Of a stretch of 64,000 bases of DNA, positions 1 to 64,000 are shown piece by piece. The notes under the pieces are model-generated. The model had not been told where the DNA came from, did not search any database, and was given only the letters and a program-made list of their open reading frames with translations. Made by a program: the position numbers and the translations under genes. Within the stretch, counting starts at the first letter, position 1, and each line of letters opens with the position of its first letter. Source of the stretch: Halodesulfovibrio sp. (GTDB lineage Bacteria > Desulfobacterota > Desulfovibrionia > Desulfovibrionales > Desulfovibrionaceae); contig NZ_JADMLB010000076.1 in NCBI RefSeq assembly GCF_015482765.1, positions 62,001-126,000 on the forward strand, in the 5' to 3' direction.

Positions 1-1407
1 AGAAACTTCAAGGTTGCCGTCTTTACCGTGACCATCGATATCACCACCGCACTTCAATACGTTCTGACATACAGCGTAACCGGCAGTATGGTCAGCACCC
101 ATTGGAGTAGTTGCATAGGTAACACCAACACCTTTTACAGCACGAGGGTCGTATGCAGGCATGGACTGGTTTTTAACAGTCGGGATACGGTCTACACCAA
201 AAGCAGCAGCAGTAAAGCCTGCGCCGTTACCAAGGATGCGACCTACTGGATCACCGGTACCAACTTTTCTGAGGTACTCAAGTGCAGCTGGGCCATCACC
301 CCATGCGATAAGGCCGCCTTCCATTGCCATTGCAAGAGAGCTAGCCATTTCAATGGTGTCCATACCAATTTCATCACAGGTACGGTCCATTGTTGCAATC
401 AAATCGAGATCGTCGATAAGAAGGTGTGCGCCAAAGCCCCAGATGGTTTCGTATTCAAAACCAGTGGTCAGCATTTTACCATTTTTATCGTTGTAAACCT
501 GTGAACACTGGATGATACAACCAGTGTGACAACCGTGGGAAACTTTACCTTCACGTTTGGTGATGGTGTCTGCCATGGTTTCACCGGAAATTTTTTCTAC
601 GTTGTCAAAACGACCGGTACGGAAGTTTTTAGTAGGAAGTGCACCTGCTTCGTTAATGATGTTAACGAGAATTGCAGTACCATACGCAGGAAGACCTTCG
701 CTGGTTACTGGGTGGCTACGGAGAATGTCAGTCCATTCTTTACGGGCAGCTTTAAAGCCTTCTTCGTCACCCATAACAGCTTTGCCTTTGATTTCCGGAT
801 CAAGAATAATAGATTTAACTTTCTTGGAACCGAGAACAGCACCCATACCACCACGACCGGCTGAACGGGTAGGGAGCCCTTCAGGGTCGGAGAACTGAAT
901 GGTTGCAGCCTGCATGCAATGTTCGCCAGCAGGACCACAAAGACAAGTCACGGCTTTCTTACCGAACTCTTCCTGCAATTTTTCCTGTGCAGGATAGTTG
1001 TGCATGCCCACGATTTCTGTTGCTGAAGAAAATTTTACTTCACCGTCGGTGATAAAGATGTTGGTAAAATCAGCACCCTCTTCCGGCTTATCTTCAAGGA
1101 TAATAGCCTGAAGCTTCATCTTACCCATCTGGTTTGCAAACTGGCCACCAGAGTTACTTTCTTTAATACCACCAGTAAGCGGAGATTTTGCGCCTACGGA
1201 AACACGACCAGAGTTTGCAGCGTTGGTGCAAGCAAGGACGCCGGAAGCAAAAACAAGTTTGTTTTCAGCGGAAAGAGCGTGACAGTCAGCAGGTACTTCT
1301 TTGTTAACAACGCGGGAAGTTAAAGCACGTCCCCCAAGACCAGCATATTCTCCAAGCTCTTCAAAAGCATATTCCTGAGTACGAGTATTGATTCTAAGAA
1401 TTCTCAT
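1..1407 (-). CDS. aor: Aldehyde:ferredoxin oxidoreductase (AOR family), C-terminus cut by window edge
   Basis: Tungstopterin enzyme family that oxidises aldehydes to carboxylates in the cytoplasm with ferredoxin as acceptor. The 469 visible residues start MRILRINTRT and keep the AOR signature RSAGRGGMGAVLGSK near residues 181-195. A cysteine cluster HGCHTGCIIQC near residues 290-299 supplies three likely [4Fe-4S] ligands, spaced C-x3-C-x3-C; the usual first gap is two residues, so this spacing is slightly unusual. The fourth cysteine and the C-terminal domain lie outside the window. The ATG at 1407 follows a GGAG ribosome binding site. Upstream on the same strand is a NarL-like regulator, 158 bases away. 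The family call is firm; the aldehyde preference is unknown. Confidence 0.95.
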   Translation of the reverse strand, partial: MRILRINTRTQEYAFEELGEYAGLGGRALTSRVVNKEVPADCHALSAENKLVFASGVLACTNAANSGRVSVGAKSPLTGGIKESNSGGQFANQMGKMKLQAIILEDKPEEGADFTNIFITDGEVKFSSATEIVGMHNYPAQEKLQEEFGKKAVTCLCGPAGEHCMQAATIQFSDPEGLPTRSAGRGGMGAVLGSKKVKSIILDPEIKGKAVMGDEEGFKAARKEWTDILRSHPVTSEGLPAYGTAILVNIINEAGALPTKNFRTGRFDNVEKISGETMADTITKREGKVSHGCHTGCIIQCSQVYNDKNGKMLTTGFEYETIWGFGAHLLIDDLDLIATMDRTCDEIGMDTIEMASSLAMAMEGGLIAWGDGPAALEYLRKVGTGDPVGRILGNGAGFTAAAFGVDRIPTVKNQSMPAYDPRAVKGVGVTYATTPMGADHTAGYAVCQNVLKCGGDIDGHGKDGNLEVS

Positions 1408-1565
1408 TAGGTAACTCCTTGTATTGCTCCGGTTTTTTCCGGTAAATAAATCAAGATAGGAGTATAGAAGTAAGTCGAAACAAACTTTCTCTCAATCAGG
1501 AAAAAGTAGAAAAGCAATAAGGCATTCCCTTAACACACTCTATTTATTGCATATTGGTTGAGCGC

Positions 1566-2219
1566 TTAAACAGTCGTTAATCCACAACGAATAGCGTACT
1601 TTGTGAGCTCTGCGATATTGGTATACTTGGTCTTTTGCATAATCTGTCTACGATGGGTCTCAACAGTCTTCACACTAATACACAGCTGCTCAGCCACTTC
1701 TTTTGTGCTGTTACCTTCCGCAATCAACTTAAGTACTTCACTCTCTCTTGCAGAAAGAGCCACTTCTTCATCCTGAGGATTCCGTAAGGTTCCGATATAA
1801 TCCATCACAACAGAATCTCTCAAAGGCTGGCTCAAGCAAACTTCCCCCTTCATTGCAGAACGCACTGCATGTGCCAACTCGTCGAAACAACAATCTTTAA
1901 GCAAAAAGCCATACGCGTTTGTTTTGAGTATCTCTCGCACAAATTGTGTGTCCTTGTGCATCGACAAAGCTATGATACGCACATCAGGGTATTCCTGAGT
2001 AATCTTTTGGGCAGCTGTTATACCGTTCATATCCGGCATACTAATGTCTGAAATAACAACATCAGGCTGTAACTGAGCCACCAATTCCAGTAACTCTACC
2101 CCGCTGCCAGCTTTCCCCACAATTTCGATGTCGGTCTCATCTTTAACCAATGAACACAAGCCTTCCAAAAAAACCTTGTGATCATCAGCTATGACAACAC
2201 GAATAGTCTTATCCATCAT
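1566..2219 (-). CDS. NarL/LuxR-family response regulator
   Basis: Two-component response regulator of 217 residues. The N-terminal receiver domain has the acidic pocket (ADDHK at 11-15) and a phospho-acceptor Asp in SDISMPDMNG (about D58). The C-terminal LuxR-type helix-turn-helix occupies about 150-215 (ARESEVLKLIAEGNSTKEVA, then ISVKTVETHR). It overlaps the upstream histidine kinase gene by 11 bases, so the two are co-translated and form a cognate pair. The gene downstream on the same strand is the AOR, and the neighbourhood is rich in cytochromes, so control of a redox or nitrogen-oxide response is a reasonable inference. Target promoters are not evident. Confidence 0.95.
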   Translation of the reverse strand: MMDKTIRVVIADDHKVFLEGLCSLVKDETDIEIVGKAGSGVELLELVAQLQPDVVISDISMPDMNGITAAQKITQEYPDVRIIALSMHKDTQFVREILKTNAYGFLLKDCCFDELAHAVRSAMKGEVCLSQPLRDSVVMDYIGTLRNPQDEEVALSARESEVLKLIAEGNSTKEVAEQLCISVKTVETHRRQIMQKTKYTNIAELTKYAIRCGLTTV

Positions 2220-3606
2220 ATCGTCCTGTTACTGCACTCATTTCCATATCCAATGCCGGTGCAGTCTGTTTGAAAGGAATAAAAATAAGCACACTGCCGC
2301 CAATACAGTTCGATGAAAAGGTAACATCCCCACCAAGATGACGGACAGACTCTTGAATAGTCAGCAGCCCGAACCCCTTACGGACTCCCCCCGCTGCTCT
2401 ATCTGGAAATCCTTTTCCATTATCATGAACACCAATAATCAGCCCGTCTGTACGACTTTGGAATTCAATGATGCATTCAGACGCATTAGAATGTTTTACA
2501 ACATTTGCCATTAGCTCTCTGACGATACGGAACATCATAATCTTGAAGTCACTACCCCAAATACAGCATTCCATTTCATCTTCAATAATAAACTCTATGT
2601 CATGTTCCTTGGCGTATTTCTCACCAAGCCATTCCACAGCAGAAACCAACCCTAACGCGTACAGTGTCGGCGGACTTAATTCCCAAACCAACGTTCTTGT
2701 CAGCTCAATGCCGCTTCCCAACTGCTCCATGCTGGAATCAAGCAGCGTTAATTCATCACCTTCAGTTAAATATCGACGCAGCAAATTCAAACGCATTTTT
2801 ACAATCGCAAGAATCTGTCCGAGGCTGTCATGTAGTTCAACAGCAATCTTTCGACGCTGTTGTTCTTCAGTTAACGCAAGCTTAGTTGAAAGAACCCGAA
2901 CCGCTTCACGGTTCCGTTTTTCTTCCGTGATATCGCGAGCAACCCAAACAATTTTACGCGGGCCACAACCATGTTGAGGTAAGGCAAGGGCTCGCCCTTC
3001 CAGCCAAAAATCTTTGCCCGCGTGCTCTACATGATACTCGACAATTTGCAGCCGCTTACAATCAAGGCTTTTTAACAATGCCCGGCGAATGGTGTCAGCT
3101 AGGTCATCTGTAAATAATTCTGTTAATTTCTTTCCTGTTGGCTCTGCGGTATGACAAAACTCCAACAAGTCATCTCTGGATGTTATGACGCCCTGACAAA
3201 CGCAAAACTCATCAAACACATAATACACATTCTGTGATGCATTAAAGATAGACCGCATCAACGTTTTGTTCCGTTCCAAAATACGAGCTTGCAACTTCGT
3301 ATCCGCTAACTCGAACAATAACTTCGTATTCTTATGTGTTACATCCAGCACATGTTTTCTATGAGTAAAGGTCACTGCTCCCACTGCAATCGTCGCGACC
3401 CCGCTCATCAATAAAACAATCTCAAGTTTGCTGAATTCCGCCGAAAAAAGGTACAACATTCCGGCAATGATCAGAAACAACAACACACTGATAAAACACA
3501 GTATTTCAACACCAAAATTCTTTTTTGCAGTATACGGCAACGTAACACTCTCCCTCTCACAGCGTTTTTCGCACCACCTACGAAATAATAGCTGCACTGT
3601 ATTCAA
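2209..3606 (-). CDS. Membrane sensor histidine kinase, NarX-type (HisKA_3) with PAS domain
   Basis: Sensor kinase partner of the overlapping NarL-like regulator. Two hydrophobic segments near residues 34-56 and 61-80 are separated by only a few residues, so there is almost no periplasmic sensor and the signal is probably read in the membrane or cytoplasm. A PAS-like region spans about 112-230, then a HisKA_3 dimerisation helix with the phospho-acceptor His in VELHDSLGQ (H259). A HATPase_c domain shows the N-box (ELMANVVKHSNA) and G-box (DNGKGF). The longest frame begins with TTG at 3606; a TTG at 3540 lies 9 bases after a GGGAG motif and may be the true start. Confidence 0.93.
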   Translation of the reverse strand: MNTVQLLFRRWCEKRCERESVTLPYTAKKNFGVEILCFISVLLFLIIAGMLYLFSAEFSKLEIVLLMSGVATIAVGAVTFTHRKHVLDVTHKNTKLLFELADTKLQARILERNKTLMRSIFNASQNVYYVFDEFCVCQGVITSRDDLLEFCHTAEPTGKKLTELFTDDLADTIRRALLKSLDCKRLQIVEYHVEHAGKDFWLEGRALALPQHGCGPRKIVWVARDITEEKRNREAVRVLSTKLALTEEQQRRKIAVELHDSLGQILAIVKMRLNLLRRYLTEGDELTLLDSSMEQLGSGIELTRTLVWELSPPTLYALGLVSAVEWLGEKYAKEHDIEFIIEDEMECCIWGSDFKIMMFRIVRELMANVVKHSNASECIIEFQSRTDGLIIGVHDNGKGFPDRAAGGVRKGFGLLTIQESVRHLGGDVTFSSNCIGGSVLIFIPFKQTAPALDMEMSAVTGRYDG

Positions 3607-3626
3607 CTCATAGCGTGAATCAGCAA

Positions 3627-3704
3627 CAAAAAAAAGAGTAGAGGCTCTCAGGAAAGCATAACTCGACTCAGTGCCGAACCGTCCTGACTCTCTGCTCTTT
3701 TTTT
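3627..3704. terminator. Imperfect inverted repeat with A and T tracts, likely bidirectional terminator
   Basis: An A-run plus GAGTAGAG is mirrored by CTCTGCTC plus a T-run about 50 bases later, with an inner TCAGGA/TCCTGA match. It sits downstream of the minus-strand cytochrome P460 gene and just upstream of the NarX-like kinase gene. Confidence 0.5.
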
Positions 3705-3766
3705 CTATTGTATGTATAAAATATTTACGAGATGTACTTGTCCCCGCACCCCTTACCCATCAGTTA

Positions 3767-4369
3767 TTATGGGAATATTGCCGGAACAGTGAACACATAA
3801 TCACTATCCTTCAGCGGAGCATGGCATTTAACGCAGCCTTGTACATCGGTATTAAAATCTTCAGGAAGCGTTAGTTCGGAAGTCTGCCAAAGCGCAAACC
3901 CCCAGCCCAACGTATCTGCAAACTGCACACTGTCCTTGTACATTATACCAACTCCAAGAATTTCTGACGGCACCCACGAATCCTGCCACGTTGGTAAACG
4001 ACGCTGACGCCAAAGCACCTTCACAAGCATGGCTCCGTCAGGCCACGGAATAAATTCTTTTTGTCGTGCAGCACGCATTGCAACATCATTACCCAGCACC
4101 ACTCTGACGGATGCACGATCCTCACGATGGGAAACACTGAGCACTTGCCAGTCACGATAATCTGTAGGAAACGGCAGCTTGTTAGGTGCCATTTTGGGCG
4201 GCTTCCAGCCACTTCGGGTACTATTCCAATCCTTGAATGCTTTTTCCCACTCTTCAAAAGTGGAAATGCCATCATCCGGAACGGAAACTGCCATTGCTGA
4301 ACATGCAACAAAAACAACAAGCCCAACCGAAAATACCACACGCCAAATGCTCCAACGAGACTTTTTCAC
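3767..4369 (-). CDS. Cytochrome P460 family protein, exported monoheme c-type
   Basis: Two hundred residues beginning with a signal peptide or anchor (MKKSRWSIWR then a hydrophobic run ending in ACSAMA). The body matches the cytochrome P460 fold: FPTDYRDWQVLSVSHRED, a VVLGNDVAMRAAR segment, PWPDGAMLVKVLW, and one C-terminal heme c site CVKCH (about 179-183) followed by KDSDYVFT. Family members such as the Nitrosomonas enzyme oxidise hydroxylamine or NO at a Lys-crosslinked heme; whether the crosslink Lys is present here I cannot tell. The GTG at 4369 follows AAAGGAG and is preferred over an upstream TTG. It lies next to two signalling pairs and close to an HAO-like cytochrome, which suggests reactive-nitrogen detoxification. 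Confidence 0.85.
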   Translation of the reverse strand: MKKSRWSIWRVVFSVGLVVFVACSAMAVSVPDDGISTFEEWEKAFKDWNSTRSGWKPPKMAPNKLPFPTDYRDWQVLSVSHREDRASVRVVLGNDVAMRAARQKEFIPWPDGAMLVKVLWRQRRLPTWQDSWVPSEILGVGIMYKDSVQFADTLGWGFALWQTSELTLPEDFNTDVQGCVKCHAPLKDSDYVFTVPAIFP

Positions 4370-4388
4370 GGGGGTGCTCCTTTCATAC

Positions 4389-4422
4389 AAGATACTTTTC
4401 TTATTATCTTTTCAAGTATCTT
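4389..4422. promoter_or_regulatory. Perfect 9-bp inverted repeat upstream of the cytochrome P460 gene
   Basis: AAGATACTT and AAGTATCTT are separated by 16 bases, about 20 bases upstream of the GTG start on the minus strand. There is no T-run, so an operator or a 5'UTR hairpin is more likely than a terminator. Confidence 0.4.
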
Positions 4423-4495
4423 ATCCCCGTACATTCGTCTCAAGTATATATGAGCGTATAGCGTTTACTTTTGTAATTTATAAAATCGTGCTGGA

Positions 4496-5938
4496 TTACT
4501 TGGAACAATTGTGTTTTTTCATAAGCTCATACAAATGTCCCCGGGAAACTCCGGCAAGCTTGTATGCTTCTTTAATGTCTCCCTGAGTGTACTCAAGTAA
4601 TCCTTCGATATATTCTTTTTCTTTCGCAAGTCGATGCTCTTTTAGTGACTGAGGAACAAAATGCGCCTGCCCTCCACTTTTCTGATCAACCACTGGAGAA
4701 ACAGAAGCCATCTGCGCAGCATTTTCATCAAAAGAGCTCGGCAGCTTACTTCCCAACTGCCTGTTTGTTTCTGCCCGGGCAACACTTACTCGCATCTCCA
4801 CAGGCAGGTGAGTACTATACAGTACAGATTCTCCCCCGACTGTCGTGCAAGCTCTATCCATACTGTGGATGAACTCACGTACGTTTCCAGGCCAATCATA
4901 TGCCATAATGGTTTCTATAAAATCATCTGATGCTATTTTACACGGCTCATCATGTTCTTCTGCACGTTTATCCAACCACCATGAAACCAATGCCGGCAAA
5001 TCTTCCTTACGCTCACAAAGCGGAGGCAACGTAATGGTCAATCCACGAAGCCTGTACAATAAATCTTCTCTAAAAAGTCCAAGACGAACCATTTCTCGCA
5101 GATCTTTGTTGGTTGCAGCAATCAATCTGAAGTCGCTTGTTATTTCCTTTGTTGAACCAATAGGACGGAAGCGCTTAGTTTCCAAAACACGCAAAAAAGC
5201 GCTCTGCTGCTGCATCGGCAACTCACCTATTTCATCAAGAAACAGAGTGCCGCCATCTGCTGCTTGCAACACACCTTCTCTATCAGAAGTTGCTCCGGTA
5301 AAAGCTCCCCTTTTATGACCGAACAGATGGCTTTCAAGCAGCGTCTCTGTAAAAGAAGCACAATCCAGCGCCACAAAAGGCTTATTGGAACGCGTACTAT
5401 TATCATGAATAGCCTGACTAAAAAGCTCTTTACCGGTTCCGGTTTTACCCTGAAGCAACGTATTTACCGAACTTGAAGCTGCCTGTGCTACAAGATCGAG
5501 TGCCTGCATCAATGCCGGACTGCTGCCGACAATCGCATCCCGTTTAAGCGCTGACTTCATCTGCTGCCGTTTCTGTTCTCTGAATGCAAGAACACGGGTA
5601 AGCGAACGAACAATATGCTCAACAGTAAAAGGTTTCCGCAGGTATTCCCATACACCATGGCGTACAGCTTGCTCAGCATCGTCCGGTGTTGCATGCCCCG
5701 TCATAATAATAAGCTCAGGACACGAGGACGCCGCACGGATGTCTTTAATATACTCCAAACCGTTACCGTCAGGTAAAAGAACATCAAGATAAATTACGTC
5801 AAAACAAGTTTGTTTCGCTGATGCCAGACCTTGCTGTAGCATCTCTTCAACAACAACCTCATGTCCCAACGAACGAATAACTTCGGAAAGCATGGTACGG
5901 ATAAGAAGCTCATCATCAATTACAAGAATTTTAGCCAC
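4496..5938 (-). CDS. Sigma54-dependent response regulator (NtrC family)
   Basis: Enhancer-binding activator of 480 residues. The receiver domain has the phospho-acceptor in YLDVLLPDGNG (D52). The AAA+ domain shows Walker A (GKTGTGKE), the sigma54-contacting GAFTGA loop, and Walker B (GGTLFLDEIGELP). A C-terminal Fis-type helix-turn-helix lies at about 452-477 (GDIKEAYKLAGVSRGHLYEL). The start is GTG at 5938 behind GAGGAAGG, and it overlaps the upstream hybrid kinase by 8 bases, so the two are a pair. A sigma54-like promoter and paired upstream repeats lie in the divergent region before the NrfH/HAO genes, which are its probable targets. Confidence 0.96.
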   Translation of the reverse strand: MAKILVIDDELLIRTMLSEVIRSLGHEVVVEEMLQQGLASAKQTCFDVIYLDVLLPDGNGLEYIKDIRAASSCPELIIMTGHATPDDAEQAVRHGVWEYLRKPFTVEHIVRSLTRVLAFREQKRQQMKSALKRDAIVGSSPALMQALDLVAQAASSSVNTLLQGKTGTGKELFSQAIHDNSTRSNKPFVALDCASFTETLLESHLFGHKRGAFTGATSDREGVLQAADGGTLFLDEIGELPMQQQSAFLRVLETKRFRPIGSTKEITSDFRLIAATNKDLREMVRLGLFREDLLYRLRGLTITLPPLCERKEDLPALVSWWLDKRAEEHDEPCKIASDDFIETIMAYDWPGNVREFIHSMDRACTTVGGESVLYSTHLPVEMRVSVARAETNRQLGSKLPSSFDENAAQMASVSPVVDQKSGGQAHFVPQSLKEHRLAKEKEYIEGLLEYTQGDIKEAYKLAGVSRGHLYELMKKHNCSK

Positions 5939-8366
5939 GGCCTTCCTCGCTCAATATTTCAGTAATTGCAGTACGGGTTTTCTCTACCATTTCATATAAA
6001 TTAGAAGCAATACAACGCAGCTCTTCCTTTTGTTCCTTTCCAAAACTGTACTGGCGAGCGGTAGCATCAACTGAATCAATGACCGCATCCAGCGAATCAG
6101 TTTGATCTTCAATCATAGAGCGAGTCCCTGCCTCAAGGCAGGCAGCCACATCTTGTAAAGCTGAAGCACAAAGCAACCCAGCTGAGTTCTTTATTGCATG
6201 TGCAGAGATCATTACGTCATGCCAGTTGCCTTCTTCAACAGCCTGTCGCAACGCAAGTTCTTTCGCTTTTGATTCTTCAAGGAAACTTGAACACAGCATC
6301 AGAAACAGTTTTGTGTTCCCCGCCATCGCACTCATTGCTTTTTCTTTATCAAGTAGAACCAATGCACTCACCTCGTTTTCTGCATCAGAAATCTGGTCAG
6401 GATTCACCTCATCCATCAAATCTGAGGATGTCGATACTGCCTTTGTTTCACACGACTCTTCTCTTCCTTCAAAAATAACAGGCAGCACACTCAACAAGCT
6501 CTCTGTCTGCAACGGCTTACTGATATAGTGATTCATTCCGGCTTCTAAAAAACGCTCCTTGTCTCCATCCACCGTAAACGCTGTCACTGCGACAATAGGA
6601 ACATCCGATCCAACCGCGAGATCATCTCTTGAACGTATCTGTCGTGTCGCTTCAATTCCGTTCATTACGGGCATTTGTACATCCATGAAAACAATATCCA
6701 CACAACGGTATTGCAAGATGGAAAGAGCTTTTTCTCCATCTTCTGCAAGCAAAACTGTATGCCCTTTGTCTTCAAGTGTTTTCTGAATATAGACTCTGTT
6801 CAGTGGATTATCGTCCACAGCAAGAATGGTATAGGAAGCGGAAGGCGTGTTATTTTCATCTACGGCAACGCAGGTCATTCCTTCATCAGGAAGCATTACA
6901 TCTGCTTCAGGTACTTCCAAGGGAATTTCAAAGGTAAAGGTAGAGCCAGCGCCCAGTTTACTCTTCACCCATATGCGTCCTTTCATCATAGAAGCAAGCT
7001 GCCGAGTAATTGAAAGCCCCAGACCTGTGCCCATTCTCCCGTCTTCCAAGGCTGCTTCACCTTGAGAAAAGCTGTCAAAAATGGAGGCAAGCTGGCTTTT
7101 TTCAATACCGATCCCTGTATCGCGCACAGAAAAACGTACGGTGCACACCCCGTTTTCTATTCCCTGATTACGAACAGTTAACGTCACTGCACCATGCTGA
7201 GTAAACTTTACACTGTTACCAAGCAGATTTCCTAACATTTGGCGAATACGGAACTCATCACCCACCAACTGTCGAGGAACATCATCCATAACGACACTTT
7301 CAAGATGGATATCTTTACGGGAACAGGCAAAACGCACCATATCAAGACTTTGCTGTACAAGACTTTGCATAGCAAATGGACGCTCTTTCAATTCAAGCCT
7401 GCCCGATTCAATCCGTGAGAAGTCTGTAATGTCATTTACAATTTCAAGAAGATTGCTGGCAGACAGTTGAAGCAAGGAAGCATATTCTTCCTGCTCATGC
7501 GGCTCGGGTTTCATACGCAGCAGTTCTGACATCCCGATAATACCGGTAAGCGGTGTCCGCATATCGTGACTCATATTTGCCAGAAACATCGACTTAATCC
7601 GGCTTGCTGTTTCTGCTTCGTCACGTTTTCGAATAATTTGTACCGCGCTGTATCCGAATCCTATGAAACCAGTTATCCCCACCACAAGAAACACCAGCCC
7701 CATCCGGTTCAAGTTGGCATCTGCTAAAAGGTGTAACGGGTTAGCTGCAATAGCTACACTGATTCCCCCGCGGATATCCCCTTCTGAAGCCCCGTCTTCC
7801 ACAGAATGACACTGCAAACAGGAAGAAGTGGCATACAGGGGGGCCATATAGCGGTAAGTGGCTTTATCCGTTCCTCTATCAATATATTCAAACCGCTCCG
7901 ATTCGCCATTTGCAAAAGCTTGAAGCGCAGCAGTTTCCCATGCATCTGCAGCATTAGCGGCACGCTTAGGGTTAAGACTGGTAATATGAAATGATACGCC
8001 TGAGCTGGTAGACATTATCTCAGACAACTGGCGGGTCATATACGCAGGGTTAATTTTGGTGAACGTCTTTCCGTCTACAGTCACAACATCTCTATCTGCT
8101 GCTTCCAGATATGGGTTCGGCTTCACGGTATCTGTCACCTCAACATAGACACCACCGTGTTTGGAATTCCATTGACGCGCTGTAACAACCTGACTGAAAA
8201 AAGCTCTGGCCTGCCGCAAAGCTATCTGCTCAATGTGTTGCTGCTCCCCAACAACAAACCAACTGAACAGGGCAACAATAAGTCCTGTCCAGAGCAATAG
8301 AATTACCCCGGGGAAAAATAAAATCTTTGTTTTCACCGCACCACCCGCTTCAGAAAAATATGACAT
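5931..8366 (-). CDS. Hybrid sensor histidine kinase with periplasmic heme c (Tll0287/DUF3365-like) sensor domain
   Basis: Protein of 811 residues. An N-terminal membrane helix (about 15-38) precedes a periplasmic domain of about 180 residues containing one heme c motif CLQCH (183-187); this arrangement matches Tll0287/DUF3365-type sensors. A second helix (about 222-244) leads into HisKA with NMSHDMRTPLTG (His267) and HATPase_c. A receiver domain follows (VDDNPLNR, then VFMDVQMPVMNG), and finally an Hpt domain (SAHAIKNSAG). The covalent heme outside the membrane should sense redox state or a gas ligand such as NO. The phosphate would pass through Hpt to the overlapping NtrC-type regulator. It diverges from the NrfH/HAO operon. 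Confidence 0.95.
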   Translation of the reverse strand: MSYFSEAGGAVKTKILFFPGVILLLWTGLIVALFSWFVVGEQQHIEQIALRQARAFFSQVVTARQWNSKHGGVYVEVTDTVKPNPYLEAADRDVVTVDGKTFTKINPAYMTRQLSEIMSTSSGVSFHITSLNPKRAANAADAWETAALQAFANGESERFEYIDRGTDKATYRYMAPLYATSSCLQCHSVEDGASEGDIRGGISVAIAANPLHLLADANLNRMGLVFLVVGITGFIGFGYSAVQIIRKRDEAETASRIKSMFLANMSHDMRTPLTGIIGMSELLRMKPEPHEQEEYASLLQLSASNLLEIVNDITDFSRIESGRLELKERPFAMQSLVQQSLDMVRFACSRKDIHLESVVMDDVPRQLVGDEFRIRQMLGNLLGNSVKFTQHGAVTLTVRNQGIENGVCTVRFSVRDTGIGIEKSQLASIFDSFSQGEAALEDGRMGTGLGLSITRQLASMMKGRIWVKSKLGAGSTFTFEIPLEVPEADVMLPDEGMTCVAVDENNTPSASYTILAVDDNPLNRVYIQKTLEDKGHTVLLAEDGEKALSILQYRCVDIVFMDVQMPVMNGIEATRQIRSRDDLAVGSDVPIVAVTAFTVDGDKERFLEAGMNHYISKPLQTESLLSVLPVIFEGREESCETKAVSTSSDLMDEVNPDQISDAENEVSALVLLDKEKAMSAMAGNTKLFLMLCSSFLEESKAKELALRQAVEEGNWHDVMISAHAIKNSAGLLCASALQDVAACLEAGTRSMIEDQTDSLDAVIDSVDATARQYSFGKEQKEELRCIASNLYEMVEKTRTAITEILSEEGRG

Positions 8367-8370
8367 CTTT

Positions 8371-8409
8371 TTCAGATTTTCCTGAATTCTTGTCAGATTT
8401 TTCTGACAA
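8371..8409. promoter_or_regulatory. Tandem palindromic elements, candidate enhancer sites for the NtrC-type regulator
   Basis: Two similar imperfect palindromes stand side by side: TTCAG-N6-CTGAA (about 8371-8386) and TTGTCAG-N5-CTGACAA (8391-8409), both with an ATTTT centre. They lie roughly 115-155 bases upstream of the start site predicted from the sigma54-like promoter at 8501, the usual distance for enhancer-binding proteins. They also cover the translation start region of the divergent kinase, which would allow autoregulation. Confidence 0.55.
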
Positions 8410-8500
8410 ATTCAATAGACACAACATCCTCCACTTATTCATAAAATCATAAGAATCTAAAATATAACGTCATTTTATTTTCACATTCCTCTCTGCACAC

Positions 8501-8515
8501 TGGCACGCTTCTTGG
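8501..8515 (+). promoter_or_regulatory. Sigma54-like -24/-12 promoter for the NrfH/HAO operon
   Basis: TGGCACGCTTCTTGGA matches the consensus TGGCAC-N5-TTGCA with correct GG-to-G spacing and one mismatch at -12 (G for C). It precedes the tetraheme cytochrome start by about 110 bases and is consistent with the divergent sigma54 activator gene. Confidence 0.7.
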
Positions 8516-8550
8516 AATATTTTTCATAACAACATGACTCAGAAACCTGA

Positions 8551-8616
8551 GGGTAGCGTGTTGAACACGCTCAAATTCTCTTCGGAGAACCCCTCTCTAC
8601 TAACTGTTAAGGGGGT
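8551..8616 (+). promoter_or_regulatory. Structured mRNA leader with possible Shine-Dalgarno sequestration
   Basis: Hairpin AGCGTG/CACGCT (8555-8571) and a UUCG-capped hairpin TTCTC-TTCG-GAGAA (8576-8589) sit side by side. GGG at 8551 can close them with CCC at 8590, but the same CCCC (8590-8593) can instead pair with the GGGGG ribosome binding site at 8611-8615. The two pairings exclude each other. Confidence 0.4.
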
Positions 8617-8622
8617 GATTTA

Positions 8623-9189
8623 ATGCCTGAAAAGGCAGATGTAAGGAAGAAATCAAGACGCTCCATCTGGCTCAGCGGAGCCTTAATGGGTGTTTTGCTG
8701 ACAGTCGTCAGTGTGCTTGCATCTGGCTACATGGTTGAAGCAACCAACACGGATACATTTTGTGTGAGCTGCCATGTGATGAAACCATTCCAAACATCGT
8801 GGAAGGAATCAAAGCACGGAGGAATGAACTCCAAAGGGTTTCAGGCGCAATGTGTCGACTGTCACCTGCCGCATGGCTCCTTTGTGGAATATCTCACAGC
8901 AAAAGCAATCACCGGTGTATCTGACGTAGTCAACAACATGCTTATTGATCCGTACACATATGATTGGGCAGGAGCTGCTGATCGTAACCGTACTAAGTTC
9001 ACGTATGACAATGCGTGCCGTAAGTGCCACGTAAACTTGTTACCAAAGGAAATCTCAAAAGGCGGCCTTATCGCTCATAGAGACTACCTGCGCGGCAATA
9101 CCGGCAAAAAGTGTGCAAGCTGCCACGAGCATGTAGGCCACAAAAACATGCGAATTCACACTAAAAAGTACTTTGCTACCAAAAAGTAA
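8623..9189 (+). CDS. NrfH/NapC-type tetraheme membrane cytochrome c (quinol dehydrogenase)
   Basis: Protein of 188 residues with one N-terminal membrane anchor (about 14-36) and four heme c motifs: CVSCH (47-51), CVDCH (77-81), CRKCH (132-136) and CASCH (164-168). The first reads CVSCHVM, the C-x2-CH-x-M form typical of NrfH, in which Met helps set the quinol-oxidising heme. Such proteins take electrons from menaquinol and pass them to a periplasmic partner, here the octaheme cytochrome 42 bases downstream. The ATG follows a GGGGGTGA ribosome binding site. The partner is an HAO-type protein rather than NrfA, so I do not assign nrfH. Confidence 0.92.
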   Translation: MPEKADVRKKSRRSIWLSGALMGVLLTVVSVLASGYMVEATNTDTFCVSCHVMKPFQTSWKESKHGGMNSKGFQAQCVDCHLPHGSFVEYLTAKAITGVSDVVNNMLIDPYTYDWAGAADRNRTKFTYDNACRKCHVNLLPKEISKGGLIAHRDYLRGNTGKKCASCHEHVGHKNMRIHTKKYFATKK

Positions 9190-9231
9190 CAACGCATTAC
9201 ACTGATTATTCTTTTTCTGAAGGAGGAACGT

Positions 9232-10575
9232 GTGAGGACATTTCTGCATAAACTTACGCTGCTCAGCATGGCAGTAGCCTGTGGAGTTATTATGACTGCA
9301 CTCGCTGCCAATGCAGGCGTAGTTGGCGAAAAAAAGCTTGTAATTAAACGCGGCTACACTAAAGAAGCTGCTTCTTGTATCGAGTGCCACTCTGTAAAGA
9401 CACCGGGTATTATTGAAAGCTGGAAAAACGGTCGTATGGGTAGCGCAGCTATCTCCTGTTACGACTGTCATGCTGTTGAGAAAGACTCTCCAATGGCAAG
9501 CCAGTGTGAAGGCCTCAGAGGCACTAATATTTACATCTCCCCAATGGTTTCTGCAAAAACATGTGCGCGTTGTCACCCGCATGAAGCAGAAGAATTCTCT
9601 AAATCTGCTCACGCCAAACTTGCAGGTAAGCCGCTTATTGAGTCTGAAAAGTTCAAAAAACTTATCTCTACAGAAGGCGCTGATTTCCTTGGCGAGAAAA
9701 AAGGCACTATGATCAACCGTGCATCCGGTGCAAGCGGCTGTCAGAGCTGTCACGGCACTGAAGTTGAACTTGGTCCGGATAACAAACCTATCAATATGAC
9801 ATGGCCTGGCGGCGTAGGTACACGCTACCCTGACGGCGGCATCGGTAACTGTACTGTTTGTCACACCCGCCATCAGTTCTCCGTAGCAGAAGCACGTAAG
9901 CCTGAGGCATGTGCATCCTGTCATTTAGGACCAGACCATCCGCACATTGAAATCTACGAAGAATCCAAACACGGGCAGATCTTCACTGCTCATGGTGATG
10001 AATGGAACTGGGAAGCAGCTTCCGGCGCATGGCAGCCGGGTGACTACACTGCACCAACCTGTGCAGTATGTCATATGAGCGGTATCGGTGAACTTGATTC
10101 CACACATAACGTTACTTCTCGTTTGAAATGGAACATGGTGCATCAACGCTCTGAAGTTCGCACCGGAGAACGCGGTGACGGCATTGAGGGCGGCAAACGC
10201 ATGCGCCAGGTATGTAAAAGCTGTCACGGTGAAACCCACATTGATGCGCAGGTTCAGCTTCTTGATAACGCAAACGCTCTGTACAACAAGTACTGGGACG
10301 GCGCTGTTAAAATGAAGAAAGACCTCGCAGAAAAAGGTCTCCTCAAAAAAGATAAGTGGAAAGATCCGTTCCAGGAACTCATGTACTACCTGTGGCATCA
10401 CGCTGGTAGACGCGCCCGTCACGGCGCAGCCATGGACGGTCCTGACTACGCTCACTGGCACGGCTTCTTCCAGGTATTCCAGATCTACAAAGACATGGAA
10501 GATCTCTACGAATGGCGTATCAAAAACAACAAAATTGAAGAACTCAGTCCGGTAATGAGTACCGGTCCGGTTTAA
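9232..10575 (+). CDS. Octaheme cytochrome c of the hydroxylamine oxidoreductase (HAO) family
   Basis: Protein of 447 residues with a signal peptide (cleavage likely after AANA, residue 28) and eight heme motifs, with first Cys at about 49, 76, 111, 170, 207, 227, 277 and 328. [16 protein letters not shown] between hemes 6 and 7 and DYAHWHG near the C-terminus (about 405-411) are typical of HAO-like octahemes. There is no CxxCK motif, so it is not NrfA or Otr. Paired with a NapC/NrfH quinol dehydrogenase, it more likely works reductively on nitrite or hydroxylamine than as a nitrifier-type oxidase. Whether Tyr406 is the crosslinking tyrosine of true HAO needs an alignment. The start is GTG behind AAGGAGG. 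Confidence 0.9.
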
Positions 10576-10591
10576 TAGAATCCTCTCACAA

Positions 10592-10617
10592 ACGGGCACC
10601 TTATGGTGCCCGTGTCT
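10592..10617 (+). terminator. Intrinsic terminator after the HAO-like gene
   Basis: Perfect stem ACGGGCACC-TTAT-GGTGCCCGT followed by a short T-rich stretch, 16 bases after the stop codon. Confidence 0.7.
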
Positions 10618-10723
10618 TACCTTGAAGAAAGCGAGCCACCGGTTGCGCGCTTACCACACAGCGCTTGCAGCAACTACCCAGAAAAACTCCCAAGCTTCCT
10701 TCACAGTAATTCAGGGTAAGACA

Positions 10724-10760
10724 ACAAAAAAGCAGGTACCCACACAGGTACCTGCTTTTT
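10724..10760. terminator. Bidirectional intrinsic terminator
   Basis: Perfect stem GCAGGTACC/GGTACCTGC with a 6-base loop, flanked by an A-run on the left and a T-run on the right. It ends the minus-strand DUF1269 unit. Confidence 0.8.
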
Positions 10761-10785
10761 ACTTTTCTTATACAACGCTTCAGAA

Positions 10786-10905
10786 TTATCTATTTCTTTT
10801 GCGCACTACGCGAAGCACTTCGCGTACAGTTTTCCGCCTTTTAGAAAACACTGTGATTCCAGCCAGTATACATGCGCCAATGGCTACTGCTACATATTCT
10901 ACCAT
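10786..10905 (-). CDS. Small membrane protein, 39 residues
   Basis: Short ORF starting MVEYVAVAIGACILAGITVF and ending in a basic tail (SKRRKTVREVLRVVRKRNR): one hydrophobic helix followed by a strongly positive cytoplasmic segment. The ATG at 10905 has a GGAG motif 8 bases upstream. It begins 18 bases after the stop of the DUF1269 gene on the same strand, and the terminator at 10724-10760 closes the unit. I know no named family. The ribosome binding site, operon position and sensible topology support a real gene. Confidence 0.5.
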   Translation of the reverse strand: MVEYVAVAIGACILAGITVFSKRRKTVREVLRVVRKRNR

Positions 10906-10923
10906 GAGAACACTCCGTTCTAC

Positions 10924-11409
10924 TTATCCGTTATCAATTGCCTTACGCAATCTGTCTTCATCTTCATGCGAGAGTGATGTCTGCATCACATGCCCGCCAC
11001 TGCCTTTCAACCTATCCAATACCCTGTCAGAGGTCATTTTAGAGCTTAATACAAACAACGCAGAAGTACCCGGAGTAAGTTTTCCGGCAAGTTCCTTCAT
11101 AAAATCATCATTAATGCCCACATCACTCATTGCTCCGGCTGCTGCTCCAGCACCAGCACCAACTGCGAGTCCTAATAACGGATGTACCAGCAATAAGCCG
11201 ATAAATACGCCCCAGAACCCACCGCCAACTGCCCCGACAGCCGTCAACGAATGCATCTGCTGCAACTTAACCTTGCCATCTTTCTTGTGAAGAGCAACAA
11301 CAGCATCTTCAATATCTACAAGATATTCTCCAGCCATCTTTAAAAGTTCCACACGAACTTCCGCAGCGCGCTCCTCCGAGTCGTATGCAATCACCACTAA
11401 ATCCGCCAT
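10924..11409 (-). CDS. DUF1269 family membrane protein
   Basis: Protein of 161 residues. The N-terminal half (MADLVVIAYDSEERAAEVR, then VDIEDAVVAL) and the central glycine/alanine-rich membrane hairpin (GAVGGGFWGVFIGLLL, then GAGAGAAAGAMSDVGI) are characteristic of DUF1269. The C-terminal part (FMKELAGKLTPGTSALFVL) is also typical. The family function is unknown; members are often stress-linked. The ATG at 11409 sits behind GGAGGTCAGT, which makes it preferable to an in-frame ATG 10 codons further upstream. A 39-residue membrane protein gene follows in the same unit. Confidence 0.88.
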   Translation of the reverse strand: MADLVVIAYDSEERAAEVRVELLKMAGEYLVDIEDAVVALHKKDGKVKLQQMHSLTAVGAVGGGFWGVFIGLLLVHPLLGLAVGAGAGAAAGAMSDVGINDDFMKELAGKLTPGTSALFVLSSKMTSDRVLDRLKGSGGHVMQTSLSHEDEDRLRKAIDNG

Positions 11410-11715
11410 ACTGACCTCCAAACCTGTTTTCATGAGCACAGACAGAATACAGCGCCTACGATTTGGCAGTTATGATAAGTCGCATTTTTTGCAAATTCTC
11501 TCTTGCAGTTTAAAACTTTCAACCCCAACCAATTAAAGTTTATGGGTTTTTCATTCTAAAACTTTACTATAACACTACCTGCTTCCTTTTATTTACCCGA
11601 CAAATACACTCTCACCCTCTTTTCTTACTGATCATATTAGGATAACACGGAAAACAAGTGCAATCCGAAGCGAACGCCCACCACAACAAACAACTCGGAT
11701 TTTCGGGAGGAAAGA
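11410..11715. other. Divergent intergenic region with phased AAACTTT repeats
   Basis: About 300 bases without a gene, between DUF1269 (minus) and the VOC protein (plus). AAAACTTT occurs at 11512-11519 and 11558-11565, and the inverted form AAAGTTT at 11535-11541, so three half-sites are spaced about 23 bases apart, near two helical turns. This could be an operator array; nothing else stands out in this AT-rich stretch. Confidence 0.35.
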
Positions 11716-12123
11716 ATGATGAAGTTAGGCTATGTGACTCTGTATGTAGATGACATCCCCACCGCTATCGAGTTCTATGAGAAAGTACTTGGTCTTACTG
11801 TCCGTTTTACGCATGAAAGTGGCATGTACGCAGAAATGGAAACAGGCGACACTGTTCTGGCTTTTTCCCATCATGAATTAGCAACGCAACTGGTACCTCA
11901 AGGATACCAAAGAGCACATCCAGATAACGAAGCACTTGGCATGCAGCTTGGCTTTGAAGTAGAGAATGTTACGGAAATGTACCGCAAAGCTCTCAAACAC
12001 GGTGCAAGCACTATTGCTCCGCCAGAAGTAAAACCTTGGAATTTTGAGTCCGCTATGATCAAAGATCCTACCGGACACCTTGTAGAATTTTGCAAGCCGG
12101 TACATGCCGTTAACCCTTCCTAA
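11716..12123 (+). CDS. VOC family (glyoxalase/bleomycin-resistance fold) protein
   Basis: Protein of 135 residues with a paired beta-alpha-beta-beta-beta vicinal oxygen chelate fold: LGYVTLYVDDIPTAIEFYEK at the N-terminus and a C-terminal repeat ending MIKDPTGHLVEFCKP. Candidate metal ligands are the Glu of the last strand (HLVEF) and the His in FSHHE. Members include glyoxalases, dioxygenases and antibiotic-binding proteins, so the substrate cannot be named. Two ATGs are adjacent (11716 and 11719) behind GGGAGGAAAGA. It stands alone and ends in a strong terminator. Confidence 0.88.
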   Translation: MMKLGYVTLYVDDIPTAIEFYEKVLGLTVRFTHESGMYAEMETGDTVLAFSHHELATQLVPQGYQRAHPDNEALGMQLGFEVENVTEMYRKALKHGASTIAPPEVKPWNFESAMIKDPTGHLVEFCKPVHAVNPS

Positions 12124-12140
12124 AGCTTTTTACGACAAAC

Positions 12141-12171
12141 AAGCCCGCACAAAGCTGTGCGGGCTTTCTTT
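12141..12171 (+). terminator. Intrinsic terminator after the VOC gene
   Basis: Perfect 11-bp stem AAGCCCGCACA/TGTGCGGGCTT with a 4-base loop, followed by TCTTT. Confidence 0.85.
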
Positions 12172-12186
12172 ATGGTGCTGTAACAA

Positions 12187-12552
12187 ATGAATATGAAAGA
12201 ATTTTCCGAAGTCACAGGGCTATCTGCCCATACCATCCGGTACTATGAAAAAATCGGACTGCTAAGACATATTGAGCGTACTAAAAGTGGTCACCGCACA
12301 TTTTCAAAAAATGACCTTGTCTGGATAGAATTCATTACCCGTCTAAAACAGACAGGCATGCCCTTACAACAAATTCTCAAGTACGCAGACCTTCGAGAAA
12401 AAGGAAATTCCACAGCAATCGCACGTATGGATCTGCTTAAACACCACTCAGAAGCTTTAGAAGAAAAGTTACGACAAGAAACACAGCACCTAAAAAAATT
12501 AAAAGAAAAAATAGAATATTACGAGAACCTCATTCTATCTCAAAACGCTTGA
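12187..12552 (+). CDS. MerR-family transcriptional regulator
   Basis: Protein of 121 residues. The N-terminal winged helix-turn-helix reads MKEFSEVTGLSAHTIRYYEK followed by the wing sequence KSGHRTFSKND. A long C-terminal coiled coil (about 80-117) forms the dimer. There are no conserved metal-binding cysteines, so it resembles the AdhR/YyaN-type stress branch rather than metal sensors. Its stop codon overlaps the -35 element of a MerR-type promoter whose spacer holds a perfect palindrome, directly before the carboxymuconolactone-decarboxylase-like gene. That gene is its likely target. Confidence 0.93.
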   Translation: MNMKEFSEVTGLSAHTIRYYEKIGLLRHIERTKSGHRTFSKNDLVWIEFITRLKQTGMPLQQILKYADLREKGNSTAIARMDLLKHHSEALEEKLRQETQHLKKLKEKIEYYENLILSQNA

Positions 12553-12579
12553 CTTAGAGTTAACTCTAACTTGTACGCT
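12549..12579 (+). promoter_or_regulatory. MerR-type promoter/operator with palindromic spacer
   Basis: The -35 element TTGACT and a weak -10 TACGCT are separated by 19 bases, the over-long spacer MerR regulators act on. A perfect 16-bp palindrome TTAGAGTTAACTCTAA (12554-12569) fills the spacer. It overlaps the end of the merR-family gene. Confidence 0.75.
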
Positions 12580-12620
12580 TATGATTAATCTTTTTCATCA
12601 TAACTACATAAGGGGTTACT

Positions 12621-13010
12621 ATGAATAATCATCGTTTCACGACAGGACTTGAGAAACTACACGAAATTGACGGTGAGGCAGGACGGAAGGTGATTGAAAG
12701 CCTACAGGATATAGCACCGGATCTTGCCCGCTACACGATTGAATTTCCTTTCGGAGACATCTATCAGCGCAAAGGGCTAAGTCTACAACAACGCGAACTG
12801 GTGACAGTAGCAGCACTAGGAGCTCTCGGACACTGTCAGCCACAACTCCACGTCCACACCCATGGCGCACTAAATGTAGGGTGCAAACCGGAAGAAGTTG
12901 TCGAAGCAGTCATTCAACTGGCAGTTTATGCAGGGTTTCCCACAGCACTTAACGCCATGTTTACCGTAAAGGAAGTGTTCCTTGAACGGGGGCTCATAGA
13001 AGAAAAATAG
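12621..13010 (+). CDS. Carboxymuconolactone decarboxylase family (AhpD-like fold) protein
   Basis: Protein of 129 residues covering one CMD domain: QRELVTVAALGALGHCQPQL, then HVHTHGALNVGCKPEEVVEA. There is a Cys in GHCQPQ but no AhpD-type CxxC pair, so a peroxidase role is uncertain. The Glu and His residues of the CMD active-site region are present. It is the likely target of the adjacent MerR regulator, and MerR-controlled CMD proteins commonly answer aldehyde or electrophile stress. The ATG follows AAGGGG. Confidence 0.88.
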   Translation: MNNHRFTTGLEKLHEIDGEAGRKVIESLQDIAPDLARYTIEFPFGDIYQRKGLSLQQRELVTVAALGALGHCQPQLHVHTHGALNVGCKPEEVVEAVIQLAVYAGFPTALNAMFTVKEVFLERGLIEEK

Positions 13011-13020
13011 TACTGAACCA

Positions 13021-13053
13021 AAAAAGACGGAGAAAATTCTCCGTCTTTTTTTA
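13021..13053. terminator. Bidirectional intrinsic terminator
   Basis: Perfect stem GACGGAGAA/TTCTCCGTC with A-run before and T-run after, 10 bases downstream of the CMD gene. Confidence 0.85.
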
Positions 13054-13109
13054 TATTGATACAACTATCTTCTGATACTCTTCTTCATAAAAAATCATCA
13101 GCAAGCAAA

Positions 13110-13126
13110 ATTAACGTCTCGTTAAT
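13110..13126. promoter_or_regulatory. Palindrome upstream of the phosphoethanolamine transferase gene
   Basis: ATTAACG-TCT-CGTTAAT is a perfect 7-bp inverted repeat about 140 bases before the eptA-like start. A second short repeat, GTAAC-N5-GTTAC, lies at about 13195-13209. Both could be operators of an envelope-stress regulator; no function is shown. Confidence 0.35.
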
Positions 13127-13261
13127 CCCTCATCAGATATTCTTAAAAATTCTCTACATTCGGCAACACTGGTCAACACCCTGTTAATATTATAGTAACA
13201 GAGGGTTACCTTAATCGAACACAAACGGACTCGACGTTACAGACGCTCTTCAGGAGTACAC

Positions 13262-14797
13262 ATGCTTTTCTCACGAACCAGTGTGACATTAGCCCTGCTC
13301 GCAACGGCTTTTGCAGGAATGATGTACCTGCCACTGTCACAAATGCCTCCAGCCTATGCTGCCTTCTGCTTTGTCTACCTACTTCTATTTCATTACAGCA
13401 TCTTTTCACTGGCGTTACGCCTCAGAAAGATTACGGCTATTCTGCTCCCTATTCTTCTTTTTCTAAGCATTATCGGCTCGTACCTATACACGTTCCTCAA
13501 TATAAAAATAAGCGACAACCTACTCTTTCTTCTTATTGAAACTACCGCTGGCGAAGCAGGACAAGCGCTTACCCCTGCTTTTATTGCAGCGATACTTGCT
13601 GCCGTCATACTTTCAACCGGAGCATACTACGGGTTGAAAAGGTGCACTCAACCGCCTAGCCTCAAATGGCCTATTCTTCTGCTCATTGTACTTATTCCGA
13701 TCAATGTCGCATTATCAAAATTCAATAAATATCCACTGGCGAGACAACTTCGTCCAGCGATTGCAACAAAATACGCATTCCCTTTCTGTGTCATTGACTC
13801 AGTTGCCAATTTCTCTATCCGATGGGTGCAGTACAAAACACGACCAAAACCTCAAAGCTCTGCACTACTCTCTTCAGAGGTCATGAAACCTGATCAACGA
13901 GAGCCACTGACGCTCATTTTTGTCATCGGTGAATCCGCCCGTGCTGACCATTTCCAAATTAATGGCTATCCTCGCGAAACCACACCTCGCCTCGCTAAAG
14001 AAGAAAACGTACTCACATACGGAGCAATCCGCTCCTTTGCTGCACTCACCCGAATTTCTGTTCCCGTAATGCTTACTCCGGCAACAACAAAACACCCTAA
14101 AATAACAACGAACTCTTTTTTGGATTTATTCGTTAAGCATGGCTTTTCGACGGCATGGATCTCTGCAAACAGTCGTGCTGTCTATAGTAGCGACATGCCC
14201 ACAACACGTATTATGGGAAATGCTCAAAAAACTATTTTTCGAAACGATTTCACCACAGCTGATTATTCAAGTTTCAGGGATGAAATGATGCTTCCAGTCG
14301 TTAAGGAAGTACTCTCAACGACTGACGGAAAACGAGCCATTGTTGTGCACACCAGAGGAAGTCATTTCCAATACCATTCCAAATATTCACAAAAATATCG
14401 AAAGTTCACACCTGACAAGTATTCCGGCTATGACAATTTAAAAACCGTGATCAACGCCTACGACAACAGCATCATAGCAACGGACGGTTTCCTTGCAGAT
14501 ATTTATGATATGGTGCGGAACCAAAATGCCCTGGTGATCTACTGTTCCGATCATGGTGAATCACTTGGCGAAGACGGCATTTTTATGCATGGCAATAAAA
14601 AACGACCAGAACAGCGAGAGGTTCCGCTTATCATCTGGTACTCCGACAAATACAAACAACTTAATCCAGACTATGTTGCGGCACTTAAAAATCAAGTGGG
14701 TAAAGCCCTTTCACACGACGTACTGTTCCCATGGACAGTAAATCTCGGTGGCATCGCTCTTAAAAATACCTCACTCCCAGTGCTTATTCCAAACTAA
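13262..14797 (+). CDS. Lipid A/core phosphoethanolamine transferase (EptA/MCR-like)
   Basis: Inner-membrane enzyme of 511 residues that transfers phosphoethanolamine from phospholipid to LPS. Five hydrophobic segments fill residues 1-155 and the periplasmic alkaline-phosphatase-type domain follows. Visible metal-site residues are Glu224 in GESARADHF and the Asp-His pair of CSDHGESLGE. The catalytic Thr is T263 in ALTRISVPVM, at the position of MCR-1 Thr285. The two cysteines that normally bracket this Thr in a disulfide are Phe and Val here. ATG is at 13262 behind CAGGAG. It is monocistronic and flanked by terminators. Confidence 0.92.
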   Translation: MLFSRTSVTLALLATAFAGMMYLPLSQMPPAYAAFCFVYLLLFHYSIFSLALRLRKITAILLPILLFLSIIGSYLYTFLNIKISDNLLFLLIETTAGEAGQALTPAFIAAILAAVILSTGAYYGLKRCTQPPSLKWPILLLIVLIPINVALSKFNKYPLARQLRPAIATKYAFPFCVIDSVANFSIRWVQYKTRPKPQSSALLSSEVMKPDQREPLTLIFVIGESARADHFQINGYPRETTPRLAKEENVLTYGAIRSFAALTRISVPVMLTPATTKHPKITTNSFLDLFVKHGFSTAWISANSRAVYSSDMPTTRIMGNAQKTIFRNDFTTADYSSFRDEMMLPVVKEVLSTTDGKRAIVVHTRGSHFQYHSKYSQKYRKFTPDKYSGYDNLKTVINAYDNSIIATDGFLADIYDMVRNQNALVIYCSDHGESLGEDGIFMHGNKKRPEQREVPLIIWYSDKYKQLNPDYVAALKNQVGKALSHDVLFPWTVNLGGIALKNTSLPVLIPN

Positions 14798-14826
14798 AGC
14801 CGATTACGGCAAATTTGATTTCTCAA

Positions 14827-14870
14827 TAAAAAAGGATGGAGCGGTAACCCACTCCATCCTTTTCGTTTTT
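14827..14870. terminator. Terminator between convergent genes
   Basis: Stem GGATGGAG/CTCCATCC with A-run and T-rich flanks, serving the eptA-like gene on the plus strand and the ABC transporter operon on the minus strand. Confidence 0.8.
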
Positions 14871-14888
14871 TATCTAGCGAAACACATT

Positions 14889-16424
14889 CTATTCCGGCGT
14901 AACACCCGCCATCATAAGACCGATTGCTTCAACTTTCTTCGTATCGCTTTTCGGGAACTGATCGATAATACGTCCACGATACATAACCGCAATGCGGTCT
15001 GCGAGTTGTAACGCTTCATTCAGTTCTGATGTAATGAGCAGAATGCCGGAACGCTTACGCACTTCAAGAAGCCGCTGCCAAACCTCTTCTGTCGCAGAAA
15101 TATCGAGTCCCTGTGTCGGGTTTTCCGCAACAATAATATCAGGCTGGCGAAAGAATTCACGCCCGATTACGAGCTTCTGCAAGTTACCGCCGGAAAGAGC
15201 ACGGGCATCCGCATCGATATGACCCGGTTGAACATTAAACTGTTCAACAATCTCAATCGTCGTATCCACTGCTTTACTGCGGTTTAAAAACGGCCCTGTT
15301 GTAAATGAATGCCGTGTTGTAAGCAAAAAGTTATCCACGAGATCAACAAATTTACACGTTGCAAGCCCTTGACGATCTTCTGGAATGTACGCCAAAGAGC
15401 GTCCTTTTCTTGGAGGGCGCGGGTAAAAATCATGCCACTCAAGTCCAAGAATAGAAACATCGCCACGCACCGGTTTCCGCAGCCCGCAAACAACTTCAAC
15501 AAGCTCTTTCTGCCCGTTACCTGCAACACCTGCAATCGCGACAATTTCGCCTTTCCTGACAGACAGCATGATGTCTTCAAGTCCATCACCGTCAAGCCCC
15601 TGAACATCAAGAACAGTAGCTCCAAGCTCCACCGGCTGTGCATCCAGTGCAAGCTCTACGTCACGACCAACCATGCGGTTTGCTAGAACAGCTTCGTTAG
15701 GAACGTCCGCCTCTTTAAATTCATCAACAACTTCCCCTTTACGGAGAATCGCAATCTCATCCGCAACAGCCATTACTTCTTTAAGCTTGTGGGAGATAAA
15801 GACCAACGATTTACCTTGATCTGCCATTCTCCACATTGCATCAAAAAGCTGCTCTGTCTCTGTCGGAGTCAATACGGCTGTCGGCTCATCAAGAATAAGA
15901 ACGCGGCTGTCGCGATACAGTAATTTTAAAATTTCTACACGCTGCTTCTCCCCCATTGAAAGAGAAGAAACCGTAGCGGAAGGATCAATTGGCAGACCGT
16001 ACTGCTCTGCTAAAGCTGCAACTTCACGCTCCTGTTCTTTCGGGCTGATCAGAAAAGCTTTTTCCTGCCCAAGAAGAACGTTCTGTGCAACCGTCATAGA
16101 TTCTACCAACATAAAATGCTGGTAGACCATGCCGATGCCGGCTTTAATTGCATCTTTTGGTGAATGAAACGCCGTTAATGCGCCATCAACCAGAATATCT
16201 CCGGATGTCTGTTGAAATCTTCCGGAAAGAATAGACATCAGAGTCGATTTACCTGCCCCGTTCTCTCCAAGCAATGCTTTGATCATACCGGGACGAATAT
16301 CGAGTGTAATTTCGTGGTTTGCACGCACCTTACCAAAATGCTTGCTGATAGCTTGTAAACGGACAAAAGGAGCCTGTCCGGCAAATGCACCACGGTTGGT
16401 TCGCTTATTTACGTATTCTGCCAC
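14889..16424 (-). CDS. ABC transporter ATP-binding protein, BMP/purine nucleoside type (two ABC domains)
   Basis: Energising subunit of 511 residues with two fused nucleotide-binding domains. The first has Walker A GENGAGKST, signature LSMGEKQR and Walker B VLILDEPTAV. The second is degenerate in its Walker A region (GVAGNGQKE) but keeps a signature-like LSGGNLQK, as is usual in the sugar/nucleoside branch. It is the last gene of a five-gene minus-strand unit with two permeases, a BMP binding protein and gpt, 2 bases after the preceding permease stop. The start is GTG. The context points to purine nucleoside or base uptake. Confidence 0.94.
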   Translation of the reverse strand: MAEYVNKRTNRGAFAGQAPFVRLQAISKHFGKVRANHEITLDIRPGMIKALLGENGAGKSTLMSILSGRFQQTSGDILVDGALTAFHSPKDAIKAGIGMVYQHFMLVESMTVAQNVLLGQEKAFLISPKEQEREVAALAEQYGLPIDPSATVSSLSMGEKQRVEILKLLYRDSRVLILDEPTAVLTPTETEQLFDAMWRMADQGKSLVFISHKLKEVMAVADEIAILRKGEVVDEFKEADVPNEAVLANRMVGRDVELALDAQPVELGATVLDVQGLDGDGLEDIMLSVRKGEIVAIAGVAGNGQKELVEVVCGLRKPVRGDVSILGLEWHDFYPRPPRKGRSLAYIPEDRQGLATCKFVDLVDNFLLTTRHSFTTGPFLNRSKAVDTTIEIVEQFNVQPGHIDADARALSGGNLQKLVIGREFFRQPDIIVAENPTQGLDISATEEVWQRLLEVRKRSGILLITSELNEALQLADRIAVMYRGRIIDQFPKSDTKKVEAIGLMMAGVTPE

Positions 16425-16426
16425 GG

Positions 16427-17347
16427 CTATTCTCCCGGCTCAATATTCACGCCAAGTGCTGCAGGAGCTTGACGCCCCTTGCCCCGCGCAGAGGAAAAGA
16501 GAAGAACAATGATGGTCAGTGCGTATGGAAGCATCAACAACAATGAGGAAGGCAATGTTGCTCCCACAGCCTGAAGACGCATTTGGAACGCCATAATGCC
16601 ACCAAAAAGATATGCACCGAACATAGCGCGCCCGGGACGCCAGAATGCAAAAATAACTAATGCTACTGCAATCCAACCACGTCCTGCCGTCATGTTGTTT
16701 GTCCACAAGTGTGTGTAGGCAAGAGAAAGGTATGCTCCTCCAAGCCCGCAAAGAACGCCGCCGAAATAAATACCGGCCCAGCGAAGTTTTACTGGATTAA
16801 GCCCTGCTGCAAAGCAAGCCGCAGGATTCTCACCGGCTGCACCAAGAGCAAGTCCCCATCGGGTACGGTTCATAAAGAACCAAAACAGGAACGGTAACAG
16901 GAAAGAAACATACACCAGCGCATCCTGCTTAAAGAAAATCTCTCCGAGAACAGGAATTGCGGACAAAACTGGAAAATCAAATGGTGAGAAACCAGGAGCA
17001 GACACGCCCACATATGCAGTACCCAAAAAGTCAGCAAGACCTACACCAAGGATAGTCAAAGCAAGACCGGATACAACCTGATTACCCTGAAAAACAAGAC
17101 AGACAACGGCATGAGCAAGACCGAAAAGACCGGCAAGAAGCCCTGCACAGATAAAAGCAAGCCACGGGTTTCCGGTGTAGTATGAAACAAGAAACGCAAA
17201 GAATGCGCCGAAAATCATCATACCTTCTACACCAAGGTTCAACACACCGGAACGCTCTGTAAGCATTTCACCAAGTGTTGCATACAAAATAGGTGTACCG
17301 GACTGAATCGTCGCAGCCAGAATAGGAATAATAAGTTCTAAGCCCAC
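16427..17347 (-). CDS. ABC transporter permease, BMP/nucleoside type (second permease)
   Basis: Inner-membrane permease of 306 residues with about eight to nine hydrophobic segments. It has the BPD_transp_2 signature of this subfamily near the N-terminus (GTPILYATLGEMLTERSGVL, then NLGVEGMM) and the conserved GENPAACFAAGLNP loop. It is the YufQ-type half of the permease pair. The GTG start lies 2 bases after the stop of the other permease. It works with the binding protein and the double ATPase on either side. Substrate is inferred from gpt at the head of the operon. Confidence 0.93.
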   Translation of the reverse strand: MGLELIIPILAATIQSGTPILYATLGEMLTERSGVLNLGVEGMMIFGAFFAFLVSYYTGNPWLAFICAGLLAGLFGLAHAVVCLVFQGNQVVSGLALTILGVGLADFLGTAYVGVSAPGFSPFDFPVLSAIPVLGEIFFKQDALVYVSFLLPFLFWFFMNRTRWGLALGAAGENPAACFAAGLNPVKLRWAGIYFGGVLCGLGGAYLSLAYTHLWTNNMTAGRGWIAVALVIFAFWRPGRAMFGAYLFGGIMAFQMRLQAVGATLPSSLLLMLPYALTIIVLLFSSARGKGRQAPAALGVNIEPGE

Positions 17348-17349
17348 GA

Positions 17350-18411
17350 TTATCCTCGCTTGCTTCTCTGGAATGAATACCAGTTAAAGAACTGTCCAGC
17401 CAATACGCTTAACAGAATAAGCCCCTGCATGATGCCCGTGAAAGACGCAGGAACCTGCAATTCCAACTGCAAGTTTTCAACCCCTACGCGCAGACCTGCA
17501 AGCAGGATTGAGTACCCTGCAATGGATGTAATGCGTAACCGTGCAAGCCACGCGACAACGATAGCGGTAAAACCATATCCCACAACAATGGTGGGCTGAA
17601 GACGGTTCAAGGTTGCAGAAGTCTCAATAAGCCCTGCCCAACCTGCTAACGCACCGCAAATCCCCATGACCAAAACAACTAGGGCGCTGTATGGCATACG
17701 GGCATATCGTGCTGCACGCGGGTTTTCACCGCTGACCATAATCTCAAATCCGAGACGGGTGTGCTTTAAGAACACAGTCAACGCTGTCGCAGCCCCTGCA
17801 CAAACCAGAATCCCCCAATGGATTCGACCAAAAAGTTCACCGATAATTGCTGTGTCAGGGAACATGATAGTCATAGGGAAACCGAAACTTGCAGGGTCCT
17901 TCCATGAACCGTAAACAAGAAATTCTAAGAAAAGGATACCGATATAGTTAAACATCAGTGTAGAGATAATTTCGTTAAGTCCCATCTTCTCACGAAGCAA
18001 CGCAGGAATAATTGCCCACAGCGCACCAAGCGTTGCCGCTGCAAGGAACATTAACGGCATCAGTACCCATACCGGAGCATCCGGCATACTCAAAACTACC
18101 CAAGTAGCACCAATAGCACCGAGAGCGTATTGCCCTTCTGCACCAATGTTCCAGATCTGCATACGGAAACAGACAGCAACACCGAGGGAACAAAGAAAAA
18201 TCGGAATTGCTTTAAGAACAGTGTCTTCTAATGCCCAGTCATGAGCAAAAGCACCGTCCCATAACAGGTACATTGCTTCTAACGGTGGTTTTCCCTGAAT
18301 GGCGAGCAGCAAAGCACTCACGCCCAGAGAAAAGACCAACGCACCCAGAAAGATAAAAAAGGAGCCCCACTTAAGGGGCTCCTGACGCTTTTCAATAGTA
18401 AAACCTAGCAT
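17350..18411 (-). CDS. ABC transporter permease, BMP/nucleoside type (first permease)
   Basis: Inner-membrane permease of 353 residues, the longer YufP-type partner. Hydrophobic segments fill most of the chain, with the conserved IWNIGAEGQYALGAIGA segment near residues 86-102, LNEIISTLMFNYIG near 150-163, and the GENPRAARYARM loop near 233-244. It begins with ATG at 18411, 31 bases after the binding protein stop codon. Confidence 0.93.
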   Translation of the reverse strand: MLGFTIEKRQEPLKWGSFFIFLGALVFSLGVSALLLAIQGKPPLEAMYLLWDGAFAHDWALEDTVLKAIPIFLCSLGVAVCFRMQIWNIGAEGQYALGAIGATWVVLSMPDAPVWVLMPLMFLAAATLGALWAIIPALLREKMGLNEIISTLMFNYIGILFLEFLVYGSWKDPASFGFPMTIMFPDTAIIGELFGRIHWGILVCAGAATALTVFLKHTRLGFEIMVSGENPRAARYARMPYSALVVLVMGICGALAGWAGLIETSATLNRLQPTIVVGYGFTAIVVAWLARLRITSIAGYSILLAGLRVGVENLQLELQVPASFTGIMQGLILLSVLAGQFFNWYSFQRSKRG

Positions 18412-18441
18412 AAGCTAAGATACTCCAGATTAGCCCAACGG

Positions 18442-19512
18442 CTACTGGTTAGAGCCCTCAACGCCTTCAACAAACCAATCCATACCGGTAAGCATTGCAT
18501 CAGAAGCTACTTCACCTTCTGCAATACGTACTGTGCCGGACTGATCTTTGATAGGGCCTGCAAACACCTTGAATGTACCTTTTTTGATTTCCGCTTTGCG
18601 AGCGTTAACCATGTCCTGTACATCCTGAGGAACCATTTTACCGAATGGTGCAAGGTCAACTACACCTTCAGAAAGTCCCCACCAGTAATTGTCTGCTTTC
18701 CATTCGCCTTTTTTAACTTTTTCAATAACTACAGGGTAGAATGCGCTCCAGTTCCATACTACAGAAGTAAGGTGTGCTTTAGGGGCAAACTGGGACATAT
18801 CAGAGTTGTAGCCAACAGAGTAGATACCGGCTTCCTGTGCTGCTTCCTGAGGACCAGGGGAGTCCTGATGCTGAGCAATAACGTCGGAGCCGATGTCGAT
18901 AAGAGATTTAGCAGCTTCTTTCTCTGTTGCCGGGTCGTACCATGTTTTGGTCCAAACAACGTGAACTTTTGCATTTGGATTCACAGCACGAACACCAAGA
19001 GTAAATGCGTTGATACCGCGTTTTACTTCCGGAATAGGGAATGCGCCAACGTAACCGATGATGTTGGACTTAGTCATAGAACCGGCTACGAGACCAGCAA
19101 GGTAGCGGGACTGGTAGATACGACCAAAGTATGCAGACATGTTCGGAGCAGTTTTGTACCCTGAACAATGCATAAATGTTGTTTTAGGAAATTTCTTTGC
19201 TACTTTGAGCATTGGGTCCATGTAACCGAAGCTTGTGCCGAAGATTACATCATACCCTTTACGAGCCATGTTGTTGATAACACGAGTTGCGTCAGCACCT
19301 TCCGGTACGGATTCAACATAAAAAGTTTTTACGCCGTCCATTTTAGCAACAGCCTGACGACCAAGATCATGTGCGTAAGAGTAGCCAGCGTCACCCACTG
19401 GAGATACGTACACAAAACCAACCTTCAACTCTTTTGCCTGCGCAACAGTTGCACCAAAACCGGCAACTGCAACCAACGCTGCAAGCATTACAATACCCAC
19501 GAATTTACGCAT
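18442..19512 (-). CDS. BMP family ABC transporter substrate-binding protein
   Basis: Periplasmic binding protein of 356 residues. It has a signal peptide (MRKFVGIVMLAALVAVAG, cleavage after VAQA) and the BMP fold: KVGFVYVSPVGDAGYSYAHD at the mature N-terminus, then FGTSFGYMDPML and IAQHQDSPGPQ. There is no lipobox Cys, so it is soluble rather than a lipoprotein. BMP proteins of the PnrA type bind purine nucleosides. The upstream gpt gene fits that reading, although riboflavin and other ligands exist in the family. ATG at 19512 is chosen because GGAGGAAAC lies just before it; an in-frame ATG 8 codons upstream lacks such a site. Confidence 0.93.
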   Translation of the reverse strand: MRKFVGIVMLAALVAVAGFGATVAQAKELKVGFVYVSPVGDAGYSYAHDLGRQAVAKMDGVKTFYVESVPEGADATRVINNMARKGYDVIFGTSFGYMDPMLKVAKKFPKTTFMHCSGYKTAPNMSAYFGRIYQSRYLAGLVAGSMTKSNIIGYVGAFPIPEVKRGINAFTLGVRAVNPNAKVHVVWTKTWYDPATEKEAAKSLIDIGSDVIAQHQDSPGPQEAAQEAGIYSVGYNSDMSQFAPKAHLTSVVWNWSAFYPVVIEKVKKGEWKADNYWWGLSEGVVDLAPFGKMVPQDVQDMVNARKAEIKKGTFKVFAGPIKDQSGTVRIAEGEVASDAMLTGMDWFVEGVEGSNQ

Positions 19513-19588
19513 TGTTTCCTCCCATGAAACAGTCATCCCGAATAGTAATAAGTTGCAGAATCCCCCTGCAACAACTGGATACTACCAA

Positions 19589-20077
19589 TTAACTATCGCT
19601 CACCCGTTTTGCGAGTGGCTCTGTAAACTGCACCTCAGAATCCCAAGGGAATAAAATCCAGGTATCCTGAGAATATTCTCTGATAAATGTATCTACAAGC
19701 GGTCTGCCTTCAGGCTTTGCATACAATGTTGCAAAATGTGCTTTAGGCAGCATATCGCGCACAACTCGTGCGGTTCCACCAGTGTCCACCAGATCGTCGA
19801 TAATCAACCATCCTTCACCATCACCTTCAGCTTCTTTCAGAACATTCATTTCGCCCTGATTCTTCCAGCTGTAGCTGTTCAGACAAATGGTCTCAATCTG
19901 GTAAATTTCCATTTCCCTTGCAAGGATGGCCGCAGGAACAAGTCCTCCACGCGTAACTGCGTAGATCCCCTTCCAGTTCCCTTTCTTAAGCAAATCCCAA
20001 GCAAGCTGCTTGGCATCACGTTGCAATAACTCCCAAGAAACAGGAGTAACTTTTGAATAACGGTTGGAATCAGACAC
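19589..20077 (-). CDS. gpt: Xanthine-guanine phosphoribosyltransferase
   Basis: Salvage enzyme of 162 residues converting guanine or xanthine plus PRPP to nucleotides. It matches the E. coli Gpt type along its length: WKGIYAVTRGGLVPAAILAR, then EAEGDGEGWLIIDDLVDTGG (the PRPP loop) and FATLYAKPEGRPLVD. It starts with GTG at 20077 and leads the unit that continues into the BMP importer 76 bases downstream, coupling uptake to phosphoribosylation. The AT-rich stretch at about 20100-20135 probably holds the promoter. Confidence 0.93.
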   Translation of the reverse strand: MSDSNRYSKVTPVSWELLQRDAKQLAWDLLKKGNWKGIYAVTRGGLVPAAILAREMEIYQIETICLNSYSWKNQGEMNVLKEAEGDGEGWLIIDDLVDTGGTARVVRDMLPKAHFATLYAKPEGRPLVDTFIREYSQDTWILFPWDSEVQFTEPLAKRVSDS

Positions 20078-20138
20078 TGTAGTAATCCAATATGTATTTA
20101 AAGTGGAAGTATTTCAGTATAATATATTTTTGTTAAAC

Positions 20139-20166
20139 AAAGAGAGGCATCGAAATACCTCTCTTT
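20139..20166 (-). terminator. Intrinsic terminator after the RlmL-like gene
   Basis: Perfect stem AAAGAGAGG/CCTCTCTTT with a 10-base loop, 20 bases after the stop codon on the minus strand. Confidence 0.75.
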
Positions 20167-20185
20167 GAACACTCTCTAACGCGCG

Positions 20186-21361
20186 CTATTGCTGCTTACT
20201 GGACTTCTTAGAACCAGAATACAACTGATATCCTAAAAGCTTACATTCAATCTTCGCACTGAAGAAAGTCATTCGCTTAAAGGTACGCAAGCCGACCTGT
20301 TTTGCTAAATCCAGATTGCCAGTAAAGATAAACCCGTTATAACCCTGACACTTCTTCTTAAAGAAGTCGCCGATAGCCTGATAAACTTCACCAAGGAAAC
20401 GTACATCACCAAGGCGCTCACCATATTCAGGGTTCATAATCACAATGCCGCCGCCCTCTGGAACTTCTGTTTCGCGGAAATCGCACACATCAAATTCGAT
20501 GTAACGATCAACTCCCGCCGCAACAGCGTTCTTTTTAGCTGCTTCAATAGCTTCAGCACTTTTATCGGTAGCAATAATTCGGAAATCCAACTCGCCGTTT
20601 TCACCGGCCTCAGCTTCATCAAGAAGCTTATCCCAACGCTCCTGACTAAAATCAGGAAGGTGCATGAAACCATAGTTGTCACGCATCAAGCCCGGAGCAC
20701 TGTTCAATCCGATAAGCGCAGCTTCGATAGCAAGGGTGCCACTACCGCACATCGGGTTTACAACATTGCTTTTCGCGTCCCAGCCACTTGCCAGCAAAGA
20801 AGCTGCACCTAGCGGTTCAGACATTGGAGCTTTCCAGGGAAGTTTGCGGTAACCACGACGGTTAAGAGGTTCGCCGGACGTATCCAGATACAGTTTGCAA
20901 CGGTTCTGTACCCAGTGCAGGAACAAAACAGTGCCAGTCTGTTCAGGACCGGAATCCGGTCTGCGATCATGCTTATCACGCATGAAATCACAGATAGCGT
21001 CTTTTACGCGAACGTTGGCATAACGAGAGTCACGAATGGAGTCGTTCTGCACAAAAGAAGAAATGGAAAGGTAGCCGTCCGGTGCGATAATTTCGTCCCA
21101 GTCGATGTATTCACGAACATACTTGTACACATCGTCGGCGTTATATGCCCTGAAAGATGCCAGCTGGAACTGGACACGGTGCGCGGTGCGCAAATGCAAG
21201 TTCAAGCGCATACAGCCTGCCATTGTAGTAAAAGTCTCTACTGCGGCTGTGTGTTCTTTTTTTACAGGGAAGTTACGTTGTTTAATTTCTTCAGCCAAAA
21301 TAGGTGCTGCGCCTCGTGGGCAAGTAATCAACACCTCTGACTTACGGTTGAAAATACTCAT
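20186..21361 (-). CDS. THUMP-domain RNA N2-guanine methyltransferase (RlmL/YpsC type)
   Basis: SAM-dependent RNA methyltransferase of 391 residues. The N-terminal ferredoxin-like/THUMP region covers about 1-160. The Rossmann domain has NPMCGSGTLAIEAALIGLN as the SAM-binding motif I and ATDKSAEAIEAAKKNA as motif II. The catalytic motif IV reads NPEYGER, where the family normally has NPPYGER. It corresponds to the RlmL half of the fused E. coli RlmKL and to Bacillus YpsC, so 23S rRNA is the probable substrate. ATG is at 21361 behind GGAG. It is monocistronic. Confidence 0.88.
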   Translation of the reverse strand: MSIFNRKSEVLITCPRGAAPILAEEIKQRNFPVKKEHTAAVETFTTMAGCMRLNLHLRTAHRVQFQLASFRAYNADDVYKYVREYIDWDEIIAPDGYLSISSFVQNDSIRDSRYANVRVKDAICDFMRDKHDRRPDSGPEQTGTVLFLHWVQNRCKLYLDTSGEPLNRRGYRKLPWKAPMSEPLGAASLLASGWDAKSNVVNPMCGSGTLAIEAALIGLNSAPGLMRDNYGFMHLPDFSQERWDKLLDEAEAGENGELDFRIIATDKSAEAIEAAKKNAVAAGVDRYIEFDVCDFRETEVPEGGGIVIMNPEYGERLGDVRFLGEVYQAIGDFFKKKCQGYNGFIFTGNLDLAKQVGLRTFKRMTFFSAKIECKLLGYQLYSGSKKSSKQQ

Positions 21362-22009
21362 GATTCTCCTGCACTCTTCGTGCAGCTACAAATAAAAAAT
21401 CCGGCAAAATTACACGTTCCGTCCGCATAATATTACCAGATACGAAACAGGACAGCTGCCCTGCACCCTTTCAAATACTCCGCAAAAAAGCCCAGCAAAC
21501 TCCCGCCTGCTCGTCCCTTTAAATGCGAAGTTGATCTTACCCATTGATTTTCCGATATTTTTTGTAAAAAAATCAGTATCAGTCACTAAGATGAGACACG
21601 ATATATATGACTCAGCAGGAAGTTGCAAACAAATGCAACCTGAGACACTTTTCTCGTCTCAACATGTATCACTACAAAAAAAGTTGTATCAACATCAAAA
21701 AAATATTTTCCTTTTTTTATAAAACCAGACGCAGTTATTCCCTTCTGAGAGTGTTGCCTGTTTCCACAGATACGTTTACTAGAGGGAAACACTGTTTTTC
21801 AACAATCGGGAAACGCTTCAGCCGCTGTTCAGGTACACAAATATGTTCAGCCTTTTCTGACTATTCGGTCCATCCAAAAAAGAATTGAAATCCATGCTGA
21901 ACTGAAATGTTGTACCTTGTTCTCTTTCCATCAACATTACTTGCAAATTGCATCATTATATAAGGCTCCCCCGATTGAACACACATTCAAGCCCCGCAGA
22001 ATCCAAATT
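21362..22009. other. Long AT-rich intergenic region
   Basis: About 650 bases between divergent genes. I see no supported coding frame. A short A/T palindrome, ATTTTTT-GT-AAAAAAT, lies near 21557-21573. A TTG-initiated extension of the glycosyltransferase frame back to 21917 has no ribosome binding site. Confidence 0.4.
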
Positions 22010-23248
22010 ATGACAACAAAAACACTATCCATACTGGTTTCATGCATCAGCTCTACCGAGGCTGTTGCGCTTTCTCTTGCTTCATTCACAAATCTGCCTG
22101 AAAACCTTGAATGCGAAATCGTCATCGCAGCAGACAGTGAAATGGAAAAAGCCATTTTAGCGTTAGTGGATGAAGTGACCCCGCTTATTCCATGCTCACC
22201 GACAGTACTTCCACTTAGTCAGCCCCTCAGCAACGCCAGAGCCTTTAACCTTGCAGCCGAGAACGCTACAGGTGAATACCTCTGTTTTCTTAAAGCAGGA
22301 ACACAGATTACGGCTGAAAGTCTCCAGCCTTTACTCACACATCTTGCAGAAACACCTTCTACCGGCATTGCTGCTCCACTGCTTATCTGTCCACAATCTG
22401 GAAGAGTACAAAGCTGCGGAACGACGTTTACTCCATCCCTGAACGCACAGCCATTGTTTGCCTCATTCCCTGCCACACATCCGGCAGTTAAAAAGCAGCG
22501 AACATTTCAGGCTGTACCGTTAAACGGCATGGTAATGCGTACTAAAACGTTCAACGATGCAAACATGCTTGATACGACGTACAAAACCGGTATGGAAATA
22601 CTTGATCTGTGCTGTGTCGTGCGAAACAACGAACAGACTATTGAGCTTATTCCTCAGGCAACCATGCTTGAACCGGACACCTCTTCAACCATTGATGAAG
22701 ACGACCTCAGCATAGACACAATGCGTTTGAATGATCGCTGCAAAGGCTGCTTTGGGCCAGATAAGCATCGAATCGCAAAAGGAGAAGGCTATCAGTTTGC
22801 AATTTCTCCTTGGCTTGAAAGTTACATGACCCTTACAGCAGAACGCGAGCAGGAGCTGAATGAGCAAATGATGCAGTCTCCTGACCCGTCAACCTGCCTC
22901 GCACTCATCCTTGAAGAACCACTCTGGCAAACAGGCTACGTTCAGCTTGCAGCATACCTTGAATCGACGGGAAAATTTGAAGAAGCATGCGGAATTCGCC
23001 TGTTACAAACGTTCTTCTTCCCAATGCTGCCACTATATCGCAAACTGGCAGCAGTCGCTGAAGCTGCTAAAAATGAAAGTCTGCTCGAAATGGCAAATGA
23101 AAAGCTTGAACATATCGACAACCAACTGGAAGATATCAGCGGGCTGACCAAAAAAGCAGCCGGCCTTGCCAACTGGGCGCGTAAGGCTAAAGAAACCGAG
23201 CTGCAAGAGCTCTATGAAGGGTGGCTTAAAGATTTGGGTTTACTCTAA
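22010..23248 (+). CDS. Family 2 glycosyltransferase-like protein with C-terminal extension
   Basis: Protein of 412 residues. The first 220 or so resemble a GT-A (family 2) domain: SILVSCISSTEAVALSLASF, then LSNARAFNLAAENATGEYLC, with FLKAGTQIT where the DxD motif normally sits, so the metal-binding aspartates are not evident. The C-terminal 180 residues are helical and acidic with TPR-like spacing (YVQLAAYLESTGKFEEACGI). Catalysis is therefore uncertain. The ATG at 22010 is chosen because the sequence from there begins the GT strand. It ends at a strong terminator. Confidence 0.7.
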   Translation: MTTKTLSILVSCISSTEAVALSLASFTNLPENLECEIVIAADSEMEKAILALVDEVTPLIPCSPTVLPLSQPLSNARAFNLAAENATGEYLCFLKAGTQITAESLQPLLTHLAETPSTGIAAPLLICPQSGRVQSCGTTFTPSLNAQPLFASFPATHPAVKKQRTFQAVPLNGMVMRTKTFNDANMLDTTYKTGMEILDLCCVVRNNEQTIELIPQATMLEPDTSSTIDEDDLSIDTMRLNDRCKGCFGPDKHRIAKGEGYQFAISPWLESYMTLTAEREQELNEQMMQSPDPSTCLALILEEPLWQTGYVQLAAYLESTGKFEEACGIRLLQTFFFPMLPLYRKLAAVAEAAKNESLLEMANEKLEHIDNQLEDISGLTKKAAGLANWARKAKETELQELYEGWLKDLGLL

Positions 23249-23303
23249 CGAGGAAAAATTCAAACACGTTACCAAAAGTCTCCTAAGCGTATTACAAAGC
23301 AAT

Positions 23304-23336
23304 AAAAAAGGGCTGTCCGTATGGACAGCCCTTTTC
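23304..23336 (+). terminator. Intrinsic terminator after the glycosyltransferase gene
   Basis: Perfect 9-bp stem GGGCTGTCC-GTAT-GGACAGCCC followed by TTTT and preceded by AAAAAA. Confidence 0.85.
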
Positions 23337-23492
23337 TGACTTCAACTGAAGACCAAACATGTAAAACAAACAGAAAAGCTCACCTCCATGAAAAGCAATA
23401 ATCACTGTGTCTTACTTTTCATAGCGGAACATTTCCCGATACGCTGCCCCATGTTTGACTATAAGACGAAGAACACCCGTTGAAAACTATTT

Positions 23493-24083
23493 CTAGCGTT
23501 CAAGCCAATCTTCAAGAGCAGCTTTGTATTCTTCATCAGTATACGTAGGCTGATCATACTTACCAGCAATCTGGCGCTGACGAGACGCTTCGGAGAGGAT
23601 GACAGCCGCCGCAACGGATACGTTAAAGCTCTGAATCATACCGAACATCGGAATGTACACTTCGCCATCAGCCACTTCTACGAGTTCAGGATCTGTTCCA
23701 CGATGCTCATTACCCATAATAATGGCTGTCGGCTCAGACAAGTCGTAGTCACGAAGCGGTTTCGCATTCGGAGAACAGCTGGTTGCGAGAACTTTCATAC
23801 CCTTTGCACGCAAAGACTTCATCAAGTCGTCAGTATTGTCATGACGCTCAGTATCTACCCATTTACGAGCAGATGCAGAAGACTTGTTACCAAGCTTAGG
23901 GAATGGAGTATCTGTGTAGTAAAGGTGGACTTTCGGCACACCGAATGCATCACAGCTACGTAAAATTGCAGAAACATTATGCGGGTCATGCACATTCGCC
24001 ATAACCAGCGTCAAATCTTTCTGACGGAGTTTTAATACTCGTTCAAGCTTCGCAGTTCTTTCCGGGGTTCTTTCTTTTGTCAT
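23493..24083 (-). CDS. tRNA/rRNA 2'-O-methyltransferase, TrmH (SpoU) family
   Basis: SPOUT methyltransferase of 196 residues. The three family motifs are visible: NVHDPHNVSAILRSCDAFGV (motif 1), PTAIIMGNEHRGTD (motif 2) and VYIPMFGMIQSFNVSVAAAV (motif 3), which form the SAM-binding knot. The layout is closest to E. coli TrmH (Gm18 in tRNA), but substrates differ within the family, so I leave the symbol blank. ATG at 24083 is preferred over a GTG nine codons upstream. Confidence 0.88.
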   Translation of the reverse strand: MTKERTPERTAKLERVLKLRQKDLTLVMANVHDPHNVSAILRSCDAFGVPKVHLYYTDTPFPKLGNKSSASARKWVDTERHDNTDDLMKSLRAKGMKVLATSCSPNAKPLRDYDLSEPTAIIMGNEHRGTDPELVEVADGEVYIPMFGMIQSFNVSVAAAVILSEASRQRQIAGKYDQPTYTDEEYKAALEDWLER

Positions 24084-24683
24084 CAGCACACCATATATCC
24101 TGCTATACACAACAATGAAGCGGTAACAGGTTTCTTTTTGTATTTCTGAAAGTTATTTGATGCAGCACATACTTGCTTCACCAATTTATGCATCGCAATC
24201 ATAAAAAACATGCGCACCAAAAGCGGATATTCCTTACATTGAAAGTTCCAGAATTGGTTCATACCAAAGTGCATATTGGCAAGAAATTGATTTTCTTTCT
24301 TGTAAAGTTGCGCGTGTTGGGTGTACAGCCTTTTACAACTCTTGTCACGCGGTGCAATGTTGGCGCTGAAACCGGTTCGATTTTTAATTTTCAGCTAGAT
24401 GCTTTGAACATCTAACCAAATGATTTTCAAAGCAAAACGGACTAACTCGCTGCAAATTATATTTTTTTACACTGAATCTATTGAAATGTGCATTGTGTCC
24501 GAGTAAAAGAGCCACTTGTCTTCTAGTTTAATCCAAGAAGTTCGTGAATATACCCTAAAAATCTGTTGCACCCACATGCAGCGGAGAAATGCCAATAGCT
24601 TGCTTTTTTTATTGCGCATTCCACTGAGGTATATTTCGTTTTGTATCTTTTGATACACAACTTGTATGAAGGAGTCTTACGCT
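24084..24683. other. Long intergenic region before the first Na+/H+ antiporter
   Basis: About 600 AT-rich bases with no supported ORF. It must contain the divergent promoters of trmH (minus) and the antiporter (plus). I could not identify a known riboswitch by eye. The paralogous antiporter also has an unusually long upstream region. Confidence 0.4.
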
Positions 24684-26195
24684 GTGTTTACCTTTTTGAA
24701 ATCAAAAGCTATCGCTAGTCTTAGCTTTGCTTTAGCAGGATTGTTGCTCCCTGCTATGGCATTTGCGTCTGCATCTGCTGGCGCTCCGCATCTTGACGGT
24801 GCATCCCTTTCTGCGTTGTGGGTAATCCCATTCGCTTGTATGTTGCTTTCTATTGCAATCGGTCCAATTGCTGCGCCACACTTCTGGCACAGCAACTTTG
24901 GTAAAATTTCTGTATTCTGGGCGCTTTGTTTCCTCGTGCCATTTACTATGGCATACGGATTCTCCCTTGCTCTTTACGAAGCATTGCACGCTCTTCTTCT
25001 TGAGTACTTCCCGTTCATCATTCTGCTTCTCGCTCTGTTTACCGTAGCCGGCGGCGTTCGTCTTAAAGGTTCCCTTGTTGGTACACCTGTTGTGAACACC
25101 GTAATCCTGCTTATCGGTACAGCTCTTGCGAGCTGGATGGGTACTACAGGTGCTGCAATGCTCCTTATCCGCCCACTGCTCCGTGCTAACGCTCACCGTA
25201 AATACCGAGTACACACCGTTGTATTCTTCATTTTCCTCGTAGCAAACATTGGTGGTTCCCTTACTCCGCTTGGTGACCCACCACTCTTCCTCGGCTTCCT
25301 GAAAGGTGTTTCCTTCTTCTGGACCACCACTCACATGCTGCCGCTGATGCTGTTTGCTTCTGCAATCCTTCTTGCTCTTTACTTCGGCATCGATACTGTT
25401 CTCTTTGCTAAAGAAGGTAAACCAGTTCCTCCATCCGACTGCTGTGATGAAGAGCCAGCTACCCCTGGTCGCTGTCGCTTTGAAAACGGTCGTCAGATTT
25501 ACGACTGCGGTGCAGGTCCTAAACTTGGCCTCGACGGTAAAGTTAACCTCATCCTTCTCCTCGGCGTAATTGCAGCTGTACTCATGTCCGGTATGTGGAA
25601 CCCGCATGTAAGCTTCAACGTGTACCACGTTCATGTTGAATTGCAGAACGTTGTTCGTGATGTTCTTCTTCTTATCATCACTGGTCTTTCTCTTAAACTT
25701 ACCGACGACGAATGCCGCCGTCTTAACGACTTCAACTGGTTCCCGATCCTTGAAGTTGGCAAGCTCTTCATCGGTATCTTCCTGTCCATGATTCCAGCTA
25801 TCGCTATCCTGAAAGCTGGCGAGAACGGCGCACTTGCTTCTGTAATCAACATGGTTACAAGCAACGGCGAACCTGTGAACACCATGTACTTCTGGCTCAC
25901 CGGTCTCCTTTCTTCCTTCCTGGACAACGCACCTACCTACCTCGTGTTCTTTAACACTGCCGGTGGCGACGCAGTTCACCTCATGGGCGACATGGCAAGC
26001 ACTCTTCTTGCTATTTCCGCTGGTGCTGTATTCATGGGTGCTAACACCTACATTGGTAACGCACCTAACTTCATGGTTCGTTCCATTGCAGAAGATCAGG
26101 GCGTAAAAATGCCTAGCTTCTTTGGCTACATGGCATGGTCCTTCGGTATCCTCATCCCGACCTTCGTTCTTATCACCTATGTCTTCATTGCTTAG
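24684..26195 (+). CDS. Na+/H+ antiporter-like transporter (NhaD/CitMHS_2 type), Cys-rich loop variant
   Basis: Inner-membrane transporter of 503 residues with about a dozen hydrophobic segments. The N-terminus (LAGLLLPAMAFASASAGAPH) looks like a signal sequence or first helix. Conserved segments include NIGGSLTPLGDPPLFLGFL and FLDNAPTYLVFFNTAGGDA, the ion-binding re-entrant loops of the ArsB/NhaD superfamily. A cytoplasmic-type loop encoded at 25419-25524 carries four cysteines in CCDEEP...GRCRF...YDCG that the downstream paralogue lacks. GTG at 24684 is preferred because AAGGAG lies 9 bases before it. Sodium is inferred from family and marine context; a dicarboxylate substrate is possible. 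Confidence 0.85.
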   Translation: MFTFLKSKAIASLSFALAGLLLPAMAFASASAGAPHLDGASLSALWVIPFACMLLSIAIGPIAAPHFWHSNFGKISVFWALCFLVPFTMAYGFSLALYEALHALLLEYFPFIILLLALFTVAGGVRLKGSLVGTPVVNTVILLIGTALASWMGTTGAAMLLIRPLLRANAHRKYRVHTVVFFIFLVANIGGSLTPLGDPPLFLGFLKGVSFFWTTTHMLPLMLFASAILLALYFGIDTVLFAKEGKPVPPSDCCDEEPATPGRCRFENGRQIYDCGAGPKLGLDGKVNLILLLGVIAAVLMSGMWNPHVSFNVYHVHVELQNVVRDVLLLIITGLSLKLTDDECRRLNDFNWFPILEVGKLFIGIFLSMIPAIAILKAGENGALASVINMVTSNGEPVNTMYFWLTGLLSSFLDNAPTYLVFFNTAGGDAVHLMGDMASTLLAISAGAVFMGANTYIGNAPNFMVRSIAEDQGVKMPSFFGYMAWSFGILIPTFVLITYVFIA

Positions 26196-26662
26196 ACTCA
26201 GGTTTGAATGATTCTTACGCCCCTGTGCTTGCACAGGGGCGTTTTTTTATGTCTATCCCCCGTTATTCTGGCTAACGACATAGCCAGTCTAACAAACATC
26301 GACTCCCCCCCTCTCAAAGAGTTTTCAAAGCAAGCTTGCATCTCTAATCGCTAATGCTTGTCTTTTTACAAAAAAAAGTTGTACTCTTAACAGGTTAGTG
26401 TGCTCTTTCCATTCCCAAATCATCTCGAAAGCCCCTTACGTTCAAATCATCTTATCGCAATGGCCTCCGCATCAAATAAATTTTGAAAGTCAAGCTTTGA
26501 CCTCTAACACATTATTAAAATATACTTTTTTTATTCATTTTTCACCAAAACAAGCACTTACTAACTTTGAGTATTCATTGACTGCCTCTTTAAAACCATA
26601 GTATGCGTCAAAGCTAATTGTGTTTTAAACAACGCTGGAATTGATAAAAGGAGTTTGAGTCT
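26196..26662. other. Intergenic region between tandem antiporters
   Basis: After the terminator at 26217-26249, about 400 AT-rich bases hold no supported ORF. The second antiporter thus has its own long leader or promoter region and the pair is not a simple operon. Confidence 0.45.
26217..26249 (+). terminator. Intrinsic terminator after the first antiporter
   Basis: Perfect 12-bp stem ACGCCCCTGTGC-TT-GCACAGGGGCGT followed by a run of seven T. Confidence 0.9.
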
Positions 26663-28108
26663 ATGTTGACTGGTAAACCTTATCGTCTGTTAGTTAACTT
26701 ACTAACAGTAATTGCAACGCTTGCGCTGCCATGCGCCGCGTTTGCTGCCTCAGCTGGTGCACCGCATCTTGATGGTGCCACCCTCTCCGGTTTATGGGTT
26801 CTGCCATTTGTCTGCATGCTGCTTTCTATTGCAGTATTTCCGTTGGTTGCGCCGCATTTCTGGCACAACAACTTTGGTAAAATCTCTGTATTCTGGGCTC
26901 TTTGTTTTCTTGTTCCTTTCACGGTCAAGTTTGGTTTCTCACTTGCCCTGTATGAAACACTACACGCGCTGCTATTAGAATACTTCCCATTTATTATTCT
27001 ACTACTGGCGCTGTTTACAGTTGCAGGCGGCGTACGCCTGACAGGTACTTTGGTGGGTACTCCAATTGTAAACACCACAATTCTTGTCATAGGAACCGCA
27101 CTGGCAAGCTGGATGGGTACTACCGGCGCAGCAATGCTCCTTATCCGCCCGTTACTGCGTGCTAATGCGCATCGTAAATACAAGGTTCACTCCGTTGTAT
27201 TCTTCATTTTCCTTGTAGCAAACATCGGTGGTTCACTTACTCCGCTTGGTGACCCTCCATTGTTCCTCGGCTTCTTGCAGGGTGTTTCCTTCTTCTGGAC
27301 AACAAAACACATGCTCGTGCCGATGCTGTTCTGTGTAGCAATCCTTACAGTATTATACTTCTTCATCGACACCTACCTTTTCAACAAAGAAGGACGTCCA
27401 GCACCTGAAGGTCTTGACGCTTCCAACACTGAAAAGCTTGGTCTTGAAGGTAAAGTAAACCTTCTCCTCCTTCCTGGTGTAATCGGTGCAGTACTGCTCT
27501 CCGGAACATGGGATCCAAACGTTCAGTTCAACATCTACCATGTACATGTTGAATTACAGAACGTAGTCCGCGACCTGCTCTTGCTTGGTATCGCAGGACT
27601 GTCCCTCAAGCTTACTAATGCAGAAAGTCGAAGATTAAACGACTTTAACTGGTTCCCGATTCTTGAGGTTGGTAAACTGTTTATCGGTATCTTCCTCTCC
27701 ATGATCCCAGCTATCGCTATCCTTAAAGCCGGTAATGACGGTGCACTTGCTCCGATCATTAATCTGGTGACAGGTGCTAACGGCGAACCTGTGGACATCA
27801 TGTACTTCTGGCTTACCGGTATTCTTTCATCCTTCCTTGATAACGCACCTACCTACCTTGTGTTCTTCAACACAGCCGGTGGTGATGCACTGCACCTGAT
27901 GACAGACATGGCAAGCACGCTTCTTGCTATTTCCGCTGGTGCTGTATTCATGGGAGCCAACACATACATCGGTAACGCGCCGAACTTTATGGTTCGCGCA
28001 ATTGCTGAAGATCAGGGCGTATCCATGCCTAGCTTCTTCGGTTACATGGCATGGTCATTCGGAATTCTTGTTCCGGTGTTCGTCCTTGTTACTTTTGTAT
28101 TCTTTTAA
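26663..28108 (+). CDS. Na+/H+ antiporter-like transporter (NhaD/CitMHS_2 type), second paralogue
   Basis: Protein of 481 residues that is nearly collinear with the upstream antiporter; long stretches such as ASWMGTTGAAMLLIRPLLRA are identical. It lacks the cysteine-rich loop, having a short EGRPAPEGLDASNTEKLG segment instead. It keeps the same NIGGSLTPLGDPPLF and FLDNAPTYLVFF motifs, so both copies should be active. ATG at 26663 follows AAAGGAG. The separate terminators and long separate upstream regions suggest the two copies are expressed under different conditions. Confidence 0.87.
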   Translation: MLTGKPYRLLVNLLTVIATLALPCAAFAASAGAPHLDGATLSGLWVLPFVCMLLSIAVFPLVAPHFWHNNFGKISVFWALCFLVPFTVKFGFSLALYETLHALLLEYFPFIILLLALFTVAGGVRLTGTLVGTPIVNTTILVIGTALASWMGTTGAAMLLIRPLLRANAHRKYKVHSVVFFIFLVANIGGSLTPLGDPPLFLGFLQGVSFFWTTKHMLVPMLFCVAILTVLYFFIDTYLFNKEGRPAPEGLDASNTEKLGLEGKVNLLLLPGVIGAVLLSGTWDPNVQFNIYHVHVELQNVVRDLLLLGIAGLSLKLTNAESRRLNDFNWFPILEVGKLFIGIFLSMIPAIAILKAGNDGALAPIINLVTGANGEPVDIMYFWLTGILSSFLDNAPTYLVFFNTAGGDALHLMTDMASTLLAISAGAVFMGANTYIGNAPNFMVRAIAEDQGVSMPSFFGYMAWSFGILVPVFVLVTFVFF

Positions 28109-28123
28109 ACCCGCAGCATAGCG

Positions 28124-28156
28124 AAAGCCCCCTGTACTACACAGGGGGCTTTTTTT
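28124..28156 (+). terminator. Intrinsic terminator after the second antiporter
   Basis: Stem AAAGCCCCCTGT/ACAGGGGGCTTT with a 5-base loop and a T-run. Confidence 0.9.
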
Positions 28157-28197
28157 ATCCACGCTCAAAAGAGCGTCTGTCTGCTTCGCGACATTGC

Positions 28198-28223
28198 GTG
28201 TCTTTTTTTTAAATTCGTAACAC
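28198..28223 (+). promoter_or_regulatory. Possible NikR-like operator upstream of cbiM
   Basis: A perfect GTAACAC half (28217-28223) is preceded 12 bases earlier by a degraded GTGTCTT half (28198-28204). The NikR site I recall for Desulfovibrio is GTGTTAC-N13/14-GTAACAC, so this is one base short and weak on the left. Confidence 0.35.
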
Positions 28224-28294
28224 GTTGACGATAACCTTCTGCAAATGGTATCGGTTGTCCATTGCACCAACCATTTCACCATTGGATATGAATT

Positions 28295-28948
28295 ATGCAT
28301 ATTGCTGAAGGAGTTCTTCCACCCGTCATTCTTGCCTCCAGCGCTGTACTTTCAGCGTGCGGAGTTGCTATCGGTCTAAAAAAGCTTGATTACGACCGCA
28401 TCATGACCACCGCTATTCTTTCAGCTGCTTTTTTCGTAGCTTCCCTTATTCATATCCCTATTGGTCCTGTTTCAGGCCACCTTATTTTGAACGGCCTTCT
28501 CGGGATTATGCTCGGTTGGGTCGCATTCCCAGCCATTCTGGTAGCCCTGACCCTTCAGGCCATATTGTTTCAGTTTGGCGGTCTTACCACGCTTGGTGTA
28601 AACACGTTAAACATGGCACTACCACCCGTCATCTGCTTCTACATTTTCCGACCGATGCTCAGCAAGGGAACGTTGTCCTTACGTATCGCAGCGGGGCTAT
28701 GCGGCATGTCAGCTGTTGCACTTTCAGCTATTTTAACTTCCGGCACACTTGCTCTTGCTGGTGACAACTTCCTTAATTCTGCAAAACTACTGTTACTCTC
28801 CAGCCTTCCTGTAATGGTAATTGAAGGCTTAATCACTGCGGTTGTTGTTGCCTTTCTCGCTAAAGTTACACCACAAATTTTTGATTTCAGTCTCGCAGCG
28901 CCAACCCCTGCACTACTAACACAGCCTTCCACTAATATTTCTGAGTAG
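28295..28948 (+). CDS. cbiM: ECF transporter substrate-specific subunit CbiM (cobalt/nickel)
   Basis: S-component of 217 residues. It begins MHIAEGVLPP, the invariant CbiM/NikM N-terminus in which the N-terminal amine and His2 bind the metal. About six hydrophobic segments follow, with HIPIGPVSGHLILNGLLGIM and FQFGGLTTLGVNTLNMALPP conserved. No cbiN lies between it and cbiQ, so the usual small accessory protein is either dispensable or encoded elsewhere. It forms the importer with the next two genes. Cobalt versus nickel cannot be settled from the protein alone. Confidence 0.93.
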   Translation: MHIAEGVLPPVILASSAVLSACGVAIGLKKLDYDRIMTTAILSAAFFVASLIHIPIGPVSGHLILNGLLGIMLGWVAFPAILVALTLQAILFQFGGLTTLGVNTLNMALPPVICFYIFRPMLSKGTLSLRIAAGLCGMSAVALSAILTSGTLALAGDNFLNSAKLLLLSSLPVMVIEGLITAVVVAFLAKVTPQIFDFSLAAPTPALLTQPSTNISE

Positions 28949-28951
28949 TCC

Positions 28952-29719
28952 ATGTCTTTTGAAACCTTTGCTGAAGGAACAAGTCCCCTTCACACAATGG
29001 ATGCTGCTGCTAAACTGGCAGCCGTAACCCTTTTCTCAATATGCACTGCTCTGCTTTCTTCTTTAGAAACAGCATCGCTTGCGCTTGGAGTCAGTGCAGT
29101 ACTACTAGCTCTCGCCCGATTACCGTTTAAAAAGCTTTGTAAACGCCTTTTATTCATTAACGCATTCATCGCTTTTTTATGGCTGACACTCCCTATTTCC
29201 ACCTCTGGAACACCTATTTACTCTTTGGGCGGCTTTACAGTCACTCAAGAAGGTGTAGACCTGACGTTACTCATCACACTTAAATCAAATGCGATTATTT
29301 CTGCGTTTATTGCACTTCTTGCCACGTCAAATGTAACTGACATCGGGGCAGGTTTTGAACGACTTCATGTTCCAAAAAAGCTCAGCCTTCTTTTTCTTTT
29401 TACATGGCGATACATTCATGTAATTCAGGAAGAATATAAGCGACTTGCCACCGCAGCAGCTCTGCGCGGTTTTGTTGCAGGAACAAACAGCCACACGTAC
29501 AAAACCTATGCAAACCTCATCGCAATGGTGCTGGTAAAAAGCCATGACCGAGCAGAACGAGTTTCAAATGCCATGAAGCTGAGAGGGTTCAACGGAACCT
29601 TTCACACATTGCATCAGCAGCAATGCCGCCTTGCTGATACAATATTCGCAAGCTGTATCGGTCTGCTTGGTGCTGCACTACTTGCTGCGGACTATTTCCA
29701 GATTATGGAGCTTCTGTAA
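28952..29719 (+). CDS. cbiQ: ECF transporter transmembrane subunit CbiQ
   Basis: T-component of 255 residues coupling the metal-binding subunit to the ATPase. It has four to six membrane helices. The two conserved coupling motifs on the cytoplasmic side are A-A-L-R-G (AALRGF at about 169-174) and S-N-A-M-K-L-R-G (NAMKLRGF). It starts 3 bases after cbiM and its stop codon overlaps the cbiO start by one base (TAATG), so the three are one operon. Confidence 0.93.
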   Translation: MSFETFAEGTSPLHTMDAAAKLAAVTLFSICTALLSSLETASLALGVSAVLLALARLPFKKLCKRLLFINAFIAFLWLTLPISTSGTPIYSLGGFTVTQEGVDLTLLITLKSNAIISAFIALLATSNVTDIGAGFERLHVPKKLSLLFLFTWRYIHVIQEEYKRLATAAALRGFVAGTNSHTYKTYANLIAMVLVKSHDRAERVSNAMKLRGFNGTFHTLHQQQCRLADTIFASCIGLLGAALLAADYFQIMELL

Positions 29720-30441
29720 TGACGACCCCTTTACTTTCCCTCACTGACATCCACTATACCTATGCAGGCACTACTTCACCTGCACTTACCGGCGCTTCTC
29801 TGGAGCTGTTTCCTGATTCAAGATTAGGGGTTCTCGGTCATAACGGTAGCGGAAAAACCACGTTGTTCCTAACCGCAATGGGGATTCTTTTTCCCAATAA
29901 AGGAACAGTTACGTACGCGGGAGAGGCTCTGAGCGCTGAAAAAGACTTTCGCACACTACGTTCAGAAATCGGCTACTTATTTCAACGTTCCGATGATCAG
30001 CTGTTTTCACCAACAGTGATTGATGATGTCGCGTTTGGCCCTTTGAATTTAGGGAAAAAACCAGAAGAAGCACTGCGCATTGCAACAGAAAAACTTACTC
30101 TTGTTGGTCTCCATGGATTCGAACAACGCATCACACACAAGCTTTCCGGTGGTGAAAAAAAGATGGTCGCTTTGGCTTCAGTACTGGCAATGCAACCAAA
30201 AGCCTTGCTCCTTGATGAGCCGACAAACGACCTTGATCCTGACACCAGAGATCGTCTGATCGGTATCTTGAAAAATCTCGACCTCGCACTTTGCATCATA
30301 TCCCACGATTGGGATTTCCTCGACAAAACCTGCACAACGTTTCTCAATGTTGAAAACGGCGTGACCAAGCCAGCGGAGTGTATCCCGCATACACACGTGC
30401 ACACCCATCAGGGTGGAAACGTCGCGCATAAGCATGAATAA
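29719..30441 (+). CDS. cbiO: ECF transporter ATPase CbiO with histidine-rich tail
   Basis: ATP-binding subunit of 240 residues: Walker A GHNGSGKTT, Q-loop LFQRSDDQLFSPT, signature LSGGEKK and Walker B LLLDEPTNDLDP. The last 20 residues are His-rich (HTHVHTHQGGNVAHKHE), which is unusual for an ATPase and may bind nickel or cobalt on the cytoplasmic side. It translationally couples to cbiQ. Its stop codon is only 2 bases from the end of the convergent mscS-type gene, with no terminator hairpin between them. Confidence 0.93.
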   Translation: MTTPLLSLTDIHYTYAGTTSPALTGASLELFPDSRLGVLGHNGSGKTTLFLTAMGILFPNKGTVTYAGEALSAEKDFRTLRSEIGYLFQRSDDQLFSPTVIDDVAFGPLNLGKKPEEALRIATEKLTLVGLHGFEQRITHKLSGGEKKMVALASVLAMQPKALLLDEPTNDLDPDTRDRLIGILKNLDLALCIISHDWDFLDKTCTTFLNVENGVTKPAECIPHTHVHTHQGGNVAHKHE

Positions 30442-30443
30442 AG

Positions 30444-32759
30444 CTATGCTTTTGTCCCTTTAGCCGCTGCCTGTGCTGCTGCGTCCTCATCTGCCATATT
30501 TTGTGCAACAGCAGAAAGCTCTTTCTGCTGTTCCGGTGTAAGCTGTTCATTTTCAGGAACATGCACTGCAACAGTAGGGCGGGCAAATTCAATGCCTTCC
30601 TCTTTAAATATTTTACGCATCTTCGTGTATACGGCTTTACGGATACTCCACTGCCCTCCCGGTTTGGTCATAAACTTCACACGCATACGTAAGCCATATT
30701 GTTCAATAGCTTTAACGCCCTGTGACTTAATATCATCCAGCAAGAGAGCATCAAGTTCAGGATCTTCACGCACTTCTTTGTTAATGCGTTTCATAATCTT
30801 TTTAATCTTGTTCACATCAGTATCAAACGGCACAAGATATTCCAGTTTCATAATTGCAAAACCACGGGACATATTCGTTACAAAACCAATGGTACCGAAT
30901 GGAATTGTAAACAATGAACCTCTATGATGACGCAACTTAAGTGCTCTGATGGAAATCTCTTCAACTGTGCCCATGGAATTACCAATCTGAATGTAATCAT
31001 TCACCCTGAACGCATCGTCCATCAGGAAAAATATACCTGAGATAATATCTTTCACGAGAGTCTGTGCGCCGAAACCGATGGCAAGACCAAACACGCTGGC
31101 ACCGGCAAGAAGCGGAGTAATATCGATGCCGAGTGAAGAGAGAATAATTAACGATACGACTATCACAAGAAATCCGAAGAGAAACTTACGGGCAAGCTGA
31201 AGCAGCGTTGCAAAGCGGTCGCCACCGGCACCGCCTCCGTCTCCACCTGTGTCCTGCGTCACTTCACCATGTCCACTTATTTTACGCTCTATCGCGACGC
31301 TAATTAACGCCCATACAATATACGCTACAACAACTGTAAAAAGAATTCCGATAAAGGAACGAGCCGTTTCCAACCCAATGCGGACAGGCACACCCCATAC
31401 ATACAGTAATCCCATTAAGATCATAACGAATATGCCGACTCGGAAACTTACTCTCAAAATATTGCTGAACCGTGTAGCGGTAGTAACGTAAGTCCTATCC
31501 TCTTCTTGTGCTGTCTGCTCTTCTGCTTCTTCTTTTGCAGAATCAGCCTCTCCCTCTTCCGTGCTTTGTGCACCCGCTCCATCCTGAGCCGCTTCTTTAG
31601 ATTTCAGGGCAATGCCCCCCATGCAATCAACAAGCTGCTGAGCAAGCCAGTTCGCAATACAGAACACAGGGACACTCAATAGCGTTGCAACCGCAGGGAT
31701 TATTGCATTTGAACCGCGAACCATCAAAATTAACAGCCAAAGAACCCAACCGAGAAACAATGCTGTTACCAACATCACATGCCAGATTCCGGCAATCTGA
31801 TAGCGCATGGTTCCCGGCTGAGCATTTTCTCTAAGCGCCTTTGTTCCATTGCGGGCTTCCCAGATAACAAGAAGCGAAATGCCGCACACAACAATAAAGC
31901 CGGTGATCGCCAGTGAAAGGATATACCAGCGCTCTGACTCACCCTGAAGCAAAATCAAAAATGAAATCAACAAGCCGAGAGCGCCAAGTCTACTGACCCA
32001 TAGCACCCACTGGTACACGGTCATAGCTGTTTCGTTAGACAAAGGAAGATACCGTAACCCTTCTGCCTTGGGCACCAGTACAAACCTTGCGACTAATCCA
32101 ACGATATCTACAATCAATACTGTGATAAACCACGAAATAATTATCGGCTTTGCGACGCTGTTCTGCTCATAAAAAATCAAATACACACAAAGAATGACAA
32201 CAGTCGAAAGCACAATTCCCAACACATCAATAACAGCACGTAGACAAAGACGGGTCACTTTGCGGAAAAAGCCCCATTCCTTGGGAGTCGTTTCAATAAT
32301 TTTCCGCAAATTTTGCGTTTTCTTACGATATAGAATGCGGACAACAATCCAAACAAGAGAAAGGAAAAGGATACCTGCCGCCAAGTCATACAAGGGTACC
32401 TTTCCGCTACCACTCACTGCTTTGAACACAACATCAGGTATATCCTGTGCCGTTTGTGCTGCGTCTCCAAACAGATATTCAAACCTGTCGTGCATCCGTG
32501 TAAGCAAGGTATTAAATGTCTCTGCAATATTCTTATCAGTACTGGCGGCAGAAGGTGCTGCTGCTTCTTTGCGCAACTCTTCCAAGAGCAATGCACGCAC
32601 TTGCTCATCACTCATTCCCGCCAAGATAGCGTCAACTTGTGCGGCACTGGCTCCTGCTGGAATCTCAGGAACAGGTTCGGCAGCCCTGCTCACATTAACA
32701 AGCAGGCAACCAAGAAGAATCAGCACCACTGCAAAGAAAATTTGATTACGTATACTCAC
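30444..32759 (-). CDS. Mechanosensitive channel protein, large MscS family
   Basis: Inner-membrane channel of 771 residues relieving osmotic stress. There is a signal peptide (cleavage likely after SRA), a periplasmic helical region (about 30-110), and roughly eight predicted membrane helices. An acidic Glu/Ala-rich insert (about 395-425) precedes the MscS core near 540-640 (LLAGASVFGLAIGFGAQTLV, then SGIFFLMDDAFRVNDYI). The cytoplasmic beta and alpha/beta vestibule region follows. It resembles the YbdG/MscM-like large forms rather than the 286-residue MscS. GTG at 32759 has GGAGA at the right distance; the GTG two codons earlier is too close. Confidence 0.9.
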   Translation of the reverse strand: MSIRNQIFFAVVLILLGCLLVNVSRAAEPVPEIPAGASAAQVDAILAGMSDEQVRALLLEELRKEAAAPSAASTDKNIAETFNTLLTRMHDRFEYLFGDAAQTAQDIPDVVFKAVSGSGKVPLYDLAAGILFLSLVWIVVRILYRKKTQNLRKIIETTPKEWGFFRKVTRLCLRAVIDVLGIVLSTVVILCVYLIFYEQNSVAKPIIISWFITVLIVDIVGLVARFVLVPKAEGLRYLPLSNETAMTVYQWVLWVSRLGALGLLISFLILLQGESERWYILSLAITGFIVVCGISLLVIWEARNGTKALRENAQPGTMRYQIAGIWHVMLVTALFLGWVLWLLILMVRGSNAIIPAVATLLSVPVFCIANWLAQQLVDCMGGIALKSKEAAQDGAGAQSTEEGEADSAKEEAEEQTAQEEDRTYVTTATRFSNILRVSFRVGIFVMILMGLLYVWGVPVRIGLETARSFIGILFTVVVAYIVWALISVAIERKISGHGEVTQDTGGDGGGAGGDRFATLLQLARKFLFGFLVIVVSLIILSSLGIDITPLLAGASVFGLAIGFGAQTLVKDIISGIFFLMDDAFRVNDYIQIGNSMGTVEEISIRALKLRHHRGSLFTIPFGTIGFVTNMSRGFAIMKLEYLVPFDTDVNKIKKIMKRINKEVREDPELDALLLDDIKSQGVKAIEQYGLRMRVKFMTKPGGQWSIRKAVYTKMRKIFKEEGIEFARPTVAVHVPENEQLTPEQQKELSAVAQNMADEDAAAQAAAKGTKA

Positions 32760-32821
32760 GGGCACTCTCCTATCATTATCCTGTAAGCATACTCTTTTTT
32801 TACCTTTTATTTCTATGACAT

Positions 32822-32852
32822 AAAAAAAGAGTAGAACCTTTCGGCTCTACTC
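32822..32852 (-). terminator. Intrinsic terminator after the small Cys-rich gene
   Basis: Stem GAGTAGAACC-TTTC-GGCTCTACTC (one mismatch) with seven A on the plus strand, giving U7 on the minus-strand transcript. Confidence 0.8.
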
Positions 32853-32895
32853 AATATATCGCTCAATAGTTACATTGGGATGAATCCCATGTTAC

Positions 32896-33060
32896 CTATT
32901 TCTTTTTTAACGGCTTACCGCAACACTGCAACGGGACAGAACATCTATGTTCAACATCACCGTCAGTCTTACAACCGCAACACTTTTCTACTTTGATTTC
33001 TAACTGGCATGAAGGACAGTAATACACATCACCTTTTTTCATTTCGCTACAAACAGCCAT
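32896..33060 (-). CDS. Small Cys-rich, desulforedoxin-like protein (54 residues)
   Basis: Short protein MAVCSEMKKGDVYYCPSCQL... with nine cysteines. It has a rubredoxin-type CPSC pair (15-18), a middle CCGC cluster (27-30), Cys40, and a C-terminal LQCCGKPL. The CxxC plus CCG-x-P-L ends match the Fe(Cys)4 module of desulforedoxin and the N-terminal domain of desulfoferrodoxin, but the middle CCGCK insertion is additional. It probably binds iron or zinc. ATG follows a strong GGAGGG site, and a terminator follows the gene, so it is a stand-alone transcript or the end of the LPS unit. Confidence 0.75.
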   Translation of the reverse strand: MAVCSEMKKGDVYYCPSCQLEIKVEKCCGCKTDGDVEHRCSVPLQCCGKPLKKK

Positions 33061-33122
33061 AAAACCCTCCTTAGAATTGAGAGTAGTCTAGCATATTCAA
33101 GCCCCGTTCAGGATGTATATAT

Positions 33123-34154
33123 TTATTTGCCAAACAACTTCGGCTTAGCATCGTCCCATACCATTTCAGGCGTGATAGAGTGCATGCAATCAAAATGTCC
33201 TTGAGGACATGTTTTAGGACCATGAAGACCACAAGGACGACAGTCAACATCTGCCTCCAACACCGTTGATGCTTCCCCGCGCGGGAAAAAGCCCAGCTCG
33301 CGAACTGTCGGTCCAAAAATAGCTGTTACAGGAGTCCGCTGCGCCCACGCAATATGCATAGGGCCGGAGTCATTTGTTACATAACAGTTAACCTTATTAA
33401 GATACGCAGCCAGCTGCACAAGTGACAATGCACCGGAACAGTCCAGAAGCCTGCCGGACTCTTTCTTACCGCTCTTCTCAATAACATCCTGTGCCATGGG
33501 TTCTTCACCCGGCCCTGCAAAGACCATTACCTGCGCTCCGGCATCAACAGCCTTTGCTACAACCTTTGCATAATACTCAGCAGGCCAACGTTTGGTTGCC
33601 CACACCGACCCCGGATGCACTCCAAGAACCGGAGAATCAACATGCTTTGCCCAAAATGTATCCGCATCATCATATGCATGTTGCGGCAGCACCATCTCAG
33701 GCCAGTCATGTATATCCGTAATTGAAAGCGGCGCTACCAGCTGCATCAACCGTTCAATTTCTTCTAATTCAGAAAATTTTCTATCTACGGTGTTTGTATA
33801 AAGCCAGTTATTAAATGCAGGTTTATTGTAACCGATACGCGTACGGGCAGAAGTCCAACGCGCGATTACTCCACTGCGCAGGCTGGTATGAGCAGAAATC
33901 CAGAGGGAATATTCTTTTCTTGCGAGGTTACGTCCATACGACATGGCAGATAACATTGATTTCTGCGCGCCGCGCTTGTCGTAGGCGTATACATTGTCCA
34001 ATTCGGGTTGAGCCGTAAAAAGAGACTCAACGCCCTTACGAACATAAAAGTCTATCGGAGAATCTGGAAATGCTGCCTTCACAGTCCGAATAAGGGGCAA
34101 CGTCAGAACAGCATCCCCAAGAAAAGCGGTATTCCATATACCAATTCTGCCCAT
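33123..34154 (-). CDS. LPS heptosyltransferase, glycosyltransferase family 9 (WaaF-like)
   Basis: Cytoplasmic face enzyme of 343 residues that adds ADP-heptose to the LPS inner core. It has the two Rossmann halves of GT-B enzymes: WNTAFLGDAVLTLPLIRTVK at the N-terminus, HPGSVWATKRWP at about 196-207, TNDSGPMHIAWA for ADP-heptose binding, and a C-terminal CRPCGLHG...HFDCM cysteine segment common in WaaF/RfaF. It starts right at the end of gmhB on the same strand, linking precursor synthesis to transfer. Heptosyltransferase I or II cannot be told apart with certainty. Confidence 0.88.
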   Translation of the reverse strand: MGRIGIWNTAFLGDAVLTLPLIRTVKAAFPDSPIDFYVRKGVESLFTAQPELDNVYAYDKRGAQKSMLSAMSYGRNLARKEYSLWISAHTSLRSGVIARWTSARTRIGYNKPAFNNWLYTNTVDRKFSELEEIERLMQLVAPLSITDIHDWPEMVLPQHAYDDADTFWAKHVDSPVLGVHPGSVWATKRWPAEYYAKVVAKAVDAGAQVMVFAGPGEEPMAQDVIEKSGKKESGRLLDCSGALSLVQLAAYLNKVNCYVTNDSGPMHIAWAQRTPVTAIFGPTVRELGFFPRGEASTVLEADVDCRPCGLHGPKTCPQGHFDCMHSITPEMVWDDAKPKLFGK

Positions 34155-34766
34155 TTAATTTTCCCCTTGTGTCAACTCTTCCAAAATCCAACGGGCTGCC
34201 GCGGACAAATCTTTTGCTACGGCAAGCTGCCAGCCGTTTTCTTGCGTCACTGTAACATAGCCTGTGCTTTCATCAATCTCAGGAAGTTCTAATTTCAGAC
34301 GTTCTTTTTCGCCTTTACCGGTTAACACCAGAATTGACGCGGCGAGACCGGCATTTTTTCCGAAATCAATATCTGCCTGCTTGTCACCGATCATAACGGA
34401 TTCTTCAGGCAATAAGCCATACATATCTTTAAGCTGACTCCACATTCCTGTAAGCGGCTTGCGGCAGTCACACTCTTCTTCAGGGGCATGAGGACAGAAA
34501 ACCGTATCTTCAATCATTGCGCCGAACAGCTCTGCCAGCTCATCAAGACGCACTGTACATGCATGCAGATCATCTTCTGTAAAGTAACCGCGCCCGATAC
34601 CTGACTGATTGGTGACAACATACATTCGCATGTCAGCCTGCTGAAGAGCAGCAAGAGCTCTGCCGCCTTCCGGAACAAGCTCTACGCCCTGCGGGTCACA
34701 CAAGTAATGTTTGTCTACAATCACAGTACCGTCACGATCGAGCAGTATATTTTTAATCTGCACCAT
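34155..34766 (-). CDS. gmhB: D,D-heptose 1,7-bisphosphate phosphatase (HAD-IIIA, GmhB)
   Basis: HAD-family phosphatase of 203 residues in ADP-heptose synthesis. The nucleophile motif is DRDGTVIVD near residue 10, motif II is VTNQSGIGRGYF, motif III/IV are RKPLTGM and MIGDKQADIDFG. The zinc loop has CPHAPEEECDCRKP with Cys and His ligands as in GmhB. ATG at 34766 is chosen because it begins just before the first beta-strand; the frame remains open for 34 more codons upstream, but that stretch has no HAD homology. It abuts the heptosyltransferase gene. Confidence 0.9.
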   Translation of the reverse strand: MVQIKNILLDRDGTVIVDKHYLCDPQGVELVPEGGRALAALQQADMRMYVVTNQSGIGRGYFTEDDLHACTVRLDELAELFGAMIEDTVFCPHAPEEECDCRKPLTGMWSQLKDMYGLLPEESVMIGDKQADIDFGKNAGLAASILVLTGKGEKERLKLELPEIDESTGYVTVTQENGWQLAVAKDLSAAARWILEELTQGEN

Positions 34767-34999
34767 TTCTTTTTTCCCTGAGTTTCTGTTATCAGTTATA
34801 GTGGAGAAGCGTTCGCGACTCTTTCGCACGGCATGGCGTTTTTTGCAAGAAAATGCGGCGCAGGTCACATCGTGAAAGATAAAAGAGTGATAGATTCTAT
34901 TATGTTCTGCTTTTTTGTATGAAACTGTAATTTTTTTTGCACCGGTAAGATATTGCTATATCGTTAGTAAGTTAATAATAATCAATGAATCGCGGACAA

Positions 35000-35140
35000 C
35001 AAAAAGCGCAGATCGGATACTCATATCCCTGCGCTCAGATGGTCAGCCCCCGTACCGGAGGCAAACCAACACGGTAGGCACTCTTACAAAGTGATATACA
35101 ACAATAATGCGGCACCACCTACCGGTCTGCCCGCACCAAT
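35000..35140 (-). ncRNA. Candidate structured RNA with its own terminator, family unknown
   Basis: On the minus strand, GGTAGG/CCTACC and GGCAGACC/GGTTTGCC form a long stem (35060-35131), capped by a CACTTT-GTA-AGAGTG hairpin. GCCTCCG-GTA-CGGGGGC (35046-35062) follows. Each of the last three helices holds one G-U pair on the minus strand that would be a C-A mismatch on the plus strand, so the minus strand is the transcribed one. The last hairpin, AGCGCAG...GGATA-TGAG-TATCC...CTGCGCT with U5 (35001-35035), is a terminator. Two helices share bases 35060-35062 and compete. It does not match SRP, 6S, tmRNA or common riboswitches by eye. It lies upstream of gmhB, which starts 234 bases later. Confidence 0.6.
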
Positions 35141-35171
35141 ACTATGATGATTAATTATCTGAAGGAACTAC

Positions 35172-36215
35172 ATGTTTGAGTTAATAACGGCTGTTACATT
35201 TTCGATCGTTGTTTCAGCAACATGCTCTATTACCGAAGCTATCCTATACTCTGTACCGTGGAGCCATATTGAAAAACTCCGCAGCACAGGCTCAAAAGCA
35301 GGCAACTTACTTTTTAAACTCCGCAGCGATGTGGAACGCCCTATTACTGCGATCCTTACTCTGAACACCGTGGCAAACACCGCTGGTGCAACACTCGCAG
35401 GTGCCGCGTTCACCAAAGTCTACGGAGCAGAGTACATGCCGTACTTTGCCATCTGTTTTACGATCGCTATTCTCCTGTTTTCTGAAATCATGCCGAAAAC
35501 CATCGGTGTTTCCTATGCAAGACAATTAAGCGGAATAATTGCAAAGCCACTGAATTTTCTTGTATTTACACTCACGCCGGTAATTTATGTTTGTTCATGG
35601 ATGACCCGCAAGCTTACTCCTTCAGAAAAAGGACCAAACGCTACTGAAGATGACATCCGTGCAATTGTAAGCTTGTCACGCCGTGCCGGTGAAATTGAAT
35701 CCAGTGAAGAAGTTTCTATTCAGAACATTCTTTCACTCGATCACAAGCATGTCAGCGAAGTTATGACACCGAGAACAGTTACTTTCGCTCTACCTGTTGA
35801 TATCACAGTAAAAGAAGCAAAGCAGCTGTTAGATATGAAAAATTACAGCCGCATTCCGGTATATGCTGAAGATAATGAAGATATTGTAGGCATTGTTATG
35901 CGCCGGTACATTTATGAAGAGCTGGCATCTGGACGCACAGAAACAAAACTTTCTGAACTAATGCGCCCTGTACACTTTGTTCTCGACTCCGTTACGCTTG
36001 ATAAAGTGCTCAGAAACTTCCTTGAACGCCGAGATCACCTCTTTGTCGCAATTGATGAATATGGAGGAGTTAGCGGTGTTGTTTCACTTGAAGACGTACT
36101 TGAAGAAATTCTGGGTAAAGAGATTGTCGATGAAACAGATCGTGTAGATGATATGCAGGATCTGGCAAGAAAGAAAAGAAAACAGCTGGGTAAGAGAAAA
36201 TTGATTAAACGCTAA
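35172..36215 (+). CDS. CNNM/CorC-type membrane protein (DUF21 plus CBS pair), lacking the C-terminal transporter domain
   Basis: Protein of 347 residues often annotated hemolysin-family. The DUF21/CNNM membrane domain covers about 1-150 with three to four helices, including TILTLNTVANTAGATLAGAA and SEIMPKTIGVSYAR. Two CBS domains follow at about 190-310 (VMTPRTVTFALPVDITVK and LMRPVHFVLDSVTLDKVL). The chain ends in a basic tail (KKRKQLGKRKLIKR) with no CorC_HlyC domain, so it is shorter than full-length members. Related proteins are implicated in Mg2+ or Co2+ efflux; the substrate here is not shown. ATG follows GAAGGA. Confidence 0.88.
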   Translation: MFELITAVTFSIVVSATCSITEAILYSVPWSHIEKLRSTGSKAGNLLFKLRSDVERPITAILTLNTVANTAGATLAGAAFTKVYGAEYMPYFAICFTIAILLFSEIMPKTIGVSYARQLSGIIAKPLNFLVFTLTPVIYVCSWMTRKLTPSEKGPNATEDDIRAIVSLSRRAGEIESSEEVSIQNILSLDHKHVSEVMTPRTVTFALPVDITVKEAKQLLDMKNYSRIPVYAEDNEDIVGIVMRRYIYEELASGRTETKLSELMRPVHFVLDSVTLDKVLRNFLERRDHLFVAIDEYGGVSGVVSLEDVLEEILGKEIVDETDRVDDMQDLARKKRKQLGKRKLIKR

Positions 36216-36453
36216 TAGTAATGTATATCAATTTTATATACAGATTATAACCTGTTAAGGCATATTCTCTATTCTCGACCGTATTGCTATGGAATAACGA
36301 GAAAACCAGTATATGGCGTTACCTTACCCAAAAACTATTTGTTGCAATGAAGCACCAAACCAATTATTCGAAAAAGGCATCTGAACCGGGGGAGAAAGGC
36401 TCAGATAGCACAGGACATTTCTGTCCATAAACTCGACACTGTCAGGAGACACT

Positions 36454-36867
36454 ATGGCAAAGAAAAACGGCAAAAGCGTATATATTGCTGCCCTGCTTCT
36501 ATTTATGGGAGGCATCGGGTATCTGCTTTTCTCCGGTTTTTCACAAAACAGCGTATACTTCCTGGAAGTTTCTGAGGCTTTGGCTATGACACCGGACCAG
36601 CTTGGTTCTGCACGTCTTTTCGGTACTGTTAAGGCGGGTAAAATTGAGCGACATGAGGAGGGTCTAGGCGTCACCTTCATTCTTGAAGATGCTAATGACA
36701 AGAAACTTGTTTTGCCTGTTGTATACAATGGTGCTGTACCGGATACATTCAAAGCCGGTGCGGAAGTCATTGTTGAAGGCAACATTGATAACGCCTCAAA
36801 AGCGTTTCAGGCTCGTACGCTTATGACTAAATGTCCATCGAAGTACGAAAAGAAAAACAGGGAATAA
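36454..36867 (+). CDS. ccmE: Cytochrome c maturation heme chaperone CcmE, Cys-type
   Basis: Periplasmic heme chaperone of 137 residues with one N-terminal anchor (about 8-28) and the OB-fold body (LFGTVKAGKIERHEEGLGV, then KKLVLPVVYNGAVPDTFK). The heme-binding motif near the C-terminus is CPSKY (Cys127, Tyr131). This is the C-x3-Y variant known from Desulfovibrio CcmE rather than the H-x3-Y form of E. coli, so heme is held by a cysteine. ATG follows AGGAGACACT. It leads the ccm cluster that continues to 41876. Confidence 0.93.
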   Translation: MAKKNGKSVYIAALLLFMGGIGYLLFSGFSQNSVYFLEVSEALAMTPDQLGSARLFGTVKAGKIERHEEGLGVTFILEDANDKKLVLPVVYNGAVPDTFKAGAEVIVEGNIDNASKAFQARTLMTKCPSKYEKKNRE

Positions 36868-36939
36868 TCGGCTGCACATCGGTTTTATTCCACCTGTACT
36901 ACTTCCCCCACGTCGCCGTTTATCGGCTGAAGGAGCATT

Positions 36940-38853
36940 ATGCATCTCTTAGCATTTTTGCTGCTGGTGGCGTCTTTGCTGTTTGCCGTTGGCTTCGGCT
37001 CTGCCGCTGCGTTGCAGATTTGGCAGGGACGCTCTACCCTGCTGCATTGGATCGAAAAAGCACAGATGATGATTACGACACTCATCACTGTAAGTTCGTT
37101 CATTCTTCTCTGGGCGCTGGTTAACTTTGATTTTTCCAACTACTACGTATCAAGTTACACCAGTCTTGACCTTCCACTTTTCTACCGCGTAACTGCCTTC
37201 TGGGCAGGACAGGCAGGTTCCTTACTTTTCTGGGCTTGGTCTGTTGCGTTATGCGGCATCATTTTCCTGTACACAAATGCGTATCGAGCACTGTCAGACG
37301 GCACAAAAATGTGGTTCTGGATGCTGTTCCTTACGTTTATCGGTTTCTTCTTATTCCTGCTGACTTCATGGTCCAACCCGTTTGCACTTATCAGTCCGGT
37401 TCCGGCTGACGGTAACGGTTTGAACCCGCTGTTGCAGAACCCAGGAATGATCTTCCACCCGCCGCTTCTTTTCCTTGGCTACGGTGGCTTTACCATTCCT
37501 AGCTGTCTTGCTCTTGCACAGGCTCTTAACAGAAGTCAGCATGAAGAAGGCAGCTGGACAGACGCTTCCCGCAATATGATTCTGTTTGCTTGGCTCGCTC
37601 TTACCGCAGGTATTATTCTCGGTTGCTGGTGGTCATACATGGAACTGGGCTGGGGCGGCTACTGGGCATGGGACCCTGTTGAAAACGCATCCCTTATCCC
37701 TTGGCTCGTAGGCACTGCATTCCTGCATACCTCCGTTATTGAATCCCGCAGGGGAAAACTGCACAGAACCAACACCTTCCTTGTTGCGCTCACAACTATT
37801 TCTGCTGTGTTTGCAACCTACCTTGTACGTAGCGGTGTTGTTGAATCCTTACACGCATTCGGTGACGGCGGTGTTGGTACTCCGCTGCTCATCTTTATTA
37901 TCTTTTTTACCGTACTATCTCTTTTTGCAGCGGCAACCAGCAAAAACCCGAAAGCAAAACCAATGGCTGAACTCTTCAGCCGTGAAGGTATGCTTTTAGT
38001 TGCTGCATGGTTCCTTATTGCACTCGGCGTTATCATCCTCATTGCAACAATGTGGCCGGTATTCTCCAAGTTCTTTACAAACAATCCGCAAGGTCTTGAA
38101 CAGGACTTCTACAACAAAGTCTGTATGCCACTGGCAGCAATCATCTCCGTACTTATGATGATTTGTCCTTGGATTAAATGGAACGGCGGGGTTAAGAGCG
38201 GCATAATGCTCGGCACCGTAACAGGCGTATTTATCGCAACTGGCGTAGGCATGTACCTTGCCGGTTACCAGATCCCTGTTTCCATTCTTGCTGTCGGTTC
38301 TGCTGCTGCCTGTATTGCCGGAATTGTTCTGATGTTTACAACAGACTCTTCTGTTCGCAAAAGCAACCGTGCAATCGGTGCATACGGTGTACACATCGGT
38401 GTAGCGCTTATCGTTATCGGTATTGCGTTCTCCGGCCCGTACAAAAAAGAAATCCAGACGCAACTGCCTCGCGGTGGTGAAGCAACTCTTGAAGGGTACA
38501 CCTTTAAATATAACGAGTTGTACGAAGGGGAAGCAACGGAGTATATCTTCCTTCAGGCTGAAATTGACGTTTTCGAAGACGGCAAGCACCTCGGCACCCT
38601 TGAGCCACAGCGTCGCATCTACAAAAAATTCGGTAACAACAGAACATTTGCAGAAGTATCCATTATCCCTTCCCTTGGAGAAGAGCTTTATTCCTCACTC
38701 CTTGGAGCAGATACCAAAGGTAACATTACTGTAACTTTGAGTATTGAACCTATGGTTAACTGGTTCTGGATTGGCGGTACACTCATGTGTCTCTTCCCGT
38801 TCATCGGGTTCACAAGATTCCGTAAATCTAAAAAGGAAACGGATGCTGCTTAA
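36940..38853 (+). CDS. ccmF: Cytochrome c heme lyase subunit CcmF
   Basis: Inner-membrane protein of 637 residues with about 14-15 hydrophobic segments, which transfers heme from CcmE to apocytochromes. The tryptophan-rich WWD motif is visible (GWGGYWAWDPVENA, around 245-258), as is FHPPLLFLGYGGF and a late periplasmic domain (about 500-605). ATG follows AAGGAGC. The stop overlaps the ccmA start by 11 bases. Confidence 0.94.
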   Translation: MHLLAFLLLVASLLFAVGFGSAAALQIWQGRSTLLHWIEKAQMMITTLITVSSFILLWALVNFDFSNYYVSSYTSLDLPLFYRVTAFWAGQAGSLLFWAWSVALCGIIFLYTNAYRALSDGTKMWFWMLFLTFIGFFLFLLTSWSNPFALISPVPADGNGLNPLLQNPGMIFHPPLLFLGYGGFTIPSCLALAQALNRSQHEEGSWTDASRNMILFAWLALTAGIILGCWWSYMELGWGGYWAWDPVENASLIPWLVGTAFLHTSVIESRRGKLHRTNTFLVALTTISAVFATYLVRSGVVESLHAFGDGGVGTPLLIFIIFFTVLSLFAAATSKNPKAKPMAELFSREGMLLVAAWFLIALGVIILIATMWPVFSKFFTNNPQGLEQDFYNKVCMPLAAIISVLMMICPWIKWNGGVKSGIMLGTVTGVFIATGVGMYLAGYQIPVSILAVGSAAACIAGIVLMFTTDSSVRKSNRAIGAYGVHIGVALIVIGIAFSGPYKKEIQTQLPRGGEATLEGYTFKYNELYEGEATEYIFLQAEIDVFEDGKHLGTLEPQRRIYKKFGNNRTFAEVSIIPSLGEELYSSLLGADTKGNITVTLSIEPMVNWFWIGGTLMCLFPFIGFTRFRKSKKETDAA

Positions 38854-39490
38854 ACTGGACAAGGTTGCTAAATTCTACGGCAACCGTCTGATCATCAAGG
38901 ATGTTTCCTGCACTGTTGAGCCGGGCACAGTCACACTGCTTGCCGGTCCTAACGGTGCGGGTAAATCTACCTTGCTCAAGATTATGGCAGGTCTTTCCGA
39001 GCCTACAGCCGGAAAGGTTGAGCTAACAGTAGAAAACGACAATATCGGATATGTAGGCCACCAAACCTTCATTTACCCTGATTTGTCAGCTCTTGAAAAC
39101 TTATCCTTCTGGTCTTCCCTTCACGGGCAGAACAATGATGAAGCCACGTTGCTTGCTGCGCTTGATCGTGTAGAGCTGAAACGCTTTGCTTTTGAACGTG
39201 CAGGCTGTTTCTCTCGAGGAATGGCGCAACGGCTGAATCTGGCTCGTGTGTTTTTACTTCAGCCATCCCTTATCCTGCTTGATGAGCCGGGTACGGGACT
39301 TGATGTCCGCTCTATGGGCATCCTGCACACCGAAATTGCTGCGGCAAAAGACCGTGGTGCAGGGCTGGTATGGATCAGCCATTCCGTGGCTTCCGACCTT
39401 GTACGCGCGGATAAGGTACTCGCCATCCGTGACAAGAAGGTGGAATACTTTGGAGATGCGCAAGGATATACACCGGAGGCAGTATGCTAA
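38843..39490 (+). CDS. ccmA: Heme exporter ATPase CcmA
   Basis: ABC ATPase of 215 residues. Walker A is AGPNGAGKST, signature FSRGMAQRLNL, and Walker B LILLDEPGTGLD. With CcmB it drives release of holo-CcmE. ATG at 38843 lies inside the end of ccmF; an open frame extends 33 codons upstream, but it would be wholly within ccmF and lacks ABC homology. The stop overlaps ccmB by 7 bases. Confidence 0.93.
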   Translation: MLLKLDKVAKFYGNRLIIKDVSCTVEPGTVTLLAGPNGAGKSTLLKIMAGLSEPTAGKVELTVENDNIGYVGHQTFIYPDLSALENLSFWSSLHGQNNDEATLLAALDRVELKRFAFERAGCFSRGMAQRLNLARVFLLQPSLILLDEPGTGLDVRSMGILHTEIAAAKDRGAGLVWISHSVASDLVRADKVLAIRDKKVEYFGDAQGYTPEAVC

Positions 39491-40161
39491 AAGCTGCTGT
39501 ATCCATTGCTGCAAAAGACCTTAAACTTGTGCTTGCACGAGGTACCGGTCTTATTCAAGCGCTTCTACTTGGCTTACTGCTTATCTTTGTGTTCAGTTTA
39601 TCTCAGCAGATAGGCGAAAAAATGAGTGCTCAGGCTGCTGCTGCCATCTTCTGGCTGGCATCAGTATTTTGTCAGGTACTCGTATTTAATACGTTATTCA
39701 GTCTGGAAGAACAAAACGGTGCCCGCTTCGGTCTTCTCCTCTCTCCTGCCCCTGTGCAGGCGGTTTGGATTGGCAAAGCATTGGGCGGGTTTGTTCTTCT
39801 GTTATGCGCGCAAGCGGTCTTTTTACCGGCAACCATAGTGTTCCTCGGTCAGTCAGTGTCTGAATTATGGCATATCGGACTGGCAATGCTCATTGCCATC
39901 GACCTTGGGCTTATTTTGCTCGGAGCACTGCTTGGTGCGCTTTCACAGGGACAGGCTGCGAAAGAGTCACTTCTTTCTATTATCCTGTTCCCGTTGCTCA
40001 TTCCTATTCTTCTTGCCGGCGTACGTGTCGGTTCCGCTGCTTTTTCCGGCATTATTCCGGAAGGGTTCGGAGACTGGCTCGGCATTGCCTGTGCATTTGA
40101 CGCACTGTTCGGTGCCGCGGGGCTGCTGCTCTTCGGCTATATCTACAGTGGTGAAGAATAA
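39484..40161 (+). CDS. ccmB: Heme exporter membrane subunit CcmB
   Basis: Integral membrane protein of 225 residues with six hydrophobic segments, the CcmA partner. FSLEEQNGARFGLLLSPAP around 76-94 and LPLLIPILLAGVRVGS-like helix text near 170-187 (PLLIPILLAGVRV) match CcmB. It is coupled to ccmA by overlap, and 110 bases separate it from ccmC. Confidence 0.92.
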   Translation: MLKAAVSIAAKDLKLVLARGTGLIQALLLGLLLIFVFSLSQQIGEKMSAQAAAAIFWLASVFCQVLVFNTLFSLEEQNGARFGLLLSPAPVQAVWIGKALGGFVLLLCAQAVFLPATIVFLGQSVSELWHIGLAMLIAIDLGLILLGALLGALSQGQAAKESLLSIILFPLLIPILLAGVRVGSAAFSGIIPEGFGDWLGIACAFDALFGAAGLLLFGYIYSGEE

Positions 40162-40271
40162 GCCAGTACAGTAGTACATGCTGTGCACATACTAATAGGA
40201 ATGAATTGTCAGTAACATGAGGTTTTGATACATGAAACCGGCATGTTATACAGATAAAAGTTACAGAGGAT

Positions 40272-40949
40272 ATGATGCGAACTAAATGGATAGCACCTGT
40301 AGCACTTTTGGCTGCACCGGCAATGGCTTTATGCCAGTACCTCATCTACCAGTATGCTCCTGTTGAACAGGTGATGGGCATTGTGCAGAAAGTGTTTTAC
40401 ACCCACCTGCCTCTTGCATGGTGGTCTCTCTTCAGTTTCTTCTGTGTCTTTATTGCCTCCATCCTGTATCTGAAAACCCGCAAACGCTTCTGGGACAACG
40501 TTGCAGCAGCATCTGCCGAAGTTGGGGTTCTTTTCAGTGGATTGGCATTGGTCACAGGAATGATATGGGGACGCCACAGCTGGGGCGTTTGGTGGACATG
40601 GGACCCCCGTCTCACGACTACGCTTGTTATGTGGTTCGTATACGCCGGATACTTAATCCTGCGCTCAATGTCTCTCTCAACAGAACGTAAAGCAGTTGTC
40701 AGCGCTGTGGTGGGCATTGCAGCCTTCATCGACGTACCGCTTGTTTTCCTTTCCGCACGCCTGTGGCGTTCGATTCACCCTGCTGTTTTCAACAGCAAAA
40801 CTGGTGGACTGGAACCGGAAATGAAACTGACTGCAATTGTCTGCGTTATCTGCTTCGGTCTTATCTGGACAGCTCTTGTGGGAATCCGTTCCTCACAGAT
40901 GGCGCTTTCAGATCGAATTGACAACCTGACAACACACGACGAAATATAA
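40272..40949 (+). CDS. ccmC: Heme transporter/handling protein CcmC
   Basis: Membrane protein of 225 residues with six hydrophobic segments and the heme-handling WWD motif (WGVWWTWDPRLTTT). It loads heme onto CcmE. The last helix and tail, VCVICFGLIWTALVG then SDRIDNLTTHDEI, are repeated in a separate small ORF just downstream. Two ATGs are possible (40272 and 40275) behind AGAGGAT. Confidence 0.94.
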   Translation: MMRTKWIAPVALLAAPAMALCQYLIYQYAPVEQVMGIVQKVFYTHLPLAWWSLFSFFCVFIASILYLKTRKRFWDNVAAASAEVGVLFSGLALVTGMIWGRHSWGVWWTWDPRLTTTLVMWFVYAGYLILRSMSLSTERKAVVSAVVGIAAFIDVPLVFLSARLWRSIHPAVFNSKTGGLEPEMKLTAIVCVICFGLIWTALVGIRSSQMALSDRIDNLTTHDEI

Positions 40950-40984
40950 CCGTCTGACACTGAAGCGCTTCAAAGGTCTTCATC

Positions 40985-41137
40985 ATGGAAAACATTTTCT
41001 TCATCATGACGAACATGGCAGTTGTTATTTGTACCATCTGCTTCGGCCTTATCTGCGCAGCACTTATCGGGATGCGTTCCCTTAAAGTAGAAATGTCCGA
41101 CAGCATTGAACAATTAACACATCATAACGAAATATAA
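40985..41137 (+). CDS. Small membrane ORF resembling a CcmD start joined to a CcmC tail (50 residues)
   Basis: The 50-residue frame MENIFFIMTNMAVVICTICF... has an N-terminus like the following CcmD (ME-x5-L/I-M-x-N-x-AV) and a C-terminus like the end of CcmC: CFGLICAALIG against CFGLIWTALVG, and QLTHHNEI against NLTTHDEI, including the same codons before the stop. It has one membrane helix plus a short charged tail. An AAAGG motif lies before the ATG, and the bases around the start (TTCATCATGGAAA) are shared with ccmD. It seems to be a product of local duplication that has kept an open frame, so it may be a second CcmD. Confidence 0.65.
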   Translation: MENIFFIMTNMAVVICTICFGLICAALIGMRSLKVEMSDSIEQLTHHNEI

Positions 41138-41173
41138 CTGCCTGAATTCACTAGGCACTCAAGGAGATTCATC

Positions 41174-41308
41174 ATGGAAAGCTCCAACTGGCTCCTCATG
41201 GCTAACGTTGCAGTATGGGTTGGCATTGCTGGCTACCTCTTCTTTATTGCTCGCAAACACTGTGAGCTGAGCAAACGTGTTCGCCAAATGGAGTTGCTGA
41301 ATGACTAA
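41174..41308 (+). CDS. ccmD: CcmD-like heme exporter accessory protein (44 residues)
   Basis: Single-helix protein MESSNWLLMANVAVWVGIAG... followed by a basic amphipathic tail (ARKHCELSKRVRQMELLND), the topology and composition of CcmD, which helps the CcmABC complex release holo-CcmE. ATG follows AAGGAG, and the position after ccmC is the standard one. It overlaps the TPR gene by 8 bases. Confidence 0.8.
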   Translation: MESSNWLLMANVAVWVGIAGYLFFIARKHCELSKRVRQMELLND

Positions 41309-41876
41309 TGCTCCAATGAAGCAGCCTTCATCAGCTGCAAAAATATTCATTGCAGCTATCCTTGTGGGGTTTGCTGCAATGCTTATCACGTCAAGTGTGT
41401 ACCGTACAAAGCACCCGAGTCTGACTAAATTTGTGCAAACTCGCAGCGCTGCTCCTGCTGAAACAACATCTGATAATTCTGCACACATTGCAGGTCTTAT
41501 GGGTAAACTCCAAAAAGATCCGAACAATGTGAAGCTGATTGAAGAAATTGCTCAGCACTTTATGGAAGATAACGAGTTCAGTCAGGCACGTAAGTTTATC
41601 CAGCGCGGTATTGCGGCACAGCCAAATAATGCGCACCTGTTCTACATGCTCGGCATGGCGAACTTTAAACTTGAAAGCTTCAAAAAAGCAGCCGGCGCAT
41701 TTGAGACGTCACTGACTATTGCAGAAGATCCTTCTGCGCGCTATAATCTGGGTGTGCTGCTCAAGTATTACTTAGACAAACCGGCAGAGGCCAAAGAGCA
41801 GTTTGAAAAAATAGTGAACTCCTCTGCCAGCAACGCTCTTAAAGCCGCAGCGCAGAAAGAACTCAATGACAAATAA
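41301..41876 (+). CDS. Membrane-anchored TPR protein, CcmH/NrfG-like
   Basis: Protein of 191 residues: a cytoplasmic start, one membrane helix (about 14-32), then at least three TPR-like repeats at about 62-185 (FSQARKFIQRGIAAQPNNAH and SFKKAAGAFETSLTIAEDPS). In ccm operons such TPR domains (CcmI or the C-terminal part of CcmH) hold apocytochromes for heme attachment, which is the likely job here. No CcmG or CcmH thiol protein is present in this cluster. It overlaps ccmD by 8 bases and closes the operon at a strong terminator. Confidence 0.85.
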   Translation: MTNAPMKQPSSAAKIFIAAILVGFAAMLITSSVYRTKHPSLTKFVQTRSAAPAETTSDNSAHIAGLMGKLQKDPNNVKLIEEIAQHFMEDNEFSQARKFIQRGIAAQPNNAHLFYMLGMANFKLESFKKAAGAFETSLTIAEDPSARYNLGVLLKYYLDKPAEAKEQFEKIVNSSASNALKAAAQKELNDK

Positions 41877-41900
41877 AATGAAACAATTACTGTAAAGCCC

Positions 41901-41933
41901 AAAGCGCATTGCACTTGCAATGCGCTTTTTTTA
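41901..41933 (+). terminator. Intrinsic terminator of the ccm operon
   Basis: Near-perfect 13-bp stem AAAGCGCATTGCA/TGCAATGCGCTTT with a very short loop and a T-run. Confidence 0.9.
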
Positions 41934-42055
41934 TAGCCGTTACGTGCCGTGCACGTTGCGTATCTGTCTCATGCTGTATCAGAATATATTTTCAAGTTGT
42001 TGTGATATAGTCCCGCGAAATCGGTTTCACGTTGACTAAAAAATATAAACAACCG

Positions 42056-42188
42056 TTGACATGGACTCAAAGGACGCATACGCTAACGGGATTACCTAAA
42101 GTACTATCCGCCTAACCACGTTAGGGAAGAAAGTACTGAACATCAGGCCGGTTAAATGCGTGAATTTACGCTACTGTGGCCTTTTTTA
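42056..42188 (+). promoter_or_regulatory. guaB leader with promoter, alternative hairpins and internal terminator
   Basis: TTGACA (42056-42061), 17 bases and TACGCT (42079-42084) form a promoter. The leader has a hairpin CCTAAC-CAC-GTTAGG (42111-42125) enclosed by AGTACT/AGTACT (42100 and 42132). A second CCTAA copy at 42095 can compete for the same GTTAGG arm. An AGGCC/GGCCT stem with inner GCGT/ACGC (42145-42182) and six T then forms an intrinsic terminator just before the guaB ribosome binding site. This is an attenuator layout. No known purine riboswitch core is evident. Confidence 0.6.
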
Positions 42189-42192
42189 ATAG

Positions 42193-43680
<1,488 letters not shown>

Positions 43681-43701
43681 TATATCTTTCTAGAGGAACT
43701 T

Positions 43702-45252
43702 ATGGACGCAATTAGCAAAGTCATTATTGTTGACTACGGCTCTCAGTTTACTCAGCTTATCGCACGTCGCGTACGCGAAGCGGGCGTATACTCTGAAATT
43801 CACCCTTGCATCGTTACAGCTGAAGAAGTCAAAGCAATGAACCCTTCCGCTGTGATTCTTTCCGGCGGTCCTTCCAGCGTAGGCGACGACGACGCCCCTA
43901 CTCTGGATATGGGTCTGCTTGAACTCGGCGTACCTGTACTCGGTATCTGCTACGGCATGCAGCTGCTTGCACACAACCTTGGCGGCGAACTGGCTAGCTC
44001 TGAAACCCGTGAGTACGGCCCTGCTGACTTCAACATGGTTAAAGACTGCCCTCTCTTTGCAGACCTCAACCTTGAAGACTCCTTACGTGTATGGATGTCC
44101 CACGGTGATCAGGTTAAAGCTGTACCGCCTTCTTTCGAAGTTATCGGTTCTACTGAGACCCTCGAAGTTGCAGCAATGGCATGCGTTGAGAAAAAAATCT
44201 ACGCGCTTCAGTACCATCCGGAAGTACACCACTCCGAAGGTGGCGACACCATGATCAACAACTTCCTCTTCAAGATTGCAGGCGTAAAGCCAGACTGGAC
44301 TATGTCCGGCTTTATCGATTCCGTAATCAAAGAGTGTCAGGAAACTGTTGGTCCTGACGGTAACGTTGTTTGCGGTCTCTCCGGCGGCATCGACTCCACC
44401 GTTGTTGCTGTTCTTCTGAACAAAGCTATCGGTCATCGTCTGCACTGCATCTTTGTTGACAACGGCCTCATGCGTCAGAATGAAGTTGAAGAAGTTTCCA
44501 GCTACCTCCGTGAACACTTCGACCTCAACCTCACAGTAGTTGACGCTCGCGACCGCTTCCTCTCCAAGCTTGAAGGCGTTGAAGATCCTGAGAAAAAACG
44601 TAAAATCATCGGCTACGAATTCATCGAAGTTTTCGATGCAGAAGCAGCACGTATTGAAAACGTTAAATTCCTTGCTCAGGGTACACTCTACCCAGACGTA
44701 ATCGAATCTGTTTCTCACAAAGGCCCTTCCGCTGTAATTAAAAGCCATCACAACGTTGGCGGCCTTCCTGAAGATATGGAACTCGAACTCATCGAGCCAC
44801 TTCGTGAGCTCTTCAAAGATGAAGTACGTAAAGTTGCTATCGAACTCGGCATGCCAGACTCCGTAGTTTGGCGTCATCCTTTCCCGGGTCCGGGCCTTGC
44901 TATCCGCATTATCGGTGAAATTACCGATGAACGTCTCACTATTTTGAGAAAAGCAGACAAAATCGTACAGAACGAGTTGACTGCATCCGGATGGTATCGC
45001 AAAGTGTGGCAGGGCTTTGCTGTTCTGCTGCCGCTTAAGACTGTTGGGGTAATGGGCGACGACAGAACCTACGAAAACGTTATTGCCCTTCGTATTGTGG
45101 ATAGTGTAGATGCTATGACAGCTGACTGGGCACGCCTTCCTTCTGAACTGCTGGAACGAATTTCCAGCCGTATCATTAACGAAGTTACCGGCGTAAACCG
45201 CGTTGTATATGACATCTCCTCCAAGCCACCGAGCACTATCGAGTGGGAATAA
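43702..45252 (+). CDS. guaA: GMP synthase (glutamine-hydrolysing)
   Basis: Enzyme of 516 residues. The N-terminal class I amidotransferase domain has the nucleophile in GICYGMQLL (about residue 80) and the His-Glu pair in [10 protein letters not shown]. The ATP pyrophosphatase domain has the P-loop [10 protein letters not shown]. The C-terminal dimerisation domain carries [13 protein letters not shown] and ends KPPSTIEWE. It forms an operon with guaB and is followed 29 bases later by tatB. Confidence 0.98.
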
Positions 45253-45281
45253 GCCAACCTTAGCTAATTGGGCGTGACTGC

Positions 45282-45659
45282 ATGTTTGGAATCGGTACTA
45301 CTGAAATACTGGTTATTCTTGTTGTAGCACTTATTGTGCTGGGTCCTAAGAGTTTGCCAAAAGTGGCTCGTACACTTGGGAAAGGTCTTGCGGAATTCCG
45401 CCGTGTATCTACTGATTTTCAGCGTACTATCAACACTGAAATAGCATTAGATGAACACGAAAAAGAGAAAAAAGCTGCTGAAAAAAAGATTTTTGGTGAG
45501 CAAAACTCGAAAGCGGAAGCAAAATCTGACCCTGAACCAGCTGCTGAAACCTCAGCTCCGGACTCGACCGGAAACCTTGCAGTAGCTCCTGATAATGCAG
45601 ACGCTCAGCCAGTAGCTGAGAAAGCTGCTGAGAAAAAGACTGAGAAGGAACAGGCATAA
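45282..45659 (+). CDS. tatB: Sec-independent translocase subunit TatB
   Basis: Protein of 125 residues: a short N-terminal helix with TatA/B hinge (MFGIGTTEILVILVVALIVL then GPKSLPKVARTLGKGLAEFR), an amphipathic helix, and a long Lys/Glu/Ala-rich tail. The glutamate at position 8 and the length favour TatB over TatA. It overlaps tatC by one base (TAATG). The Tat pathway would export cofactor-loaded redox proteins. Confidence 0.88.
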   Translation: MFGIGTTEILVILVVALIVLGPKSLPKVARTLGKGLAEFRRVSTDFQRTINTEIALDEHEKEKKAAEKKIFGEQNSKAEAKSDPEPAAETSAPDSTGNLAVAPDNADAQPVAEKAAEKKTEKEQA

Positions 45660-46780
45660 TGAGCGTTGATAACAAAAAGGACGCTCAGCCTTCTGAAGCA
45701 GACGAAACCACTTCCAACAACGAACAAAATGAAGACATCAAGTCTTCTGAAGATGTACGTGTAGAGGGAAGCGACGACTCTGATCCTTCTGCTGAGATGG
45801 ATTTCTCAGACGGTCCACGTCCTGATCGCATTGAAGATCTTGACGATGAAGATATAGATAACACCGCGTCCGGAGCACAAGCTGCTCCGGACGGCGGTGA
45901 TTCTTCCGATAATGAACAGGCTCCATCTGATGCCGTTACTCTGACTGATCGCATTACTGCAATGGAAGATGAAGAGGACGATGAGGATGAAGAGGACGAT
46001 GAGGATGAAGAAGAGGAGTCCATGACGCTCCTGCAGCACCTTGATGAATTGCGTCTGCGCTTAAAGCGCATCAGTTTTGCAATCATCATCGGCTGTCTTG
46101 CCTGTTACAGTTTTGCTGAAAAGCTCTTTGATTATCTGGTAATGCCAATGGTGGCTGTTATGCCGGATCAAAGTTCTTTCATCTACACAGCGCCACACGA
46201 GGCGTTTGTGACCTACCTTAAAGTAGCTGCACTTGCAGGCTTTTTTGCCTCCAGCCCGTACATTTTTTACCAAGTCTGGGCATTTATTGCACCGGGGCTG
46301 TACGAAGAAGAACGCAAATACATCATTCCGATTGCCTTCTTCTCCGCTGCTTGCTTTATCGGCGGCGGCGCATTCGCCTACTTTATTGTATTCCCGTTCG
46401 CATTTGAATTTTTCATGAGCTTCAACACAGGTAACATTCAAGCGATGCTCAAGCTGAATGAATATTTAAGTTTCTCTATGAAGCTTATCTTTGCATTCGG
46501 TCTAGTCTTTGAAATGCCGTTGTTTGCTCTGTTCTTAAGCAGGCTAGGAATTGTAACAGCAACGATGATGCGTAAAGCTCGTAAGTTTGCTATACTCTTC
46601 TCATTTATTCTGGCCGCTATCCTTACGCCACCGGATGTTGTATCCCAGCTCCTCATGGCAGGACCATTGATGATTCTTTATGAAATCTCAATTGTCATTG
46701 CCGCTCTCTTCGGCAAACATCGTCATTCAGAAGAAGACGAAAACGACGAAGAAGATGATGAAGCAGTGGCTGAGTCCTAA
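45659..46780 (+). CDS. tatC: Sec-independent translocase subunit TatC with long acidic N-terminal extension
   Basis: Protein of 373 residues. The TatC core starts near residue 122 (MTLLQHLDELRLRLKRISFA) and has six membrane helices, with FEMPLFALFLSRLGIV and FILAAILTPPD as conserved blocks. The first 121 residues are an Asp/Glu/Ser-rich, low-complexity extension not usual for TatC. It includes an 18-bp tandem repeat encoding EDDEDE runs. An in-frame ATG at 46022 with GAGGAG just before it could start a standard-size 252-residue TatC instead. The coupling TAATG at 45659 favours the long form. Confidence 0.9.
   Translation: MSVDNKKDAQPSEADETTSNNEQNEDIKSSEDVRVEGSDDSDPSAEMDFSDGPRPDRIEDLDDEDIDNTASGAQAAPDGGDSSDNEQAPSDAVTLTDRITAMEDEEDDEDEEDDEDEEEESMTLLQHLDELRLRLKRISFAIIIGCLACYSFAEKLFDYLVMPMVAVMPDQSSFIYTAPHEAFVTYLKVAALAGFFASSPYIFYQVWAFIAPGLYEEERKYIIPIAFFSAACFIGGGAFAYFIVFPFAFEFFMSFNTGNIQAMLKLNEYLSFSMKLIFAFGLVFEMPLFALFLSRLGIVTATMMRKARKFAILFSFILAAILTPPDVVSQLLMAGPLMILYEISIVIAALFGKHRHSEEDENDEEDDEAVAES
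45971..46006 (+). repeat. Two 18-bp tandem repeats in the tatC acidic region
   Basis: GAAGAGGACGATGAGGAT occurs twice in direct succession, encoding EEDDED units. Length variation between strains by slippage is likely. Confidence 0.85.
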
Positions 46781-46815
46781 TCAGACTCCTTTCCAACACT
46801 CTCTAGGTGTACTAC

Positions 46816-46840
46816 AGGCCGGGCTTTTGCCCGGCTTTTA
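46816..46840 (+). terminator. Intrinsic terminator after tatC
   Basis: Stem GCCGGGC-TTTT-GCCCGGC followed by TTTT, 37 bases after the tatC stop codon. Confidence 0.85.
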
Positions 46841-46871
46841 ACCATCTACCGACTAAATCTGAGGAAAACGT

Positions 46872-47462
46872 ATGACTCAACGTACCGCAACCATTACAAG
46901 AGACACCAGCGAAACAAAAATTGCTTTGACTCTTACTCTGGACGGAACCAGCAATGTAGACGTGAAAACTGGTTGGGGCTTTGCCGACCATATGCTCACC
47001 CTTATCGCATTCTGGGGCGGATTTGATCTCCATATACATTGTGACGGAGATTTACACGTTGATGCACATCATACTCTCGAGGACATTGGTATCTGTTTTG
47101 GTAATGCCCTTCGCGAAGCCCTTGGTGACCATAAAGGCATCAACCGTATCGGCATGGCTAAAGTACCAATGGACGAATCCATTTCTGAAGTGAACATCGA
47201 CATCTCCGGACGCCCATATCTTGTATACAGAGGAGACGACCTGCTGCCTCCTGTTATTGCAGGAGACGAGTCCGATCTGTGGCGCGAATTCTTTAAATCC
47301 GTAAGTTATGGTGCAAGAATAAACATGCATATTTCTTACCTTTATGGTAAAAATGGGCATCATCTGCTCGAATCAGCATGCAAAGGGTTAGGATTAGCTC
47401 TGCGTATGGCTGTTTCACGTGACCGAAATCAACTTCTCAGCACCAAAGGGAGTCTCGATTAA
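46872..47462 (+). CDS. hisB: Imidazoleglycerol-phosphate dehydratase
   Basis: Histidine biosynthesis enzyme of 196 residues. The manganese-binding motifs are [10 protein letters not shown] and [10 protein letters not shown] in the first half, repeated in the second half as [14 protein letters not shown]. This is the single-function form without the HolPase domain. It overlaps the next gene, a lipoprotein, by one base, and hisA follows. Confidence 0.95.
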
Positions 47463-48112
47463 TGCATACTACTCTTCGTAATACCGGCCTTATTCTTTGC
47501 CTTCTCGGCTTGTTTATGGTTGCCGGATGCTCTAAATCTACACAGCCACCACAGTTACCACCATTAACTATGGGGCTTGCTATGTTTACCCAGCCAACCA
47601 ATACTGGGGATTTACTTGCCGGATACATCCCTTCCGACCAGTACAAAGTCTCTCCTGAAACTCTCGATCAACTCGATGCTGAGTTTGAAAAACTTTTGAT
47701 GACAGAAACCCAGCGTGTTTACACAAAAGGCGCAGCTGCACGTCAGTGCTACGAAATTGTACGAGCACAGCACAAGGATGAGCCTCTTAATGCGCTTCAG
47801 TTCTGGAATCAGGTTGGCATATGCATGAAAACCGACGTTCTCATTATTCCTCAGGTTATTGACTGGACACCTCGCGAAGGTGGCGACATGGGCGCATTCC
47901 AGTCTGCCGGTGTGAATATGGATTTCTACGCTTTAAGCGTTGATATTGAAGAACCGGCGATTTCACGTTTTCACTTTGAAGAAACCCAAGAAAGCCTCTC
48001 AAACAACCTTCTTAACATTAAAAAATGGTTCAAGCGCAAAGGTAAATGGATTACCGCTGAGCAGCTTGCAGAAGAAGGAATGCGTCAGGCTATAACGGAG
48101 CTTGGTCTGTGA
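47462..48112 (+). CDS. Putative outer-membrane or periplasmic lipoprotein of unknown function
   Basis: Protein of 216 residues with a lipoprotein signal ([18 protein letters not shown]), the lipobox Cys being residue 23. The mature part has a proline-rich start (QPPQLPPL) followed by a globular region with [20 protein letters not shown] and a C-terminal [21 protein letters not shown] do not recognise the family. It is translationally coupled on both sides to hisB and hisA by 1- and 4-base overlaps, an odd place for an envelope protein. Confidence 0.85.
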
Positions 48113-48843
48113 TAATTTTTCCTGCTGTAGACATCAAAGGCGGACAGGCAGTTCGCCTTAAACAGGGTAAAGCCGATCAGGAGACTGTGTTCTCATCTGA
48201 TCCGGTAGCAATGGCAAAAAAATGGCAGGAACAAGGCGGCAAATGGCTCCACGTAATCGATTTAGATGGTGCTTTTTCCGGCGAACCAGTCAACCGTGAT
48301 CTTATTAAAAATATCTGCTCCAGCGTAGATATGCCGGTACAGCTCGGCGGCGGCATCCGTGATCTGGAAACCGCTAAAGCGTACCTTGATGCAGGCGTTT
48401 CCCGCCTTATCATCGGCACAATTGCGCTGACCGAACCGGAACTTTTCGGTTCAATCTGCAAAGCCTTTCCCGGTCAAATCGGGGTATCTCTTGATGCTGA
48501 AGGCGGCGTACTGAAAACAAAAGGCTGGGTGGAAGACAGCGGCCTTACTATCTATGACGTTCTTCCTCGTTTAGAAGAACAAGGTGTAGCGTTTATCATC
48601 TATACAGACATTGACCGCGACGGTATGCAGACAGGTGTTAACCTTCCTGCGTTAACCAAACTGGCACAGACTTCTTCTGTACCTGTAATCGCAGCAGGCG
48701 GTGTCGCAACTCTTGATGATATCAAGGCACTCTATCCGCTGACAAAAGAAGCGAACCTTGAAGGTGCAATTTCCGGTAAAGCTATCTATACCGGAACACT
48801 TGACCTTAAAGAAGCTTCCGACTGGATTGCTGCTCAAAGCTAG
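48109..48843 (+). CDS. hisA: ProFAR isomerase
   Basis: TIM-barrel isomerase of 244 residues in histidine synthesis. Asp8 in [19 protein letters not shown] is the catalytic acid, with Asp130-region residues in [13 protein letters not shown], and the phosphate-binding ends [10 protein letters not shown] and [10 protein letters not shown]. The GTG start overlaps the lipoprotein stop in GTGA. It ends at an intrinsic terminator. Confidence 0.95.
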
Positions 48844-48865
48844 CAACTTCTCACCAATTCATAAT

Positions 48866-48900
48866 GAAAAGCGAATCTGCATTGCAGGTTCGCTTTTTTA
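48866..48900 (+). terminator. Intrinsic terminator after hisA
   Basis: Stem AAAGCGAATCTGC/GCAGGTTCGCTTT (one G-T pair) with a 3-base loop and a T-run. Confidence 0.85.
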
Positions 48901-49034
48901 TTTGTCCTTTACAGGCTTATTAGTGCTAGTTATTACTCGTAAAGATGGCTTCCCCTATTGTATAACAGTCCATTTGGGCTGAGACGCGTATACTACAGCA
49001 GGAAACAACTCATTCAGGAAAACGCCACGCAGAT

Positions 49035-50012
49035 ATGAAAAAACATATTTTAACAGCCGATATTGGCGGTACAAACAGCAGATTTGCCGCCTTTTCAGTT
49101 CAGGGAAAGCACATAACTCTAGATCGCAGTATATGGCTCTCTACAAGTGCAGCCGACAACTTTGACCATCTGTTAGAACTGCTTGCAAATTCAAATTTTG
49201 AACTTCAACCCGACAATGCAGATGCAGTAATTTTTGCTGTTGCCGGCCCTGTTGTTGACGGATTCAAGTCTGACCCGCCCAATATTCCTTGGGATATTGA
49301 TGTGACACGTATTCCTGAACAAAAGCGTGGGAAAAAGGCACTGCTCATCAACGACTTTCATGCTCAAGCATATGCAGCCTTTACTCCAGCATACGAAGAT
49401 GCCCTTGAAATCATCTCCGGCACTCCTGTGAAGTCATCTCCTATTGCTATGATCGGCGCCGGAACAGGGCTTGGTAAAGCGTTACTCGTTCCTGACACTT
49501 CAGGTAACTACACGCCTGTCCCGTCCGAGGGTGGGCATAGTTTCTTTCCTTTCACAACAAAAGAAGAAATTGACTATGCAGAATTTCTGCGCACCAAAAC
49601 GAGAAGCAATAAAATAATTCAGGATACTATCCTATCCGGTTCCGGCCTTGAACACCTTTTTGAATTTCACACAGGGAAAAAAGCCTCTTCCCCTAAAGTG
49701 GTTTCGCATTTTGACGAGCACCCCGTTGTGCTTGAATGGTTCGCACGATTTTATGGTCGAGTCTGCCACAACTTTGTACTGGATACTTTCGCCCTTGGCG
49801 GACTCTATATTACCGGTGGAGTTGCCGCTGGAAACCCGATTATTATAGAACATGAAGCATTTCACACTGCTTTTAAAACCTGTGAAAAATACGGCGATAT
49901 TCTATGTAATGTTCCCATTAAGCTGAACCGGAATGAAGAAGCCGGACTATGGGGAGCAGCCCGATATGGTGCAAACATACTCACACATACCATTAATTCT
50001 CGCCGATTATAA
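49035..50012 (+). CDS. glk: Glucokinase (Glk type)
   Basis: ATP-dependent hexokinase of 325 residues. The phosphate-1 motif is ADIGGTNSRFA, the sugar-binding region has NDFHAQAYA, the catalytic Asp being in it, and the conserved GAGTGLGKA and PSEGGHSFFPF blocks follow. It matches the E. coli Glk branch rather than ROK, since no ROK zinc motif is present. A membrane protein gene and a flavoprotein gene follow within 12 and 2 bases; why they are linked to sugar phosphorylation is not clear. Confidence 0.9.
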   Translation: MKKHILTADIGGTNSRFAAFSVQGKHITLDRSIWLSTSAADNFDHLLELLANSNFELQPDNADAVIFAVAGPVVDGFKSDPPNIPWDIDVTRIPEQKRGKKALLINDFHAQAYAAFTPAYEDALEIISGTPVKSSPIAMIGAGTGLGKALLVPDTSGNYTPVPSEGGHSFFPFTTKEEIDYAEFLRTKTRSNKIIQDTILSGSGLEHLFEFHTGKKASSPKVVSHFDEHPVVLEWFARFYGRVCHNFVLDTFALGGLYITGGVAAGNPIIIEHEAFHTAFKTCEKYGDILCNVPIKLNRNEEAGLWGAARYGANILTHTINSRRL

Positions 50013-50024
50013 AAGGATACCCTC

Positions 50025-50720
50025 ATGACAGCAGTTCAGATAAAACGCCTCTGTATTGTCACCGCAATTGCACTCATGCTGACAGCGGTCTGGTACTTCA
50101 ACCTCACTGACTACCTGACTCTTGAATACATCAAGATGAAGCAGGATGCTTTCAGAATGCTGTATGCCGAAAACCGCTTTCTCGTGGTGGGAAGCTTTGT
50201 CATCCTATACATTCTAGTCACCGCTCTCTCTATTCCGGGCGCTGCAATTATGACGCTGGCAGCAGGCGGATTGTTCGGGTTCTGGACATCTCTCATCGCT
50301 GTATCCTTTGCATCCACTATTGGCGCTACTCTTGCCTGCTTTGCTTCACGGTATATTTTGAAGGATTGGGTTCAGAGTACCTTCGGAAGCAAAATTAAAA
50401 AAATTGACGACGGTATTAAAAAGGAAGGCGCATTTTATCTATTTACACTCCGGCTTGTTCCAATATTCCCTTTCTTTGCTGTAAACCTTGTCATGGGTAT
50501 AACAAGCCTTCCACTCAGAACCTACTTTTGGGTATCACAGCTTGGAATGCTCCCCGGAACAGCAGTCTTTGTCAATGCAGGCAAACAGCTTGCAACCATC
50601 AACGATGTTTCAGATGTTTTGCACCCTGTGCATATCATTTCTTTTGCCCTTCTTGGAATTTTCCCACTTCTTGCAAAATATCTTTTAAAATTTATACGCA
50701 AAGTAAAAGAGAGCAAATAA
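50025..50720 (+). CDS. TVP38/TMEM64 (VTT/DedA-like) membrane protein
   Basis: Protein of 231 residues with about five to six hydrophobic segments and the VTT-domain signature: YILVTALSIPGAAIMTLAAG then GLFGFWTSL, FASTIGATLACFASRY, and FFAVNLVMGITSLPLRTYFW. DedA-related proteins are lipid scramblases or envelope transporters; this branch is unassigned. It lies between glk and a MerA-like flavoprotein gene. TVP38 proteins and such flavoproteins often occur together, and sometimes fused. Confidence 0.9.
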   Translation: MTAVQIKRLCIVTAIALMLTAVWYFNLTDYLTLEYIKMKQDAFRMLYAENRFLVVGSFVILYILVTALSIPGAAIMTLAAGGLFGFWTSLIAVSFASTIGATLACFASRYILKDWVQSTFGSKIKKIDDGIKKEGAFYLFTLRLVPIFPFFAVNLVMGITSLPLRTYFWVSQLGMLPGTAVFVNAGKQLATINDVSDVLHPVHIISFALLGIFPLLAKYLLKFIRKVKESK

Positions 50721-50721
50721 C

Positions 50722-52182
50722 ATGGCAGAATACGATTTTGATCTCATCATCATAGGCAGCGGTGCAGCAGGATTAACTATCGCCTCAGGTGCTGCTCAGC
50801 TTGGTGTAAAAGTTCTTCTGATTGAAAAAGAAAAACAGATGGGCGGAGATTGTCTTCACTACGGTTGTGTTCCCAGCAAGACACTCATTAAATGTGCAAA
50901 AGTTCGTCATGAAATGACAACCGCAGATATGTATGGACTGCCTGTTCCTGAACTTGCGCCTGTTGATTTCTCAAAAATTTCTGCTCATATCAAATCTGTT
51001 ATTGAAACAATTCAGCCACACGATTCGCCAGAACGCTTTGAAGGACTAGGCGCAGTTGTACGCTTTGGCACGGCCTCCTTTATCGATCCCCATACAATTG
51101 CTCTTGCACCGCAGGAAGGTGGTACACCTGAACATATTTCAGGAAAAACTATTGTTATTGCCGCAGGATCTACCCCATCAAAACCTCCTTTTAAGGGCTT
51201 GGATCAAGTAGATTACCTTACAAATGAAACTGTGTTTTTCCAGCAGTCACTCCCTGAAAGCCTCACCGTCATTGGAGGCGGCCCTATTGCTGTGGAAATG
51301 GCTCAGTCACTGCATCGGCTGGGAGCACATGTAACACTGCTTCAACGCTCAGCCCATATTCTTTCAAAAGAAGACGCCGACATGGCAGTTATTGTCGAAG
51401 ATTCCCTCCGCAACGATGGAATCAACGTTATCACGGGTACAAGTATCGAAGAAATCACAAACGATGACGAAAAACTATCTGTCTTTTATGGAACAAAAGA
51501 TCACCCTGCCCAGAAAGTTACGAGTGATGCTTTACTCGTTGCACTTGGGAGAACGCCTGCAGTAGCAGCTCTCAACCTTGAAAATGCCGGCGTTGAATAC
51601 ACAAAGAAAGGTATCAACGTTGATAATAAGATGCGCACGAATGTTCCTCACATCTACGCAGTGGGCGACATAACTGGCAAATACCAGTTCACCCATGCAG
51701 CAGGTTATGAAGGCGGCATTGTTATAGCGAACGCTGTGTTCAAAATGCCCCGAAAAGCAGATTACACGCTACTCCCATGGGTCACATACAGCGACCCTGA
51801 ACTTGCATCTATTGGCTATAATGAAAAACGTGCTGCAGCTGAAGGCATTGAGTATACGGTGCGAACCGAAACCTTTTCTGCTAATGACCGTGCTCTTGCT
51901 GAAAACAAACCTGATGGCAAATTAAAATTACTTCAGGATAATAAAGGACGAGTCATCGGTGTTCAAATTGCTGGAATTCATGCTGGAGAGTTGATTAATG
52001 AATGGGTTGCAGTGCTTGGGGGAAAAGTAAAGCTCTCCACCTTGGCCGGAGCAGTTCATCCATATCCGACTGTTGGTGAAATCAATAAAAAAGTTGCCGG
52101 CAGCATCTTAAGCGAAAAAGTATTTTCGCCATTTACTCGTAAAGTTCTTCGCACCCTATTTAAATATCGTGGAAAAATTTAA
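50722..52182 (+). CDS. FAD-dependent pyridine nucleotide-disulfide oxidoreductase (MerA/Lpd-like)
   Basis: Class I flavoprotein disulfide reductase of 486 residues. It has an FAD-binding Rossmann motif (IIGSGAAGLTIASGA), the redox-active pair in GGDCLHYGCVPSKT, an NAD(P)H-binding GGGPIAVEMAQ, a second FAD motif near AVGDITGKYQF, and a C-terminal dimer domain with HPYPTVGE. The C-terminal mercuric-reductase Cys pair is absent and no heavy-metal domain precedes it, so mercury reduction is unlikely. The nearest functional relatives are soluble dihydrolipoamide-type reductases of unknown substrate that occur with TVP38 proteins. Confidence 0.9.
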   Translation: MAEYDFDLIIIGSGAAGLTIASGAAQLGVKVLLIEKEKQMGGDCLHYGCVPSKTLIKCAKVRHEMTTADMYGLPVPELAPVDFSKISAHIKSVIETIQPHDSPERFEGLGAVVRFGTASFIDPHTIALAPQEGGTPEHISGKTIVIAAGSTPSKPPFKGLDQVDYLTNETVFFQQSLPESLTVIGGGPIAVEMAQSLHRLGAHVTLLQRSAHILSKEDADMAVIVEDSLRNDGINVITGTSIEEITNDDEKLSVFYGTKDHPAQKVTSDALLVALGRTPAVAALNLENAGVEYTKKGINVDNKMRTNVPHIYAVGDITGKYQFTHAAGYEGGIVIANAVFKMPRKADYTLLPWVTYSDPELASIGYNEKRAAAEGIEYTVRTETFSANDRALAENKPDGKLKLLQDNKGRVIGVQIAGIHAGELINEWVAVLGGKVKLSTLAGAVHPYPTVGEINKKVAGSILSEKVFSPFTRKVLRTLFKYRGKI

Positions 52183-52225
52183 ACCAGCAACAACTTCAAA
52201 CCTTAATATACGTTCCCGAACTAAA

Positions 52226-52262
52226 ACGACTGCCCCGCAATAAGCAGGGCAGTCGTCTATTT
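52226..52262. terminator. Bidirectional terminator between convergent genes
   Basis: Stem ACGACTGCCC/GGGCAGTCGT with short A and T runs outside, between the flavoprotein gene and the MCP gene. Confidence 0.8.
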
Positions 52263-52348
52263 GCAATAAAAAATAGTAGCGCAAGGCCAACTCATCCCGC
52301 CCCGATGCTTTCGTAATCAACGCGGCAAGATTTCCCAGAACAAATCGG

Positions 52349-54073
52349 CTACTGCTTAAGTTCAGTCATCAATGATTCAAGTTCTACAGCCTGAGTTCGT
52401 ACGTCATACATGGATCGGCTGAAATCACTCATAGACTCTGTTGTATTGGTAGCGATATCACTTACCTCTGCTACAGCATTACTGATCAGTTCACTAGTTG
52501 CTGACTGTTGTTCTGAGGCTGTCGCAATAGAACGAATACTATCTGCTGTTTCAATCGCCATGGAATTAATTTCTGTAAGAACAACGAGAGCCTTATCGGA
52601 ACCACTAGTGGTAATTTCAACAGATTTATCCATCTCATTAGCAACGATAGTTGTTCCTTCTACGCCACGCTGAATTCCACCAACCTGATCAATAACTTCT
52701 CGAGTCGCAACCATTGTCTTTTCTGCAAGCTTGCGTACTTCATCAGCAACAACAGCAAAGCCTCGCCCTGCTTCTCCAGCTCGAGCAGCTTCAATTGCAG
52801 CATTAAGTGCAAGAAGGTTCGTTTGATCCGCAATATCAGAAATTGTTGAGATAACACCGCCGATATTTGTCGCCTGTACACCAAGCTCTGTAATCACGTT
52901 TCGCAAATCCTCTGCACTTTGAGCAACAGAGCCAATTGCATCCTTCAATTCAGCAATAACCTTTGCTCCATCATCTGAGCGCCCTCGAGTTTCATCGGCC
53001 TTCTGCGCTGCATCGCTTGCATTACGAGCAATATCAAGAACAGTAGAATTCATTTCTTCAATAGACATTGCTGTTTCAGAAATTCTAGAACGCTGGTCAT
53101 TAGCTCCGGCTTCTATCTGCCCAATTTGATCAGTAAGTGACTCTGTAGTTGCCACAACAGAACGCATGGTCTCACTCGATTTATTGGCAGTAGTAATAAT
53201 CTGTGAGGAAATCTTTTGAATCTCCTCTTCACGAGTTTCCACTTCGGCTCTCGCTGCATGTGCTTCATTAGTACTTTTTTCAGCAAGTGCAGTTTGCTCC
53301 TGCGCATCTACAATCTGTTTATGTAAATTTTGCACCATATTAGTTAACGCTCTCGCAAGTAAGCCAAGCTCATCAACACGAGTTTTATTCAACGACAACA
53401 CCGCATCAGGATCTTCATTAACACGCTCTGCAACATCGGAAACAAGACTTAACTCGCGCGCTGTTTTTGCGTATCCAAGACAAACAGCAATAAGAAGAGA
53501 AATCACAACAAGAATTGTAGCAATTAAGACATAATGAAGCATACTTAGCGCACTTGCAAATTCCGAAACTGAACCTGACTTAAGCGTTTCGTAATATTTT
53601 TCTACAACCGCAAACCCCTCAAATGCTGGCTTATCACTAATTTTTACAACAGCATCAATTTGTGCCGGAGTCTTTCCCTCTTTCCATAGCTGTTTCACAA
53701 GACGTATATTTTCAAAATAATGCCCCACAACAACTTCAATCTTTTTAAGTGCTGCACGCTCTTCCGGGGTAATATCCTTTAACGACTCATACTGCTTAAT
53801 CGCATCTGTTACGGCTTGCTGATTACCAGTTACGCGATTGTAATATTTATCTGTTCCACGAAGGACATAATTTTTAAAGTTATGAATAATACCACCATAA
53901 CCGAACTGAGATTTCATATTCAACAACAGTTCCTGACGCGTAACAACACGCTTAGAAAAATCACTATATGCGGAACCGAGATGCTCCAAAGAATAGTACA
54001 ATACAGGCGTTGCAAGGATAACAGTCACAATACCGGCAAATAAAAAATTTGATGCCTTTTGTTTAATATTCAT
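52349..54073 (-). CDS. Methyl-accepting chemotaxis protein
   Basis: Receptor of 574 residues: a membrane helix at 10-30, a periplasmic helical sensor domain (about 30-185), a second helix (about 187-207), a HAMP-like linker, and the signalling tip with [20 protein letters not shown] near 410-430. The sensor has the distinctive block [17 protein letters not shown] (57-73), found in several bacterial sensor proteins; His64 may bind a ligand or cofactor. No pentapeptide tether for CheR is visible at the C-terminus. The ligand is unknown. A binding-protein gene lies upstream on the same strand but is separated by a terminator. Confidence 0.92.
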
Positions 54074-54317
54074 ACGCTCTTCGTATCCCCCGTAATTTCA
54101 GTTCAAACAGACGATTATGCACACGGCTTACCAGTTCAAGTCAGCCCTTTGCAACGATTCCACACAATGTAAGATGTCCTCGGACATAGTTCTTACAAAA
54201 CTGGCACTCTATTGCGTCCCCCGCATTAAAGCAGCACATTTTCTTATCGGCCGATTCTATACCAAATTAAGCACTGACAATCTTTTTATAGCATTCCCTA
54301 ACATTTTGATTACCCAA

Positions 54318-54346
54318 TAAAAAAGGCCGACATATATCGGCCTTTC
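54318..54346 (-). terminator. Intrinsic terminator after the SBP/deaminase-like fusion gene
   Basis: Stem AAAGGCCGA-CATATA-TCGGCCTTT, with A-run on the plus strand giving U-run on the minus transcript. Confidence 0.8.
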
Positions 54347-54368
54347 GCTTATCATATCAGGATCATTT

Positions 54369-55529
54369 CTATTCGTAGGTAAACCCTTTGTTACCGGAAA
54401 GAATAGGATATGGTAACAGTTGCGATACCATAATCATTTTCACATCGCCCTTATCAGGTTCAACTGCTGCAAGAATTCCTCGCCCAAATTCAAACAGGAA
54501 CTGGCGATCTTCAGCTGTCGGGGCAATCACAGATCCGTCAGGGGCAAGTGCTGCAACTGCACGAAAATCATATTCACCATCCGCCACGGCTTTCAAAATC
54601 GCAGTCTTAATTGCGGAAACTTTTTCCTTTGCAGTTTCAACGTTACAGCCCACATACGTTTTTCCGGAACGAGTAAGAACAGCAGCACCTACTGGAACTT
54701 TTGAGTACGGAGCATATGCATTTATCGCGGCTTCAGAGGCTGCTTCAAACAACTTGTTCATATCCTCTTCGTAAAGCTCAGGTACAAACCATTTTCGATA
54801 GATACGATCATATTCGCCAGAAGCTACTACGCGTTGAAAACCTTTATTCACCATTTCAAGAATGCGTCCCTTATCACGATTTACCGCAACAAAGGCTTCT
54901 GTAATTCGCATCAAGCTACCTACCGCACTAATTTTTCCATATTTAAAACGCTGCAGGTAATAATACGCCGTTTGTTCTGGCCCACAATACGCCTGAACCT
55001 CGTCGCGTCCCAATGCATGAATAGCATCAACTTTTGTGCGGAATGGCTTAATATTCATACCACCGAATTCTTCAAGAACACGCTGCTGAAAAGAGCCACG
55101 TTTCACAGAAACCCTTTGCCCGCGAAGCAACGTGATATTGCCAACACGATTCGGCGTTTTGGTAAACAAACGAATCTTCATTGGCAACGTCGGTTTCTCC
55201 GAAAAATTAAAAAGCAAACTACGCTGTTTTGTTTTTGCCATGCCGGTTGTTACATCAATTGAGCCGGAAGAAAGCTCCATCAAAACATGATCCCAAACAA
55301 GTGGACGCGTTACTAACTTGACGTTCTGTCCTTTAAAAATTGCGCGGATCAAATCAACGTCAAACCCGACAGCTTTTCCTTTAGCCTCTTCAAAAGAAAA
55401 AGGAGGAAATTCTCTGTCAAAACCATATACAACACGTATAGGCGCTTCTGCATATGCCTGTGGCACGACAATCAAAGAACATAGACTCAGGGCAAGACCC
55501 ATAAATACAGCGAACATTCGACAGCGCAT
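54369..55529 (-). CDS. Exported solute-binding protein fused to a catalytically inactive cytidine-deaminase-like domain
   Basis: Protein of 386 residues with a signal peptide (cleavage likely after QAYA, residue 27). Residues 31-250 form an SBP_bac_3 solute-binding domain (YGFDREFPPFSFEEAKGKAV, then GFDVDLIRAIF). Residues 258-386 read like a cytidine deaminase: AYAPYSKVPVGAAVLTRSGK, then GCNVETA. However, the zinc and catalytic residues are lost: where active enzymes have CAER this has SAIK (305-308), and PCGACRQ becomes PTAEDRQ. The ribose-binding Asn296 and Glu298 are kept, so it may bind a nucleoside without deaminating it. ATG follows AGGAGA. One continuous frame covers both domains, so this is not an assembly split. 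Confidence 0.85.
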   Translation of the reverse strand: MRCRMFAVFMGLALSLCSLIVVPQAYAEAPIRVVYGFDREFPPFSFEEAKGKAVGFDVDLIRAIFKGQNVKLVTRPLVWDHVLMELSSGSIDVTTGMAKTKQRSLLFNFSEKPTLPMKIRLFTKTPNRVGNITLLRGQRVSVKRGSFQQRVLEEFGGMNIKPFRTKVDAIHALGRDEVQAYCGPEQTAYYYLQRFKYGKISAVGSLMRITEAFVAVNRDKGRILEMVNKGFQRVVASGEYDRIYRKWFVPELYEEDMNKLFEAASEAAINAYAPYSKVPVGAAVLTRSGKTYVGCNVETAKEKVSAIKTAILKAVADGEYDFRAVAALAPDGSVIAPTAEDRQFLFEFGRGILAAVEPDKGDVKMIMVSQLLPYPILSGNKGFTYE

Positions 55530-55626
55530 TACTATCTCCTAAAAATAAACATGCTTTCCAATAAGCCTGCGTACATTTCAACAAAAACGTGCCTTTAGAA
55601 CGTGTCCATTCTACCTGCGAAACAAA

Positions 55627-55710
55627 AGAAAAGGCAGCGTACAATACTCTTCGGCACAACCTGCAAAAACTGTAGGTAATGCCGCAAGTACCGTACTGCT
55701 GCCTTTTTTT
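55627..55710. terminator. Long inverted repeat, possible terminator
   Basis: AAAAGGCAGC near 55629 is mirrored by GCTGCCTTTT near 55698, with a weak inner hairpin. It lies between the hypothetical gene at 55722 and the fusion gene, which both read on the minus strand. Confidence 0.5.
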
Positions 55711-55721
55711 GACGTATTTTT

Positions 55722-56513
55722 TTAATTCTTTTTCAAACGTGCTAAAATTTCTTCGATCTTTTTCCGGTCTCTTCTAAAAATTTCTGAAGCATACTTTTTA
55801 ATTACTGCCTCAACAGTGTGACCAGTGCGAAGCTTTTCGTCTAATGGTGGAAGTTCCGGCAACTGCATTTCTTCCAGTTCGTCTTTCGGTACCAGCAACA
55901 TGCACATATCTTCACCGGGCACACAGCCGACTTCACTGTTAATCGTTCCAACAGCGCGCTGCTTTGCGACTTTATCCACATCCATTCCACGAACAACACT
56001 CAACACCTGTGTTGGCGCATGATCGCGATTCACTTTAACAATTCGGGCATTCAGCTCGTCACACCAATCCATATATCGGTAATACCCTGTTGTTCGACCA
56101 TATTTTTCAACCGTATTCTTCTTGTAAGTTGCACCATGCAGGAAAAACTCAAACGCTGTTTGCATTTTATCGTATGTTTGCAAAACACATTTTTTATATC
56201 GCCCTTCAGCGGTCAACGCGAAAGGTAACGGCATACTCAACCAAGGGTCAGTAAATTCTACACGATGCATAAACTCTACAGGAACTTCGAGAATACGAAA
56301 TAGTTTTTCAACATCACGCTCACTGGTCAATAATGCTATCAACTGGGCACAAGTGTTCAAGGCACGCTGTTCTGCCAGCCGAATATCACTTTCAGTCCGC
56401 TCAAAAAGCTCACGTTCATCATCAATTGCTTTACGCGCACCAAAAAAGCCGTTCGCTATATCGACCATAACTTCGCCCTGTAAGGCCGATGAAAGAGAAT
56501 TAAAATTTGTCAA
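55722..56513 (-). CDS. Hypothetical protein, 263 residues
   Basis: Soluble, charged protein with a helical N-terminal half ([20 protein letters not shown]) and a lysine-rich C-terminus ([18 protein letters not shown]). No motif that I recognise; no signal or membrane segment. It starts with TTG at 56513, nine bases after AGGAGG, which is a strong site and supports the unusual start. It diverges from pncC and is followed by a long inverted repeat. Confidence 0.8.
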
Positions 56514-56624
56514 CGTGTCTGCCTCCTGTTCTTCGTGCTATTCTACATTGCAGGCAGAGAATCTAGCAAGCACTCCTTGCTATGCTTCTCTCACAATGAT
56601 AGCGAGTATTCAGGGAGTTATCTT

Positions 56625-57113
56625 ATGCATATTCCAGAATTATCGTCTCAGATTGTAGAACTTGGTGAGATTCTGCGCCAAAATAAATACATGCTCGGCA
56701 CCGCAGAATCATGCACCGGCGGGCTTATTTCTATGCTGCTTACAGAAGTATCAGGTTCGTCAGACTGGTTCAAAGGAACCATTGTTTCTTACGCTAACGA
56801 AGTTAAAGAAAACCTGCTCCATGTTTCTCACGAGACATTGGAACAGCACGGAGCAGTTAGTGAACAAACTGCGCTTGCCATGGTGCGGGGGCTTCAAAAA
56901 ACACTGCAGGTTGAACTTGCTATTTCTGTAACAGGCATTGCAGGCCCTACCGGCGGTACAGAAGAAAAACCAGTGGGAACTGTTTGGATCGGCTTTGCTC
57001 TCGGCACTCAGCAGTTTGCTCAGCATCATGTCTTTACCGGATGCAGATCTGATGTCCGCTATCAAACGGCTATGGCAGCCATCACTACATTACTGCATGA
57101 ATTAAAACGATAA
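56625..57113 (+). CDS. pncC: Nicotinamide-nucleotide amidohydrolase, CinA C-terminal type
   Basis: Stand-alone CinA C-terminal domain of 162 residues that deamidates NMN to nicotinate mononucleotide in NAD recycling. Signature [18 protein letters not shown] near residues 24-41 and [20 protein letters not shown] near 108-127 are intact. ATG at 56625 follows AGGGAG; an upstream ATG at 56535 lacks homology. A terminator follows. Confidence 0.92.
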
Positions 57114-57121
57114 AAATACAA

Positions 57122-57158
57122 AAGAAAAAGGCAGCCATCAGGCTGCCCTTTCTTTTTA
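57122..57158 (+). terminator. Intrinsic terminator after pncC
   Basis: Stem GGCAGCC-ATCA-GGCTGCC followed by a T-rich run. Confidence 0.8.
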
Positions 57159-57240
57159 TCCATGATCACAAGAGTTGTGTGCATTACAACGATTCTACTC
57201 TTGCATACTACGCCGTTATGAAACGGATAGCTCTTGAATA

Positions 57241-57726
57241 CTACGCGAGATAATCCCCGCGATTCAATTTAAACTGTTCGGTCACGGTCATAACCTCAAG
57301 CTCATTACGAACATTGTCCAACTCTGGAAACTCTGCTTCCAAAGATGGCGCAGTCTGTTTGAGCGTAGCAAGATTATGGGCAAGCTCTTTCAGGGTTCCG
57401 AATGCACCTTTAAGGTCAGGAGTGCCCTGTGTACTGATCTGAATGGAATATTTTTCCCACTGATCAAGAATGCCTTCAAGCTCATTTGCCACCTTATTCG
57501 GATCAACAGCAGTCTGTGCAACATGCTGTGGATCTGCATTTAAACGCGGGTCAAATGCAATAGAACGGGTACCGGGAGGCAACAGTGCCTCAGATGCAGA
57601 CTTACTCTGCAACTCAAGTTCCTGAGAAAGCAGATTATGAAAACCGTCAGCTGCCCTTTTTGGAGCTTTAGTTACCTGATTCTGCTTTGCTATCGATGTG
57701 ATCTGTTCTGTCGTATTAATTCTCAT
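57241..57726 (-). CDS. Hypothetical protein, 161 residues
   Basis: Soluble protein starting MRINTTEQITSIAKQ with a flexible N-terminal region and a helical C-terminal half (KGAFGTLKELAHNLATLKQT and ELDNVRNELEVMTVTEQF). No signal peptide. The composition recalls type III or flagellar accessory proteins, but there is no diagnostic motif and no neighbouring flagellar gene, so I assign none. A GGGGAT site precedes the ATG. Confidence 0.8.
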   Translation of the reverse strand: MRINTTEQITSIAKQNQVTKAPKRAADGFHNLLSQELELQSKSASEALLPPGTRSIAFDPRLNADPQHVAQTAVDPNKVANELEGILDQWEKYSIQISTQGTPDLKGAFGTLKELAHNLATLKQTAPSLEAEFPELDNVRNELEVMTVTEQFKLNRGDYLA

Positions 57727-57993
57727 AACAATATCCCCGGCGATTAGGATTTACTCCTAACGAAGCAAAGAGCTTGCCAAAACTTGTGAACCCTTGAAAA
57801 CCGTAGCTTTTCATTTTTCGGGTCATTATCATGCGGAATTTTCTGCCTATTCTTTACAGCGAAAACTGCACAACTCCTGCAACCTACATAAGAACGTTAT
57901 CCTTGTCTATCTTCACAGAGTATGTGTATATGGTGTATAAAACAAAGCAGTTAACCGCTATAGACAGATACTCGTTATTCCTCAGGAGGTAGT

Positions 57994-58443
57994 ATGGTTG
58001 CTATAAAAAAAGCTGTTGTGGCTGTCGATTTTTCTGACGAAAGTACCTACATCGCAGAATATGCAAGACTTTTTGCTGAAAAATTCGATGCCGAACTGAT
58101 TGTTGTTTACGCGGCTCCTTCCTTAAACCAGTATGTTGGCTTCCATGTTCCACCAAATACGATTGAATCTTTCGTGGGTGAAATTGTTACCGGTGCTGAA
58201 AAAAGCATGGATGATTTTCTGGAAAAACATTTCACCGGTATCAAAACTACCGGTAAAGTTGTTACCGGCTTTGCTGCTGAAGAAATTCTGGAAATTGCTG
58301 CCGATGAAAAAGCGGATCTCATCATTATGGGAACTCATGGCAGAACCGGTATAGATAGAATTCTGTTCGGTTCCGTTGCTGCCAAAATTGTACGCGGTGC
58401 AGATATTCCGGTACTTACTGTACGTCCGGATTTTGCAGACTAA
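57994..58443 (+). CDS. Universal stress protein (UspA family)
   Basis: Single USP domain of 149 residues. It has KKAVVAVDFSDESTYIAEYA at the start and the ATP-binding signature G-x2-G-x9-GS (GTHGRTGIDRILFGSVA) at about 110-126, so it is an ATP-binding type, ending IPVLTVRPDF. ATG follows AGGAGGTAGT. It stands alone and ends at a terminator. Confidence 0.93.
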   Translation: MVAIKKAVVAVDFSDESTYIAEYARLFAEKFDAELIVVYAAPSLNQYVGFHVPPNTIESFVGEIVTGAEKSMDDFLEKHFTGIKTTGKVVTGFAAEEILEIAADEKADLIIMGTHGRTGIDRILFGSVAAKIVRGADIPVLTVRPDFAD

Positions 58444-58480
58444 CAACTGCCACTTGCGATATACATTTTAGTAGTCTATT

Positions 58481-58515
58481 CAAAAGGACGGCTCGTAACG
58501 GGTCGTCCTTTTTTA
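58481..58515 (+). terminator. Intrinsic terminator after the universal stress gene
   Basis: A 10-bp stem GGACGGCTCG-TAA-CGGGTCGTCC, with two G-T pairs, and a T-run. Confidence 0.85.
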
Positions 58516-58672
58516 CTGCGCACCATTCTACGGTGCAGACATTGCTCAACTATTGTCTAACTAAGGGCTATTACAAGGCTTTATCATGTCAGGTTTATTA
58601 ATAACCAGCCTGACATCGATGCTTTGATATGCCAAAAACGTATTGAAAAAACATTGGGAAAAGGGGCAATAC

Positions 58673-59794
58673 ATGAGCTCAAAAGTATGTGTATGTGAGA
58701 CAGTTCGTGAAGAGGTAAAAAGCTTTTCACCTTACACGGCAGGAAAGTCCATTGACGAAGTTAAAGAGGCATATGGCCTTGACTCCATCATTAAACTTGC
58801 AAGTAACGAAAACCCGCTGGGTACATCTCCGCGTGTACAGGATGCTATTAAACTTCATGCAGCATCTGCGTTCCGTTACGGGCAGGTAGGCACACCACAT
58901 CTTATTGAAGCCATTGCACACCATTTTCATATCCCTGAAGATACCATTGTTACCGGAAACGGTTCTGACGAAGTTATCGACATGCTTATCCGTACTAAAG
59001 CCACACCGGGTAAAAGTAACATTGTCGCCTTTGAACCATGTTTCTCAATGTATCAGGTACTCTCTCGCCTATGCGGTATTGAATTCCGTCAAGCTCCGTT
59101 GAACAGCGACTTCACATTCGACTGGGACAGCCTGCTCGCGCTGGTTGATGACCAAACCGCTGTTGTATTCATCACTACACCGGATAACCCTTCCGGCTAT
59201 GCTCCGGATGTAGAGGAAATTCTTTCCTTCCACGCAAAACTGCCTGAAAGCTGTCTGCTTGTTGTGGATGAAGCATATATGGATTTTGCTGAAAATCTTG
59301 ACCGCTACTCCATGATGCCCCGCTTTACTCAATACGAGAATGTCTGTGTACTAAGAACATTCTCCAAAGCGTTTGGACTTGCAGGCCTCAGATTAGGCTT
59401 CGGGGCTATGCACCCGCAGCTTGCAGAATACCTGCGGCGCATCCGTGCACCGTTCAACGTAAATGTTCTAGCAGAACAGGCAGGTATTGCCGTTCTGAAC
59501 GATACACCTTTTATAGAAGAAACTCTGCGTGTAACGCGTGAAGGACGCGAATTCCTGACCAAGGAGTTAGAAGCGTTAGACTTTAAGGTGTATCCGTCAC
59601 TCGCAAACTTTATTATGGTAGAAGCTCCAAAAGATGGCAGCTACCTTAATGAAGAGCTGCTTCAACGCGGGCTTATTATTCGCCCTCTTGTAAAAGGCTA
59701 CAACCTTCCAAAACACTTACGCATCACCATAGGTACAGCCTATGAAAACAGCGTGCTTATTTCTGCCCTCAAGGAGATACTTAATGCAGAATAA
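58673..59794 (+). CDS. hisC: Histidinol-phosphate aminotransferase
   Basis: PLP-dependent aminotransferase of 373 residues. It has KLASNENPLGTSPR, DEAYMDFA (the Asp binding the PLP nitrogen) and the Schiff-base lysine in TFSKAFGLAGLRLGFG. ATG at 58673 follows AAAGGGG; another ATG 10 codons upstream has no site. It overlaps cmk by 11 bases. Confidence 0.93.
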   Translation: MSSKVCVCETVREEVKSFSPYTAGKSIDEVKEAYGLDSIIKLASNENPLGTSPRVQDAIKLHAASAFRYGQVGTPHLIEAIAHHFHIPEDTIVTGNGSDEVIDMLIRTKATPGKSNIVAFEPCFSMYQVLSRLCGIEFRQAPLNSDFTFDWDSLLALVDDQTAVVFITTPDNPSGYAPDVEEILSFHAKLPESCLLVVDEAYMDFAENLDRYSMMPRFTQYENVCVLRTFSKAFGLAGLRLGFGAMHPQLAEYLRRIRAPFNVNVLAEQAGIAVLNDTPFIEETLRVTREGREFLTKELEALDFKVYPSLANFIMVEAPKDGSYLNEELLQRGLIIRPLVKGYNLPKHLRITIGTAYENSVLISALKEILNAE

Positions 59795-60449
59795 CCTGCG
59801 CGTCGTAACTCTCGACGGTCCCGCCGGTGTAGGCAAGACAACTCTTGCCAAACGCGTTGCACAGGAACTTTCCATTGCATACCTTGATACAGGAGCAATG
59901 TTCCGTATTTTCGGTTGGAAATTCGGTGAAGCTGCACCCAAAATGTCTGAAGAAGAGCTGGAAGCACATATTGCTCAGTACTCCTTTACTCTATCAGGCA
60001 TCGGGTTCGACTCTGTTCTTTCAGTAAACGGTACTCCTGTAGGAGACGAAATCCGTACTGAAGAAGTCGCCGCTCTGGCTTCCACGGTTGCCAAGCTCCC
60101 TGTTGTACGTGATGCATTAAAACGAGTTCAGCGTGAAATAAGCACCCAGACCTCTCTTGTTGCAGAAGGACGAGATATGGGGTCTGTTGTGTTTCCTCAG
60201 GCTAAATTTAAATTTTTCCTTGATGCGACAGCGGAGGAACGTGGTTCCCGCCGTTTCAAGCAATTACAAGAAATGGGCAAACCAGCAAACCTCGATCTTA
60301 TCATTTCCCAAATTAAAGAAAGAGACATGCAGGATAGAACCCGTTCTGTAGCCCCGCTTGTTGCTGCTGACGACGCCCATATTATTGATACTACCACACT
60401 AAATATCGATGGTGTTTTTGCTGCTATCATGGAGCACTTTGCAGAATAG
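59784..60449 (+). CDS. cmk: (d)CMP kinase
   Basis: Nucleoside monophosphate kinase of 221 residues. The P-loop is DGPAGVGKTT (usual family text GPSGAGKGT), followed by YLDTGAMFR, the CMP-binding RDMGSVVFP and the ATERAA-like ATAEERGSRRF lid. The insert typical of Cmk is present. ATG follows AAGGAGA inside the end of hisC. Confidence 0.93.
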   Translation: MQNNLRVVTLDGPAGVGKTTLAKRVAQELSIAYLDTGAMFRIFGWKFGEAAPKMSEEELEAHIAQYSFTLSGIGFDSVLSVNGTPVGDEIRTEEVAALASTVAKLPVVRDALKRVQREISTQTSLVAEGRDMGSVVFPQAKFKFFLDATAEERGSRRFKQLQEMGKPANLDLIISQIKERDMQDRTRSVAPLVAADDAHIIDTTTLNIDGVFAAIMEHFAE

Positions 60450-60475
60450 CTTCTGCAGCATTCTTTCAGAAAAAT

Positions 60476-60518
60476 AAAATACTCCTGTCACTGCACGTGG
60501 CAGGAGTATTCTTTTTTA
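60476..60518 (+). terminator. Intrinsic terminator after cmk
   Basis: Stem AATACTCCTG/CAGGAGTATT with a CA/TG continuation inside and a T-run. Confidence 0.85.
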
Positions 60519-60698
60519 TGAGAGTTAGTACACACATACAGGCACAACCATGCAAAATAGTTACATTACACACGATAACAACTTTTAACACATTGTTAAC
60601 GTCACTTATGGCATAGTTTCCACAATTGAATTAATTTTTCATCTATCAATTTTTCTGCACATTGCTTCTTAATACAATGAAACCATATCAACACTATT

Positions 60699-61202
60699 AT
60701 GAAACCCACAATCACAGAGGCAGAATTACGATTTCTGCTCGACAAACACGAAATTGATGAAGATCAGCTAAGACAGGTAGAACATCTTGATACCTGTGCT
60801 TCAGTTCTGCGTGCTTTACGCGTGCTATACCCCGAAAAAAACCGAAGCTATATTGCACTCTTCATCATCTTTTCTATTCTCAATCCGTTAGAACACAAGC
60901 TCATTACTTCAACTCATCCTCAAGAGCTTTTACTCATTCTAACATTGGCTACCAATGGAATCGGATTGCTTATTCTTAAATTCCACGGTGCAGATTGGAT
61001 TACGACATGTCTTGATGATGTTCAATTGGGGCTGCTTCCACCAGTAACAGCGTACAAATCCGGACTCATCACCCTGTCGGCTGTATTGTTTCTAATGCCG
61101 GGTGTTATGTTCAGCATAATAGGAGCATTCCTTCTGCTACCTCCCGTGACAACCCTTCTTGCGATTTACTTGCAAAAAGGCATCTTACAAAAATTCGAAT
61201 AA
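60699..61202 (+). CDS. Membrane protein with FxsA-like C-terminus
   Basis: Protein of 167 residues: a charged N-terminal region of about 50 residues (TITEAELRFLLDKHEIDEDQ), then four hydrophobic segments. The C-terminal segment (LFLMPGVMFSIIGAFLLLPP then VTTLLAIYLQ) resembles the FxsA pattern, in which a membrane pair ends in LLPPVRxxL. It lacks the FxsA N-terminus, so I claim only similarity. The ribosome binding site is weak. It ends at a strong terminator. Confidence 0.75.
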   Translation: MKPTITEAELRFLLDKHEIDEDQLRQVEHLDTCASVLRALRVLYPEKNRSYIALFIIFSILNPLEHKLITSTHPQELLLILTLATNGIGLLILKFHGADWITTCLDDVQLGLLPPVTAYKSGLITLSAVLFLMPGVMFSIIGAFLLLPPVTTLLAIYLQKGILQKFE

Positions 61203-61237
61203 AAAAAGCCCCTGTCGGAAACGACAGGGGCTTTTGC
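61202..61237. terminator. Bidirectional terminator between convergent genes
   Basis: Stem AAGCCCCTGTCG-GAAA-CGACAGGGGCTT with A and T flanks, between the FxsA-like gene (plus) and uraA (minus). Confidence 0.9.
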
Positions 61238-61260
61238 CTTACTTGGACGGTAATTTCAGG

Positions 61261-62502
61261 CTATGCACGACTTTTCGGTAGAATGAGATTCAGAATAATA
61301 CCGATGATACCGGCAAGACCGATACCTTTGAGGCTGAATGCACCAGCGTGGAACGCCATGCCGCCAACGCCGAACACAAGAATAACAGCGATGATTGCAA
61401 GGTTACGCGGCTCCATGAGATCCTGACCAGCACGAACAAGAGAGTTCATGCCTACTACAACAATAGTACCGAACAGCAGTACAAGAATGCCACCCATAAC
61501 AGGTACCGGAATAGTTGCAAGAACAGCACCCAGCTTGCCTACAAAAGCAAGGCAGATAGCAACGATGGATGCCCATGTCATAATACCCGGGTTGAAAGAT
61601 TTTGTAAGTGCCACAGCACCGGTTACTTCGGAGTAGGTAGTGTTAGGAGGACCACCAAGCATAGAAGCAAAAGTTGTCGCAATACCATCACCGAACATTG
61701 TACGATGAACACCCGGTTCTTTAATGTAGTTTTTGCCGGTAACTGCACCAATGGCAAGAACATCACCAACGTGCTCAATCGCAGGAGCAATAGCAACCGG
61801 AACAATATACAGAATAGCTTCCCAGTTCCATTCAGGAGTTGTGAAGTCAGGTACAGCAAACCAAGGAGCATTTACAATCGGAGAAAAGTCTACAATACCG
61901 TAGAAAAGACTCAATACGTATCCAACAACGATACCGCAAAGGATTGGAATGAGTCTAAGCATACCCTTACCACACAAGGAAACGAGAATTGTTGTGCCAA
62001 GAGATGCCATAGAAATTATAAGAGCAGTCGGCTCAGCAATCAGCTGAACGGCACCGTCACCGGTTTTACCGAGCGCGTTAAATACAGCAACAGGAGCAAG
62101 CATAAGGCCGATAACCATAACAACTGGACCTGTTACGATAGTTGGCAGTACACGCTCAAGAATCTGCGGCCCCTGAATTTTGATGAGAACTGAAAGTCCC
62201 ATGTACAGAAAGCCGGAAGCAGCAAGGCCACACATGGTAGCTGGGATGCCCCAAGTCTGTACGCCGTAAATGATTGGTGCAATGAATGCAAAAGAAGACG
62301 CAAGAAAGATTGGTACAGAACGTTTGGTAACCAGCTGGAACAACAAGGTTCCAACACCGGCGGTAAAGAACGCCACGTTCGGGTTAAGTCCTGTGAGCAG
62401 CGGAACAAGTACAAGAGCACCGAATGCTACAAAAAGCATCTGAGCGCCGAGCAGGCAGTCTTTAAGCCTAAAAGAATATTCCGTATTTACGTTTGACACC
62501 AT
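61261..62502 (-). CDS. uraA: Uracil permease (NCS2/UraA family)
   Basis: Inner-membrane uracil:H+ symporter of 413 residues with about 14 helices. Conserved blocks include PVFLASSFAFIAPI-like SVPIFLASSFAFIAPI near residues 62-77, AIEHVGDVLAIG (Glu ligand of uracil) and GGPPNTTYSEVTGAVALT. ATG at 62502 follows GGAGGG; a GTG one codon in has better spacing. upp lies upstream on the same strand with a hairpin between, so the two form an uptake and salvage pair. Confidence 0.95.
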   Translation of the reverse strand: MVSNVNTEYSFRLKDCLLGAQMLFVAFGALVLVPLLTGLNPNVAFFTAGVGTLLFQLVTKRSVPIFLASSFAFIAPIIYGVQTWGIPATMCGLAASGFLYMGLSVLIKIQGPQILERVLPTIVTGPVVMVIGLMLAPVAVFNALGKTGDGAVQLIAEPTALIISMASLGTTILVSLCGKGMLRLIPILCGIVVGYVLSLFYGIVDFSPIVNAPWFAVPDFTTPEWNWEAILYIVPVAIAPAIEHVGDVLAIGAVTGKNYIKEPGVHRTMFGDGIATTFASMLGGPPNTTYSEVTGAVALTKSFNPGIMTWASIVAICLAFVGKLGAVLATIPVPVMGGILVLLFGTIVVVGMNSLVRAGQDLMEPRNLAIIAVILVFGVGGMAFHAGAFSLKGIGLAGIIGIILNLILPKSRA

Positions 62503-62601
62503 TCCCTCCTACTGTGGGTGTTCGTCACCCATTTTTTCATCAAATAGCGCAACCCATTGATATAATATATTATATCTGCGCTAAATCATATCCTGACCGC
62601 C

Positions 62602-62670
62602 CAAAAAAAGAGCACCCTTCCCCCGAGTCGCGCTTTCAAAAGAAAGCAAAACAGGGGGGTCAAATGCTCT
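62602..62670 (-). terminator. Hairpin terminator/attenuator between upp and uraA
   Basis: On the minus strand AGAGCA/TGCTCT and CCCCC/GGGGG enclose a GCTTTC/GAAAGC hairpin, followed by U7. It would stop most transcripts between upp and uraA, giving the permease a lower or conditional level. Confidence 0.65.
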
Positions 62671-62695
62671 TCCCGTTCAAAAACGGTTCGAAACT

Positions 62696-63322
62696 CTATT
62701 TAGTTCCGAAAATCTTATCACCAGCGTCGCCGAGACCTGGTAAAATATATCCGTGCTCATTGAGTCGTTCATCCACAGATGCAGTGTAAATATCTACGTC
62801 AGGATGCGCTGCAACTACACGTTCAACACCTTCTGGTGCTGCAACGAGAAACAAACCGATAATTTTTTTGCATCCAGCTTTTTTGAGCAAGTCGATAGTA
62901 GCGATAAGGGTACCACCGGTTGCGAGCATTGGATCAAGAATAATTGCGGTACGTTCTTCAATATTCTTTGCGAGCTTAACGTAGTATTCTTCAGGCTCAA
63001 GAGTTTCTTCATTACGGAACATACCAACAACGCTAACTTTAACGCCAGGGATCATGTCCATAATACCGTCCAGCATACCAATGCCGGCACGGAGAATTGG
63101 AACTACGGTAGCTTTCTTTCCTTTAATCTGGTCTACTTCTACAGAGCCAGCCCATCCTTCGATGGTGCATTTTTCGGTCTCAAGACCTTTAGTTGCTTCG
63201 TAGGTAAGAAGACGACAAATTTCATTGGAAAGTGCACGGAATTCTGCAACAGAAATATCTGCTTCACGAATTCGTCCGAGTTTATGTTTGACCAGCGGAT
63301 GGTCAACCACGTAAACAGCCAC
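62696..63322 (-). CDS. upp: Uracil phosphoribosyltransferase
   Basis: Salvage enzyme of 208 residues making UMP from uracil and PRPP. The PRPP-binding motif is [11 protein letters not shown], with [12 protein letters not shown] and [13 protein letters not shown] as conserved blocks. The start is GTG at 63322 behind AGGAGG. An ATG three bases upstream is out of frame. Confidence 0.96.
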
Positions 63323-63345
63323 ATCGGCCTCCTTGAGCGATTGCT

Positions 63346-63415
63346 TGAAAAAAGCGGTCTAAAAAGACCGCGCCTAAACGAATGACATATACTCTAAATA
63401 ATCGCCAATGGTCAA
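63346..63415 (-). promoter_or_regulatory. upp promoter with a terminator hairpin at the very start of the transcript
   Basis: Reading minus: TTGACC (63410-63415), 18 bases, TATATG (63386-63391), then a perfect hairpin GCGGTCT-TTTT-AGACCGC (63354-63371) and six T. The hairpin begins only about 10 bases after the predicted start site, so an early-termination control is possible. Confidence 0.55.
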
Positions 63416-63443
63416 GAAACAAAAACAATAAGCTAGAAATATT

Positions 63444-64000
63444 ATGACAACACCCGAAGAATACAGTGAATTTTCAAAATTTGAGCATCTCGTACCGGAT
63501 ACTATCAACGGTGTCCGCCTAGACAAGCACCTTGGTGATATTCTTAAAAATGAGGCTGTTAGCAGAGAAAAAGTAAAGAAACTCGTAAAAGACGGCCTTG
63601 TGACTATCGACGAAAAAAAGTGTACAAAGCCCAACACTAAAGTTTTTGCCGGTATGAATATTTCTGTGACACTGCCAGTAGTTCACAATGAAATTGTACC
63701 GGAAGAAGGCTATGTTGATATCCTCTATCGCGATAATGACCTCATAGTGATTAATAAAGAAGCAGGACTTACTGTGCACCCCTGCCCTAGCTGCCCTGAA
63801 GGCACTCTCGTTCACCGTCTCGCACATCACCTCCCTGAAATTACACAGATGGAAGGCTTTCGTCCGGGCATTGTTCATAGAATCGATAAAGACACATCCG
63901 GCCTGCTCATTGTTGCTTTAAATGAAAAAACTCGATTAGCACTCTCTGAAGCTTTTGCAGAGCGTACTATCTCTAAAGAATATTTAGCTCTTGTGCATGG
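63444..64000 (+). CDS. RluA/RluD-family pseudouridine synthase, C-terminus cut by window edge
   Basis: The first 185 residues are visible. An S4 RNA-binding domain covers about 22-70 (NGVRLDKHLGDILKNEAVSR), then the catalytic domain with VINKEAGLTVHPCPSC and the active-site motif PGIVHRIDKDTSGLLIVALN, in which Asp is the catalytic residue. The overall layout fits RluD, which modifies 23S rRNA, but RluC-type enzymes look similar. ATG at 63444 has only a weak site upstream. It is divergent from upp. Confidence 0.92.
   Translation, partial: MTTPEEYSEFSKFEHLVPDTINGVRLDKHLGDILKNEAVSREKVKKLVKDGLVTIDEKKCTKPNTKVFAGMNISVTLPVVHNEIVPEEGYVDILYRDNDLIVINKEAGLTVHPCPSCPEGTLVHRLAHHLPEITQMEGFRPGIVHRIDKDTSGLLIVALNEKTRLALSEAFAERTISKEYLALVH

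Follow-up and report, generated by a model that had tools for sequence, protein, structure and literature searches.

Introduction

In SBP_bac_3 amino-acid-binding proteins, an Asp normally holds the amino group of the ligand, and the ligand carboxylate is held by an Arg whose equivalent we take to be Arg103 of the protein described here. ADAT3, an intracellular protein of the tRNA adenosine deaminase branch, has a deaminase fold without activity that is kept in a complex. For homotetramer-type cytidine deaminases (CDA; T-CDA), PMC9897663 proposes that regions I (VGA) and II (NxEN) support the tetramer. The residue roles used below were taken from that paper; residues of the deaminase domain are given here in the numbering of the Bacillus subtilis CDA, which the numbering of the paper exceeds by two at the second motif.

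In a window of 64,000 nucleotides (the whole stretch of DNA that was analysed) from a Halodesulfovibrio sp., we examined a gene that brings both domain types together. Its product appears to consist of an amino-acid-type binding domain and a zinc-free CDA pseudoenzyme domain, and is very likely exported.

Results

Architecture of the gene

The gene is located on the minus strand and carries the following features:

54369-55529, minus strand: whole gene, SBP_bac_3 plus pseudo cytidine deaminase, 386 aa, ATG start (ORF list, Pfam, NCBIfam)
55534-55540, minus strand: Shine-Dalgarno-like AGGAGAT preceding the ATG (direct reading)
55449-55529, minus strand: signal-peptide-like residues 1-27, A-Y-A at the end (direct reading and family hydropathy)
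54786-55430, minus strand: SBP_bac_3 domain, residues 34-248 (Pfam)
54408-54764, minus strand: T-CDA-derived putative pseudoenzyme domain, residues 256-374 (Pfam, NCBIfam, structure matches, model)
54636-54644, minus strand: retained N-V-E, residues 296-298, T-CDA positions 42-44 (family alignment)
54606-54617, minus strand: dead motif 1, SAIK replacing CAER, residues 305-308 (translation, family alignment)
54501-54521, minus strand: dead motif 2, PTAEDRQ replacing PCxxCRQ (PCGACRQ), residues 337-343 (translation, family alignment)
54320-54345, minus strand: terminator-like inverted repeat and T run directly past the stop codon (direct reading; absent from the list of the terminator scan)

The promoter and terminator scan yielded counts close to those of shuffles. 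Pfam assigned residues 34-248 to SBP_bac_3 (E 2.8e-28), residues 256-325 to dCMP_cyt_deam_2 (E 1.7e-8) and residues 257-322 to a second CDA zinc-region family, all three above the gathering score, and the NCBIfam cytidine deaminase model PRK05578 matched residues 255-374 with 80.9 bits (cut-off 74). When residues 253-386 were compared by sequence with solved structures, human CDA 1mq0 was the best match (E 1.8e-18), with B. subtilis CDA and other CDAs among the further near structures. Direct reading of the N-terminus revealed a hydrophobic segment with A-Y-A ahead of residue 28. The preliminary description of this DNA, which had placed an exported SBP_bac_3 domain and a CDA-like domain in one 386-residue frame, is borne out by the Pfam and NCBIfam matches and the signal-like N-terminus.

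Structure prediction was performed for the deaminase-like domain alone and for the full-length protein. The domain model reached a mean pLDDT of 85.7, its last ten residues being unsure; the best Foldseek match was mouse CDA 2fr5 (E 9.6e-12, TM 0.80), and VIA-align gave Z values of up to 20.4 (mycobacterial CDA 3mpz). Residues 258-386 had been expected to adopt a CDA fold, and the domain does model as a CDA. Since 13 of the 15 rows in the underlying alignment were unfused CDA-like sequences, the model confirms this fold more than it tests it, and the evidence for the predicted fold rests chiefly on sequence. The full-length model (mean pLDDT 49.3) left the SBP half unmodelled because only two alignment rows covered that half.

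Distribution of the fused proteins

A domain profile search (> 100 bits) detected the fusion in 47 of 348 genomes of the host class, all frames being at least 378 aa long except that of G251 (214 aa). With the protein as query, both halves were matched in 41 of 297 genomes of the order, belonging to 15 of 55 genera, all of the host's family; this set was chosen by eye from the match list and includes G251, the match of which lies in two contig pieces. The domain pair, seen at first in a single genome, therefore does occur elsewhere in the order. Within the host genus it was present in all ten genomes, and Halodesulfovibrio spirochaetisodalis (L005, Desulfovibrionaceae) carries a fused homologue with 88% identity. 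A draw of 395 genomes from the phylum contained two fused proteins, that of the host and that of G311. The latter is the sole fused genome among 63 of its class, a class other than the host's, which makes transfer possible. A full-length profile scan of viral contigs found no relative, and on plasmids the query was nowhere covered to 80%, only the SBP half being hit among the matches listed.

A script was used to extract the 48 fused frames and to align them. One extraction and alignment left out L006, L012 (taken as same species as L005), L046 and L048; the residue counts were made without the fused rows L012 and L048 and without the duplicates L085 and L086. Of the 48 fused rows, 40 were examined for their N-termini, and 39 of these, all but L040, have a comparable uncharged hydrophobic segment ahead of the SBP domain, as judged by a hydropathy rule applied to stop-to-stop frames and not by a signal-peptide program. 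Because the architecture recurs in 48 genomes, the fusion is no accident of frame or assembly.

Other combinations of CDA were also observed. At L069 and L070 (G042, G060), frames of 453 and 471 aa contain what appears by eye to be a nucleoside-phosphorylase-like domain together with a CDA part with intact CAE and PCxxC motifs. L077 and L078 (G098, G178) show a GrpB-like domain, likewise assigned by eye, then a short CDA-like domain with intact motifs.

Genomic surroundings and other deaminases

The gene immediately upstream of the fusion lies on the same strand and encodes a 263-aa protein without Pfam match (55722-56513, minus strand), and beyond it genes for CinA, an aminotransferase and cytidylate kinase are found. 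A gene of the xanthine/uracil permease family (61261-62502, minus strand) is located 5.7 kb upstream of the fusion. Twenty-two stretches (the window, 20 loci and L005) were compared. By tblastn, the permease-family gene was detected in five of them, some stretches being too short to reach it. A Pfam scan of 20 near-neighbour proteins, 9 of which were without any Pfam match, detected no transporter part, and among the near neighbours compared no partner gene is kept across the fused family. As far as the nearest neighbours show, the protein is an orphan binding protein; such proteins can pair with transporters encoded elsewhere.

Two of the neighbouring genes bear on a possible signalling partner. 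In the window and in three of the 21 other stretches (L005, L050 and L051), a chemoreceptor (methyl-accepting chemotaxis) gene lies downstream of the fusion in the same orientation, and in 9 of the 22 stretches a relative of the 263-aa protein is encoded immediately upstream, likewise in the same orientation (tblastn). The dead domain might provide a surface on which another protein, such as a chemoreceptor or sensor kinase, docks, and relay the state of the binding domain. However, neither gene is kept family-wide, and other members adjoin glucokinase, DNA polymerase III beta, PdxJ or IPP-transferase genes. We consider docking unlikely and rank it after the binding of a nucleoside, which is discussed below.

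A search of the 41 fused genomes of the order with the CDA model revealed no other T-CDA match; the fusion was the sole match in 40 of them, and that of G213 was missed by this search. Besides the fusion, a CDA match above the cut-off was obtained in 0 of 41 fused genomes versus 44 of 256 others. The chance of zero overlap is 8e-4 when counted by genome, but 0.09 by genus, so that shared ancestry may explain it. The absence of another T-CDA beside the fusion is confounded by ancestry in this way and is suggestive only.

The host genome contains four PF00383 matches, which by eye are TadA-like, dCMP-deaminase-like, RibD-like and, in one case, deaminase-like and exported. This exported-looking protein of 263 aa (L004:1138-1929, minus strand; G000:C66 near 19491, outside the window; PF00383, E 1.5e-13) keeps the zinc His and PCxxC in comparison with TadA, with HAE changed to HSA; the catalytic Glu may be missing in this protein too.

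Loss of the active site and conservation of other positions

The alignment demonstrated that the active site is lost throughout the fused family. Cys53 and Glu55 were each found in 0 of 48 fused domains compared to 35 of 35 free CDAs, a set that contains some odd or partial members (L077, L078 and L084). Cys86 and Cys89 were each absent from all 47 fused domains that reach the second motif, one row stopping earlier at a contig edge, and present in 31 of 35 free CDAs, the non-Cys cases there being three gaps and one other letter at each position. The replacement of the zinc and catalytic residues noted earlier for the host protein is accordingly common to every fused homologue, none of which retains the zinc ligands, and 39 of the 40 homologues examined for it also have a signal-like segment.

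The residues that took over these positions are not arbitrary. Position 53 is Ser or Thr in 43 of 48 fused rows, Gly or Gln also occurring, position 55 is Leu, Ile, Met or Val in 44 of 48, and position 89 is Asp or Glu in 45 of 47 (residue 341 in the host protein); the replacements at these three positions are not random. Position 86 holds Ser, Thr, Ala and others. The acidic position 89, a conserved change that differs from simple decay, could speak for a domain that is still catalytic with a different metal or without metal. Against this stand the residues now found at positions 53 and 86 and the loss of the catalytic Glu in all 48 rows, and we regard residual catalysis as very improbable.

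Several other positions are strongly kept in the fused rows, namely Pro20 (47/48), Gly27 (45/48), Ala28 (47/48), Glu44 (46/48), Ala54 (46/48), Ala58 (48/48), Glu95 (43/47) and Pro122 (44/47). The strongly kept positions, Gly27, Ala28, Glu44 and Asn45 (37/48) among them, belong to the core or fall within the regions for which PMC9897663 proposes tetramer support. Asn42 is found in 29 of 48 rows and Val26 in 12, positions 24 and 48 are variable (n = 48), and Phe125 remains in 1 of 40 fused rows versus 31 of 35 free CDAs, in which this position was located by a simple pattern. The features lost are the catalytic regions III and IV and the base pocket.

These counts bear on the proposal in the preliminary description that the ribose-contacting Asn and Glu remain and that the domain may be a nucleoside-binding module or sensor. 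Both residues are retained in the host protein (Asn296 and Glu298, corresponding to N42 and E44 of B. subtilis CDA), and in the host genus Asn42, Glu44 and Val26 are each found in 10 of 10 genomes; across the family the statement holds for the Glu but for the Asn in only 29 of 48 rows. A second site for a nucleoside or similar small molecule, which would make the protein a two-site receptor, is favoured by these residues and by the permease-family and cytidylate kinase genes upstream. However, the positions that line or close the pocket in T-CDA (24, 26, 48, 55, 86 and 125) are not conserved, and the aliphatic residues at position 55 also argue against it. The module as originally proposed is unsupported on this evidence. 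Because of the near-invariant Glu44, the Asn42 and Val26 of the host genus and the permease-family gene nearby, a nucleoside site nevertheless keeps about a fifth of our confidence, the largest share of any alternative to the scaffold function proposed below.

Phylogeny and selection

A maximum likelihood tree of 78 rows, based on few columns and omitting six rows of less than 95 residues (one fused, five free), placed the 47 fused rows on one side of a branch with a support of 100/98. With midpoint rooting, G311 formed the first split inside the fused clade. In the host clade, the dead domain had a median dN/dS (NG86) of 0.027, compared to 0.0265 in the SBP half, and for four more distant congeners 0.082 and 0.0895 were obtained, respectively; as dS was mostly above 1, these values are rough and valid only in order of magnitude. 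Of the 21 pairs compared for each half, one gave no value for the SBP half and four gave none for the dead domain.

At this rough level, purifying selection on the dead domain seems to resemble that on the SBP half, and the dead domain is not decaying. The loss of every catalytic residue could in itself suggest a relic without function, but selection of about the same strength on both halves, open frames in 48 genomes and a single clade make this hardly credible. The safest statement is that the protein is, by its sequence, an exported pseudoenzyme, a T-CDA homologue that has lost its catalytic residues while staying under selection.

The solute-binding half

Matching through PDB alignments was used to locate the ligand-binding positions of the SBP half. 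Arg103 is invariant (40 of 40 fused rows) and is aligned with the carboxylate-holding Arg of amino-acid-binding proteins. At the position of the usual Asp, Pro, Ala or Leu is found in 38 of 40 rows (Pro184 in the host protein) and Asp in none. In 24 of 40 rows, however, the next position is occupied by Asp or Glu, and an amino group might still be bound by such a shifted acid. These findings point to a binding half that would take an acidic ligand and not an ordinary amino acid.

Discussion

Proposed role of the dead domain

The best explanation in our view, to which we give an even chance, is that a T-CDA pseudoenzyme was retained as a scaffold through which an orphan periplasmic binding protein oligomerises. 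The loss of zinc and catalysis would have been a single event in the ancestor of the fused family, after which the old site was presumably repacked, with Cys53 replaced by Ser or Thr, Glu55 by Leu or Ile, and Cys89 by Asp or Glu. The CDA fold would have been retained for its quaternary structure and would gather several binding domains in the periplasm, each probably taking an acidic or carboxylate ligand. We suggest that the complex acts as a receptor or sensor rather than as a transporter subunit, since no transporter part was found among the nearest neighbours scanned. A scaffold is favoured because the core and the proposed tetramer regions are kept, while the catalytic regions and the base pocket are gone.

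Two observations argue in part against this assignment. Glu44 is a ribose contact and at the same time belongs to a proposed tetramer region, so its conservation would also suit ligand binding, as would the complete retention of Asn42, Glu44 and Val26 in the host genus. Furthermore, Tyr48 and Phe125, which reach across subunits, are lost and Val26 is found in only a quarter of the rows, so that the tetramer could be altered or gone. Scaffolding and binding might also be combined, in that a zinc-free CDA tetramer could form the hub of ancient periplasmic receptors, with pockets at the subunit contacts, bearing the new acidic position 89 and the old Glu44, that bind a ligand of their own and are coupled to four solute-binding arms. 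We regard such a hub as speculative and unlikely. The scaffold remains our preferred reading.

The fused family, carried by some sulfate-reducing bacteria and their relatives, seems to exemplify the natural recruitment of a nucleotide-salvage enzyme into an exported receptor, with loss of the residues needed for catalysis, and 48 sequences are available as a guide for mutagenesis. It also bears on annotation. In the comparison with the NCBIfam equivalog NF004064 (PRK05578), 16 of the zinc-less fused domains exceeded the curated cut-off, and automatic naming could label such domains cytidine deaminase. As no other match was detected in the 41 fused genomes, metabolic models could consequently credit these organisms with a salvage step that is absent.

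Comparison with known systems

The preliminary description knew of no protein of this architecture. A literature search for an SBP joined to a dead CDA, most subscription journals being outside its reach, likewise found no description, and neither deaminase nor cytidine was found in the accessible portion of the main text of PMC10102598.

With T-CDA (Bacillus subtilis, human and mouse CDA; PF00383/PF08211, PRK05578, TIGR01354), the fused domain shares homology over the whole domain and the predicted CDA fold, including GA and NxEN-like regions and an LLP near the C-terminus. It differs by the signal-like N-terminus, the fusion to an SBP, a clade of its own and the lack of the three zinc Cys, the catalytic Glu, Phe125 and Tyr48. 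With SBP_bac_3 proteins of the GlnH, ArtJ and LAO-binding type, the protein has the domain at residues 34-248 and Arg103 in common, whereas the usual amine-binding Asp is replaced, a putative pseudoenzyme follows at the C-terminus and no transporter is encoded among the near neighbours scanned.

Cyclohexadienyl dehydratase (5jos), MltF (6hqh) and the BvgS sensor (4q0c), all among the structure matches, use the SBP_bac_3 module in other jobs, as is likewise the case here; judged by their names, they have no deaminase domain. ADAT3 (7nz7_B, named 'probable inactive') provides the comparison for an inactive deaminase subunit. Pseudoenzymes are already known, as are SBP modules in unexpected combinations, and it is the pairing of an SBP with an apparently dead T-CDA that seems to be new.
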